Shown in pieces: positions 1 through 51,317 of a DNA stretch of 51,317 nt. The position numbers and the translations under genes were made by a program. Position 1 is the stretch's first letter. The number at the start of each line of letters is the position of its first letter. The DNA lies in contig CAIUGM010000017.1 in the NCBI GenBank assembly GCA_903898675.1, positions 1 to 51,317 on the forward strand, written 5' to 3'. The DNA is from an uncultured Verrucomicrobiota bacterium. GTDB taxonomy: Bacteria; Verrucomicrobiota; Verrucomicrobiia; Opitutales; Opitutaceae. Below the pieces are notes generated by a model, which made no database searches, had not been told where the DNA came from, and saw only the letters and a list, made by a program, of their open reading frames with translations.

Positions 1-16
1 ACCGTCGAGTAACGCC

Positions 17-1456
17 ATGCAAGTCTCACCCACGCGCGAGGAATTCCTGCGCCTGAGCCGGGAAGGCAATGTAATCCCGGTCCGGACCGACCTGCTGGCC
101 GACCTGGAGACCCCGGTCTCGGCCTACGCCAAGCTGCGCGGCCCCGGCCCGGCCTTTCTCCTCGAGTCGGTCGAGGGCGGGGAAAATGTTTCGCGCTACA
201 GCTTCATCGGCTGCAACCCGCGCAAGATCCTCCGCGCCCAGCCGGGCGGGCCCGATCCGTTGGAAACCCTGCAACAGGAACTGGCCCAGTACCGGCCGGT
301 CAGTGTGCCGGGCCTGCCGCCGTTCACCGGCGGGGCCGTCGGCTACCTCGGGTACGAGTACGTCAGCAGCTTTGAGAAGACCGTACCGCTGGCGGCGCGG
401 GATGAGCTCGGCGTGCCCATGATGTGGTTCATGCTGTGCGACTCGATCCTGGCCTTCGACCGCGCCCATCAGGTCATGCGGCTGATCGTGAATGCCCATG
501 TCGGCACGGACGCCGGCGGGGCCTACGACACAGCCTGCGCCGAATTGCGCCGCATGCAGGCGGCCCTCGCCCAGCCCACCCCGCTGGCGTCATCGGCCCT
601 CAGCGATACCGGACCGGTGGCCGTCCCGGCGGGTAACTTCACGCGCGCCGCCTTCGAGAAAATGGTCGATGACTCGAAGGAGTTCATCCGCGCCGGCGAT
701 ATTTTCCAGATCGTCCTGTCCCAGCGGTTCTCGCGGGAGTTCAGCCGGACGCCCCTCGACCTCTACCGCGCCCTGCGCACGGTCAATCCGTCGCCCTACA
801 TGTTTCTCCTGGAGGCTCCCGACTTTGCCCTGGTCGGCGCGTCACCCGAGGTGCACGTCCGGTTGACCGGCCGCAAGGTGGAGATCCGGCCGATCGCCGG
901 CACCCGGCCGCGCGGGAAGACCACCGCCGAGGACCTCGCCTTGGAAAAGGAACTCCTGGCGGACGAAAAGGAACGCGCCGAGCATCTCATGCTGGTGGAC
1001 CTGGCCCGCAACGACATCGGGCGTGTCTGCGCCTACGGTTCCGTCAAGGTGCCGGAGTTCATGATCATCGAGCGGTACTCCCATGTGATGCACATTGTGT
1101 CACAGGTAGAGGGACAACTTGCGCCAGAACGTTCCGCTTTTGACCTCATGCGTGCCACCTTTCCCGCCGGCACAGTCAGCGGGACGCCAAAAATCCGCGC
1201 CATGCAGCTCATTGCGGAAAAAGAAGGCACCCAGCGTGGAAGTTACGCCGGGGCCCTCGGATATTTCAGCTACGACGGCAATCTGGATTCCTGCATAACT
1301 CTAAGGACCGCATTGATTAAAGATGGCCAGGTCCATATCCAAGCCGGGGCTGGTGTAGTGGCCGACTCAGTTCCGGAAGCCGAGTACCAAGAGACGATTA
1401 ACAAGGCTTCAGCCCTGTTTAAGGCCATTAGTCTGGCCGATAAGCTCTCCGGTTAG
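17..1456 (+). CDS. trpE: Anthranilate synthase component I
   Basis: This 479-aa protein is the chorismate-binding subunit that makes anthranilate, the first step of tryptophan synthesis. It has the N-terminal regulatory domain (about residues 20-165), including the LLES motif at 48-51 that binds feedback tryptophan in known TrpE proteins, and then the catalytic chorismate-binding domain (about 205-465). Visible catalytic motifs are PIAGTRPRG, DLARNDIGRV, GTVSGTPKIRAMQ and the late GALGYFSYDG. The ATG lies only 16 bases into the window, so its promoter is not seen. No trpG follows; the next gene is a sigma factor, so the glutaminase subunit must be encoded elsewhere. The last ~370 bases use visibly less GC-rich codons than the first 1,100. 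The related enzyme PabB is less likely because of the length and the LLES motif. Confidence 0.95.
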   Translation: MQVSPTREEFLRLSREGNVIPVRTDLLADLETPVSAYAKLRGPGPAFLLESVEGGENVSRYSFIGCNPRKILRAQPGGPDPLETLQQELAQYRPVSVPGLPPFTGGAVGYLGYEYVSSFEKTVPLAARDELGVPMMWFMLCDSILAFDRAHQVMRLIVNAHVGTDAGGAYDTACAELRRMQAALAQPTPLASSALSDTGPVAVPAGNFTRAAFEKMVDDSKEFIRAGDIFQIVLSQRFSREFSRTPLDLYRALRTVNPSPYMFLLEAPDFALVGASPEVHVRLTGRKVEIRPIAGTRPRGKTTAEDLALEKELLADEKERAEHLMLVDLARNDIGRVCAYGSVKVPEFMIIERYSHVMHIVSQVEGQLAPERSAFDLMRATFPAGTVSGTPKIRAMQLIAEKEGTQRGSYAGALGYFSYDGNLDSCITLRTALIKDGQVHIQAGAGVVADSVPEAEYQETINKASALFKAISLADKLSG

Positions 1457-1584
1457 GCGTCCGGGCGGCACAGAGCCGCGTAATAGTGGTCGTAACACTG
1501 TAGCTGGGAATTTCGTCACACTCTTCAGCATCTAATATGCAAAGAGGATGAGTAATCCCAGTCAGTTAACCACCGTTTACTATC

Positions 1585-2673
1585 ATGCCCAATCGCAAAA
1601 AGACTCTCCGCTCTACGCCGGTAGCAGTTACGATGCCTGCGGATCGTGCCTTGGCTCCCGTCAGTATCCCGTCCACCGAGGAAGGCCTCGGCCTGCGCCC
1701 GGAAATCAAAGTCGCCGCCGCCGCTCCATCCCAGTTTGACCAAGCCTCGCCAGTCGACCGCCGCGACGAGCGTTCCAACCTCCAGCTTTATCTCAACGAG
1801 ATCCGCCTGACTCCCCTGCTGACCATCGCGGAGGAGATCAAGCTCGCCGCCCGGATCAAGAAGGGCGACAAGGCCGCGCGTGACCACATGATCAAGGCCA
1901 ACCTGCGCCTCGTGGTCAAAATCGCCTACGACTACAACCAGATGGGCCTCCCGCTCATGGACCTCATCAGCGAGGGCAACCTCGGCCTCATCAAGGCCGT
2001 CGAGCGCTTCGACCCCGCCAAGGGCGGCAAGCTCTCCACTTACGCCGCCTGGTGGATCAAGCAGTCGATGAAACGGGCCCTCGCCAACCAGTCGAAGACC
2101 ATCCGCCTGCCCGTTCACCTCGTGGACAAGATCTCCCGCATGCGGAAGATGATCGCCAAGCTCACCGACGAACTCGGCCGCGAGCCCGAAAACGAGGAGA
2201 TCGCCGCGGAGCTCCAGATCCCGACCGCCAAGGTCGCGCTGCTCAAGACCGTGAGCGTGCGTCCCGCCTCGCTCGACGCCCCCGTCGGCGAGGACAGCGA
2301 CTCGGCCACGCTGGGCGACCTCGTGGGTGACGAAAGCGCCCTCAGCCCGTACGAAGGACTCGGGGACAAGAATCTTCGCGAGGATCTCAGCGCCATGGTC
2401 AACTCCCTGGACCCCCGCGAAGCCAGCATCATCAAGCTGCGCTTCGGCCTCGAGGGCCAGAAGGAGCTGACGCTCGAGGAAGTCGGCAAGAAATTCAAGG
2501 TCACCCGCGAGCGCATTCGCCAGCTGGAGTACCTGGCCCTCGGCAAGATCCGCCGCCAGATGCAGAGCCATAACAAGATCCGCACCGCGGACGAAGTCGA
2601 ACAGGAGACCCTCGCGGAGCACCGCGCGGAGGTCATCCGCGACTTCATCGCGAAGCAACCGGTCTCGGCCTGA
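1585..2673 (+). CDS. RNA polymerase sigma factor, sigma-70 family (group 2, RpoS/RpoD-like)
   Basis: This 362-aa sigma factor directs core RNA polymerase to promoters. Residues 1-55 are a poorly conserved lead. Region 1.2 follows (LQLYLNEIRLTPLLT), then region 2 with ANLRLVVKIAYDYNQMG and the -10-reading segment LSTYAAWWIKQSMKRA, region 3, and region 4 with the -35-reading helix [17 protein letters not shown]. It lacks the long region 1.1 and the non-conserved insert of the main sigma factor encoded at 33395-35353. It is therefore best read as an alternative group 2 factor used in stress or stationary phase; that role is inferred. A good intrinsic terminator follows the stop codon. The ATG at 1585 is the first in frame; the 128 bases before it hold no clear promoter, though TAATAT at 1533-1538 could be a -10 box. 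Confidence 0.92.
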   Translation: MPNRKKTLRSTPVAVTMPADRALAPVSIPSTEEGLGLRPEIKVAAAAPSQFDQASPVDRRDERSNLQLYLNEIRLTPLLTIAEEIKLAARIKKGDKAARDHMIKANLRLVVKIAYDYNQMGLPLMDLISEGNLGLIKAVERFDPAKGGKLSTYAAWWIKQSMKRALANQSKTIRLPVHLVDKISRMRKMIAKLTDELGREPENEEIAAELQIPTAKVALLKTVSVRPASLDAPVGEDSDSATLGDLVGDESALSPYEGLGDKNLREDLSAMVNSLDPREASIIKLRFGLEGQKELTLEEVGKKFKVTRERIRQLEYLALGKIRRQMQSHNKIRTADEVEQETLAEHRAEVIRDFIAKQPVSA

Positions 2674-2696
2674 AGCCCTGATCAGTCCCACCAGTC

Positions 2697-2727
2697 AAAG
2701 GCGCCCGTCCAAGGGCGCCCTTTTTTT
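2697..2727 (+). terminator. Intrinsic terminator after the group-2 sigma factor gene
   Basis: GGCGCCC (2700-2706) pairs with GGGCGCC (2713-2719) across a 6-base loop, and a run of seven T follows. It lies 24 bases after the sigma factor stop codon and before the oppositely oriented acetyltransferase gene. Confidence 0.85.
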
Positions 2728-2745
2728 GGCCCAGACTGCGACACT

Positions 2746-3210
2746 TCAAACCAGCGCCTTCTCCATCACGGCGTTGGGCAAACCCACCCCGCGAACCTGC
2801 ACGGTTTGATGCCGCAGCAGACGAAAGCCCTGGCGCAGGAAGAACGGCTGGGCCGTGACACTGGCCTGGGTGTGAACCCGGGCCAGGCCCTTCGCCCTGA
2901 GGGCAGACTCTGCGGCCGCGTACAGGCCCGTGGCCACGCCCTGCCGCTGGCGGGCCTGGTGCACATAGAGAAAATCAAGATAGCCCGAGTCCTCCCAAGA
3001 ACAGAACCCGACAATTTCCCCGGCCAGTTCGGCCACCACGGTTTCCTCTCCCGCCAGCTTGGTGCGCCAGCGCTCAAGATCCGGGGTGTCCGGCGCCCAC
3101 GCCGCAACCTGGGCCGGGGTGTAGTCGCCGAGATTAACGGTCCGGATGGTGTCACGGAACAGGCGCGCCAGGTGCGGCAGATCGTCCGGTTGGTAAGCGC
3201 GAAGATTCAT
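2746..3210 (-). CDS. GNAT-family N-acetyltransferase
   Basis: A 154-aa acetyltransferase of the GNAT fold, which moves an acetyl group from acetyl-CoA to an amine; the substrate cannot be told. It starts MNLRAYQPDDLPHLARLF, typical of the first strand and helix. VVAELAGEIVGFCSW is the central beta hairpin, DFLYVHQARQRQGVATGLY is motif A with the acetyl-CoA-binding RQGVAT loop, and ASVTAQPFFLRQGFRLL is motif B. The reading frame stays open far upstream inside rpsA, but the ATG at 3210 starts exactly at the conserved domain. It lies downstream of rpsA, separated by a terminator, so it probably has its own promoter or depends on readthrough. Confidence 0.88.
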   Translation of the reverse strand: MNLRAYQPDDLPHLARLFRDTIRTVNLGDYTPAQVAAWAPDTPDLERWRTKLAGEETVVAELAGEIVGFCSWEDSGYLDFLYVHQARQRQGVATGLYAAAESALRAKGLARVHTQASVTAQPFFLRQGFRLLRHQTVQVRGVGLPNAVMEKALV

Positions 3211-3225
3211 GGCGGCTCCTACCCA

Positions 3226-3260
3226 AAGAAAAAGGCGCCCCGCTTGCACGGGACGCCTTT
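3226..3260 (-). terminator. Intrinsic terminator of rpsA
   Basis: Read on the minus strand, AAAGGCG-T-CCCG pairs with CGGG-G-CGCCTTT around the loop TGCAAG and is followed by T residues. It begins 28 bases beyond the rpsA stop codon. Confidence 0.8.
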
Positions 3261-3287
3261 GAAGTGGGTTCGCCGGAGGGCGACGGT

Positions 3288-4961
3288 TTATTCCTTCTTG
3301 GAAGCCTCGTCGAAGATATCGCCGAGGTTCGTGAGGTCGGAGCCGCCGGTGTTCTTGGTGAACTGGTCGTAGGTCGCGGTTTCCTGGGCGAGCTGCTCGG
3401 CCGAGTAGTTCGCGGCCTTGATGCTCAGACCGATGCGGCGCTGCTCGCGGTCGATCTTGATCACGCGGGCCTGAACTTCCTGGCCGGGCTTGAGCACGTC
3501 CTTCACCTTGTCGATGCGGTCTTCCTGGATCTGGCTGATGTGCACGAGGCCATCGATGCCGTCCTTCAGTTCGATGAAGGCGCCGAAGGTGGTAACCTTC
3601 GAGATCACACCGGGGACGACGTCGCCGATGCGGAAGAAGCTGTCGATGTCCGTCCACGGATCCGTCGCGAGCTGCTTCATGCCGAGGCTGATGCGCTGCT
3701 GGTTCGGATCGACGTCGAGGACGATGGCGTCCACCTCGTCGCCCTTCTTGAGCATCTCGGACGGATGGTTGATCTTGCGGGTCCAGGACATGTCGGAGAC
3801 ATGCACCATGCCGTCGATGCCTTCCTCGAGTTCGACGAAGGCGCCGTAGGTGGTCATGTTGCGCACCTTGCCGCGGACGCGGGCGCCCACCGGGTAGTTG
3901 TGGCGGACCATGTCCCACGGGTTCGGCTCCAGCTGGCGGAGGCCGAGGGAGATCTTCTGCTCCTCGCGCTGGATGCCGAGGACGACCGCATCGAGTTCCT
4001 GGCCGACCTTCAGCAGTTCGGAAGGTTTGCTGATGCGCTTGGTCCAGGACATCTCGGTGATATGGACGAGACCCTCGACGCCGGGCTCGAGTTCGATGAA
4101 CGCGCCGTATGGCACGAGATTGACGACCTTGCCGTGGATCTTGGAGCCGACGGGGAACTTGTGGTCGATGTTGTCCCAGGGATTGTTCTTGGTCTGCTTG
4201 AGGCCGAGGGAAACGCGCTCTTTCTCGCGGTTGATGTCGATGATCATGACCTCGATTTCCTCGCCCTGCTTCAGCATCTCGGACGGGTGGCCGATGCGGC
4301 CCCAGCTCATGTCGGTGATGTGCAGCAGGCCGTCCATGCCGTCGAGGTCGATGAACGCACCGAAGTCGGTGATGTTCTTGACGACACCCTTGCGGATCTG
4401 GCCGGGTTGCAGCTTCTCGAGCAGGTCGCGGCGCTTGTTGATGCGCTGTTCCTCGATCAGCTCGCGGCGGGAGAGAACGATGTTCTGGCGCTCGTGGTTG
4501 ATCTTGAGAACCTTGAAGTCGTAGGTCTGGCCGACGTACTGGTCGAGGTTCTTCGGGGGCTGGATGTCGATGTGCGAGGCGGGCAGGAAGGAATCGACGC
4601 CGATCGAGACGATCAGGCCGCCCTTGACCTTGGCCTTGACGCGGCCGGCCACGACGGCGCCTTCCTGGCACTTCTGGAGAATGTTTTCCCAGTTCTTTTT
4701 CTGTTGGGCCTGCTCGTAGGAAAGGATGGGGTTGCCCTCCTTGTCCTCAAGCTTCTCGAGGATGACCTCGATGGCGGAGCCAATCTGCAATTCGCCGAGG
4801 TCGGCGAATTCGTTGGCGGAGATGACGCCTTCAGCTTTGCCGCCGATATCGACGACTACTTCGTTGGCGCGGATTTCAGTGATGACGCCCGAGACAATTG
4901 ATCCTTCCTTCAGCTTGTCGAAGGAGCTCTGGGCGAGCAGGTCTTGCATTAACGAACTCAT
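3288..4961 (-). CDS. rpsA: 30S ribosomal protein S1
   Basis: This 557-aa protein, the same length as the E. coli protein, binds mRNA on the small ribosomal subunit and helps initiation on structured or weak-leader messages. Six S1 (OB-fold) repeats can be followed from about residue 20. The last four are the most regular, each with a GAFIEL-type core and a GLVHISQ/MSW-type strand followed by a KVGQE/KPGQEV strand. The C-terminus ends in an acidic/polar tail. Several genes in this window lack a visible Shine-Dalgarno sequence, which fits reliance on S1 (inference). The ~195 bases between its ATG and the next gene upstream form a long leader containing the palindrome GGATCCGCAAGGATCC (minus strand); I could not identify a promoter with confidence. 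Confidence 0.97.
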   Translation of the reverse strand: MSSLMQDLLAQSSFDKLKEGSIVSGVITEIRANEVVVDIGGKAEGVISANEFADLGELQIGSAIEVILEKLEDKEGNPILSYEQAQQKKNWENILQKCQEGAVVAGRVKAKVKGGLIVSIGVDSFLPASHIDIQPPKNLDQYVGQTYDFKVLKINHERQNIVLSRRELIEEQRINKRRDLLEKLQPGQIRKGVVKNITDFGAFIDLDGMDGLLHITDMSWGRIGHPSEMLKQGEEIEVMIIDINREKERVSLGLKQTKNNPWDNIDHKFPVGSKIHGKVVNLVPYGAFIELEPGVEGLVHITEMSWTKRISKPSELLKVGQELDAVVLGIQREEQKISLGLRQLEPNPWDMVRHNYPVGARVRGKVRNMTTYGAFVELEEGIDGMVHVSDMSWTRKINHPSEMLKKGDEVDAIVLDVDPNQQRISLGMKQLATDPWTDIDSFFRIGDVVPGVISKVTTFGAFIELKDGIDGLVHISQIQEDRIDKVKDVLKPGQEVQARVIKIDREQRRIGLSIKAANYSAEQLAQETATYDQFTKNTGGSDLTNLGDIFDEASKKE

Positions 4962-5156
4962 GATGACTGTGGTCGGAATGACGGGCGTTTACTCCACGGC
5001 GCACGGCTTCCGGCTTGGATCCTTGCGGATCCGTTGGTTGAGGGTTGGACTGTCGAACAAGCCGGCGGGAGTGTCGCGGCAACACCGGCTTGACTGAAGA
5101 ACACCGCGAAAGGGGTCGAAAGTCCCTGATCAAGCCCCACCCGGCAAGCGAAATAA

Positions 5157-5624
5157 TCAGGGTTTTGCTTCCGCCTTCAGCGTCCCATTTTCCAACATTA
5201 CCTGCTGCAAAGCAGAGTAATACATCTCATACAAACTATGCTCCCGCTGGGCCTGTTTGCTGACCCCGCCCGGGAAGCTGCCCTCGGTGTCTTCCGAAAC
5301 CAGCAGGTCCACCTCGGTTTCCGCCGGACCGGATTCGGTGATGGTGATATCCAGAGCCGTCTGGCGGGTGTAGCTCACCGAGTCTCCGCCGCGAATCGGG
5401 GCGTAGGCTTCGATGTGCCCCTTGGACGAAGACGCCCGGCCCACGAGAAGACCGACGTTCTTCACCGCGACCTGGGCCGCCTCGAAAACGGCCCGGCGGT
5501 TCGCGGCGAACGTGCGCGTATGCGGCGGCACCGCTTCAAATCGGTTTTCGATCCGCGATGACACCGAGTCACAGCCACCCAGAAGGGCGGCGGCGCAGAG
5601 ACAGGCAACGGCGAAGGTTTTCAT
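5157..5624 (-). CDS. Predicted lipoprotein of unknown function
   Basis: A 155-aa protein with a lipoprotein signal peptide: MKTFAVACLCAAALLGGC has a hydrophobic core and a lipobox LLGGC, with Cys18 as the predicted lipidated residue. The mature part (about 137 aa) shows alternating polar and hydrophobic strands (ALDITITESGPAETEVDLLV) and a helical C-terminus; I recognise no named family. It starts 18 bases after the aguA stop on the same strand, so it probably belongs to the aguB-aguA transcript. Whether it has anything to do with putrescine is unknown. Confidence 0.75.
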   Translation of the reverse strand: MKTFAVACLCAAALLGGCDSVSSRIENRFEAVPPHTRTFAANRRAVFEAAQVAVKNVGLLVGRASSSKGHIEAYAPIRGGDSVSYTRQTALDITITESGPAETEVDLLVSEDTEGSFPGGVSKQAQREHSLYEMYYSALQQVMLENGTLKAEAKP

Positions 5625-5642
5625 GGTACGAAATGGGACCGG

Positions 5643-6686
5643 TCAGGCCGGCTGTTGTTGCGAGAGACAGTGCAAGGTGCCGAGCCCCCAGATGAGTTGG
5701 TAGCAATCGATCGGTATGATCTCCCGGCCCGGGAAGCAACCGCCAAGGATCGCGCAGACCTCGGCATCGCGCTTCCTTTGACGGAACTGCGGCACCAGCA
5801 CCGCCCCGTTGATTATCAGGAAATTTGCGTAGCTGGCCGGCACCTGCTGGCCCCGAAACCCAAAGGGCTTGGGCATGGGCAGCGTGACGATGTCGAATTT
5901 CTTCCCGGCCGGCGTGCGAAACCCCTTCAACCGCTCGAGATTCTCCGCGAGTAATTTATGATTCGGATCGCGCTTGTTCGGCTCGATCGCGGTCACGAAG
6001 CCGTCCGGCTTGAAGAAACGGGTGATGTCGTCGATGTGCCCGTCGGTATCATCGCCCACGATACCCTCCCCCACCCACAATATCGTGGTCACGCCCAGAT
6101 AGTCCTTCAGGTTCTGCTCGATCTGCGCACGGGTGAGGTCCGGGTTGCGGTTCTTGTTGAGCAGGCATTGCTCGCTCGTGAGGAGCAGCCCGCGTCCGTT
6201 GACGTCGATCGATCCACCCTCGAGCACCATGTCTTGCTCGAATCGGCGCAGCTTTAGTTTCCGCGCGATGCTGGGCGGGATCTTGTTGTCGAGATCGTAG
6301 GGCGGATACTTGCCGCCCCAGGCGTTGTGGACCCAGTCAGTTACCGCGACTTCACCCGTCGCGGCCTGCTTGACGAAAATCGGCCCATGGTCGCGGCACC
6401 AGGCGTCGTTGGTGGGATGATTGTAGAACGTGACGCGCGTCAGGTCGGCCCCGGCTTGGACACAGAGGCGCTTCGCCCGGACCTGCAGCGGGGCGGCGCA
6501 ATTGATGCGCACCGCCTCAAAGCGGCTGATCTGCGCCACGATGCCGGCGAAAACCCGCGGGATCGGGCGGAACTGTCCGGGCCACGTGGCCAGGTTGTGC
6601 GGCCACGAGAGCCAGACCGCGGATTGCGGTTCCCACTCGGCCGGCATGCGGAATCCGAGCGCCGCGGGCGTCTTCGTTGCAGCCAT
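5643..6686 (-). CDS. aguA: Agmatine deiminase
   Basis: A 347-aa enzyme of the peptidyl-arginine-deiminase-like family that converts agmatine to N-carbamoylputrescine and ammonia. The family's active-site blocks are present: NDAWCRDHGP, VLEGGSIDVNG, GDDTDGHIDD and the C-terminal GLGTLHCLSQQ, whose Cys340 is the expected nucleophile. It starts 3 bases after the aguB stop, so the two genes are almost certainly co-transcribed and supply the two steps from agmatine to putrescine. The ATG at 6686 gives a normal N-terminus (GFRMPAEWEPQSAVWLSWP). Confidence 0.95.
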   Translation of the reverse strand: MAATKTPAALGFRMPAEWEPQSAVWLSWPHNLATWPGQFRPIPRVFAGIVAQISRFEAVRINCAAPLQVRAKRLCVQAGADLTRVTFYNHPTNDAWCRDHGPIFVKQAATGEVAVTDWVHNAWGGKYPPYDLDNKIPPSIARKLKLRRFEQDMVLEGGSIDVNGRGLLLTSEQCLLNKNRNPDLTRAQIEQNLKDYLGVTTILWVGEGIVGDDTDGHIDDITRFFKPDGFVTAIEPNKRDPNHKLLAENLERLKGFRTPAGKKFDIVTLPMPKPFGFRGQQVPASYANFLIINGAVLVPQFRQRKRDAEVCAILGGCFPGREIIPIDCYQLIWGLGTLHCLSQQQPA

Positions 6687-6689
6687 GAC

Positions 6690-7565
6690 TCAGTCGATAA
6701 ACCGCTTCGTCATGTCGCCGTATGCATCGATCCGCCGGTCGCGCAGGAACGGCCAGTGCGTGCGCGTGACATCCACCTTGTCGAGATCGACCGGCACCAG
6801 GAGGATTTCCTCCCGGTCCACGCTGGCCTTCGCCAGGATCTGGCCGCTGGTTCCCGCCACAAAGCTCTGGCCCCAGAATTCGATGCCGTCGCCGCCGACC
6901 GGCTGCTCCGTCCCGATCCGGTTGATGGCCGCGACATAGCAGCCGTTCGCCACGGCATGGCCGCGGTGGCTGATTTCCCAAGCCCCGTGCTGGTTCGGGC
7001 CGTATTCTTTTTTCTCCTTCGGGTGCCAGCCGATGGCCGTGGGATAGAATAGAATCTCGGCGCCCTGGAGCGCGGTGAGCCGCGCGCCTTCGGGATACCA
7101 CTGGTCCCAGCAGATCAGCACCCCGATCTTGCCGTACTTGGTCTGCCAGGCGCGGAAGCCCGTGTCGCCGGGCGTGAAATAGAATTTCTCGTAGAACAGC
7201 GGATCGTCCGGGATGTGCATCTTCCGGTAGATGCCGAGCAGCTTGCCGTCGGCGTCGATGATCACGGCCGTGTTGTGGTAGAGCCCCGACGAGCGCTTCT
7301 CAAAGAGCGAGGCGACGATCACCACCTTGTGCTTCTTGGCTAGTTTCTGGAAGGCGGCGGTGCTGGGACCCGGGATGGGTTCGGCCAGCTTGAAGTTCTC
7401 GTGGTCCTCGCTCTGGCAGAAATACTGCGAGCGGAAGAGTTCCTGCGTGCAGATAATCTTGGCGCCCTGCTTCGCGGCTTTTTCGACCAGTGAGAGGGTT
7501 TTCTTCAAATTCTCCGCCGGACTGGCGGTGCAGGCATGTTGTAAAAGTCCGAGGGTGACTTTCAT
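6690..7565 (-). CDS. aguB: N-carbamoylputrescine amidase
   Basis: A 291-aa nitrilase-superfamily amidase that hydrolyses N-carbamoylputrescine to putrescine, CO2 and ammonia. The catalytic triad is visible: Glu42 (CTQELF), Lys115 (YRKMHIPDDP) and Cys152 (GVLICWDQWYPE). The closing part NQHGAWEISHRGHAVANGCY is typical of AguB. The reading frame is open farther upstream, but the ATG at 7565 starts the conserved first strand (MKVTLGLLQHA). It is the first gene of the aguB-aguA-lipoprotein set and is divergent from the response regulator; the shared 179-base gap holds an inverted repeat and one promoter-like pair. Confidence 0.95.
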   Translation of the reverse strand: MKVTLGLLQHACTASPAENLKKTLSLVEKAAKQGAKIICTQELFRSQYFCQSEDHENFKLAEPIPGPSTAAFQKLAKKHKVVIVASLFEKRSSGLYHNTAVIIDADGKLLGIYRKMHIPDDPLFYEKFYFTPGDTGFRAWQTKYGKIGVLICWDQWYPEGARLTALQGAEILFYPTAIGWHPKEKKEYGPNQHGAWEISHRGHAVANGCYVAAINRIGTEQPVGGDGIEFWGQSFVAGTSGQILAKASVDREEILLVPVDLDKVDVTRTHWPFLRDRRIDAYGDMTKRFID

Positions 7566-7598
7566 GGGTGAAATCGGGTGCGGGTTGGGTGCGGATGA

Positions 7599-7614
7599 CT
7601 TACGATACCGTAAG
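7599..7614. promoter_or_regulatory. Inverted repeat in the aguB / response-regulator divergent gap
   Basis: CTTACG and CGTAAG form a perfect 6-base inverted repeat with a 4-base spacer, 33 bases upstream of the aguB ATG. Its place in a divergent intergenic region makes it a candidate operator, possibly for the neighbouring regulator, but only one copy is present and nothing else supports binding. Confidence 0.3.
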
Positions 7615-7687
7615 CGAACGGCTCGATTACGCGAATGACAAGAAATCTCTGGCCTCCCGGCGGCGTAGAACTCTTGCGAACAAGGCT

Positions 7688-7715
7688 TTGACAAACCCCT
7701 CCTTAATTGTAAAAG
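7688..7715 (+). promoter_or_regulatory. Predicted sigma-70 promoter of the response regulator gene
   Basis: A perfect -35 hexamer TTGACA (7688-7693) is followed after 16 bases by TAAAAG (7710-7715), a 4/6 match to TATAAT, ending 29 bases before the ATG at 7745. This promoter supports the 7745 start over the upstream in-frame extension. Confidence 0.5.
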
Positions 7716-7744
7716 ACTGGGACGGTTCAACCAATCCATCTCCT

Positions 7745-8485
7745 ATGTGTGCAGAACCTCGCCCTCTGATTGTTGCCGTCGAAGACGAAGCGGAGCTACT
7801 CAACATCATCAAGGAGCAGCTGGAAAACGCCGGCATGAACGTCCAGGGCTACAATCGTTGCGCTCCCGCCCTGCGTTTCCTCCAGCACAATTTTGCGAAC
7901 CTGCTCCTGCTGGACCTCACCCTGCCCGATTCCAGCGGCTTTGATCTGCTCAAGGAGCTCAAGCAGCAGGACATCAATGTTCCGACGATTTTCCTGACGG
8001 GCAACAGCCTGGAACAGGACAAGATCAAGGGACTCAACATGGGCGGTGACGACTACATCACCAAGCCGTTCAGCTACCTTGAACTGGTGGCCCGGATCAA
8101 CGCCGTGCTGCGGCGCGCCGAGGCCAAGGCCGATTTCAACGTCACGAAGAATGTCCGCACCATCGACGGCCCGTTTGAGTTTCTCGGCGCGCAGGTTCAT
8201 CCCGAACGCCTCGAGATCGAATTCCCGAATCACACCACCCACAAGATCGGCCGCAAGGAGCTGGGCATCCTGGCCTACCTGAACACCCATGTGGGCGTCG
8301 TGATCACCCGCAAGGAGCTCATTCATTCCGTCTGGGGCATTCACGCCGACATCCGCAGCCGCTCACTTGACCAGTACATCGTCAAGGTCCGCGCCGCCTT
8401 CGAGAAAAACGGCCTGTCGCTGGACTGCTTCAAGACTGTCCACGGCATCGGGTACATCTTCGAGCCCGGCAAGCCGGTCGCCTGA
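7745..8485 (+). CDS. OmpR/PhoB-family response regulator
   Basis: A 246-aa DNA-binding response regulator. The receiver domain (about 8-122) has the acidic pair ED14-15, the phospho-acceptor Asp57 (LLLLDLTLPD), Thr85 and Lys107 (DDYITKPF). The C-terminal winged helix (about 150-240) reads ELGILAYLNTHVGVVITRKEL and ends in the wing SLDCFKTVHGIGYIFEP. The frame is open for 59 codons upstream, but these overlap the promoter and are not conserved-looking. No histidine kinase is adjacent, so this is an orphan regulator whose partner and targets are unknown. It is convergent with the small gene at 8513-8728. Confidence 0.92.
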   Translation: MCAEPRPLIVAVEDEAELLNIIKEQLENAGMNVQGYNRCAPALRFLQHNFANLLLLDLTLPDSSGFDLLKELKQQDINVPTIFLTGNSLEQDKIKGLNMGGDDYITKPFSYLELVARINAVLRRAEAKADFNVTKNVRTIDGPFEFLGAQVHPERLEIEFPNHTTHKIGRKELGILAYLNTHVGVVITRKELIHSVWGIHADIRSRSLDQYIVKVRAAFEKNGLSLDCFKTVHGIGYIFEPGKPVA

Positions 8486-8512
8486 TCCGCACGGGCCGAT
8501 GGCCCGCGGCCC

Positions 8513-8728
8513 TCAGGGCGTCAGGTCGCAGACCGCCAGCACACGCTCCAGCGCATCATCCAGCTGATCGCGCCGCTTGTAGCCGCCGATCATCTTCGCC
8601 TTACCCTCCTCCAGCCGGTTCAGGAGCGTGGTCAGGAGTTCGGTGTTGTACGCCTGCATCACGAGATCGATCGCCTTTTCCCGGCCGACCTTCTCGGTGA
8701 TTTTCTTCATCGTCGCTTTCTTATCCAT
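8513..8728 (-). CDS. Small helical protein of unknown function
   Basis: A 71-aa protein rich in Lys, Glu and Leu, predicted mostly alpha-helical (VGREKAIDLVMQAYNTEL, then LLNRLEEGKAKMIGG). No family was recognised. It has no signal peptide and no cysteine pair. A second start at Met7 is possible. It sits convergent to the response regulator and downstream of the exonuclease gene on the same strand (96-base gap). Confidence 0.6.
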   Translation of the reverse strand: MDKKATMKKITEKVGREKAIDLVMQAYNTELLTTLLNRLEEGKAKMIGGYKRRDQLDDALERVLAVCDLTP

Positions 8729-8824
8729 GGGGGGAACGTTTGACCGACACTCTGGGGTTCGCCCGGTCTTGGCAAGCCTGTCCTGACCGGGGGCGGAACG
8801 GCGCGGAATCCCGGCGGGCCGGAT

Positions 8825-9709
8825 TCAAAACAACTCCTGCTGTCCCGAATAACGCTCCTTGGCTTCCGTCAGGCTCGATTTCATTTCGAACGATTCGAGC
8901 AGGGAGAACAACCGGGCCGCCACCGGTTCGCCCGGCGCCACCATCAGCAGCGGTGATTCCCGGCGCAGCGTGGTCAGCTTGAGGTTGCGCCGCAAATCCT
9001 CCGCCTGCCGCGCGACCACGTCGCGGAACCGCTCGGGCTTCAACTCGGCGGCGTGGGCGATGATGCCCTCGAGGGTCCCGAACTCCGCGAACCACTTAGT
9101 CGCGGTCTTCGGGCCCACGCCGCTGACGCCGGGAATATTGTCCGAGGTGTCGCCGATCAGGGCGAGGTATTCGGCGATCTGCGCCGGGGCGACGCCGAAT
9201 TTGTCGACGACGCCCGCGGTATCCAGCACGCGCCAGCCCAGCTTGGGGTTGGCCGTGGGCGGTGGCAGGAGCATCTTGATGCGCGAGTCCACACACTGGG
9301 CGAAATCCTTGTCGGCGCTGACAATCAGCACGTCGTGGCCGGCGTTCGCGAGCGCGTGCGCCTGGGAGGCCAGCAGGTCGTCCGACTCCACGCCATCGAG
9401 TTCAATGCCCACCAGGCCCATCGCGCGCGTGAGATCCTTGATGACCGGCACCTGCTGCTGGAGCGGCTCGGGCATTTCCTTGCGGTGCGCCTTGTACTCG
9501 GGGTGCAGTGCCAGCCGGTCCTGGGACCCGCCGAGGTCGAAGAACACGAGCATCGCATCCGGCTTCTCCTCATCCTGGAGCCGCCAGATGGTTTTCACCC
9601 AGCCGTGCAGGGCACCGGTGGGAAAGCCATCGGCGCGGGTCAGCTCCGGCATCCCGTAGAAAGCCCGAAACGCGAGATTGAAGCCGTCGAGTAAAAGCCA
9701 CTTCGCCAT
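8825..9709 (-). CDS. Stand-alone 5'-3' exonuclease / flap endonuclease
   Basis: A 294-aa protein equal to the 5' nuclease domain of DNA polymerase I without the polymerase. The N-terminal PIN-like part starts WLLLDGFNLAFRAFYGM and has the arch sequence EYKAHRKEMPEPLQQQVP and the metal-binding acids in DGVESDDLLA and VSADKDFAQCV. The helix-hairpin-helix is GDTSDNIPGVSGVGPKTATKW. Such proteins remove RNA primers or flaps during replication and repair. It resembles Xni/ExoIX-type enzymes or separately encoded Pol I nuclease domains; the exact class is not resolved. Confidence 0.88.
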   Translation of the reverse strand: MAKWLLLDGFNLAFRAFYGMPELTRADGFPTGALHGWVKTIWRLQDEEKPDAMLVFFDLGGSQDRLALHPEYKAHRKEMPEPLQQQVPVIKDLTRAMGLVGIELDGVESDDLLASQAHALANAGHDVLIVSADKDFAQCVDSRIKMLLPPPTANPKLGWRVLDTAGVVDKFGVAPAQIAEYLALIGDTSDNIPGVSGVGPKTATKWFAEFGTLEGIIAHAAELKPERFRDVVARQAEDLRRNLKLTTLRRESPLLMVAPGEPVAARLFSLLESFEMKSSLTEAKERYSGQQELF

Positions 9710-9849
9710 GCCGCTGAGCGAAACGGAAACCCGGCCTGCGTAAACCTATTTTCCGCGCGGCCGTTCGTGTACCGCAGTCCGTTGCCCCCGCGGGAACGCG
9801 GCGGCATTGACGGCAAGGGGCTGACCCGCCGCAATTGTCGCCACGAAGC

Positions 9850-10323
9850 ATGTCCTCCCCCTACAAACGCTGGCTCCCGGTCGGGCTCTGGATGGCCCTG
9901 ATCTTTGTGGTGTCGACGAGTCTGGGTTCGTTCGAGCACACGTCGCTGATTGTCGAGCCGCTGCTGCGGTGGCTGAATCCGGGCATCTCCCCATCGGCGA
10001 TCGAACTGGTCCATGTCCTGATCCGCAAAGCCGGCCATCTGACCGAGTACGCCATCCTCGCCGCGCTGATCCTGCGCGCGGAGGAAATGCCCCATCCGAC
10101 CGATCTGACCCGCCGGTACTGGCGCTCCGCGGGCTGGGCGCTGCTGCTCACCGCGTTCTATGCCGCGACCGACGAGTGGCACCAAAGTTTCGTCCCCGGC
10201 CGCACCGCCTCGCCCGTCGACGTGCTGATCGACTCCATCGGCGGCCTCCTGGCCATCAGCCTGGCGACCCTCTGGAGAAAATTCAGCCACCGGGGTGCAG
10301 TGCATTCCACCCCGCCCGCCTGA
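9850..10323 (+). CDS. VanZ-like membrane protein
   Basis: A 157-aa integral membrane protein with about four membrane segments. The family pattern is present: an N-terminal segment ending in STSLGS, the central ELVHVLIRKAGHLTEYAIL helix with conserved Lys-His-Glu, and DEWHQSFVPGRTASPVDVLIDSIGGLLG-like residues before the last helix. VanZ relatives are linked to glycopeptide tolerance or cell-surface functions, but this does not show the role here. The ATG at 9850 is preferred over an in-frame TTG at 9835. It is convergent with the gene ending at 10344. Confidence 0.85.
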   Translation: MSSPYKRWLPVGLWMALIFVVSTSLGSFEHTSLIVEPLLRWLNPGISPSAIELVHVLIRKAGHLTEYAILAALILRAEEMPHPTDLTRRYWRSAGWALLLTAFYAATDEWHQSFVPGRTASPVDVLIDSIGGLLAISLATLWRKFSHRGAVHSTPPA

Positions 10324-10343
10324 CTTTTGGCGCAATGCCCTAT

Positions 10344-11432
10344 TCACTTCTTAACAGCCATATCCTTTGGCGGCCAATCCGGGAGCACCGGCTGCAGGTT
10401 GGGGTCACCGGGCTTTTCATTGATCGATGAACGGACGATGAGGCGGAACTTGTCCTTCCAAAACGCGACGCATTCCACACTCAAGGAACCGAAAAACTCT
10501 CCCTGCTTGATCCAGAACCTGAAGTTCCGCTCATCCCGATAGTCCTCCAGATCATCAGAGCAGGAATAATTCCAAACGGGCTGATAGCCCTCGAGCGATG
10601 CCCAATACAGGAAGGGGTCGTCGGTTGGTGCGATTTGCAGGTGGGTTCCGTGAAGATCGATGCCCCACGATCTGCCTTTCTTGTACTCAATTCCCTGCTG
10701 CCAGACCGTGACGTCAAAGTCACCGGCACCACTTTCAACCAGCTTCTCCTTGGACAGGGATACTCCATAAGTTTGCTTATCGGCCGCAATGTAGCCCTCG
10801 ACGAAAGCTGTGCGCACTGCCACCGGGTTGGCCAACCTGTAAACATGAAAGATGAACGGCTTATCCTTCGAGGTGGGTGGAATCTTCACGCTGGGCCCGT
10901 TGTTGGATTGAAAGCTGTGAGACCAGCTTCCGAATTTCTCGTAGCGAAGTCCCCGCTGCGGCAATAAGCTGACCGACAAAGTCACGCCATTCTGCCCGGA
11001 ATAACTATACTCACCGTTGGCATCGCTGACGCGTGTTTCCTTCTTCTTGTGCGGCTCATACGTCGCCAGCACGATATCATTATAATAGATGCTTTGAAAT
11101 TCAGCGCTTACTCCAGAAACCGGCTTACCGTATTGATCAATTATTTTTCCATAAAAGCTCATCGGTGCGTTAAGACTCAATCCTATATCCCGTGCCCGCT
11201 GCATCGTTTTGGTCAGTGATGCCAGTCGCCTGCTCTCTGCAACTGACCGCAGGCCCCCCGCCGCGTCAACTGGGCGCGCCATTTCATTAGTGCCATCCAT
11301 GATCGCGCGGCGAGGCTGACCTAACCCGCGTGGCTTTTCGCCCTGCAAAGAGAGCGAAAGATAGGTGCCACCGAGCAACCCGAGAACGAGCATGAGGATA
11401 AATATCCTGCTGGATCGTAGCTTATTTTTCAT
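10344..11432 (-). CDS. Membrane-anchored protein with a carboxypeptidase-regulatory-like domain
   Basis: A 362-aa protein starting with a single membrane helix (about 9-30, IFILMLVLGLLGGTYLSL), so most of it is probably outside the cytoplasmic membrane. Residues ~90-165 look like a carboxypeptidase-regulatory-like beta sandwich (APMSFYGKIIDQYGKPVSG ... VSDANGEYSYSGQNGVTL). The rest is beta-rich and ends in a Trp/Pro tail. Its ATG overlaps the last 11 bases of the giant upstream gene (11422-11432), so translation is probably coupled and the products may work together. Codon use is less GC-rich than in the housekeeping neighbours, which suggests an accessory gene. I recognise no enzymatic motif. 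Confidence 0.75.
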   Translation of the reverse strand: MKNKLRSSRIFILMLVLGLLGGTYLSLSLQGEKPRGLGQPRRAIMDGTNEMARPVDAAGGLRSVAESRRLASLTKTMQRARDIGLSLNAPMSFYGKIIDQYGKPVSGVSAEFQSIYYNDIVLATYEPHKKKETRVSDANGEYSYSGQNGVTLSVSLLPQRGLRYEKFGSWSHSFQSNNGPSVKIPPTSKDKPFIFHVYRLANPVAVRTAFVEGYIAADKQTYGVSLSKEKLVESGAGDFDVTVWQQGIEYKKGRSWGIDLHGTHLQIAPTDDPFLYWASLEGYQPVWNYSCSDDLEDYRDERNFRFWIKQGEFFGSLSVECVAFWKDKFRLIVRSSINEKPGDPNLQPVLPDWPPKDMAVKK

Positions 11433-14400
11433 GGCCAATTATTTTGAATGTATCGAGAAGTTGCCGATAAAATATCCTTCGGGAAATGGCATCGCTCAGG
11501 AATTCCGCACTATGGATATTCTTAAAATCAAATGCTGTATCCATTTCCACCTGCCCCGTAACATTGAATTCGGCCACGATGCCTTTCGTCACCCCCGTGG
11601 CCCGCGACCGGGCCTGGACGATGAAGGCGAGGATCCGGTGGCGCTCGGGGATGTTATCCCAATGTAATTCATGGCGCTGGTTGGAGCCCGTAAGACCGGA
11701 CGGATCCTCAAGGTAGCGGTCGCGAACGCGCGCCGGGTTGGTCGACGGATCGTCCGCCAACTCATAGCCGTAGGCCGTGTCCCGCGGCCAGGCCGTGTGG
11801 TCGGGTTTCAGCTTCTGATTAATGTCCCACTTCGAGAGCGCGGAGTCGCCGCCATTGTAGAAATTGACCATGATGCCCAGCCGACTGGCAATTCCCTTAT
11901 GATAATTGTCTCCGTCCGTGAGCCCGGACCCGGCGTTATCACGCACGATGGGCGCACTGTAGGTATACCGGTCGGGGCCGCCCAACGCCGGACTGGCGGA
12001 GGGAGCCCCCTGATTCAGCGTGCCATCCGACTCCCGCACCAGCCCTTCATAGGCTGACGCGACCTCCGCGGATTGACATGCCACATACTGGGCGACGACC
12101 GGATCGTTTCCCGGCAACGACCGCAATGCTTCGCTGACGACCACATTGCCCATGCTGTGCGCAAAAACGTGAACATGACTGGCCCCGTATTTCCCGCGCA
12201 AGTTCAGCAGCAACCGCGCAAGCGGCCCGTGGCCGGCGGTGCGCGCCACCACTTCGGCGCGGTCGTAATGATCCGGATCCGCCAGGGCGTTGACGATAGC
12301 GGCGTACCAGACATCCAGGTTCACCCACTCGGTCGGCCAGCTGAAAAAACCGAACTTCCCGCGATAACCCAGCTGGTACAGTCTTTTCGCCGCGGTCTCG
12401 GCGAAGGCCCGTCGCTCCCAGGGTTTCATGCGCCAGCCGTGCACGAAGAGAATGTATTCATTTCCCTCCGGATCAGAAGGGAGTGAGAGCCCCGGGTCGC
12501 GGACGGAAAATTCAAATGGGGCGGGATTAGGGCCCAACGGATGGAGTGGTTCGGTTGAGATGGGTACTCCACGGACATCGGTGTCATCAGCGTTGGCCGT
12601 CCAGTGTTCATACATGTCCTGCAGGCGCCGGATTTGCACATGCAGCCCGCCCGCGGCACTGAGGCGCTGAGTGTTATGATAAAGGGCCAGCGTAAGCTCT
12701 CCCTGTCCCGGGGCAGCACCCTCCAGAAGCAGATTGGCCTCAAGCCTGCCGTCGGCCTGGGCTTGCCAGAGCCCGGCAGGGATTGCACAGGCTCCTTCCG
12801 CACTGACCTGGCCGATCACCTTGCCCTGATCGCCCTCAATCTGCTGCGCCGCCACGACCGCATCCCTCAGATACTCTTTGCCGGGACGGGCGGCCGCAAC
12901 AAAGCGGACCGTCGGGCGCACGGTACCGGTCGCCGGTGATGCACCCGCGTTCCACTCCAACCGTGCAACCAACCCGCTCGCAGGATCGGTCAGCGGCAGC
13001 AGCATCCGGGGTGAAACAAGCGCGGCGGGGATCGACAACCTGACGGCCGCCCAATCCTCGAGGTCACGCCTTAGGCTGATCCGGTCGCCCTGATAATCGT
13101 GGACCGTCCCAAAACTGCCTGGTTCTTTTGTCTGCTCACCCTCGGCACCCGATTCATCGACCCCTTCATTCAGCCAGAAGCGAAACGGCGTATCACCCGT
13201 CGTCACATCAGTGGAGTCGTCGGTTGCCAGCCGGATCCGGCCGTCGCGATTCGCGTCCACGCCCAGCTCGGGGAGCTGTGGCTGGAGCCCCAGGGTCACC
13301 TCCGCCACCACGACGCCGTCCTTTTCGACGGACAAGAGCAAAGGGCGCGACATCGCGCTGCGACCTTCCAGCAGGATTACTCCCTGATTTTGATTCCTAA
13401 TGCGGTCGAGAAACTGGCCGGACAACTCAACGCCTTGGGCGGTGATCTGCTGCGTTGTGGCCATGGCCGACGGCTGGTCAAAGGCCGGCCCAAAGCCGGT
13501 ATTCTGCACCCCATCGCGAAAGGAAAACGCCGTCGCCCGTGTCAGGCTGGTGTAGACAAAGTTCAGCGCCCCTTCCTCCTGCCTGAGCAGGTATTTCACT
13601 GACGGTCCGGCCGGCAAAACCGACATCAGCTCCTTGACGTCCAGAAAGACCGGAAAGAAATCCTGCAGATCTGCAACACCATCGACCCGATCGTTGGCGA
13701 AGTCGGCCTCGAAGGCTTCTGCCGGTGTGTCGTCATTCTGATTGATCCAGAAGGGGAAAGGACGGGCACCGGTGACCAGATCAGAGTCATCCTCACTCGA
13801 AAGCTTGAGGTTGCCGTCGCCATTGGCATCGACCGCGAGGGTCACGCGGATGCTTTGCAATGGCAGCGAGAGTTCGGCAATCGGCCGGCCATCCTGCTCG
13901 ATGCTGAGCACGAGCGGCTGGGAAGTGGCCGTGCGACCCTCGACCAAGATGATACCTTGATCCTGCAGTCGCACGCGGTTCAGAAAGGCCTCGGACAACC
14001 CGACTCCTGACGGCGTGATCCGCTCAACAGTCGCCGAGCCTGCCGGCTGCGAAAATCCAGGACCGTATCCGGTGGTGGATAATCCATCCCTGAAGGCAAA
14101 CGCCGTCGCCCGGGTGAGACTGGTGTACACAAAGCCCAGGGCCCCATCTGCCTGCTTCAGTTTGTATTTTATGGATGGACCAGGCGGCAAGACCGCCACC
14201 AATGCCTTGAGGTCGAGCAGTACCGGGAAGAAATCCCGCAAGTCGCGCACCCCATCCACGACAGTGTTCCCGGCATCCCCCTCAACCCCTGTGTCCGGCA
14301 AGTCATGGTTGTTGTTCAACAGAAAGCCGTATGGTGTCGCGGTGCTGATCTTGTCTTGAAGATTGATCTGCCCATCGCGATCCGCGTCCACCTGCATCCC

Positions 14401-17400
14401 GGCGGGAACAAACAAGGCGGGCCAAGGTTCACGACCTGGACCGGTCAGCTGCCCCAGAAATACACCGTCGTCTGTCAGAGAAAGGGTCATTTCCTGAAGC
14501 GCGGCCCCTGCGGGAATATTCAGAGCCAGGGGCCATTCGGTATACGCCCCATCCCGCCACATCCAAAGAGCGACCGTCCCATCCCCCTTCCGACCCAACA
14601 CATGACCATAATTATTGAGCGCGATCGTCTGCCCCCCGGCCAGTCCGGGCAGTTGCTGCACCGTTTCAATAATCCCTGCGCCCTGCCCGGACGGTCCGGC
14701 CGGCTGGGTATCGATGGCCAGGGGACCGGAGAGGAAGCGACCGCGTTGGTTAATCGGTCCATCGGGCACGTGGGCCAGCGCCACGGAAGGACTGTTTATC
14801 TCATACCCGTAGCCGGAACGCTGCGTGAGCAGATAACTTCCGTTGGACGACTGGCCGACAAAGGTAAGGTAGTCCGGTAATTTTAGTGGCAAGGCTCCCG
14901 GCTGCGCCCAGCGAATCGCCCCCGAGTGCTGCTGGCCGGAGGTACTGTAGGTGTAGGTGCGGCTGGCGTCGAACAGTTTGGATTCCACACTGTAGTTCCA
15001 GGCCGAGGGCGTATGCCACTGGTTGTTGATCACATCCCACACCAAGGCCGGGCTGATACCAGATGCCGGCTCGAAGAACTCATGGGCATCCGTGCGACGG
15101 ATGCGCGAGACATCGCTTTCAGTGTAGCTGCCGACGATAACGGCGCTGTCCGCAATCGCCAGCGCACGACTGGCTGTGCCCGGCTTGACCTCGAATGCCC
15201 GGTTGATGCGACTGGCGGTATAGATCCAATTCAGCAGCGGCGCCCAATGGCTGTAAATATTCCCCTGCGCGTCGACGTCATAGGGCACGGAAGCGTAAAT
15301 CGGACCCGGTGTATCGACGGCCTGGGCGGGCAATGGGGTGGAGCCGCGCACTGGATTCAAAAAGGGCGGCAGCCTCCTGGGCTCTCCACCGGCGGGACCC
15401 CAGAAGATTGGCTCGGTCGGATATTCCACGCCGTCGGAACCATCGGCATAATGTGACACGCTACCGACCGAAAACCCGGCGTCGTTCATATCATTCAAAC
15501 CGGTCCACGTACTGTACTGCGGTGACGCCGGACTGGCGGCTTGCGCCCAAAGCGGACTGTGGCGCAGCGGATAAAAGGTCCCTTGAAACCAATGGTAACC
15601 GCGCGGCTGTCCGCCGTAAGCATCCGTGTAAGCCAGGAGCACATGTCCGTGCTCAGTGACCTTGCGCGGCACGAGAGCGGAGCCGTATCCGTCCGGTGAC
15701 TCGAGCGCGATGCCCACATACGAAATAGCAGGATGGCCCGCAGCGCCACTCGAAGCTGTCGTCGGCGCAAACACTCCAGCGGGATCAGGGCCCGTCCCAC
15801 CCATCGCCCCGCCGCCGGGAATACTGGCCGCATTGGCAGGATCGGTACCAGCCATCGATTCCTGCAGGTTGCTGGCACCATCACCATCAAGGTCGCCTTC
15901 CGGGCCACTGAGCCAGGCGTCCATGCCCGACTGGACACTCACGACCTGGACCTCACTGTAGGGCGAAGCCCCGGCCAGGCTGCGCGCTTTCAACCGATAC
16001 CCGTAAGTCCGTCCCGGAACCAAGCCCGAATCGCGGTATGTCGTAAGGTCGGCAACCTGTGCCAGCACCGAAAACGCACCGCCTTGCTCCTGTCGTTCAA
16101 TGGTCGTAATCGTGTGCAGGCCGACTGGTGCCGCACTCCAGGACAATCCGGCCCCCGTGAACGCGACCGGGGCGACCGACAGGTGTTGCTGCTCCGGGAT
16201 GGTGATCGTGGGAGGCGCATATTTGCCGGCAAGGTAAACACCCACGGCCTCGCGCTCCTCCGCACTCAGCATGCGGCCGTAGACCACGACTTCGGCGACA
16301 TCTCCATCCAGATACTTGCCCACGCCTCGCCCCAACCAACCGTTCTCGCCAAACCGGACACTGTTTTCGGCGGAGTGGAACTGAGTCACCCCGTTTAATC
16401 TCACCGTCCAGTCGTCAGCCCCCGCCGTGACATTGTAGATGACATACTCGCCCGGGGAATTGACCGGCACACCGATCGAGGTGCGGGAGTCACGACCAAA
16501 GTCCTCCGTCATGACCTGACCGATATCCTGACGCTCGCCCGTAGCCCCGTCAGCGCCGCCCAGATTCCACAGCCCTTGATCCCGGGACGCAAAATTTGGT
16601 ACCCGCAGCACGACCCACAACTCTCCCTCGGTGGCATCGGTCATGAATTTTGGGATTTCCAGCCAGTCATTTTCCCCGTCAAAGCGCAGCACCGGCGAAC
16701 CGTTGGCCGCGCCCGCTACCAGCAGCGGACGGAAATCGGGCTCGGGCTGGAATGCGTTCCGATGCTGCGCACTTCGATCCGACCACGCCCCGACCTTGTT
16801 TTCCGCATCGCGCGTGACCCCTCGATCCGCCCGCAACCACAAGCGCAGTCCGCTCACGGTCGCGGGTGCGGCCGCAGTCTCTCCCGCCTTGGGATCGCTG
16901 CCCTGGTGGTACTCCTCAATGTTGGTGAGCCCGTCGCCGTCGGGGTCCTCGGACGCGTCGCCCGGTGAGTTCGGATTAAGTCCATGCGCCAACTCCCATC
17001 CATCAGGCATTCCGTCCCCATCGGTATCCGCTCGGGTGGGGTCCGTACCCGTCGCCAGCTCCCGGGCGTCAGCCAGACCGTCGCCGTCTGTGTCCGCGCT
17101 GGCGGGATTTGTGCCCGCGACATATTCCTCAATATTCGTCAAGCCGTCGCCGTCTGGATCAGCATCCCGGTCGTTCAACGCAGTGTTTAGTCCGTGCGCT
17201 GATTCCCACGCATCCTCCATTCCGTCCTTGTCCGCATCGACAAAGAGCGGGTTTTCGAAGCCGGCGAGCAAATCATCCACCGTGGTCGCCACGGTAGCGT
17301 GGCCGCTCAGGCTCAAGCCGGTCAGGCTCGGCGGGGAATTTTTCAGGAAGCCGAGATTGGCCGCGATCATCCGGCCATCGACATACAGGTCCCAGATCCT

Positions 17401-19596
17401 GGCCGTGTAGTCGGTGCGGGTCGTCACGCGCAGCCAGTCTCTTGTCCTCCCGGCGGTGTCCAGCAGCGGACTCGCGGAAGTCGTGTACCAGGCGCCGCCC
17501 TCGGCCCCGTTACCATTGAACGCCTGCAAGCTGCCGACCCCGGCCCCGCCCGTCAGGGCCACCTGCACCGCATCAGTTTCAAAAAACACGCCATCAGCTG
17601 CCACCGCCGCGGCGGCCGGCGTGGCAAAGAGATCAACGAAAGTGACCCCGGGATCGCTGCGGCCAAAGCTGTGGACCAGAATCGCCGGTGGCACGGTCGG
17701 CATGATCGTCACGGCTTGTCGGCCAAAATACACAGGGGACGACACCACGCTCGCCGGACCGGTCGCCCGCCAGCCATTCTGACCATCCAGTGCTCCCGGG
17801 TGGTAACCCTCTTCCGGTTCAAAGTTGGCAGTGAACGGCAAGCCGGCACCGGCCTGCACTTCGATATCGACGGTGGCCGAGGCCGTGCTGGCGCCGCGAT
17901 TGTCGGTGGCTACCGCCGAGAGCAGATGATGGCCGGTCGCGGCGCCGATCCAATCGAAAGCAAACGGAGCAACGAGATCTTCCGCCAGCTTCGCGGGCCC
18001 ATCGAAGAATTCAACCCGGGCAACGTTCCCATCAGAGTCCGAGGCACTGGCTTCGAGCTTCAGCGTCACATTCCCGGAAAACACCGCGCCGCCCGCCGGG
18101 CCCGTGAGCCTTACCACTGGTGGCTCATTCGGCGGCGCCAGGGTGACGACCAGCAGTGAAGCACTGGGCGGTGAGCGATTTCCGGCCGCATCGCTGGCGA
18201 CAACCTGCATGAGATAACTGGTCGAAGGCAACAGGCCCGAAACCAGCAGTGAAGTGGTGATCGACGTACCGAAGAGCTTCCCTCCGGCATAAATCTCATA
18301 GCCCGTCACCTCCCTATTATCGGTCGAAGGACTCCAACCCAAGGTCAGCGCATCGGGCCTGATGTTCGACACCGTGAGTCCGGTCGGCGCAGTTGGAGGC
18401 GTCGTGTCCGTCTGCAGCGTTCGCACCGCGAGCACGGGGCTGGCGGTGGAGAGATTTCCCGCGGCATCAATCGCCCTAACGCTCACTTTATACGCGGTAT
18501 TCGGGGATAGTCCGGTCACCGGAAAAGTCGTATCCGACGTCGATCCGACCAAGACGCCAGACACATAGACCTTGTAGCCTTCAACCCCGATGTTGTCCCT
18601 CGCAGCAGCCCAGGTCAGCATGAAGGAGCTGGCCTCGACCGCCGAGGCCTTGAGTGCAGTGGGCGCCGAGGGACGCGAAGTGTCCGGCAGCGTGGTCACA
18701 ACGAATGGCTCACTGCGGGGCGAAACGTTCCCGGCACCATCGCGGGCGGTAATTTGCAAATGATAAGTGGTCGATGGCTTCAGGGCCGTCACTCCAAAGT
18801 TTCGCCTGGCCGTTGAGCCCAGCAAGGTCCCGTCCAGATAAACATCGTAGCTGCTGATGTGCCCGGTTCCGCCCGTCGAGGCGTTCCATTTCACGACCAA
18901 GGAAACTGTCCGGATGCTTCCCGCCGTCAGTCCGACAGGGATTGACGGCGGATCCGCCATCGTTTTCACCTCCAGAACCGGGCTCGGGGCGGAAACATTC
19001 CCGGCCCGATCCACGGCTCGAACCGTGATGCGCTGAATCGTGTCCGCGGCCAGTCCGCCCAACCCGAATTCCGTCGTTAGTGACGAGCCCACCGCAATGC
19101 CGCCGCGGAATATCGTGTAACTGGTGACCCCGACATTGTCAGTCGCGGCATTCCAAGTCAGGGTCAGTGAGTTGGTCGTCACTTCGGAAGCCGCCAACCC
19201 GGATGGCTTGGTCGGACTGGTCGTATCCGCCGTGGTCGTCACGGGGAGCACCGCACTTACAGATGATTTCACCCCGTTCCCGTTCCGAGCCAGCACACTC
19301 ATCCTGTAGGCTGTGCCCGGCGCAAGCCCACCAACGACAAGTGATCGCGCTGTGGTGGAATCGATGAAAAATCCGTCCCGATAGATGTCGTAGAGCGTGC
19401 TGCCGGCAATGCCACCGCTCGAGGCCGCCCACCGCAGGTTGAAGGAAGTAGCCGTCAGATTTATCACATTGAGCCCAGTGGGCGCGCCCAGGGTTGCGGC
19501 CAGTGCCGTCACTGCGCTGGCGTAAAATACCGCGCCAAGGAGCAGACCCGCGCGCGCAACAGCATGGACCTGACCGCTGACTGTCCGAACTTTCAT
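11422..19596 (-). CDS. Giant secreted multidomain protein with C-terminal alpha/beta-hydrolase
   Basis: A 2,724-aa exported protein. A signal peptide (n-region to residue ~15, then GLLLGAVFYASAVTALA) fits a start at 19596; the frame continues up to an ATG at 19653. In order: five fibronectin type III domains (~36-487), an Ig-like domain (~492-581), a beta-sandwich region (~585-785), thrombospondin-3-like calcium repeats (DPDGDGLTNIEEY, ~786-903), a LamG-like domain (~915-1128), a sixth FN3 (~1140-1221), a ~500-residue region with HAF/propeller-like repeats, and two tandem ~190-residue modules (1736-1920, 1921-2111). These begin VDADRDG/VDANGDG and share DLQDFFPV and FVYTSLTRATAF; a third divergent module starts at ~2112. 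The C-terminal hydrolase has YILFVHGW (~2381) and FAHSMGN with nucleophile Ser2481. Probably cell-surface or secreted; the substrate is unknown. Confidence 0.85.
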   Translation of the reverse strand: MKVRTVSGQVHAVARAGLLLGAVFYASAVTALAATLGAPTGLNVINLTATSFNLRWAASSGGIAGSTLYDIYRDGFFIDSTTARSLVVGGLAPGTAYRMSVLARNGNGVKSSVSAVLPVTTTADTTSPTKPSGLAASEVTTNSLTLTWNAATDNVGVTSYTIFRGGIAVGSSLTTEFGLGGLAADTIQRITVRAVDRAGNVSAPSPVLEVKTMADPPSIPVGLTAGSIRTVSLVVKWNASTGGTGHISSYDVYLDGTLLGSTARRNFGVTALKPSTTYHLQITARDGAGNVSPRSEPFVVTTLPDTSRPSAPTALKASAVEASSFMLTWAAARDNIGVEGYKVYVSGVLVGSTSDTTFPVTGLSPNTAYKVSVRAIDAAGNLSTASPVLAVRTLQTDTTPPTAPTGLTVSNIRPDALTLGWSPSTDNREVTGYEIYAGGKLFGTSITTSLLVSGLLPSTSYLMQVVASDAAGNRSPPSASLLVVTLAPPNEPPVVRLTGPAGGAVFSGNVTLKLEASASDSDGNVARVEFFDGPAKLAEDLVAPFAFDWIGAATGHHLLSAVATDNRGASTASATVDIEVQAGAGLPFTANFEPEEGYHPGALDGQNGWRATGPASVVSSPVYFGRQAVTIMPTVPPAILVHSFGRSDPGVTFVDLFATPAAAAVAADGVFFETDAVQVALTGGAGVGSLQAFNGNGAEGGAWYTTSASPLLDTAGRTRDWLRVTTRTDYTARIWDLYVDGRMIAANLGFLKNSPPSLTGLSLSGHATVATTVDDLLAGFENPLFVDADKDGMEDAWESAHGLNTALNDRDADPDGDGLTNIEEYVAGTNPASADTDGDGLADARELATGTDPTRADTDGDGMPDGWELAHGLNPNSPGDASEDPDGDGLTNIEEYHQGSDPKAGETAAAPATVSGLRLWLRADRGVTRDAENKVGAWSDRSAQHRNAFQPEPDFRPLLVAGAANGSPVLRFDGENDWLEIPKFMTDATEGELWVVLRVPNFASRDQGLWNLGGADGATGERQDIGQVMTEDFGRDSRTSIGVPVNSPGEYVIYNVTAGADDWTVRLNGVTQFHSAENSVRFGENGWLGRGVGKYLDGDVAEVVVYGRMLSAEEREAVGVYLAGKYAPPTITIPEQQHLSVAPVAFTGAGLSWSAAPVGLHTITTIERQEQGGAFSVLAQVADLTTYRDSGLVPGRTYGYRLKARSLAGASPYSEVQVVSVQSGMDAWLSGPEGDLDGDGASNLQESMAGTDPANAASIPGGGAMGGTGPDPAGVFAPTTASSGAAGHPAISYVGIALESPDGYGSALVPRKVTEHGHVLLAYTDAYGGQPRGYHWFQGTFYPLRHSPLWAQAASPASPQYSTWTGLNDMNDAGFSVGSVSHYADGSDGVEYPTEPIFWGPAGGEPRRLPPFLNPVRGSTPLPAQAVDTPGPIYASVPYDVDAQGNIYSHWAPLLNWIYTASRINRAFEVKPGTASRALAIADSAVIVGSYTESDVSRIRRTDAHEFFEPASGISPALVWDVINNQWHTPSAWNYSVESKLFDASRTYTYSTSGQQHSGAIRWAQPGALPLKLPDYLTFVGQSSNGSYLLTQRSGYGYEINSPSVALAHVPDGPINQRGRFLSGPLAIDTQPAGPSGQGAGIIETVQQLPGLAGGQTIALNNYGHVLGRKGDGTVALWMWRDGAYTEWPLALNIPAGAALQEMTLSLTDDGVFLGQLTGPGREPWPALFVPAGMQVDADRDGQINLQDKISTATPYGFLLNNNHDLPDTGVEGDAGNTVVDGVRDLRDFFPVLLDLKALVAVLPPGPSIKYKLKQADGALGFVYTSLTRATAFAFRDGLSTTGYGPGFSQPAGSATVERITPSGVGLSEAFLNRVRLQDQGIILVEGRTATSQPLVLSIEQDGRPIAELSLPLQSIRVTLAVDANGDGNLKLSSEDDSDLVTGARPFPFWINQNDDTPAEAFEADFANDRVDGVADLQDFFPVFLDVKELMSVLPAGPSVKYLLRQEEGALNFVYTSLTRATAFSFRDGVQNTGFGPAFDQPSAMATTQQITAQGVELSGQFLDRIRNQNQGVILLEGRSAMSRPLLLSVEKDGVVVAEVTLGLQPQLPELGVDANRDGRIRLATDDSTDVTTGDTPFRFWLNEGVDESGAEGEQTKEPGSFGTVHDYQGDRISLRRDLEDWAAVRLSIPAALVSPRMLLPLTDPASGLVARLEWNAGASPATGTVRPTVRFVAAARPGKEYLRDAVVAAQQIEGDQGKVIGQVSAEGACAIPAGLWQAQADGRLEANLLLEGAAPGQGELTLALYHNTQRLSAAGGLHVQIRRLQDMYEHWTANADDTDVRGVPISTEPLHPLGPNPAPFEFSVRDPGLSLPSDPEGNEYILFVHGWRMKPWERRAFAETAAKRLYQLGYRGKFGFFSWPTEWVNLDVWYAAIVNALADPDHYDRAEVVARTAGHGPLARLLLNLRGKYGASHVHVFAHSMGNVVVSEALRSLPGNDPVVAQYVACQSAEVASAYEGLVRESDGTLNQGAPSASPALGGPDRYTYSAPIVRDNAGSGLTDGDNYHKGIASRLGIMVNFYNGGDSALSKWDINQKLKPDHTAWPRDTAYGYELADDPSTNPARVRDRYLEDPSGLTGSNQRHELHWDNIPERHRILAFIVQARSRATGVTKGIVAEFNVTGQVEMDTAFDFKNIHSAEFLSDAISRRIFYRQLLDTFKIIGHEK

Positions 19597-19687
19597 CTCA
19601 CGCCGTCTCGCACTCATTCGGCTGAATCTGCCGGAGACGAGGCGGGGGCGCATACTCGCCAAACCGCCCTAATTCAGGCGGAGCGGA

Positions 19688-19710
19688 CCGGGGTCAGCGA
19701 CCCCGGCTAC
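19688..19710 (-). repeat. Single REP-like hairpin with GTAG head
   Basis: On the minus strand GTAG is followed by a perfect 8-base stem, CCGGGGTC and GACCCCGG, around GCT. It lies between the mutL stop and the giant gene. The GTAG head matches the paired elements at 24937, 27809, 35691 and 49534. It could also weaken transcription from mutL into the giant gene, but no T-run follows. Confidence 0.6.
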
Positions 19711-19732
19711 ACCGAGCGCTGCGGCGGACCGG

Positions 19733-21541
19733 CTAGCGCTGGAAGCGGCGGGCGAGTTCTCCGCGGCCCAGCTCGAAGTGCGTGGGGCGGCCGGCCGGAC
19801 TCGTGTGCGGCTGGCGGCAGGCGAAGAGCTGGGAGACGAGGGCAAGGGCGTCGGCTTCGTTGAGCGATGACGGCAACCGCACCGCTTTCTGCGCGGCGAG
19901 CCGCGCGAGTTCCTCGTGGGCGAGGTCGGTGCGCTTTTCATCCAGCCGGCCCTCGCGCATCAGGCCGATCACGTCGCGCAAAAACATCTCGGCGTCCGCC
20001 GGCTCCAGCCAGACCGGCACCGCCTCGATCCGGAAGAAATTCCGCCCGAACTCACCGACCTCGAGGCCGTGCTGCTGCAAAAACTTCAGCCGGTCGACCA
20101 GCAGCGCACTGGCGATCGCATCCAACTCCACCGGCAGCGCGAACAGCAACCGCTGGCTGGCCGCCTCGCCCCGGGAGAACTGCTCCTGCAGCCGCTCGAA
20201 CCAGATGCGCTCGTGCGCCGCGCGCCGGTCTAGGACCACGATCCCGCCCGGCGCCTCGAACAACGCGTAGTCGCCGTGCGCCGTGCCGAGGAAACGCCAG
20301 GCCATTAGGGTGGCGGGGGTTTCAATTCTCGATTTTCGATGCTCGATTGTTGCCGAGGACAACTGCGCTGGCGGCGGAAGTGCAGCAGCCGGCCGCGCCG
20401 GCAGGGAGGTAAAGGGTCGGAATGGCTGCGACATCACGCTGGGCACGGCTGGCTGGGGGGCGACGGGACGAACCGGATCGCCGGGCATCGGCTCTGCCGC
20501 CGCCGGCGAGGCTGTCGGCTTTGGCTCCCCGCTCCCGCCCTGCCGAGGCAGGCCGAATTCCCGCAGGCGCTGCAAGACGGCGCGAATGACGAAGCCCCGC
20601 ACCGCACCCTCACTGCGGAAGCGCACCTCGCGCTTGGCCGGATGGACGTTCACGTCCACGGCGGCGGGATCGAGGTCGAGAAACAGCACCGCCACCGGGT
20701 AGCGGCCCTTGGCGAGGGAGGTCGCGTACGACTCGATCAACGCATAGTTGAGCGTGCGGCTGTCGACCGGCCGGCGGTTGACGAACATCAGCATCTCGTG
20801 CCGGGTGGCCCGGTTGACCCCGGGCGGGCCGATCAGCCCCTGGAGCTTCAGGCCCGTCTCGGCGAGATCGACCTCAAGCAGATCGGCCGCGAGCTGCCGG
20901 CCGAAGATTTCCCCCACCCGTTCGGCCAGCGTGGTGCAGACCGGCGACTGGAACAGCACGCGTCCGTCCTCGATCAGCGTGAAAGCCGTCTGCGGACACG
21001 CCAGCGCGTAGAGACGGACGGTCTGGATGATGTGCGCCGACTCCGTGGCGTCGGTCTTGAGAAACTTCCGCCGCGCCGGCACCGAGTTGAACAGGTGCGA
21101 CACCGTGATGCGCGTACCGGGGGCGAGCCCGCAGGCGCGCACGTGCACGAGCTTGCCACCGTTAACCAGCACCTCCGTGCCCGCGGGGGCGTCGGCCGGC
21201 CGGGTCTGCAACTCGAAATGCGCCACGCTGGCGATGGACGGTAGCGCCTCGCCGCGAAACCCAAAGGTGCCGAGGTGGTCTAGGTCGGCGGTCTCCACCA
21301 GCTTGCTGGTCGCGTGGCGCTCGAGGCAGAGCAGCGCGTCGTCCCTCGACATGCCGCGGCCGTTGTCCTCGACGCGGACGAGCGAGCGGCCGCCGTGCCG
21401 GAACTCGACCTCGACGCGCGTGGCGCCGGCATCGAGGGAATTCTCCACGAGCTCCTTGACCACCGCCGCCGGGCGCTCGATCACCTCGCCCGCGGCGATC
21501 TGATTGGCAACCCGGTCGGAGAGGATGCGGATGGCGGGCAT
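19733..21541 (-). CDS. mutL: DNA mismatch repair protein MutL
   Basis: A 602-aa MutL homologue that couples mismatch recognition to strand removal. The GHKL ATPase (1-~330) has KELVENSLDAG with the catalytic Glu30, DNGRGMS, TFGFRGEALPSIASVA and HPAKREVRFR. A Pro/Ala-rich linker (~335-415) leads to the C-terminal dimerisation domain. The usual endonuclease signature DQHA-x2-E-x4-E is altered to DRRAAHERIWFE. The zinc-site ACR and CPHGRP motifs read as AVR and SPAGRP, so this MutL has probably lost its nicking activity. No mutS is adjacent. The ATG at 21541 lies 14 bases from the left arm of the inverted-repeat cassette that separates it from argH. Confidence 0.95.
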   Translation of the reverse strand: MPAIRILSDRVANQIAAGEVIERPAAVVKELVENSLDAGATRVEVEFRHGGRSLVRVEDNGRGMSRDDALLCLERHATSKLVETADLDHLGTFGFRGEALPSIASVAHFELQTRPADAPAGTEVLVNGGKLVHVRACGLAPGTRITVSHLFNSVPARRKFLKTDATESAHIIQTVRLYALACPQTAFTLIEDGRVLFQSPVCTTLAERVGEIFGRQLAADLLEVDLAETGLKLQGLIGPPGVNRATRHEMLMFVNRRPVDSRTLNYALIESYATSLAKGRYPVAVLFLDLDPAAVDVNVHPAKREVRFRSEGAVRGFVIRAVLQRLREFGLPRQGGSGEPKPTASPAAAEPMPGDPVRPVAPQPAVPSVMSQPFRPFTSLPARPAAALPPPAQLSSATIEHRKSRIETPATLMAWRFLGTAHGDYALFEAPGGIVVLDRRAAHERIWFERLQEQFSRGEAASQRLLFALPVELDAIASALLVDRLKFLQQHGLEVGEFGRNFFRIEAVPVWLEPADAEMFLRDVIGLMREGRLDEKRTDLAHEELARLAAQKAVRLPSSLNEADALALVSQLFACRQPHTSPAGRPTHFELGRGELARRFQR

Positions 21542-21554
21542 GAAACGATTTAGG

Positions 21555-22008
21555 AGGAAATCGCTGAAACGCGAAAGAGCGGAAGCACGAAATTAGTGAG
21601 TCAGGACAACCCGCTTGATGTCGAGTGTTGGCCGGGCGAAATTTTACAATGAGCGCAAGCTGCAGCGCCGTGGCTCTCAAAATACGACCGGGCTGTAGCC
21701 AGGTGAATGTCTTCAATCCCTGCCGTCGCCTTGAGTTCGACCACGGCCAACTTTTGAATGAGAAGATCCAGTCGATGCTCTCCCGCCGGCCGGCCTTCAT
21801 ATTGAATGGCAACCAATTTTTGCCGTTCATACGCCAAACCAGCCTTGGTCCGTTCCACACAAAGGGCTTCCTCGTAGATCTTCTCAAGAAACCCAGGCCC
21901 CAATGCCTTGTGCACACGGATACAGCACCCGATTATCTGCTCCGACAGTTCAGCATGAATCAGAGGCATTTTTCCGCATCTCCGCTCTTCCGCTTTTCCG
22001 CGATTTCC
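21555..22008. mobile_element. Inverted-repeat cassette carrying a GxxExxY nuclease pseudogene
   Basis: Two ~38-40-base imperfect inverted arms bound this 454-base unit. The left arm (21555-21592) reads GGAAATCGCTGAAACGCG with GAAAGAGCGGAA following. The right arm (21969-22008) is its reverse complement with a few changes and abuts the argH stop codon. The ORF between them begins in the right arm and its ancestral stop touches the left arm, so the unit is essentially arm-gene-arm. A shorter unit with the same arms but no gene is at 23461-23585. Confidence 0.65.
21593..21969 (-). pseudogene. GxxExxY-family protein (PD-(D/E)XK superfamily), two frameshifts
   Basis: From the ATG at 21969 the first ~96 codons match the GxxExxY family well: ALGPGFLEKIYEEAL carries the namesake GxxExxY, and LDLLIQKLAVVELKA is the predicted nuclease core. 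The frame then breaks. Removing one base from the AAAA run at 21679-21682 (plus strand) restores YLRATALQLALIV. Removing one base from the TTTT run at 21642-21645 restores NFARPTLDIKRVVLTH and a TAA stop at 21593-21595. With both corrections the protein is about 124 aa, the normal family length. As sequenced, the first frame runs instead to a stop at 21601. Two separate +1 events make a simple programmed frameshift unlikely; sequencing error in short homopolymers is possible. Confidence 0.8.
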
Positions 22009-23408
22009 TAACCCAGGATTTTCAACCAGCGCTGGTACTGCCGCGCGACCTGTGCCGGGCCGGGCATGCCGGTGCCGGTGCGGCGGGCCATGGCCTTGGG
22101 CAGGTTGAAGGAATCCACCCAGTCGGCCTTGAAGGCGGGATGAACTTCCTTCACGTCGGCGAGCGTCAGGCAGTCGAGACCGACGGCCTTTTTCTCCGCC
22201 AGCTTCACCACGGCGCCGACGGCATGATGGGCGTCGCGGAACGCCACGCCCTGGCGCACAAGGTAATCGGCGAGATCGGTCGCAAGCAGCGCGGGATCGG
22301 CCACGGCCGCGGCGCAATTGCCGCGGTGCAGTTCCAGGCCGGCGAAGGTGCCCGCCAGCACCTCGAGGCAGAGCGCGGTCTGGTCGTGGCTGTCGAACAC
22401 CGGCGGCTTGTCCTCCTGGAGGTCGCGATTGTAGGTGAGCGGCAGACCCTTCGCGAGCACGAGCAGCGTGTGCAGGTTGCCCTGCAGGCGCGCGGACTTG
22501 CCGCGGAGCAGTTCCATCGAGTCGGGATTCTTCTTCTGCGGCATGAGGCTCGAGCCGGTGCAGAACGCATCGGGCAGCTCCACGAACTTGAATTCCTGGC
22601 TGGCCCACAGGATCAGGTCCTCGGCCATGCGGGAGAAATGCACGCCGGTCAGGGCGCAGGCGGAGGCGAACTCGATGAAGAGGTCGCGGTCGCTCACGGC
22701 GTCCATGCTGTTCCGCGTCACCTGCGGCCGGCCCTTCGCGTCGACAAAGCCCAGCGCCTTGGCCGTGAACTCGCGGTCGATCGGCAGGGTCGTGCCCGCG
22801 ATGGCCCCCGAGCCGAGCGGACACCAGTTGGCGTGATCCGCCACGCTGGCGAAACGCTCGGCGTCGCGCTGCAGCATCTCGAGGTAGGCGAAAAGATGGT
22901 GCGCAAGGAACACCGGCTGGGCGCGCTGCAGGTGCGTGTAGCCGGGGATCAGCACGTCGGCGTTCCGCTCGGCGACGCCGAGGATCGCGCGCTGGGCGCC
23001 GTCGATCCGCTGGATCAGGTCGGTGCAGGCGGCCTTGAAATAGAGCCGCATGTCGGTCGCGACCTGGTCGTTCCGGCTCCGGGCGGTGTGCAACTTGGCC
23101 GCAGCGGGTACGCGCTTGGTCAGCGCCTGCTCGATGTTCATGTGCACATCCTCGAGGCGGGTCTGCCACTTGAAGCTGCCGGCCTCGATTTCCGCCAGCA
23201 CCGCGTCGAGGCCGCGGTGGATGGCGTCGCGCTCGGCCTTGGTGATGAGGCCGACGTGCGCGAGCATCGCCGAGTGGGCCTTGCTGCCCTGGATGTCGAA
23301 CGGGGCTAGGCGGCGGTCGAACGACACGGACTCGCTGAAACGCAGCATCAGCTCGGCGGGACCCGCCGAGAACCGTCCACCCCAGGTCGCTTGTGCCTGC
23401 TTAGCCAT
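22008..23408 (-). CDS. argH: Argininosuccinate lyase
   Basis: A 466-aa enzyme of the fumarase/aspartase superfamily that splits argininosuccinate into arginine and fumarate, the last step of arginine synthesis. It has the signature [12 protein letters not shown], the [10 protein letters not shown] segment and [12 protein letters not shown]-like [16 protein letters not shown]. The ATG at 23408 gives the expected start [21 protein letters not shown]; the upstream extension is repeat sequence. It is flanked on both sides by members of the same inverted-repeat family (21555-22008 and 23461-23585). No other arg gene is in the window. Confidence 0.97.
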
Positions 23409-23460
23409 AGGGCGCCAAGCAACGGGCCGCCGCCAGTCTTGGCAACGCGAAAGATGGGCG

Positions 23461-23585
23461 GGAAGAGATCGCGGAAACGCGAAAGAGCGGAAACGCGGAA
23501 ACCTGCTCACCGAAATGAGGTCAGGGCTGGGGTAACTTCATGTTCATGCCGTACCCTCCGCTCTTCCGCGTTTCCGCGATCTTCC
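23461..23585. repeat. Gene-less inverted-repeat element, same family as the GxxExxY cassette
   Basis: The left arm (23461-23502) contains ATCGCGGAAACGCG then AAAGAGCGGAA; the right arm (23556-23585) reads CCGCTCTTCCGCG then TTTCCGCGATCTTCC, its inverted copy. About 53 bases without an ORF lie between. It fills the gap upstream of argH and looks like a deletion derivative of the cassette at 21555-22008. Confidence 0.65.
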
Positions 23586-23647
23586 GGCGATCTGCCCGGC
23601 CTACTTACGGTTTGCACCGACGACCCCCGCGAACATGGTGCAGGGAA

Positions 23648-24115
23648 ATGCGGTCACTCCCTTTGCTCCTGGCTGGTTTGGTCTGCGGCCTCGCTTCCCT
23701 CGCCGCGGCGGAACCCGCCGCGCCCGCCCCCACCCTGACCAACTGGGACCACATCAAGGTCGCGCCGATGAAGACCTCGATCTACGTCGGCAGCGTCACC
23801 CTCACGACCGGGGTCTTCGAGCGGCAGGGCTCGGCCCTGACGACCCACTATGAAGCCAAGGTCTTTCCCTGGTTCTTCTGGGGTGAGAGCGGATCGATCA
23901 CGATCGCGCTCACCGACACGGGACTGGCCGCCCTTGCCCGCGGGGAAACCGCCGAATTCGCGGGCGACGCCACCAACCAGAAAAACAAACCCCGCAAGGT
24001 CACCGGCCGCGCCCAGCCCATCGACGCCAATTCCGGCAAGATCAAGGTCCGCATCATGGCCGACGGGGTGGAGTTGATCTTCAACTCGACCTATCAGTTC
24101 GGCACCGGAAAGTAA
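23648..24115 (+). CDS. Secreted protein of unknown function
   Basis: A 155-aa protein with a cleavable signal peptide (MRSLPLLLAGLVCGLASLAAAE, predicted cut near AAA-EP). The mature part is beta-rich and starts NWDHIKVAPMKTSIYVGSV. A middle segment FFWGESGSITIALTDTGL and an end ELIFNSTYQFG suggest a small beta-barrel or sandwich, likely periplasmic. No named family was recognised. The ATG at 23648 is chosen because it starts the signal peptide; the upstream in-frame part is repeat DNA. It is convergent with the ymdB-type gene, with a strong hairpin between them. Confidence 0.7.
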   Translation: MRSLPLLLAGLVCGLASLAAAEPAAPAPTLTNWDHIKVAPMKTSIYVGSVTLTTGVFERQGSALTTHYEAKVFPWFFWGESGSITIALTDTGLAALARGETAEFAGDATNQKNKPRKVTGRAQPIDANSGKIKVRIMADGVELIFNSTYQFGTGK

Positions 24116-24125
24116 GGTCACTGCG

Positions 24126-24146
24126 CCGGTCGCGCGCCGCGACCGG
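24126..24146. terminator. Hairpin between convergent genes, probable bidirectional terminator
   Basis: CCGGTCGCG and CGCGACCGG form a perfect 9-base stem around CGC, exactly in the 31-base gap between two convergent stop codons. There is no T-run, so factor-independent termination is uncertain. Confidence 0.4.
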
Positions 24147-24926
24147 TCACGCCGGCTTCAGGCCCAGCCACTCGATTTTCTCCGCGCGGCCGGTGGCGTT
24201 GAATTCCACCAGGGTGGCGGACAACCGGACATCCCCGGTCGCAACCTCGAAGCGCCGCGGCATCCCGTCGAGAAACCGGCCGATCACCGGCTCGATCTCG
24301 CGGCCCAGCACCGACTCGTGCGGGCCGGTCATGCCGACGTCGCATTGAAACGCCGTCTGCCGCCGCAGGAGCGACAGGTCGGCCGTGGCCACATGGGTGT
24401 GGGTGCCGAGGACGGCGGTGACGCGGCCGTCAAGGTGCCAGCCCAGCGCCTGCTTCTCGGACGTGGCCTCCGCGTGGATCTCGACCAGCGCCCCGTCGTA
24501 TTTTCCGGCCAGTTTCAGGAGCAGCGCATCGGCCCCGAGAAACGGACACTCCGCCTTGGCGCCCATGAAGCTGCGGCCGAGCACGGTGAATACCAGGAGG
24601 CGAAACCCATTCCTCTCGAGAATGAGGTGATCGCGCCCGGGACAAGCCACCGGCAGGTTCGCCGGCCGGCAGACGCGGTCGAGACCGGTGATCTCGTTCT
24701 CGAATCCCTTCTGGTCCCAGACGTGGTCGCCGAGCGTGATGGCGTCGACGCCCGACTCGAGCAGGGTCTTGCAGATGGTCCCGGTAATGCCCGCCCCGGC
24801 CGCGGCGTTCTCGCCGTTGGCGATGACGAAATCAATGCCCCGCTCGACACGCAGCTTCGGCACCAGCGACGTGACGATTTCGCGCCCGGGCTTGCCGACA
24901 ATGTCGCCGATGAAGAGGAGTTTCAT
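24147..24926 (-). CDS. YmdB-type metallophosphoesterase (TIGR00282 family)
   Basis: A 259-aa calcineurin-like phosphoesterase. Metal-binding motifs are in order: [11 protein letters not shown] (Asp8), [16 protein letters not shown] (Asn/Glu), [14 protein letters not shown] (Asp-His), [17 protein letters not shown] and [11 protein letters not shown] (His pairs). The ending [14 protein letters not shown] is a family hallmark. Bacillus YmdB hydrolyses 2',3'-cyclic nucleotides and affects biofilm and motility, and the same chemistry is likely here; the physiological role is inferred. A REPIN-like element (24937-24991) separates it from the tolB-like gene upstream on the same strand. Confidence 0.9.
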
Positions 24927-24936
24927 GCTAAAAGCG

Positions 24937-24991
24937 GTAGAGGCGGTTACCCTTAACCGCCCGGAAGGCGCTTGGGGGCAAGCGCCCCTAC
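24937..24991. repeat. REPIN-like paired hairpin, GTAG...CTAC
   Basis: This 55-base unit opens with GTAG and closes with CTAC. The first hairpin is GGCGGTTA/TAACCGCC (loop CCCT) and the second GGCGCTTG/CAAGCGCC (loop GGGG). The two hairpins differ in stem sequence but share length and layout. It fills the gap between the ymdB-type and tolB-like genes. Confidence 0.65.
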
Positions 24992-24996
24992 CCGTT

Positions 24997-26178
24997 TCAC
25001 GGTGCCAGGTAGGTCGCGCCCGAAGCCGGACCGAAACCGACGGGGCTCAGGCGCGTGGCCTTGCCGGATTCAGTGTCGACCAGGTAAAGGCTGCGCGTGT
25101 TGGCGGCGCGGAAGGTGCAGATGATGTGGCGGCCATCGGCCAGCCAGACCGGCTGGACGGCATCCATCGGGGCCTTGGAGACGATCTTGCTGGCGTGCGT
25201 GGCGAGGTCGAAGACGGCGGTCTGGAAACCACGGCCGACGCCGGCGGTGAAGACGATCTTGTTCGGGTCACCGACGCTCCAGTCGGGCTCGGCGCAATAC
25301 TTGGAGATGTTCGTGCCCAGGCGCGTCATGCTGCCGCCGCTGGCCGACATCACGTAAAGCTGCGGGGCGCCTGCGGCGTCGGACGTAAAGACGAGCCGGG
25401 AACCATCGGGCGACCACGCGGGCGAGGCCTCGACGAAAGGCGTGTTGGTCAGGCGGCGGATCTGGCGGCCCTGGGCGTTGCCGACGTAGATCTCGGGATT
25501 GCCTTCACCCGACAGCACCATGGCGACCTGCTGGCCGTTGGGGCTGTAGCGGGCGCCGCTGTTGGTGCCCTTGAAGCTGGCGAGGAGCGAAATCCGGCGG
25601 TTGTTCATCTCCAGCACGTAGATGTCGGGGAAGCTCGTGCGGTAGCTGGTGAACACGATCTTCGAGCCGTCCGGCGCCCAGCGGGGGCTGAGCAGCTGTT
25701 TGCCATCATTCGTCCACTTCAGGATGTTGCCGAAGAAAAGATCGGAGGTGTAGATCTCGGTCTGGCCGGATTTCTCGCCGACAAACGCCAGCTTGCCCGC
25801 GAAGAAACCGCGCAGGCCGCTGGTCTTGGCCACGGCGATGTCGGCGGCGCGCAGCAATGCGTTGCGCAGGTCGGTGCCGGTCACGGTTTCCGAGGCCACG
25901 GGCGAGAGGGAGATGCCCTTGGCGACCGTCACGCTGACCTGATTGGCCCCGACGGGCGCGAAGTTCAGCGCGAAGGCCGCGCCGCTGGCCACCAGCCGGT
26001 ACCGGCCGTGGGCCGAGAAGGCCTTGAGCGCGAGGTCCTGCAGCTCGGGCGAGGAGGAGGCGATGGTGATCGGGATCGTGGTCGTGTTGCCCTCGACCTG
26101 GACGGTGCCGATGTTGAGATCGGCAAAGAGGGGCGCGGCCAGGGCCAGCCCGAGGAATAGGCGGAAAATATTCTGCAT
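24997..26178 (-). CDS. tolB: TolB-like periplasmic beta-propeller protein
   Basis: A 393-aa exported protein with a signal peptide ([17 protein letters not shown]). The N-terminal ~120 residues match the TolB N-terminal alpha/beta domain. Then come PD40/WD40-like blades with the recurring pattern [27 protein letters not shown] and [15 protein letters not shown]. TolB acts in the Tol-Pal system linking peptidoglycan and outer membrane during division. No tolQ, tolR, tolA or pal gene is next to it, so a Tol-Pal role is likely but not proven by context. It is divergent from the mrp gene across a 114-base gap. Confidence 0.88.
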
Positions 26179-26292
26179 GAGTATGAGTCTGTTATTACTG
26201 GCGAAAGTTCGGAACCGATTTTTGTTTTACTACCGTCAGCCTACTCACAAGGTCAAAGCGGCTGCTTTTCCAAGCCATTTTCGCACCAAAAC

Positions 26293-27354
26293 ATGACCGC
26301 CGATTCCATCAAGGAAGCCCTGAAGCAAGTTAAGTATCCCGGATTCAGCCGGGATATCGTCTCGTTCGGGCTGATCCGCTCGGCGGCGTTCGTAGACGGC
26401 ACGGCCAAGGTCGCCGTCGCCATCACCACGTCAGACCCGAAGCTGCCGCCGCTGCTCAAGGCGGAAATCGAGAAGTGCCTGCTCGCCCAGCCCGGCGTGA
26501 AGGACGTGATCATCGAGCTCGCCGTGTCCGCCGCCAAGGCGCCGCCGCCGGCCGGCCAGGGCAATCTGGGCGGCGGCAAGACGCCCGCCGGGCTCAAGCA
26601 CTCCATCGCCATCGCCTCCGGCAAGGGCGGCGTGGGCAAGTCGACCTTTGCCGTCAACCTCGCCTGTGCGCTCGCCCGGGTGCTCGAGGAGCGCGGCCAG
26701 CCCGGCCGGGTGGGACTCATGGACTGCGACATCTACGGCCCCTCGGTGCCACTCATGATGGGCCTCAGCGGCCGGCCGGAAATCGACGGCGACGCGCTCG
26801 TGCCGCTCGAGCGTTTCGGGGTCAAGGTCATGTCGATGGGCTTCCTGGTCGACGACAACACCCCGGTCGTCTGGCGCGGCCCCATGATCATGAAAACCAT
26901 CCAGCAATTCGTCCAGAATGTGAAATGGGGCGAACTGGATGTCCTGCTGGTGGATTTGCCGCCGGGCACGGGTGACGCCCAGCTCTCGCTGGTGCAGACT
27001 TTGCCGCTCGATGGCGCACTGCTGGTGACCACGCCGCAGACCGCCGCCACCAATGTGGCCCGCAAGGGCGGCCTCATGTTCCAGAAGGTCAACGTGCCGC
27101 TGCTGGGCGTGGCGGAGAACATGAGCTGGTTCGAGGACGCCAACGGGCAGCGCCAGCAACTCTTTGGCGAGGGTGGCGGCGCGCTGACGGCCGAGTCGCT
27201 CGGAACCACCTTGCTCGGCCAGGTCCCCCTCTACCCGGAAATCCGCGCCGGCGGCGATTGCGGGATGCCGGTGGTCGTGAATGCACCGGAAAGCAAGCCG
27301 GCGCTGGTTTTTCGGGAGATTGCCCTGACCTTGCTGAAAAAACTAAAGGTCTGA
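26293..27354 (+). CDS. mrp: Mrp/NBP35-type iron-sulfur cluster carrier ATPase
   Basis: A 353-aa protein with an N-terminal MIP18/DUF59 domain (~5-90), a Gly/Pro linker and a deviant Walker A SGKGGVGKST (109-118). DCDIYGPSVPLMMG, LLVDLPPGTGDAQLS and TTPQTAATNVARKGG are family blocks. Mrp proteins assemble or carry Fe-S clusters in the cytoplasm. The CxxC pair that bridges the cluster in E. coli Mrp is missing: the segment after AENMSWF reads EDANGQRQQLFGEGGG. Related sequences without this pair exist, so the binding mode may differ. The next gene starts 133 bases later. Confidence 0.93.
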   Translation: MTADSIKEALKQVKYPGFSRDIVSFGLIRSAAFVDGTAKVAVAITTSDPKLPPLLKAEIEKCLLAQPGVKDVIIELAVSAAKAPPPAGQGNLGGGKTPAGLKHSIAIASGKGGVGKSTFAVNLACALARVLEERGQPGRVGLMDCDIYGPSVPLMMGLSGRPEIDGDALVPLERFGVKVMSMGFLVDDNTPVVWRGPMIMKTIQQFVQNVKWGELDVLLVDLPPGTGDAQLSLVQTLPLDGALLVTTPQTAATNVARKGGLMFQKVNVPLLGVAENMSWFEDANGQRQQLFGEGGGALTAESLGTTLLGQVPLYPEIRAGGDCGMPVVVNAPESKPALVFREIALTLLKKLKV

Positions 27355-27487
27355 GCACACTGATTGACACGGACGCCGCGAGACATCTAGGGTGATTTCC
27401 GCATGACACTGCAGCCGGGCCAAAACCTGCCGATGGGAGCCATCTGGCAAATTAACCTTTGTTGATAACGCGAATTCCGTGACCGTG

Positions 27488-27745
27488 ATGACGCCCTCCC
27501 CCACCGACACCAGCGGCAACCGCGAATTCGTCAAGCAGTCCAGCCTCTATCAGGAGTTTCTGGCTGAGCGGGAGGAGATTTTGAAGCACAAGTGGATCGA
27601 GTCCGAGCGGCTCGGCTACGACATCGGTTTCGAGCGCGCCCTGCTCGACTGGATCCGGAAGCACCGCGACAGCTGGCGGGCCGCCCGCCGGGCGCAGCTG
27701 GCCACCGGCCCGGCCGCGGCGCCGGGCGAGACACCCAAGCAGTAG
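27488..27745 (+). CDS. Small conserved-looking protein of unknown function
   Basis: An 85-aa cytoplasmic protein without signal peptide. The core FVKQSSLYQEFLAEREEILK is followed by HKWIESERLGYDIGFERALL and DWIRKHRDSWR, an amphipathic helical pattern with conserved-looking aromatic residues. The tail is Ala/Pro-rich. It resembles small uncharacterised proteins with an HKW...SE...G.DIG motif; no function is known to me. GTG codons at 27479 and 27485 are alternative starts. A REPIN-like element follows 63 bases after the stop. Confidence 0.65.
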   Translation: MTPSPTDTSGNREFVKQSSLYQEFLAEREEILKHKWIESERLGYDIGFERALLDWIRKHRDSWRAARRAQLATGPAAAPGETPKQ

Positions 27746-27808
27746 GGATTCGCGCTGCTGGTGCGCCGGCCCTTTGCTACCTGGGAGGCTTGCGTGATGA
27801 AGTTGAAG

Positions 27809-27872
27809 GTAGGGGCCGTTGCCCTCAACAGCCTCCCTCTCCCGAAAGGCGGTTGAGGGCAACCGCCCCTAC
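27809..27872. repeat. REPIN-like paired hairpin, GTAG...CTAC
   Basis: A 64-base unit. GTAG heads a first imperfect hairpin (GGCCGTTG/CAACAGCC around CCCT); the second hairpin GGCGGTTG/CAACCGCC (loop AGGG) is followed by CCTAC. The architecture equals the 24937 element although the spacer is longer. It lies between the 85-aa gene and the L33 terminator. Confidence 0.65.
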
Positions 27873-27910
27873 CCTCGAGCGGCAAAACCCCGGTCAAAGG
27901 CGCGGCGCAA

Positions 27911-27940
27911 TAAAAAAGCCGGTCCGCGAGGGACCGGCTG
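27911..27940 (-). terminator. Intrinsic terminator of rpmG
   Basis: On the minus strand AGCCGGTCC pairs with GGACCGGCT around CTCGC and is followed by TTTTTA. It begins 25 bases downstream of the rpmG stop. Confidence 0.88.
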
Positions 27941-27964
27941 GAAAATGGCCAGAAGGCGGAAGCC

Positions 27965-28129
27965 TTACTTGATCTCCTTGTGGAGGGTGTGGCGCTTGAG
28001 GAAGGGGTTGTACTTCTTCTTCTCGATCCGCTCGGTCACGGTCTTCTTGTTCCGCTTCGTGAGGTAGCGCGAGGGTGGCTTACCCTCTTTGCGGGCTTCG
28101 GTGCATTCCAGTGTGACGGTTTCTTGCAT
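27965..28129 (-). CDS. rpmG: 50S ribosomal protein L33
   Basis: A 54-aa protein, too short for many ORF filters. It reads [17 protein letters not shown], then [20 protein letters not shown], then [15 protein letters not shown], which matches L33 end to end. It contains only one cysteine, so it is the zinc-free (C-minus) form; a zinc-binding paralogue would have two CxxC pairs. Its own terminator follows. The ~168 bases upstream hold a paired-hairpin repeat (28209-28281), and no clear promoter was seen. Confidence 0.95.
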
Positions 28130-28208
28130 GGCTTTAAATGGGTGTTAAGGGCCGAGAGCAAAGCCGCGCGCCAACCGCGTGCAACCTAAAACTTCTTCCT
28201 GCGGCAAA

Positions 28209-28281
28209 GGTGGAGCGCATTGACCCCAATGCGCTTGGTTCGGCCCGGAAAAGAAACGTGTTGGGGGCACCCCGTTCCACC
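28209..28281. repeat. Paired-hairpin repeat with GGTGGA...TCCACC ends
   Basis: GGTGGA (28209-28214) and TCCACC (28276-28281) bound two hairpins: AGCGCATTG/CAATGCGCT (perfect 9-base stem, loop ACCC) and GGGG/CCCC around GCA. It has the same end type as the element at 48037-48088 and fills the rpmG upstream gap. Confidence 0.5.
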
Positions 28282-28297
28282 CTCAAGCCACTATTCT

Positions 28298-29650
28298 TTA
28301 AGCGCTTACCTTCTTCTCGGTCAGTGACATCATCACGCCGCGCCGGAAGAGGGTCACCTGGCCCGAGCTCGAGGAAACCACGAGGGCGATGCAATCCGCG
28401 GCCACGGAGACCGCCGCCGCCGCCGCGTGCCGGGAGCCCAGCCCGCTGGGCAGGGTGTGATTGTAGTCCGCGGCCTGGATCAGCGAGCCGGCCGACTCCA
28501 CCACCCCGTCGCCCCGGATGACAAACGCCCCGTCAATGGAGGAGAATTCCTTGATGGTTTCATCCATGAACGGGTTGAGGATGTTCCGGTCCTCCTCCTT
28601 GTAACCGTAAAACGGATTCAGGACGAGCGGCTTGGTCACCTTGAGCACCTTGTCGCTGTCGCCGACGACAAAAAGGCAACCCACCGGGCGGCCTTCGCGG
28701 CCCTCGACCGCCAGTTCGGTGGCCACGGCGATGACGCGCTCCAGCACCTCGGGCTTCACGTCCGCAGGCAGCAGGTCGGCGTGGCCGGTGAGCAGCGTCT
28801 GGAATTCCTTCTCCACGTCCACCACCACGATGGTATCGAACTGGTTGCTGCCCGCCATGCCGCCGACGCAGCAGATGCGGTCGTTGAACACGATCAGCCC
28901 GCGGGTCAGGCCGACCAGCACCGCGCTGCGCAGCTGTGCCATGCGCTGGTTGGAGAACGAACGCACCTGGATGGTCTCGCCAAAGCGCGCCGGATGGTCC
29001 TCGGCCTCGGTGAGGCTGCGTGTGACCAGAATCGTCTTGAGCGAGGTCTTCCATTTCGGCGAGTCGAAGCCGCCGGCAAACGTGTCGCCGAAAACCATGA
29101 GCCCGGTGCAGCCGCTGCCCCGGGCGATCTGCTCGGCCTCGCGCAGCACCACGCGGTTGACGCGGCTCTGGGCAACCGGCAGCGGCCGGGCCGCGATGCC
29201 CCCGAACCCGGCGAAGAGCCGGTCGTAGAGCGTGTCGAGGTCCGGGGCCTGCACCAGGTGGTCGACGAAATCCTTTTCCTTGAGCAACCGCGCGAGGGCC
29301 GCGAGGACCTGCAGGTAGTCACGGGCCTTCTCGTCGGCGATGAGCATGATGACCAGCCGCACCGGCTCGTCCTCCATCGCGCCGTCGTACCGGATGCCGT
29401 AATGGCTGCGGCCCACGGCGAGAATGTAACGCCGGCCCATCTTGACGCGGACGTGCGGCATCGCCACCCCGAGGCCGAGGTAGGTGGTCATCGTGCTCTC
29501 GCGCCGCAGGAGCCCCTTCAGCAGGGCGTCCCGGTTCAGGTCGGGAAAACGCTCGACCGTCAGGTTGAGCAGCTCCGCCAGCGCGCCCTCGATGTCGGCG
29601 CTGCCGAGATCGAGCACCCGGCCGCGGGAAATGTACTTGTCGAGACGCAC
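28298..29650 (-). CDS. PTS EIIA-like / DisA-type diadenylate cyclase fusion
   Basis: A 450-aa protein. Residues 1-~145 are a PTS EIIA type-2-like domain with the expected phospho-His66 in GVAMPHVR. Residues ~330-440 are a DAC (DisA_N) domain with SSIDGAFVIRGDG (DGA at 373-375) and GLGSRHAAAAAVS (RH at 407-408). This domain makes c-di-AMP from two ATP in DisA and CdaA. The canonical RHR is RHA here. Between them lies a linker domain (~165-325) of universal-stress-protein-like character (GLMVFGDTFAGG). There are no membrane helices and no HhH DNA-binding tail, so it is neither CdaA nor DisA. Coupling of c-di-AMP to nitrogen/sugar PTS state is inferred from the fusion. Confidence 0.85.
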   Translation of the reverse strand: MRLDKYISRGRVLDLGSADIEGALAELLNLTVERFPDLNRDALLKGLLRRESTMTTYLGLGVAMPHVRVKMGRRYILAVGRSHYGIRYDGAMEDEPVRLVIMLIADEKARDYLQVLAALARLLKEKDFVDHLVQAPDLDTLYDRLFAGFGGIAARPLPVAQSRVNRVVLREAEQIARGSGCTGLMVFGDTFAGGFDSPKWKTSLKTILVTRSLTEAEDHPARFGETIQVRSFSNQRMAQLRSAVLVGLTRGLIVFNDRICCVGGMAGSNQFDTIVVVDVEKEFQTLLTGHADLLPADVKPEVLERVIAVATELAVEGREGRPVGCLFVVGDSDKVLKVTKPLVLNPFYGYKEEDRNILNPFMDETIKEFSSIDGAFVIRGDGVVESAGSLIQAADYNHTLPSGLGSRHAAAAAVSVAADCIALVVSSSSGQVTLFRRGVMMSLTEKKVSA

Positions 29651-29659
29651 GGGTTAAAG

Positions 29660-29765
29660 AAAGTCCAAATCACAGGAGCCAAAGGCCAAAGAAAATCAGG
29701 CGGCTAAATTCCAAAATGGGTCAGCGGGAAATTTGAATTTTGGCCCTTGGCCTTTGGGATTTTTC
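29660..29765. repeat. Inverted-repeat element, CCAAAGGCCAA type
   Basis: The left arm (29660-29697) contains GCCAAAGGCCAAAG; the right arm (29729-29765) contains GGCCCTTGGCCTTTGGG, an inverted imperfect copy. About 30 bases separate the arms. The element fills the gap between nuoA and the EIIA-DAC gene almost completely and resembles 46862-46980. Confidence 0.55.
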
Positions 29766-29771
29766 CGGCCG

Positions 29772-30158
29772 TTACTTCTCCCACTCGAGCGCACCCTTCT
29801 TTACTTCGTAGAACAGCCCGAGCACGAGCACGCCGAGGAAGAAAAGCATCGGCGACAGGATCGCGATGTGGTTCGCGAGAAAATCGCGGTAGACGAACGT
29901 CCACGGGATGAGGAACACCACCTCGATGTCGAACAGGATGAAGAGCATCGCCGTGACGTAGAACTTCACCGAGAAACGGGTATGCGTGCTGCCATCGGAC
30001 GGCACGCCGCACTCGTAGGGCGTGTCCTTGATCGCATTCTTGCGGAAGCGCTGGCCCAAAAGGTGGCTGAGGGCGATCACGCCGGTCGTGATCACGGCGG
30101 CAAGGACCACTTGGACCAGAATGGGCAGATAGGCGGCGTAACTCATCACTGACAACAT
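29772..30158 (-). CDS. nuoA: NADH-quinone oxidoreductase subunit A
   Basis: A 128-aa membrane subunit of respiratory complex I with three membrane helices. The conserved loop between helices 1 and 2 (KDTPYECGVPSDGSTHTRFSVKFY, here spanning about residues 43-67) carries the Cys of the active/deactive switch region, and LFILFDIEVVFLIPW is the hallmark second helix. A start at Met5 (30146) is possible. Unlike most bacteria no nuoB or other nuo gene follows; the downstream neighbour is the EIIA-DAC fusion. The rest of complex I must be encoded elsewhere. Confidence 0.93.
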   Translation of the reverse strand: MLSVMSYAAYLPILVQVVLAAVITTGVIALSHLLGQRFRKNAIKDTPYECGVPSDGSTHTRFSVKFYVTAMLFILFDIEVVFLIPWTFVYRDFLANHIAILSPMLFFLGVLVLGLFYEVKKGALEWEK

Positions 30159-30238
30159 GCGCGCAGGACCCCGCGCGCTTCAAGTGGAATTTTCAACCCG
30201 CCACCCGCCCCGGCCGGCTCACCCGCACGCCCGGGCGC

Positions 30239-31294
30239 TCAGGGCGTGCCGCTGTCCACGTGGAGCCAGTGGATATGCTTGGTGTCGCTCGAGCCGACGC
30301 CGAGCTGCGCGGCAAAATCGAGCAGGCGCGCGTCGTCATCCGTGATGGGCTCGAAGCCCGTTTTCTTGCGGGCCTCGTTGAGCTTTCCGACCATGATGGC
30401 GTCAAGGATCACAGGGTCGGCGCTCATGAGCAGGTGCGGCTCCGACACGGTATAGAGCGAGTTGAAGTACGGGCCGCCGATGAACTGGTAGAGCTGCAGG
30501 CTGGTGATGTTGAGGGCCCAGCCCTCGCGCAGCTCGGGGATGGCGGACATTTCGGCGACCGCGGCGGGCGCCGTGGCGGGACTCTTGAAGAAACGGAAGG
30601 TGTTGCTGGCGTTCCAGAGCGTGGCGTTGACCAGGGCGCCGTTGATGCCGAGCACGGGGTGGTCGGTGTAGACCGGCAGGTTGATCCAGAAATCGGCGTC
30701 GAGGAACAGCGGTGTCGCGAGGAAGCTCTTGCGGTCCTCCTCCGTCGTCGTCGTGGACTTGCCGCCGGCCGCCGCCTCGACGGCGCGGTCGTTGGTCACG
30801 GGGTCAAAGCGCGACGGCAGCGGGCTGTCGTAGAACCAGGCCGGGTCATAGAATTTGCCGGACTCAAGCACATAGACCGGATGGCCCGGGAACGGCACGA
30901 CGCCGGTGGCCAGCGAGGGCAGGAAGCCGGTGAGCCGGAGGCGCAGCGGATTCAGGCCGACCAGGAAGATGTTCTGGTGCTCGAAGCCGCGCTTCTCGAG
31001 GGCGACGATGATGCCGCGGACCAGGCCGAAAGGCGTGGCCAGGCCGGGACCGGAGTCGGCGTAAATCTTCAGGCCCACCTTCTTCTTCGCACCGGGCACG
31101 AGCTTGTGACCGGTGGTGCGCTCGTAGTCCTGAAAAAGCTGCTCGACCGCGAAGCGGTAGTCGGAGTCGCTGAAATCCGTCAGCCGGTGCTCCCACACGT
31201 CGGACGACGGGGCGGGCGCCTTGTCCGCCGCGAACGCGGACGAACCCAGGGCGAGGGCGAGAAGGAGGGTGGTTTTCTGCAGCAATAAACGCAT
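30239..31294 (-). CDS. Exported DUF362-like protein
   Basis: A 351-aa protein with a clear signal peptide (MRLLLQKTTLLLALALGSSAFAAD). The mature part has two blocks that recall DUF362 proteins: VGLKIYADSGPGLATPFGLV (~80-100) and FWINLPVYTDHPVLGINGAL (~207-227). DUF362 proteins are poorly understood and often found with Fe-S or Tat-exported proteins; no cysteine cluster is visible here. The ATG at 31294 is chosen because it begins the signal peptide. It is divergent from dnaG. Function unknown. Confidence 0.65.
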   Translation of the reverse strand: MRLLLQKTTLLLALALGSSAFAADKAPAPSSDVWEHRLTDFSDSDYRFAVEQLFQDYERTTGHKLVPGAKKKVGLKIYADSGPGLATPFGLVRGIIVALEKRGFEHQNIFLVGLNPLRLRLTGFLPSLATGVVPFPGHPVYVLESGKFYDPAWFYDSPLPSRFDPVTNDRAVEAAAGGKSTTTTEEDRKSFLATPLFLDADFWINLPVYTDHPVLGINGALVNATLWNASNTFRFFKSPATAPAAVAEMSAIPELREGWALNITSLQLYQFIGGPYFNSLYTVSEPHLLMSADPVILDAIMVGKLNEARKKTGFEPITDDDARLLDFAAQLGVGSSDTKHIHWLHVDSGTP

Positions 31295-31470
31295 GGGAAT
31301 TGAGCGCACGGACCGCCGGTTTGGGCGGTCGGGCAACGTGTCAGACACCGCCAGCGGTTAAAAGTTTAATCTCGGGGCGGATTTCCCGGCCGAAAATGCC
31401 GCGGCCCGCGCCCCCGGCGCCGATTTTGTGCTCGGCGGCGGTTGGGCAGCACCGCTACAGCTATGGGCCC

Positions 31471-33336
31471 GTGCCCGTCATCAAAGCCAGCAGCCTCCGC
31501 GACCTGAAAAGCCGCGTTAACCTCCATGAGGTCGTGGCGCGCGTGGTGGCGCTGAAGCCGGCCGGCAGCGGCCGCTTCAAGGGGCTCTGCCCGTTCCACG
31601 CGGAGAAGACGCCCTCGTTCAACGTCTCGACCGACAAGGGCTACTACAAGTGCTTCGGCTGCGGCAAGGCGGGCGATGTCATCAACTTCGTCATGGACAC
31701 CGAGGGCCTGCAATTCACCGAGGCGGTGGAGGCCATCGCGCAGCGTTTTGGCGTGACCCTGGAATACGAGGCCGGCTCGGGCGGTCCCTCGCCGGAGACG
31801 CGCTCGCTCCGGCAGGAAATCTTCGAGATCCACGACCTCGCGGCCGAGCACTACCGGCAGGCCTTCCTGGCGAAGACCCCGCACGGGGATTTCATCCGCG
31901 ACTACTGGGTGAAGAACCGGCGCTTCACCCCGGAGCTGGCCGAGGAGTTCAAGATCGGCTTCGCCCCGCCCGAGGACAGCGGCCTCGCCGCGGCCCTGTG
32001 GAAGCGGCAGTTCTCCGAGGACGCGCTGCGACAATGCGGGCTTTTCTTCATGCGCGACGGCGCCGTGCTGACGATCGGCGCGCTGCGGCCGCGTTTCCGC
32101 GGGCGGCTGATGATCCCGATCCGCGACCACCAGGGCCGCATCGTGGCCTTCACGGCGCGCCAGCTTGAGCTGACGCCGCCGGACGACCCCGCGCGCGAAG
32201 CCAAGTACGTCAACTCACCGGAAACGCCGATCTTCACCAAGGGCAACCTGCTCTTCAACCTCGACCGCGCCCGGACCGGCGTCGGCGAGGGCCATCCGTT
32301 CGTGCTGGTCGAGGGCCAGCTCGATGCGCTGCGGTGCTGGAGTGTCGGCCTCAAGACCGCCATCGCCCCGCAGGGCACCTCGATCACCGAGGGCCAGCTC
32401 GCGCTGCTGCGGCGCTACCACCCGCAGGTGGAATGCTTTTTCGACAGTGACAGCGCCGGGCAGAAGGCCGCGCTGCGGTTTCTGCCGATGGCGCTCAAGG
32501 CCGGGCTCGAGGTGCGTTTCCTGATGCTGGCCGGCGCGGAGAAGCTCGACCCGGACCTGCTGTTCCTGGAGCGGGGCCTGGCCGCCTACGAGGAGGTGAA
32601 AAAGAGTTCGCTCGCCGCCATGGAATTTGCCTGCCGGTCCCTGCTGCCCAACGCGGCCACCGCTTCCGCGGAGCAAAAATCCCGCGCGGCCACCGCCCTC
32701 TTCGAGATCATCGCCCAGACCGACTCGGACGTCACCCGCATGTCGTTCCTGAGCGAAATCTCCCTGCACCTGCGCGTGGCCCAGGGCGCGCTCGAGCGCG
32801 ACCTCCGGGCTTTTCTCGCGCGGCTTAGCATGCGGCGGCCGGCCGCCGGCGCGCCGGCGGAAGCCGCCCCGGCCCCGCCCGCGGATGCACCCGGCAAGGC
32901 GACCGAGGCGCATTTGCTTTTCCTCTGCCTGCATCACGAATCGCTCCTGCACGCACTCGCCAGCCAGCTGCCGAACGAGTGGATCGACCAGTCGCATCCC
33001 GCGGGACTGGTCCTGGACCGTCTGCTCGCCGAGGTGGCGCACAACGGCTGGGCCGGCAACAGCCAGATCGACCAACTCCTTGAGACGCAGGAGGAAAAGA
33101 CCCTCGTGGCCTCGCTGCTGTTCGAAACCGCCGGTGACGACGATTTGCTCAAGATGGCCAACGAGGCGCTGCGGGCCTTGCAACGGCGTTACCTCGTGCC
33201 CCGCCAGCGGGAAATAGAACTTGAAATAGCCAACAAAGGCACGGACATTGACACTGACCTGCCATCACTCTTGAAACGGCGTAAAGAAATCGAGCTACAG
33301 CTCCAAAATCCACCGAAAGTTACGCTGCCTTCCTGA
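31471..33336 (+). CDS. dnaG: DNA primase
   Basis: A 621-aa primase that lays RNA primers for replication. The CHC2 zinc finger is complete (Cys40, His43, Cys61, Cys64: [13 protein letters not shown] ... [10 protein letters not shown]). The catalytic core contains the TOPRIM motifs [11 protein letters not shown] and [12 protein letters not shown]. The C-terminal third is the helicase-binding region and is less conserved. The GTG at 31471 is chosen because the family N-terminus begins right there ([21 protein letters not shown]); an in-frame TTG lies at 31300. rpoD follows after 58 bases, preserving the dnaG-rpoD part of the classic macromolecular-synthesis operon; rpsU is not in front. Confidence 0.95.
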
Positions 33337-33394
33337 CGCTGCCGCATCGTCGCCGACTCATTTTGTAACCCGCCAAGGGAATATCATTTACGTT

Positions 33395-35353
<1,959 letters not shown>

Positions 35354-35403
35354 GGCCGCTTTCCCCCTTTACGTTCAGTCCATTCGGTATTAACTAAAAC
35401 ATC

Positions 35404-35622
35404 ATGTCTCTCGCCCTGCTCCCCTTTGCAGCTTTCGGCCTCGGCGGCTCTGAGCTCCTGATTATCCTCGCGATCATTCTGCTGCTCTTCGGTGGCGCCA
35501 AGCTCCCCGCCCTCGCCAAGGGCCTCGGCCAGTCCGTGAAGGAATTCAAGAAGGCCGCCAACGAAAACGAAGAGGACGAGAAGACCGAGAAGAAGCCGGA
35601 AGCCAAGTCGGGCAAGAACTGA
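35404..35622 (+). CDS. tatA: Sec-independent protein translocase subunit TatA/E
   Basis: A 72-aa single-pass membrane protein. The short periplasmic N-terminus is followed by the membrane helix [20 protein letters not shown], the conserved [16 protein letters not shown] hinge and amphipathic helix, and a charged Glu/Lys tail. TatA oligomerises to form the passage for folded proteins in the Tat pathway. No tatC or tatB is adjacent. A strong terminator follows 23 bases after the stop. Confidence 0.93.
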
Positions 35623-35645
35623 GTCGAACTGCATTCCATTTTCCC

Positions 35646-35675
35646 AAGGCGCATCCCAACGGATGCGCCTTTTTT
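35646..35675 (+). terminator. Intrinsic terminator of tatA
   Basis: AAGGCGCATCC (35646-35656) pairs with GGATGCGCCTT (35661-35671) around CAAC and runs into T residues. Confidence 0.9.
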
Positions 35676-35690
35676 GTGCCGCTTACGCGT

Positions 35691-35748
35691 GTAGCAGCGG
35701 TCGTAAGACCGCTGGCTCTGTTCCCAGCGGTGTTACCACCGCTGCTAC
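35691..35748. repeat. REPIN-like paired hairpin, GTAG...CTAC
   Basis: A 58-base unit. GTAG is followed by CAGCGGTC/GACCGCTG around GTAA; the second hairpin AGCGGTGGT-type (CAGCGGTG/CACCGCTG around TTAC, one mismatch tolerated) closes with CTAC. It lies between the tatA terminator and the antiporter stop codon. Confidence 0.65.
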
Positions 35749-35772
35749 ACCCTAGCGCCGGCCCTACACCCC

Positions 35773-38052
35773 CTACTCCCGCCTTATCCCCGCCTTGAAC
35801 GCCGCGATCTGGTCCGGGCTGCCGAGGACCAGGATATCGTCGCCGGCAAAAAGCTTTTCCTCGCTGCCGGGATTGAGCACGCGCCGGCCGCCGCGCTTGA
35901 TGCCGGCCACCTGCAGGCCGTAGCTCCGGCTGAGGGCCAGCTCCGCCAGGCTCCGGCTGTCCAGTTCGCTCTGCGCCGGCACCGTCACCGCCTCCATCCG
36001 CACCTCGTCAAAATTGGACGTCGCCGCCGAGCCGGAGACCAACTGCAGGAAATCCTTCCCGGACGCCACCTGCCTGGGATCGCCCAGCAGCAGCACCTTG
36101 TCCCGCGGATAGAGGACCATGGCGGAGGTCGGGTTGCCGGCCATGACCCCCTGCCGCTCGACGCCGGCCACGGTGCACCCGAATTTCGAGCGAAGGGCGA
36201 GCTCGCCGAGGGTCCGGCCGCGGCAGTCCGCGAGATCCGGCAGCACGCAGTCGGTGAGGGTCAGGTTCCAGTCGCTGTGGGCCGCCATCCAGGGAGCGGT
36301 CGTGCCGGTGAACTTCTGGTCGCCTTGCGCCAGCATCTCGTGGAGCTCCACTTCCAGGCGGCTGTGCCAGTAAACCAGCCGGCGGCGCAGCACGAGGCCG
36401 GCCACGGCCACGACGATGAGGGCGACCAGCGGCAACCAGCGCGCCATGCCGCCCGTGGGCAAAATCGCACCGAGCCACAGGATGAGCAACAGGCCGCCGC
36501 CCGCCTTCAGACAGGTCTCGACAACCGGGGCCAGCTTCGGGCCCTGCGGATGCCCGGCGGTGGTGACCTGCGCGTAAAGCAGCGCCAGGGCGGACAGGTT
36601 GCGCCAGATGGCGACCACCGGGGCGAGCGCGATCAACGCCAGCCCGCTCCAGAAGATCAGCTCGGCCCCGTGCGGGAAGCTGCGCTCCGCGGGCAGGTAA
36701 TCGCGCACCAGCCCGAACATCTGCCCGGAGAAAATCAGCAGCCCGGTCACGAGCAGGATCTCAATCGCGATCTGGATGAAGCGCTTCTTGCTCATCTGCC
36801 AGAGGACATTCTTGCGCTCACGGCGTTGCAGCCGCTCCAGCCAGCCGTGGTAATATTCCTCCCAGTCCGCCAGCCAGCGGGGCTGCCGGTCGGCAATCCA
36901 GCCGCTGATGCCCTCCGACCGCCGGATCAGCACCGGCCCGGCGAGCGTGGTCAGGAGCGAGACGCCCACGGCCAGGGCCTGGAATTTCTGCGGCACCGCC
37001 CCGGCGGTGACCCCGAGCTGCGCAATGATGAAGGAGAACTCACCCAGCGGTGTCACCGACAGGCCGACCCGCAACGACTCACGCGTCGAGCCGCCGATCA
37101 GGATCATGCCGGCCGACACCGCCAGCGGCCGCGCCACCAGGACGAACGCGGCGATGCCCAAAATCAGCGCCCACGAATCGACGACCGCGCGCAGGTCGAT
37201 CAGCATGCCGATGGACACAAAAAACACCGCGCTGAAAACATCCCGCATGCCCTCGAACGCCCGGCCGACCTGGGTCTTGTGCGGCGTCTCCGCCACGATG
37301 GCCCCGAGCATGAAGGCCCCGAGCGCCAGCGAAAAGCCCGCCTTGTCCGCCAGGAACGCCAGCACGAACAGCAGCCCGGCCACCACGATGGTCGGCAGTT
37401 CCTCCCCGGCGCTCAGGCTCATCTTCCGGAGCAGCCAGGGCACGAGCAGCATGCCGCCGATGCCCGCGAGGGCGATGAACGCACCCAGCAGGCCCAGCGT
37501 TACGCCGACCGAGGCCTTGGCCCCGCCGATCTGCACGAGGGAGTTGAGGATGGTCAGCATCACCACCGCGACCACGTCCTCCAGGACCGAGACACCCATG
37601 GCGAGCTGGCCGGTCTTCTCGTGGGTGGCGCCCGTCTCCTGCAGGACCTTGCTGATGATGGCCGAGCTGGAAACCATCAGCATCGCCGCCAGAAAAGCCG
37701 TCGGGATCGGCTCCCAGCCCAGCGCGCCGCCGAGGGCGCGCGTCATATTGTACATCAGGATCGCCCCGGTAAACGTCGCCAGCACCAGCGACAGGCCCAG
37801 CCGCCGGAGCTTGCGCAGGCTCAGCCCCATGCCGATCGAGAACATCAGGAACACCAGGCCCACCTGGGCAAGGGTCTCGATCCGGCCGATATCGGAAACC
37901 AGCGAGAAAGGCGGGGTATAGGGACCGATGACCATGCCCGCCACGAGGAACCCCACGACCACCGACAGGCCCGCCCGGTGGCAGGCCCAGCCGACCAGAC
38001 CCGCGACCAGCATCACCACCGCCAGATCCTTGATGAAATCGATTCCGTGCAT
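35773..38052 (-). CDS. CPA2-family cation:proton antiporter with two RCK_C domains
   Basis: A 759-aa membrane transporter. Residues ~1-385 form the Na+/H+-exchanger-type core of about 12 helices (VVVGFLVAGMVIGPYTPPF; SVLEDVVAVVMLTILNSL carries the ion-path Asp). Four further helices lie at ~465-595. Two TrkA-C/RCK_C regulatory domains follow in tandem (~625-690, GRTLGELALRSKFGCTVAGV; ~695-759, SRSLAELALSRSYGLQVAGI). No NAD-binding TrkA_N domain is present, so it differs from KefB/KefC. RCK_C domains bind c-di-AMP in several bacteria; with the diadenylate cyclase at 28298 this is a plausible link but is inference. The ATG at 38052 begins the first helix. Confidence 0.88.
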   Translation of the reverse strand: MHGIDFIKDLAVVMLVAGLVGWACHRAGLSVVVGFLVAGMVIGPYTPPFSLVSDIGRIETLAQVGLVFLMFSIGMGLSLRKLRRLGLSLVLATFTGAILMYNMTRALGGALGWEPIPTAFLAAMLMVSSSAIISKVLQETGATHEKTGQLAMGVSVLEDVVAVVMLTILNSLVQIGGAKASVGVTLGLLGAFIALAGIGGMLLVPWLLRKMSLSAGEELPTIVVAGLLFVLAFLADKAGFSLALGAFMLGAIVAETPHKTQVGRAFEGMRDVFSAVFFVSIGMLIDLRAVVDSWALILGIAAFVLVARPLAVSAGMILIGGSTRESLRVGLSVTPLGEFSFIIAQLGVTAGAVPQKFQALAVGVSLLTTLAGPVLIRRSEGISGWIADRQPRWLADWEEYYHGWLERLQRRERKNVLWQMSKKRFIQIAIEILLVTGLLIFSGQMFGLVRDYLPAERSFPHGAELIFWSGLALIALAPVVAIWRNLSALALLYAQVTTAGHPQGPKLAPVVETCLKAGGGLLLILWLGAILPTGGMARWLPLVALIVVAVAGLVLRRRLVYWHSRLEVELHEMLAQGDQKFTGTTAPWMAAHSDWNLTLTDCVLPDLADCRGRTLGELALRSKFGCTVAGVERQGVMAGNPTSAMVLYPRDKVLLLGDPRQVASGKDFLQLVSGSAATSNFDEVRMEAVTVPAQSELDSRSLAELALSRSYGLQVAGIKRGGRRVLNPGSEEKLFAGDDILVLGSPDQIAAFKAGIRRE

Positions 38053-38175
38053 GGTGGGTGTCCGCCTTAACACGGCATAACCGTTTGCATCGTCAAGCCC
38101 GCAGGCTGGCCCCGCCCCCACCCCGGCCGGCCGGCCAAACCGTGCCTTAACCCGTTTTGCCCAACGAGTTTGCTT

Positions 38176-38206
38176 TTGACAATTTCGCCGGCGGGTCGCT
38201 TGTATT
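38176..38206 (+). promoter_or_regulatory. Predicted promoter of the mre operon
   Basis: TTGACA at 38176-38181 is a perfect -35 box. TGTATT at 38201-38206 is a 4/6 -10 match at a long 19-base spacing, 24 bases before the mreB ATG. The -35 is convincing; the -10 assignment is uncertain. Confidence 0.45.
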
Positions 38207-38230
38207 CCGCAACCCCCCGCCACCGCACCA

Positions 38231-39256
<1,026 letters not shown>

Positions 39257-39306
39257 GCGGACGCCGGGCCGCGCCTTCCATGCCCGGTTGAACCGCCGCC
39301 CACGCC

Positions 39307-40143
39307 GTGTTCCCGAAACGCTTCGACCAGGCCCGACCTTTCCTCACGCTGGGCATCGTGCTGCTCGCGTGGCTGTTCGTGCCGCTGGCGGTCAAGTCGT
39401 TCACGCGCGCGACCTTTTTTGAGATCCAGGCACCGCTCGTCGTCGCCGACTCCTACGTGCAGTTTCTCCAGACCTTTTGGTCGAACCGGATGCACTCCAA
39501 GGACGAGCTGCTGCAGGCCGGCCAGCAGGTCGCCGGCCTCATCGCCCAGTACGACTACAGCACGCAGCAGAACCAGCAGCTGCAGGCGGAAATCCTCCGG
39601 CTGGAAAACCTGCTCAACCTCCCGCCGATGCCGGCGTTCCGCTTCGAGCCGGCCCGCGTCGCGCGGCGGGACTTTTCCGGCTGGTGGCAGCGCATGGTCA
39701 TCCGCAAAGGCGAGAATTACGGCATCCCGGTCGGCGCGCCCGTCGTGTTTTCCGGCGGCGTCGTCGGCCGCGTCACCGAGGTCCACCGCTACACCGCCGT
39801 CGTCGACCTGATCACGAGCCCGACCTTCCGCCTCGCCGCCACCGCCTCGGGCGACAACCGGCCGGTCAGCTACCAGGGCGGTTTGAACGACTCCTTCAAG
39901 TCGCCGCGCGGCATTGTGGAATTTGTCCCGCTGGACATCTACGCCACCCGCACCGCAACCCGACGGCTGGTGACTTCCGGACTGGGCGGCGTGTTCCCTC
40001 CCGGCCTGACCATCGGCGACATCACCAACCTGGAGTCCAGCGCCGACGGCCTGTTCAAGCTGGGTGAGGTGCAGCTCGACGAACGCCTCGGCTCGCTGAC
40101 CGAGGTCACGGTGCTCGTACCGCTCAATCCGGAGGAGTTGTGA
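39307..40143 (+). CDS. mreC: Rod-shape-determining protein MreC
   Basis: A 278-aa bitopic membrane protein of the elongasome. A single N-terminal membrane helix (LTLGIVLLAWLFVPLAV) is followed by a coiled coil (~75-105, TQQNQQLQAEILRLENLL). Then come two beta-barrel domains (DFSGWWQRMVIRKGENYG, GVVGRVTEVHRYTAVVDLI) that contact PBP2. The start is GTG at 39307. The gap to mreD contains a 130-base palindromic element, unusual for an operon in which mreC and mreD normally abut. Confidence 0.95.
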   Translation: MFPKRFDQARPFLTLGIVLLAWLFVPLAVKSFTRATFFEIQAPLVVADSYVQFLQTFWSNRMHSKDELLQAGQQVAGLIAQYDYSTQQNQQLQAEILRLENLLNLPPMPAFRFEPARVARRDFSGWWQRMVIRKGENYGIPVGAPVVFSGGVVGRVTEVHRYTAVVDLITSPTFRLAATASGDNRPVSYQGGLNDSFKSPRGIVEFVPLDIYATRTATRRLVTSGLGGVFPPGLTIGDITNLESSADGLFKLGEVQLDERLGSLTEVTVLVPLNPEEL

Positions 40144-40202
40144 AGCGCATGGGTTTATTTCAACTGGTGGTGGAGCGGGTTGAACCCAACACGCTGGCAG
40201 CA

Positions 40203-40332
40203 ACACACCCCGCCCTTTGGGCATCAGCCTTCGCCAAGACTATGGCCGACCAGCCCTTCTCTAGAGGGGATCCAAACCAAGACTTCCGGAAATCCCCTCT
40301 CGAGAGGGGTGGCGCGCAGCGACGGGGTGTGT
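40203..40332. repeat. Gene-less ACACACCCC/GGGGTGTGT palindromic element inside the mre operon
   Basis: This 130-base unit begins ACACACCCCGCCCTTTGGGC and ends GACGGGGTGTGT, with inner palindromes around CTCTAGAGGGGAT and ATCCCCTCTCGAGAGGGG. Its last 40 bases (40293-40332) match 42876-42915 at 39 of 40 positions, and its first 21 match 43324-43344 exactly. Compared with 43324-43361 its left half holds ~30 extra bases. It fills the mreC-mreD gap and lacks an ORF. Confidence 0.8.
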
Positions 40333-40338
40333 AACGCC

Positions 40339-40872
40339 ATGCGTAGATCCGATCCCCGCTGGCTCATCGTCTTCCTCGCCAACCTGCTGCTGTGGTGGCT
40401 GACCGGCATGGCGAACGACTACCTCGCGACGTTCTCCGTACACCTTTACCTGGGCGGCCTGCTGGTCGCCTATGCCTCGCTCCAGGTGGACCGCCAGCAG
40501 GGATTTGTCGCCCTCATGCTGACCGGCCTGATGGTCGACTCGGTCGAGCCCGTGCCGTTTGGCACCAGCATGCTCCTGTTCGGCGTGGTCCACGCCACGC
40601 TCGTCTACGGGCGCCAGCGCCTGCCGCGCGACGGTGCGATTTTCGGCACGATCGCCGCGCTGTTTTCCAATCTCTTCCTTTTCATCGCCCTCTCCTTCCT
40701 GCTCGTCGGCGCCAACCCGCGCCCGGGCGAGGCGTGGCTCCGGCTTTTCGTCGACCTCCTCGCCTCCCAGGTGGTCATCATCGTCATCACGCCCTGGTTC
40801 CTCGCGCTGCAATCGCGCGCGATGGAGTTCGCCCAGATCCACCCCGAGACCGGCCGGCGCCTGACGCTTTGA
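40339..40872 (+). CDS. mreD: Rod-shape-determining protein MreD
   Basis: A 177-aa polytopic membrane protein with about five helices (WLIVFLANLLLWWLTGM, YLGGLLVAYASLQV, LFSNLFLFIALSFLLVG and others), the elongasome's integral-membrane partner of MreC. Sequence conservation in MreD is low, so the call rests on helix pattern, size and position between mreC and mrdA. The ATG at 40339 starts right after the palindromic element. The reading frame is open back through the element to 40180, so a longer start cannot be excluded, but those codons are element sequence. mrdA follows after 29 bases. Confidence 0.85.
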   Translation: MRRSDPRWLIVFLANLLLWWLTGMANDYLATFSVHLYLGGLLVAYASLQVDRQQGFVALMLTGLMVDSVEPVPFGTSMLLFGVVHATLVYGRQRLPRDGAIFGTIAALFSNLFLFIALSFLLVGANPRPGEAWLRLFVDLLASQVVIIVITPWFLALQSRAMEFAQIHPETGRRLTL

Positions 40873-40901
40873 TTATCGCCGGGATCTGACTCCTTTGCCT
40901 C

Positions 40902-42800
40902 GTGAGCCGCCTCATCGAAACCCACAGTTCCCGCAACCCGCGCCTGCTGCTCTTTTACGGGATCATCAGCGGCCTGCTGACGCTGCTGGTCTGCGGTCTG
41001 GCCTACCGCCAGTTGTTCAAGACCGGCCTCTACAGCGAGCGCGAGCGCCTGCAGAACCAGCGCCGCGTCATCTTCCCCCGCCCGCGCGGCAACATCTATG
41101 ATCGCGACGGCCGCGTGCTGGTCGGCAACCGCGCCCGCTTCTCGGTCGTGCTCGATCTCGCGCAGCTCCGCGGCGAATTCCGCGCGGAATACCGGAAGGT
41201 CGAGCGCAACTACAGCTCGATGGACCGGGCGGAGCGCCCGAATTTCGACCAGCTGGAGCGCATCTCCCGGGCCAGCGTGGTCCAGGGTTACCTCGACAAG
41301 CTGAACTTCATCCTCGGGCGGAACGAACTCGTCCGCGCCACCGAGCTCAACCGGCACGTCAGCCAGACGCTCCTGCTGCCCTATGTCCTGCTCGATGACC
41401 TCGCGCCCGAGGAATACGCGCGGCTCATCGAGCGGCTGCCGGTTACCTCGCCGCTGCAGGTGTACACCTCGAGCACCCGTTACTATCCCTTCGGCTCGGC
41501 GGCGGCGCACACCCTCGGCTTCATCGGGATCAACAACGACCCGGAGGCGGAGGATTTCGGCGACGAGGACCTGCTGACGTTCAAGATGAAGGGCAGCAGC
41601 GGGCGCACCGGCCTCGAAAAGGTTTTTGATGAGCAGCTGCAGGGCGAATCCGGGGGCGCGGTCTACCGCGTCGATCCCGCCGGCTACAAGGTCGACCGGC
41701 CCATCGAGCAGCGCCGGCCCGTCCAGGGCCATGACATCTCCACCAGCCTCGATATCGAGCTGCAGCAGGCGGCCGAGCTGGCGATGGTCGGCCGGACCGG
41801 CGCGGCGGTTGCCCTCGACATCAAAACCGGCGAGGTGCTCGTCCTCGCTTCCAAGCCCGATTACGACCTCAATACCTTTGTGCCGCGGCTGACCCAGGAC
41901 GAGGCCAAGGCCATTGAGACCTCGGGTGGCTGGCTCAACCGCACGATCCAGGGTCAATATCCGCCCGGATCCACGTTCAAGGTCATCACGTCGACCGCCG
42001 GCCTCCGCAGCGGCGCCATCGAGCCGGGCGCCTCCAAGGTCATCTGCCCCGGCTACCTGATGGTCGGCAACCGCCGCTTCCCGTGCGACGGCATCCATGG
42101 GGAGGTGGACCTCGTCAAGGCGATCCGCGTCTCGTGCAATACGTTTTTCTACAGGTACGGCATCGAAACCGGCCCCGATCTGCTGGCCGCCGAAGCGCAT
42201 CGCTTCGGCTTCGACCATCCCACCGGAATTGAGCTGCCGTATGAGTTTTCCTCGCCCCACGTCGCCAGCCCGGCGTGGAAGAAGGCAAACATGCACCTGC
42301 CCTGGACGGCCGGAGACACCGCCAACACGTCCATTGGCCAGGGTGACACCCTCGTAACCCCGCTGCAGGTCGCGTGCATGGTGGCGTCCTTTGCCCGGGG
42401 CGAAACCGAGACGAAGCCCACCCTGCTCCACGATCCCAAGCGCGCGCCGCAGCACACGACCGCCATCGGACTCGCCCCGGCGGACTACAACGCGATCCTG
42501 GAGGGCCTGGCCCAGTGCTACCAGTTTGGCACCGCCCGCCTGGCCAACGTCGAGGGTCTGCACGCGGCCGCCAAGACCGGCACCGCCCAGAAAGGTCGCA
42601 TTGATCTCGCCTGGATGATCGCCTTCGCCCCGATCGAGAATCCCCAGATCGCCATTGCGGTCGTGATGGAGGGCACGGAGCCCGACGTCAGTTATCACGG
42701 CGCCTTTTTCGCCGCGCCCATCGTGAAGAGCATCCTCACCGCCTGGAAGGAAAAGAGCGAGCGCGAGCCGCTCAAGCCGGTGAGCTTCAAGGTGGATTGA
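40902..42800 (+). CDS. mrdA: Penicillin-binding protein 2 (elongasome transpeptidase)
   Basis: A 632-aa class B PBP that cross-links peptidoglycan during elongation. It has one N-terminal membrane helix (LLLFYGIISGLLTLLVCGLA), the PBP dimer/pedestal domain starting at RPRGNIYDRDGRVL, and the transpeptidase domain with all three active-site motifs: S357-T-F-K, S411-C-N and K558-T-G-T-A. The start is GTG at 40902. It closes the mreBCD-mrdA operon. The elongation glycosyltransferase gene rodA, which commonly follows, is absent; the DUF559 cassette lies there instead, so rodA must be elsewhere. Confidence 0.96.
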   Translation: MSRLIETHSSRNPRLLLFYGIISGLLTLLVCGLAYRQLFKTGLYSERERLQNQRRVIFPRPRGNIYDRDGRVLVGNRARFSVVLDLAQLRGEFRAEYRKVERNYSSMDRAERPNFDQLERISRASVVQGYLDKLNFILGRNELVRATELNRHVSQTLLLPYVLLDDLAPEEYARLIERLPVTSPLQVYTSSTRYYPFGSAAAHTLGFIGINNDPEAEDFGDEDLLTFKMKGSSGRTGLEKVFDEQLQGESGGAVYRVDPAGYKVDRPIEQRRPVQGHDISTSLDIELQQAAELAMVGRTGAAVALDIKTGEVLVLASKPDYDLNTFVPRLTQDEAKAIETSGGWLNRTIQGQYPPGSTFKVITSTAGLRSGAIEPGASKVICPGYLMVGNRRFPCDGIHGEVDLVKAIRVSCNTFFYRYGIETGPDLLAAEAHRFGFDHPTGIELPYEFSSPHVASPAWKKANMHLPWTAGDTANTSIGQGDTLVTPLQVACMVASFARGETETKPTLLHDPKRAPQHTTAIGLAPADYNAILEGLAQCYQFGTARLANVEGLHAAAKTGTAQKGRIDLAWMIAFAPIENPQIAIAVVMEGTEPDVSYHGAFFAAPIVKSILTAWKEKSEREPLKPVSFKVD

Positions 42801-42875
42801 GGGCGGGGATTTTCCCTTCAGCTTGGGCGAGGCCCTTCCGGCAAGAGAAATATCCGCCTGATACCTCTGAAAAAG

Positions 42876-43361
42876 TCCCCTCTAGAGAGGGGTGGCGCGC
42901 AGCGACGGGGTGTGTTCTGGATGTACGCGAACTATTATGGAATATCGCCGCATAATACTCCCATACAATCCACAGCTCAAAAAACTGGCCCGCGCCCTGC
43001 GCAATCAAAGTACGCTCAGTGAGGTGTTGCTCTGGCGCCAGCTGAAAGCTCGTCAGCGCATGGGCTATGACTTCCACCGTCAGCGACCGATTGATGAATA
43101 TATCGTGGATTTTTTTGCGGCCGATTTGATGCTGGCCATTGAAATCGATGGGAAATCCCACCGCCTGAAAGGCCCCGAGGATGACGCCCGGCAAAGGAAA
43201 CTGGAATCGCTTGGAGTGAGATTTCTGCGCTTTAAGGATTCCGTGGTAAAATCGAACTTGGATCCTGTTGTGCGGGCGATTGATGACTGGATCGTGACCA
43301 ATATGACCAAGCGGTGATTCTTCACACACCCCGCCCTTTGGGCACCCCTCTCTAGAGGGGA
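42876..43361. mobile_element. Palindrome-flanked cassette with a DUF559 nuclease gene
   Basis: Inverted arms bound the unit. The left arm (42876-42915) starts TCCCCTCTAGAGAGGGGTG and ends CGACGGGGTGTGT. The right arm (43324-43361) starts ACACACCCCGCCC and ends CCCTCTCTAGAGGGGA. Both arms keep the 19-base XbaI-like palindrome block and the GGGGTGTGT tip but differ in the ~11 bases between. The tips point inward to the DUF559 gene. The gene's stop is 6 bases from the right arm, and its ATG is 21 bases from the left arm. A gene-less relative is at 40203-40332. Confidence 0.75.
42937..43317 (+). CDS. DUF559 / Vsr-like endonuclease-domain protein
   Basis: A 126-aa protein of the DUF559 family, a Vsr-like branch of the PD-(D/E)XK nuclease superfamily. 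The core is visible: LRNQSTLSEVLLWRQLKARQ (helix with the conserved Glu), GYDFHRQRPIDEYIVDFF (catalytic Asp in VDF) and LMLAIEIDGKSH (the ExD/K-type strand). The end RKLESLGVRFLRFKDSVV is also typical. The protein looks intact. It is flanked by inverted palindromic arms and lies between mrdA and the convergent transglutaminase gene. Its codon use is less GC-rich than both neighbours, suggesting transfer. DNA cleavage activity is expected from the family but its target is unknown. Confidence 0.85.
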   Translation: MEYRRIILPYNPQLKKLARALRNQSTLSEVLLWRQLKARQRMGYDFHRQRPIDEYIVDFFAADLMLAIEIDGKSHRLKGPEDDARQRKLESLGVRFLRFKDSVVKSNLDPVVRAIDDWIVTNMTKR

Positions 43362-43386
43362 TTTTTTTTGCCGATCGATGTTTGAG

Positions 43387-43436
43387 TCCCCTCTCGAGAG
43401 GGTGGCGTTCTGCCGGCCAGCAGAACGAAGGGGGGT
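43387..43436. repeat. Variant right half of the ACACACCCC palindromic element
   Basis: Starts TCCCCTCTCGAGAGGG-TGGCG as in 40293-40313 (one G missing), then a different tip: hairpin GTTCTGC/GCAGAAC and GGGGGG. Together with the right arm at 43324-43361 it makes a complete palindromic unit next to the DUF559 cassette. Confidence 0.55.
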
Positions 43437-43448
43437 ATCGCCCGCGCC

Positions 43449-45656
43449 CTACCTCTGCGTGGTCCGCCGCACTTTTCTCGCCCGCTTGAACACGCCGCGC
43501 GGTTCCGGCCAGGTATCCCGGCGGCCGTAGCGCAGCCGCCGCAGGTCGGCGAGTACCTCGCCGGCTTCCGGCACCGGGCGTACCCGCGCGAGCCACCGGC
43601 CCGCTTCGCGGCGCACCGGATCGTATTCCTCCGGCCGGCGCCAGGCCTGCCAGCGGCGCCAGCCGGAGCGGCCCAGCCACCACGCCGCCCAGCCGGCCGC
43701 CACGCCACCGACCAGCAGCCCGCCCAGCCGCACCGCGCGGGCCGGATCCCACGGCCGCGCGAACCAGGCGCGCAGGCGCTTGGTGAACTCGTCCAGCCGG
43801 GTGCGTAGGATCTGCCCGGAATCCGTGGTGAAGGACTTCACCTGGTCGATCATCTGCACCTGCGTGCGCGAGTCGAAATTGACGATGCGCCGGTACCAGA
43901 GCACGCGCAGGCTGTCCATCCGCGCCGACCAGCTGCTGTCCTGCACCTGCCGCTCCGTGGCGGCATTCCGCTCGGCGGCCGTGGTGACCGCCCCGGGCGT
44001 CGGGTCGACGCGCAGCCAGGCACTCGCCCCGTCGTAGATTTCCGTCCAGGCGTGGGCGTCGGAGTTGCGCACCATGAAATAATTCTCGAAGCCGTTCAGC
44101 ACCCCGCCGTGGAACCCCGCGATCACCCGCGTCGGATAGCCCGCCGCGCGGGCCAGCACGGTGAATCCCGCGGCAAAATATTCGCAGAAACCGGGCTCGC
44201 TTGAATCGAGCCAGCGCACGATGTCGTCCTTCCCCTCGCCGCGCGGCAGCTTCACCGCGAGCGTGTAGGCATGGTGGGCCTGCAGCCACGCCGTCGCCCG
44301 GCGGCCGAATTCCGCCGCGGACAGCGGCCGGCCGCCGGTGATCTCGGTGACGATCCGCGCCAGCACCTCCTGGTTCAACGGCCCCGCCGGCCCGCGCAGG
44401 CTGGTGAGCGGATCGTAACGGTACTGGTCGTTGCCGCCCGCCGGCGGACCGGCGCGGGCGGCCTTCAGGAGCGAGGTGAAGCGGGCGTCCGCCAGCACGG
44501 GCGCGAGGTCCACCTCGTCGAGCTGGAACGCCGTCATCGTCATCGGCTCGGTGCGGAACGCGACGAGCCGGTGGCCGGCGTTGGTCTGCACCGGCACGGG
44601 CTCGCGCAGGCGCAGCATGCCGTAACTGCCCGGCAGGGGCAGGAAGCGGCTGACCCCGGGCTCCACATAAAAGGTCCACACGCCGCCGACCGGGTTGTTG
44701 TCCCGGCCAAGCGAGCGCCCGCGCACCTGCTGGACCACGCGCTGGCCGCGCAGCAGCTCGCCCTTGAGGCCCGACGAGATCTTGAAACCCTCGGGGGTGT
44801 ATTCATCCAGCACGACCAGCCGCCAGTAGGGCGACTCGTGCAAGCCGCTCGAATCGGTAAGATCCACCCGCATCGCGACGCTCTCGTCGCGGATCAGCTC
44901 GCTGACATCGCCGAACTTGACCGAGTCGGTGAAACCGGTGTGGCTCTTCCGGGTGATGTATTTGTCGAGGAAGAAGCCCGTCGCCAGCTCGAAGCGCGGG
45001 ATGACGATGAACAGCAGCGCGGACATCGCCACCACCGCCGTGAACAGCGCCGTCGCGAACGCCAGCAGCCGCCAGTCGGCAACGCTGCGCAGCCGGCCGA
45101 AGAACTTGCGCGCATCGATCCGCGTCCAGGCCGTCTCCGCCTCCCTCGTCCGGGCCGGCCCGGTCTCGGAGGCGTCGATCAGGTTGATGACAAAAAGAAA
45201 ACCCAGCGCGCAGGCGGTGAACAGCAGCAGCAGAAAGGCGAAGCCGATCGACACCGTGAGCACGCCCGCCACCACGATCAGGAAAAGCCCCAGGACGATC
45301 AACTGCAGGTCCTCGCGTTTTCGCCGGTACGCCACCGCGCGGTAGAGGACCAGCAGGATGGCGAGGCGGATGAGCACCGGCAGCGTGTCCGTGCTGAAAT
45401 AAAAATCCGCCACGAGGGTGATGATGATCGCCGGCACCGCGAGTTTCCACACCAGCGCCGGGACCCGCCCGGGCAGTTCCGGCCAGATCAGCGCCGCGAG
45501 GATCACCGCGCCGGCCACGCCCACGAGGCCCAGGGCCTCGATATCGAGAAAGAAGACCGTCCACAGCGAGACCAGCGCCATGGCTCCGCCCAGCAGCCAT
45601 TTCAGCCGCCGCAGCTCGTCCAGGTTAAGCTGACGCGGTTTTGTGACCGTCGACAT
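43449..45656 (-). CDS. Membrane-bound transglutaminase-like protein (DUF3488 + transglutaminase core)
   Basis: A 735-aa membrane protein. The N-terminal ~230 residues contain about seven membrane helices (DUF3488-like; GGAMALVSLWTVFFLDIEAL, LLLLFTACALGFLFVINL). A large extracytoplasmic region follows with the transglutaminase/protease core: Cys491 (GFCEYFAAGFTVLARAAGYP), His535 (DAHAWTEIY) and Asp551 (WLRVDPTPG). A further helix (~650-665) leads to a basic C-terminal tail. It overlaps the DUF58 gene by 32 bases. moxR - DUF58 - transglutaminase is a widespread cluster of unknown exact role, probably in envelope stress or protein complex maturation. The ATG at 45656 is preferred over an upstream in-frame start. 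Confidence 0.9.
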   Translation of the reverse strand: MSTVTKPRQLNLDELRRLKWLLGGAMALVSLWTVFFLDIEALGLVGVAGAVILAALIWPELPGRVPALVWKLAVPAIIITLVADFYFSTDTLPVLIRLAILLVLYRAVAYRRKREDLQLIVLGLFLIVVAGVLTVSIGFAFLLLLFTACALGFLFVINLIDASETGPARTREAETAWTRIDARKFFGRLRSVADWRLLAFATALFTAVVAMSALLFIVIPRFELATGFFLDKYITRKSHTGFTDSVKFGDVSELIRDESVAMRVDLTDSSGLHESPYWRLVVLDEYTPEGFKISSGLKGELLRGQRVVQQVRGRSLGRDNNPVGGVWTFYVEPGVSRFLPLPGSYGMLRLREPVPVQTNAGHRLVAFRTEPMTMTAFQLDEVDLAPVLADARFTSLLKAARAGPPAGGNDQYRYDPLTSLRGPAGPLNQEVLARIVTEITGGRPLSAAEFGRRATAWLQAHHAYTLAVKLPRGEGKDDIVRWLDSSEPGFCEYFAAGFTVLARAAGYPTRVIAGFHGGVLNGFENYFMVRNSDAHAWTEIYDGASAWLRVDPTPGAVTTAAERNAATERQVQDSSWSARMDSLRVLWYRRIVNFDSRTQVQMIDQVKSFTTDSGQILRTRLDEFTKRLRAWFARPWDPARAVRLGGLLVGGVAAGWAAWWLGRSGWRRWQAWRRPEEYDPVRREAGRWLARVRPVPEAGEVLADLRRLRYGRRDTWPEPRGVFKRARKVRRTTQR

Positions 45657-46848
45657 AGGCCGCGACTCCCCGCGCTCCTTCGGGCGCGAATGTGATGACG
45701 TTCTTGTTTCCGCCCTGCTCCCTGCTCCCCGTTTCCCGCTCAGCGCCCGGCTGCAGCAAGGCCAGCTCATCCAAAAACGCCTCCACGTCGCGCAGGCCCC
45801 GCGTGTCGAACAACGGACCGCCGTTGACGCTGACCCCGCGCAGCCGGCCCGCGGTGAACAGGTCCTCCGCCATGGTGCCCGCGAGACTGCAGAGCAGCTC
45901 GAACTGTTCCGGGCGCGTCCAGACGGCGGCGGGGGTGTCGACCCGCATCACGAACCCGTCGTGGCTCTCGGCGGCGAACTGCCGGATCATCAGCTGGCCA
46001 AGGCGCGCGCTCGCCTTCCAGTGGATCAGGCGGTGGGAGTCGCCCTGGGTATACTTGCGCAGCGCCAGCAAATCATCGCCCGTGCCGGCGCGGGCCGTCC
46101 GCTGTCCCGACGAGCCCGAATGGGCGGCAACCGCCCCGGTCCATTCGTAGTCCACCTGCGCGGGCCGGACGAGCACGGTCTGCTTGACGGCGACGCCGAT
46201 GGTTTTGCGCAGGAAGCCGAAAGGGAAAAGAGAGCCCACGGCCACCAGTTCGACGATCGCCTCGCCTCGCCGCTCCGGCTTGACGACCCAGTCGAGCTTG
46301 GCCTCGCCGACCGGATCCAGGCGCTCGCGCATCAGCACACGGCCGCGGGTCACGATCTTCTCGGCCGCCCGGAGCATCTCCCGCACGTTCATGTCCTCTT
46401 CCGGCTTGTCCGGGGGCGGCGCGAGCCGCGGTTGCGTCGCGAGTTCAAACCACAGGCTGTAGGTCGGCAGCCATTGCTTGCGGTTCATGATCTCCACGGC
46501 CACGGGCGCCTCGTGCCCCGCGCGCCAGGGCCCGGGCGGGCGCAGCCGCCAGCACACGCCCGCGAGGTTGAACCACGACAGGAGCCCGCTGAGCAGCAGG
46601 CAGGCGAGCAGCAGCGAGAGCGTGATGAAAAGAATGTTGCTCGCCGTGTTGTAGGCCGCGGTGCCGATGCCCATCGCGAGTATCATGAGGAACAACCCCG
46701 GGACGGTCGGGGCAATCCGGTGCCGGCGCGGGGGAAACACCAGCGACCACACCAGGGTTTGCCAGGAGAAGCCACGCCGCGCGCGGTCGGGCGCGCCGGG
46801 ACCGTGCCAGTCGAGGCTCGCTGAAATGACATTCGCGGCCGGGTTCAT
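45625..46848 (-). CDS. DUF58 domain-containing membrane protein
   Basis: A 407-aa protein with two N-terminal membrane helices (VPGLFLMILAMGIGTAAYN and ILFITLSLLLACLLLSGLL), a beta-rich middle, and the DUF58 signature LRKYTQGDSHRLIHWKASAR (~280-300) preceding a vWA-like end. Such proteins are thought to be clients of MoxR ATPases, and the gene lies directly downstream of moxR on the same strand, 133 bases away across a repeat element. The ATG at 46848 is preferred to TTG at 46863. Its 3' end overlaps the transglutaminase gene start, implying translational coupling. Confidence 0.88.
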   Translation of the reverse strand: MNPAANVISASLDWHGPGAPDRARRGFSWQTLVWSLVFPPRRHRIAPTVPGLFLMILAMGIGTAAYNTASNILFITLSLLLACLLLSGLLSWFNLAGVCWRLRPPGPWRAGHEAPVAVEIMNRKQWLPTYSLWFELATQPRLAPPPDKPEEDMNVREMLRAAEKIVTRGRVLMRERLDPVGEAKLDWVVKPERRGEAIVELVAVGSLFPFGFLRKTIGVAVKQTVLVRPAQVDYEWTGAVAAHSGSSGQRTARAGTGDDLLALRKYTQGDSHRLIHWKASARLGQLMIRQFAAESHDGFVMRVDTPAAVWTRPEQFELLCSLAGTMAEDLFTAGRLRGVSVNGGPLFDTRGLRDVEAFLDELALLQPGAERETGSREQGGNKNVITFAPEGARGVAAYVDGHKTASA

Positions 46849-46861
46849 GGCTCGCCTCGAC

Positions 46862-46980
46862 AAATTTCAAAGGCCAAGCGCCAAAGGCCAAAATAACCGA
46901 AGTCCCGGTTTTGAAAATTCGGCATTTTAGAAATCAGGTTTCCTTGGACTTTGGCCGCTTGGAATTTTTGGATTGGCCAC
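46862..46980. repeat. Inverted-repeat element, CCAAAGGCCAA type
   Basis: The left arm (46862-46894) contains CCAAGCGCCAAAGGCCAA; the right arm (~46943-46980) contains TTGGACTTTGGCCGCTTGG, its inverted near-copy. It fills the moxR-DUF58 gap completely, ending 1 base before the moxR stop codon, and belongs with 29660-29765. Confidence 0.6.
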
Positions 46981-46981
46981 G

Positions 46982-47953
<972 letters not shown>

Positions 47954-48036
47954 GCGCCCAAGCTACCCAGCGCCGGGGCCGGCGCAAACGTGATTTTGAC
48001 GACGGTACCGATCCAACAAACGCGCCCAAGCCCAAA

Positions 48037-48088
48037 TGGAGGGACGGCCTCCCGGCCGTCCGCGGCCCGTCGGAGACGGGCCTTCCAC
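48037..48088. repeat. Paired-hairpin repeat with TGGA...TCCA ends
   Basis: TGGAG heads GGACGGCC/GGCCGTCC (loop TCCC), then GGCCCGTC/GACGGGCC (loop GGA), closing with TTCCACC. Two perfect 8-base stems lie in 52 bases between the oxidoreductase stop and the moxR start. It has the same end type as 28209-28281. Confidence 0.55.
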
Positions 48089-48095
48089 CAAGCCC

Positions 48096-48929
48096 TCAGC
48101 TCCCCGCGACCACCTTGATCAGCGCCGAGAAATCCTCGTCGCCCAGGCCGCGCGTCTCGGCGGTCTGCAGGGTCTCGCGCACGGCATCGAGCAGCGAAAA
48201 GTTGTCGCTCGCGGCGGTCCGCGCGGCCAGGCGCATGTCCTTGGCCATGTGCTTCACCGAAAACTGCGGGGCAAAATCCGCCGCGCGCAGCTTCGGCTCC
48301 TTCAGCTTGGCGACGCCGGAGTAGCTCACGTTCTGGCTGAGCGCGGAGAAAAACACCTCGTCCCTGACCCCCGCCCGGCGGGCCAGCGTCAGCGCCTCGG
48401 CCAGCCCCTGCATGTGCGCGGCAATGTTCAGGTTCATGGCGAGCTTGAGCGTGCAGGCCTGGCCGTTGGTCCCGATCACAAAGCGGTGGCTCGAGATCGC
48501 GGCGAAAAACGGCTCGAGCTCCGCGATGAGGCCCGGATCACCGCCCAAATAGAAAACCGTCTGTTTCTGCTCCGCGGCCGGCTTGCTGCCGGTGAACGGG
48601 GCCGCGAGGTAGCGGGCGCCGCGCGCCACGACCAGCGCCTCGAACTTCTCGCTGCTGACGGCGTCGATGGTGCTCGATTGCACCACCACCTTGCCCGGGC
48701 CGAGCTCCGGCAGGATCCGCGTGAGCACGCTCTCGACCGCCGCGGGGTCAGCGACGACAATCTGGATCACGTCGGCCACCCGCGCCACCGCCTCGGGCGA
48801 ATCCTGCCAGGCCGGCGCGCCCGGCTGGGGCGTGCGGTTCCAGGTGCCCGCGAGTTTGCCGGCGGCCGCGTAATTCCGCGCCCACGTGCCGCCGATGATG
48901 CCGAGACCGATGATGCCGATGGATTTCAT
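48096..48929 (-). CDS. NAD(P)-dependent beta-hydroxyacid-dehydrogenase-family oxidoreductase
   Basis: A 277-aa protein of the 3-hydroxyisobutyrate dehydrogenase / glyoxylate reductase family. The N-terminal Rossmann motif is SIGIIGLGIIGGTWARNYAA. The substrate-side segment is reduced to AAPFTGSKPAAEQKQTVFYL, and the catalytic lysine lies in TLKLAMNLNIAAHMQGLAEAL. The substrate cannot be told from sequence. The ATG at 48929 starts the Rossmann strand; the upstream extension is non-conserved. It stands alone between a paired-hairpin repeat downstream and a CCACGGATTACACGG element upstream. Confidence 0.88.
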   Translation of the reverse strand: MKSIGIIGLGIIGGTWARNYAAAGKLAGTWNRTPQPGAPAWQDSPEAVARVADVIQIVVADPAAVESVLTRILPELGPGKVVVQSSTIDAVSSEKFEALVVARGARYLAAPFTGSKPAAEQKQTVFYLGGDPGLIAELEPFFAAISSHRFVIGTNGQACTLKLAMNLNIAAHMQGLAEALTLARRAGVRDEVFFSALSQNVSYSGVAKLKEPKLRAADFAPQFSVKHMAKDMRLAARTAASDNFSLLDAVRETLQTAETRGLGDEDFSALIKVVAGS

Positions 48930-48981
48930 GAGTGAGCCACGAGAAAACACGTTATCAACGAACGCAAACCAAACGAAGAAG

Positions 48982-49147
48982 TTCACCACGGATTACACGG
49001 ATGCACACGGATAAAGACGTTTAAACCCGGAAGGAGAGAACTACTAATGAACCTCAACTCCTCACTAAAAACAGAAATAGCGTCAGCTTAGTGGCTCTAA
49101 GTGTTTTCAAGTTCGTATCCGTGCTGATTCGTGTAATCCGTGGTCAA
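48982..49147. repeat. Inverted-repeat element, CCACGGATTACACGG type
   Basis: The left arm (48982-49014) reads CCACGGATTACACGGATG then CACACGGATAA. The right arm (49116-49147) reads TATCCGTGCTGATTCGTG then TAATCCGTGGTCAA. Reverse-complemented they agree at about 27 of 32 positions. The ~100-base core is AT-richer and has no convincing ORF. The 255-base gap between the oxidoreductase and PCD genes is otherwise empty. Confidence 0.65.
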
Positions 49148-49184
49148 GAACCTCTGGATTCCCGAGTTCGAATCCTACTCACCG

Positions 49185-49478
49185 TCACACCCAGCTGATC
49201 GCCTCGATCTTCCCGGCGAGGGCGACGTCCAGGGCCGTCACCTTGCCCCCGGCCGAGTGGGTGTTCAGCCGGATCGCGACCCGGTTGTAGACATTGGTCC
49301 ATTCCGGGTGATGGTCCAGCGCCTCGGCCTCGAAGCCCACGCGAACCATGAACGACAGGGCTTCGCGAAAACTCCCGAATTTGAATTCCTTGACGAGCGC
49401 GTCGCGCTTGAAACCCCAGCCGGGCAGCGCCCTGAGGGCCGCGGTGATCTTGGCTGCAGTCAGAGGTCGACTAGTCAT
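49185..49478 (-). CDS. phhB: Pterin-4a-carbinolamine dehydratase
   Basis: A 97-aa enzyme that dehydrates 4a-hydroxytetrahydropterin, regenerating the cofactor of aromatic amino-acid hydroxylases, and in some bacteria acts in other pterin pathways. The active-site pattern EALDHHPEWTNVYNRVAIRL followed by THSAGGKVTALDVALAGKI is complete. The ATG at 49478 gives the normal family length; an upstream in-frame extension runs into a REPIN-like element. No phenylalanine hydroxylase is adjacent. Confidence 0.95.
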   Translation of the reverse strand: MTSRPLTAAKITAALRALPGWGFKRDALVKEFKFGSFREALSFMVRVGFEAEALDHHPEWTNVYNRVAIRLNTHSAGGKVTALDVALAGKIEAISWV

Positions 49479-49533
49479 GGGTTCAATCTGCCTCGGCTTG
49501 AAACTGAAGCAAGTCGTACCTGGTTGGGTTTTT

Positions 49534-49588
49534 GTAGGAGCCTGCTTGCAGGCGATCTCAAGACAATCGCCTGCAAGCAGGCTCCTAC
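49534..49588. repeat. REPIN-like element: near-perfect 23-base inverted pair, GTAGGAGC...GCTCCTAC
   Basis: GTAGGAGCCTGCTTGCAGGC and its exact inverse GCCTGCAAGCAGGCTCCTAC face each other across a ~15-base centre (55 bases in all). Each half is itself a hairpin (GCCTGC/GCAGGC around TT). The sequence strikingly resembles the GTAGGAGC-type REPs of Pseudomonas. It lies between phhB and uppS, which are divergent. Confidence 0.8.
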
Positions 49589-49663
49589 ACCCAGACGAAC
49601 CCACGCCAAGATAGCTGTTGGCTTGTCAAACGCACCCGCCCCACGCTCAATCACGCTCCCTGT

Positions 49664-50407
49664 ATGACGCCTCCCGGCCCCGATAAAATTCCGCAGCACG
49701 TCGCCATCATCATGGACGGCAACGGCCGCTGGGCCAAACAGCGCGGCCTGCCCCGCCTCGAGGGCCACCGGCGCGGCGTGGAAACCGTGCGCACGGTGGT
49801 CGACGCCGCCCGGGAGCTCGGCATCCGCTACATCACGCTCTACGCCTTCTCCGTGGAAAACTGGAAGCGGCCGACCGACGAGGTCTCCGGTCTCATGGCC
49901 TTGCTCGACTATTTCCTGAAGCGGGAACTGGACACCCTGATCAAGAACCGCGTGCGCCTCCTCACCATCGGCCGCACCGAGGCCCTGCCGGCGGGCGTCC
50001 AGCGGGAATTGCAGCGCGTCATCGCGGCCACGAAGGATTTCACCGACTGGACCCTCGTCCTCGCCCTCAACTACGGCTCCCGCAACGAGGTGGCCGACGC
50101 GGCCAAGGCCTACGCGACCGCCGTGCAGGAGGGACGCGAAAAACTCTCCGACGCCTCGTGGGAACGGTTCAGCCGCTACCTTTACTCCGCCGACATTCCC
50201 GATCCCGACCTGCTCATCCGCACCTCCGGCGAGCAGCGAGTCAGCAATTTCATGCTCATGCAGTGCGCCTACGCCGAGATGGTTTTCACCCCCGTCTTCT
50301 GGCCCGACTTCGGCAAGGCTGACCTGGAGTCGGCGTTGCAGGAATATGGCCGACGCGAACGTCGCTACGGCCTGACCACCGAACAAATTAAGACTGGCGG
50401 CAGCTAA
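49664..50407 (+). CDS. uppS: Isoprenyl transferase (undecaprenyl diphosphate synthase)
   Basis: A 247-aa cis-prenyltransferase that makes the C55 lipid carrier for peptidoglycan and other surface polymers. HVAIIMDGNGRWA contains the catalytic Asp18. YAFSVENWKRPTDEVSGLM, LVLALNYGSRNEV and PDPDLLIRTSGEQRVSNFML complete the family blocks. It is the first of the uppS-cdsA pair, with 22 bases between stop and start. The same order is common in many bacteria and links lipid-carrier and phospholipid synthesis. Confidence 0.96.
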   Translation: MTPPGPDKIPQHVAIIMDGNGRWAKQRGLPRLEGHRRGVETVRTVVDAARELGIRYITLYAFSVENWKRPTDEVSGLMALLDYFLKRELDTLIKNRVRLLTIGRTEALPAGVQRELQRVIAATKDFTDWTLVLALNYGSRNEVADAAKAYATAVQEGREKLSDASWERFSRYLYSADIPDPDLLIRTSGEQRVSNFMLMQCAYAEMVFTPVFWPDFGKADLESALQEYGRRERRYGLTTEQIKTGGS

Positions 50408-50429
50408 GCCGGTTCAACCTACTCGCCCC

Positions 50430-51272
50430 TTGCTCTCCCGCATCCTCAGTACCCTCACCCTCTGGGCCGTCATCCTCGGCAGCCTGTGGTTCTTCGGCGT
50501 CCATGCGGCCGTGACCCTGGTCACGCTGCTGTCCGCCCTGACGCTCTATGAATTTTACGGCCTGACCCGCAAGATGGGCCTGCTGCCGTTCCGCTGGATG
50601 GGCATCGCCATCAGCGTGCTGATGACCGCGGCACCCTTCTATATCTCCTACTTTACCGAGCAGGACGACCTCGGGCAAAGCCTCGCGACCGGGCTGCTGG
50701 TGCTGACCCTGCTGCTCTCGTGCTTCCGCGTGCTGGGGGCGCGCGACGCCAGCAACCGCATCGAGACCGTCGCGGTCACGGTGGTGGGCGTGCTCTACAT
50801 TCCGTTCATGCTGCAGTTTCTCGTGGGCATCCTGATGCGCGACGGGGACAGCGGCAACAACCTCGCCCTCTGCCTGTGGGTGGTCGCGGTCTCGAAGTTT
50901 TGCGATGTCGGGGCGCTGCTGACCGGCCTGGCGATCGGCCGGCACAAGATGTCCCCGACCATCAGCCCGAAGAAGACCTGGGAAGGCGCCGTGGGCGGCG
51001 TCCTGATTTCCAGCGGCGTCGGGGCGGCCATTGTCTACCTCGCCTCCACCCGCTTCCCGGTCGCGATGACCCCGCTGGTCGCCGCCATCATCGCGGCCCC
51101 GCTCGCGATCACGACCATCATCTCCGACCTGATCGAGTCGGCCGTGAAACGACGCGCCGACATCAAGGACACCGGCACGCTCATTCCCGGCATCGGCGGC
51201 GCCTTCGACCTGACCGACAGCCTGATCCTCACCGCGCCAGTCGCGTATTTTATTTTCCTGTTTCTGGACTGA
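50430..51272 (+). CDS. cdsA: Phosphatidate cytidylyltransferase
   Basis: A 280-aa membrane enzyme making CDP-diacylglycerol from phosphatidate and CTP. About seven helices are visible. The C-terminal signature is recognisable, KKTWEGAVGG then IESAVKRRADIKDTGTLIPG, but ends IGGAFDLTDSL where most enzymes have HGGxxDRxDS, so the conserved His and Arg are replaced by Ile and Leu. This may mark a lineage-specific variant. Translation appears to start at TTG 50430; no nearer ATG fits the first helix. The window ends 45 bases later at the edge of another ACACACCCC element. Confidence 0.9.
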   Translation: MLSRILSTLTLWAVILGSLWFFGVHAAVTLVTLLSALTLYEFYGLTRKMGLLPFRWMGIAISVLMTAAPFYISYFTEQDDLGQSLATGLLVLTLLLSCFRVLGARDASNRIETVAVTVVGVLYIPFMLQFLVGILMRDGDSGNNLALCLWVVAVSKFCDVGALLTGLAIGRHKMSPTISPKKTWEGAVGGVLISSGVGAAIVYLASTRFPVAMTPLVAAIIAAPLAITTIISDLIESAVKRRADIKDTGTLIPGIGGAFDLTDSLILTAPVAYFIFLFLD

Positions 51273-51308
51273 GGGCGGCGTGCGATTTTCCAGTATGTCG
51301 GCAAGGCA

Positions 51309-51317
51309 ACACACCCC
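51309..51317. repeat. Start of a further ACACACCCC element, cut by the window end
   Basis: The last nine bases are ACACACCCC, preceded by GGCA-ACA-like context as at 40196-40211. Because the sequence stops here, only the tip is seen; that it is a full element is inference. Confidence 0.4.

Follow-up and report, generated by a model that had tools for sequence, protein, structure and literature searches.

A gene for a Vsr-like PD-(D/E)XK nuclease of the DUF559 family lies between inverted palindromic arms in the genome of an uncultured Verrucomicrobiota bacterium (Opitutaceae); the window, i.e., the whole stretch of DNA analysed, comprises 51,317 nucleotides of contig CAIUGM010000017.1. The explanation towards which we lean, on balance, is a REP/REPIN-like system in which this nuclease is the dedicated enzyme in place of RAYT, spreading or maintaining the repeats by acting on the folded palindrome or its tip. 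We lean towards it because one enzyme gene is bordered by repeats, many gene-less repeat pairs are found elsewhere, and the palindrome is specific to the protein subfamily.

Direct reading of the sequence placed the gene, at 42937–43317 of the forward strand, between two arms. The left arm (42876–42915, forward strand; TCCCCTCTAGAGAGGGGTGGCGCGCAGCGACGGGGTGTGT) consists of a T, the palindrome CCCCTCTAGAGAGGGG (42877–42892), a second hairpin GGCGCGCAGCGAC (42894–42906) and the tip GGGGTGTGT (42907–42915), and the right arm (43324–43361, reverse strand; ACACACCCCGCCCTTTGGGCACCCCTCTCTAGAGGGGA) of the tip ACACACCCC (43324–43332), a second hairpin GCCCTTTGGGC (43333–43343) and the palindrome CCCCTCTCTAGAGGGG (43345–43360), followed by a terminator-like T run. 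The palindrome block and the GGGGTGTGT tip are common to both arms in inverted orientation, with unlike short hairpins between them, and a repeat search of the window revealed the pair to be 96% complementary over 25 nt, bearing out what the first-pass annotation had claimed of the arms. The general plan of an arm is a palindrome CCCCTCT-n-AGAGGGG, an optional second hairpin and the GGGGTGTGT tip.

A second right-hand arm (43387–43438, forward strand) falls outside the originally reported coordinates (42876–43361); it contains the palindrome CCCCTCTCGAGAGGG (43388–43402), a long second hairpin (43404–43427) and a degenerate tip. The layout of the locus is, hence, arm, gene, arm-spacer-arm, with a two-arm element making up the right side. 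A gene-less two-arm element, with no strand assigned, lies between mreC and mreD (40203–40332); an additional segment is inserted in its left arm, and its right arm (40293–40332) is, as previously claimed, identical to the left arm of the gene at 39 of 40 bases by eye, with the repeat search giving 95% identity over 43 nt (42873–42915 against 40290–40332). Allowing up to three mismatches, the palindrome gave 9 strand matches in the window versus a mean of 0.07 in 100 shuffles, and no Rfam match was obtained in 40100–43500 up to E = 1. Single arms did not stand out in folding, many of their shuffles doing as well (z = −1.5, −2.6 and −0.8), and a complete arm pair from one copy in the related genome G012 folded far better than its shuffles (z = −6.6).

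The DUF559 frame is the only one between the arms, with no partner transposase gene, and its product matched PF04480 with E = 1.2e-26 and 93.1 bits, compared with a curated cut-off of 20.6, and gave no Pfam match to the Y1 transposase family PF01797; the initial description as a Vsr-like nuclease gene lacking a transposase was, thus, confirmed. The ATG at 42937 is the likely start codon, since most relatives start near there, in which case the GTG at 42892 would merely read through the left arm. The deduced protein has 126 amino acids, and its residues E29, D58, E69, D71 and H75 (E, D, E-x-D, H), which we take to be the pattern named "EDxHD", do not vary across the 40 proteins aligned, so the predicted active site is intact as judged from sequence. 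An AlphaFold model of 125 residues (mean pLDDT 89.0, pTM 0.84) matched two structures in Foldseek below E = 0.001, namely NGO0050 (3hrl, E = 3.3e-7) and the homing endonuclease I-Bth0305I (3r3p, E = 2.4e-4); Vsr itself (1vsr) appeared at E = 0.2. Sequence profiles matched the same two structures (3hrl, E = 2.8e-29; 3r3p, E = 1.2e-4). An anti-phage system was set aside as an interpretation, the PADLOC match being weak (mREase_II, E = 1.9e-4).

In the genome of origin, G000 (3.52 Mb, 40 contigs), the count of copies with and without the gene that had been proposed yielded 19 palindromes of the form CCCCTCTN{1,5}AGAGGGG versus one PF04480 match; a narrower pattern gave 20 strand matches, and the reversed pattern gave none. 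In 60 stretches surrounding palindromes, taken from five members of the genus (G000, G007, G011, G012 and G016), a fixed pattern recovered 32 complete arm pairs of 90 to 132 bp (median 102), with a spacer of 24 nt in 18 of them and unlike second hairpins, one being of the GCCC..GGGC type, in all 32. Copies lacking the gene are REPIN-like pairs of arms, ~100 bp long, at many unrelated places, and their tips point outward, as opposed to inward beside the gene. The second hairpin varies freely in sequence while its foldability is kept: no more than 5 of 100 shuffles folded as well as or better than the variant itself for 35 of 46 segments from the genus and for 19 of 29 long segments from other phyla, with the reservation that 8 of the 29 and, by eye, 2 of the 46 contain a second palindrome and do not represent a second hairpin alone.

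Occupied and unoccupied versions were observed at four loci, answering the earlier call to look for empty sites in relatives. Within the genus, the gene is for the most part confined to a single position downstream of mrdA, where G000, G009, G011 and G017 carry the DUF559 unit; the copy in G009 is frame-broken, and another repeat is seen in its upstream part (L071). At the same site, G012 has a lone arm, the matches to both neighbours are 34 to 70 bp apart in G002, G006, G008, G010 and G014, and G001, G015 and G018 have other spacers. The gene is missing there in at least 10 relatives with both neighbours in view, the downstream neighbour being absent from view in G003, G005, G007, G013, G019 and G020. 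In G016 (C1) and G004 (C244), a Y1-transposase-like gene with other repeats fills the place of DUF559; it matched PF01797 with E = 1.2e-5 in G016 and was judged by eye in G004.

The mreC–mreD element is present in G000 and G011, i.e., in 2 of the 18 genomes listed, and a half element lies in frame in ybeY in G000 and G012, likewise 2 of 18; in both ybeY copies (L260 and L204), another REP-like segment is nested inside the arm. At the fourth locus, putatively aroA–cmk by eye, a pair is found in G012, and the genes are a few bases apart in G004 and G009. For this sole aligned occupied/unoccupied comparison, the difference of ~170 bp exceeds the element length, and, therefore, neither a clean boundary nor a target-site duplication can be stated.

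G011 carries a second DUF559 gene elsewhere, with its upstream arm intact, which is the sister of the mrdA copy of that genome (support 99/99). Together with the site polymorphism, this copy supports part of what had been proposed for the locus. The part of the proposal that does not stand is classical homing, which copies an element into the matching empty allele. According to that scheme, the nuclease would cut the empty allele, the gene and its arms would be copied in by repair, and gene-less copies would be decay products. The match to I-Bth0305I by fold and by sequence and the presence or absence of the gene downstream of mrdA speak for it, but the gene-less copies are ordered two-arm units at unrelated places, and since their tips point the opposite way to those of the gene-bearing form, they are not simple deletions of a cassette. 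As the sole mechanism, homing was rejected for the dispersed pairs, and we consider it improbable as an account of the locus. Because gene-less pairs occur at many unrelated places and the gene mostly at one, the arms are better seen as a REP/REPIN family served in trans by the nuclease than as sites recognised within a single homing cassette, as had been suggested.

The best 80 of 550 relatives from a species-genome scan (47–69% identity) were compared with 70 loci of other DUF559 genes, comprising 23 viral contigs, the 30 highest-scoring Flavobacteriaceae loci, 12 plasmid loci, 4 from the order and 1 from Neisseria. The palindrome CCCCTCT-n-AGAGGGG (class I) was counted up to 350 bp upstream and up to 450 bp downstream of the gene. 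It was present upstream in 46, downstream in 53 and on both sides in 37 of the subfamily loci, making 62 of 80 with at least one, versus 1 of 70 among the other DUF559 genes; farther flanks of the same 80 loci contained 16 matches in 498,611 bases. Eighteen of the 80 had no class I palindrome nearby and 22 had no recognisable arm. Upstream, the tip of the nearest arm faced the gene in 36 of 43 cases, and downstream, in 33 of 47. Going by their record titles, these 62 loci belong to about ten phyla (Bacteroidota, Zixibacteria, Opitutae, Glassbacteria, Neomarinimicrobiota, Cloacimonadota, a Pelosinus, Paceibacterota, Ignavibacteria, Nitrospirae and Thermotogae), although many are metagenome-assembled genomes, whose single placements may be wrong.

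Many of the 70 other loci bear different palindromes. As class I is nearly confined to subfamily loci, we conclude that the palindrome follows the protein subfamily. The pattern scan found no class I palindrome in the 23 viral DUF559 contigs; a phage origin, for which one phage record and these contigs had been matched, was rejected with 0 of 23. Repeats of at least 12 nt shared between both flanks, irrespective of class, were found at 50 of 75 loci of the subfamily, compared with 167 of 3359 control windows, at 7 of 8 loci versus 0 of 10 in the genus and at 12 of 17 versus 67 of 530 in the viral-contig set. The top-scoring Flavobacteriaceae set, many members of which are DUF559 domains inside other genes, was hardly above its control (8 of 30 versus 6 of 57). 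Looser palindrome classes II–V had no control of their own, also occurred in the 80-locus set (4, 0, 3 and 7 loci) and are leads only. Among individual loci, DUF559 genes on cyanobacterial plasmids (L314, L318 and L323) are flanked by CCCCC..GGGGG palindromes, with an inverted common stretch of at least 40 nt in the flanks of L323, and similar palindromic stretches flank the Neisseria gene (L338), which probably belongs to the same family as NGO0050, whose structure is solved.

The link was also apparent at the level of whole genomes, with the proviso that all p-values given here are optimistic (too small), as the genomes tested share descent. Of 299 Flavobacteriaceae genomes picked regardless of DUF559, 41 had at least one palindrome, 2 had the reversed pattern and 143 had PF04480; DUF559 was present in 20 of 22 genomes with at least two palindromes versus 123 of 277 others (p = 1.4e-5), and dropping 31 genomes with a best E weaker than 1e-6 gave 20 of 22 versus 92 of 277 (p = 1e-7). 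The two exceptions are G549, with 9 palindromes mostly of other spacing, and G579. Among 95 relatives of the window, any PF04480 match occurred in 7 of 11 palindrome genomes versus 9 of 84 others (p = 2.3e-4), and the close subfamily, which was set by hand, in 7 of 11 versus 0 of 84 (p = 3e-8), the test with all PF04480 matches being the weaker version. Of the 80 subfamily genomes, 48 were scanned, and the palindrome was present in 41 of these with up to 110 copies and in none of the remaining 7. Of 288 genomes in a phylum-wide pattern scan, 15 matched, and at least two palindromes were seen only in G000, G012 and G018; single matches were about as frequent as in the reversed-pattern control, and little can be learned from this sample.

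Within the genus, the palindrome pattern was found in 10 of 21 genomes and DUF559 in six, all of them within the ten; in G020, DUF559 is present only as a fragment at a contig end. Palindromes without a PF04480 match were found in G012, G016, G018 and G083. The first-pass annotation would have been put in doubt by arms scattered over genomes with no tie to DUF559 genes; arms do occur away from such genes, but arm-bearing genomes were enriched for them in two samples. The strongest evidence against the nuclease as the driver comes from G012, a single contig with 45 palindromes and no PF04480 match, in which 13 of 23 fetched copies (L206–L224) lie inside a larger repeat with ACTCCGTYAG-type ends that may be moved by another machinery. 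Gene loss after expansion and movement by the larger repeat would both fit this pattern. The latter touches on a less likely but serious alternative, in which the repeats move by other machinery, e.g., RAYT, and DUF559 is cargo caught between two of them as a composite unit. The Y1-transposase-like gene at the mrdA site of G016 and G004, the four genomes with palindromes and no DUF559 and the G012 copies agree with such capture; it does not predict that a single subfamily is associated with the palindrome at 62 of 80 loci in some ten phyla versus 1 of 70.

The nuclease may, further, be viewed as a host repair or hairpin-processing enzyme, with the arms tolerated or used as terminators or regulatory hairpins. 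In PMC12907096, the Caulobacter DUF559 protein VsrA is described as required for the SOS response in cells without the ScmA methyltransferase. In the window, the right arm with its T run is terminator-like by score. In four Cytophagales loci (L106, L112, L119 and L162), DUF559 lies, by eye, directly 3' of a ruvB-like gene with no arms between, which looks like a fixed place; in L162, one palindrome follows the DUF559 gene. Dispersed copies, co-occurrence and subfamily-specific palindromes are left unexplained by a repair role, which we regard as rather remote, and a function as terminator only was rejected, since, even with one arm scoring, neither dispersal nor co-occurrence would follow from it.

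In the REP/REPIN-like system that we favour, the nuclease would recognise the palindrome and tip, most likely in folded or single-stranded form, and cut or nick there; repair or re-insertion of the cut element would then give rise to new, mostly gene-less copies elsewhere in the genome, with the arm-bordered gene persisting mainly by vertical descent and occasional moves. We infer recognition, cutting and the causal role of the nuclease in spread from the arrangement described above. Were the palindromes driven by their DUF559 nuclease, a large family with no known function would obtain a role, namely the spread or maintenance of repeats, a task hitherto assigned mainly to an unrelated enzyme. 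It would represent a non-HUH route of small-element spread, and the nuclease–palindrome pairs would be ready-made, testable recognition partners.

In three of three Flavobacteriaceae loci checked (L284, L285 and L287), the DUF559 domain lies in frame within leucyl-tRNA synthetase (leuS), by the editing domain, and frames of similar size were seen in 17 of the 30 highest-scoring loci of that family. Domains in frame inside or fused to hsdR (L052 and L065), hsdM (L050) and hemD (L288) have REP-like peptides at their borders. Should DUF559 drive its palindromes, such passages through leuS, hsdR, hsdM and hemD would amount to a new entry route of a nuclease into host proteins. A broader and tentative reading, to which we attach less than even belief, is that the DUF559 family in its entirety supplies the dedicated enzyme so far missing for a large, unclassified superfamily of bacterial palindromic repeats (tip, link, palindrome), and that the nuclease can insert itself in frame into essential genes, e.g., leuS. 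Each subfamily might then have its own palindrome, i.e., CCCCTCT-AGAGGGG here and CCCTCTCC-GGAGAGGG, CCCCTCC-GGAGGGG and others elsewhere, and a REP-mobilising system would be built on a PD-(D/E)XK nuclease. No report linking DUF559 with palindromic repeats was found in the open-access literature searched; with subscription journals and preprints largely outside its reach, novelty is unproven.

Among known systems, the Vsr mismatch endonuclease is a distant relative in fold, differing in that 1vsr was matched only at E = 0.2, and the unit departs from DNA transposons and MITEs in having no partner transposase gene. EDxHD homing endonucleases such as I-Bth0305I are similar in fold (3r3p), in active-site pattern, with EDxHD-type residues in 40 of 40 proteins, and in mobile-gene behaviour; in contrast to these, the present system has dispersed gene-less palindromes, and the surroundings of the window gene revealed neither an intron nor an intein. 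Bacteria commonly carry REP-type repeats, of which only the GTAG class is known to have an enzyme. In the REP survey PMC3733652, the CGTC-tagged REPs (dRS3, RPE-4 and RPE-6) are reported to lack a dedicated transposase. The 2,085-bp stretch around the Neisseria DUF559 gene contained no dRS3-like repeat and had other palindromes on both sides, leaving CGTC/dRS3 REPs unsupported as DUF559 partners at the one Neisseria locus read. CGTC-tagged REPs resemble the present family in being palindromic, mostly paired and without a known RAYT; their stem sequence differs from that of the window arms. Rickettsia palindromic elements are in-frame repeats in coding genes, to which the ybeY half element of G000 and G012 is comparable; they differ in sequence, and the link to a nuclease gene sets the present family apart from them. 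The closest comparison is with REPIN–RAYT systems. There, the partner is a Y1/HUH transposase and the tag is GTAG, whereas here, a Vsr-like PD-(D/E)XK nuclease lacking any HUH or Y1 domain is the partner and the tag is GGGGTGTGT. In both, a dedicated small nuclease gene, mostly one or few per genome, is bordered by its cognate short palindromes, inverted gene-less pairs are dispersed elsewhere (32 in 60 loci of five genomes here), and the palindrome differs by protein subfamily.
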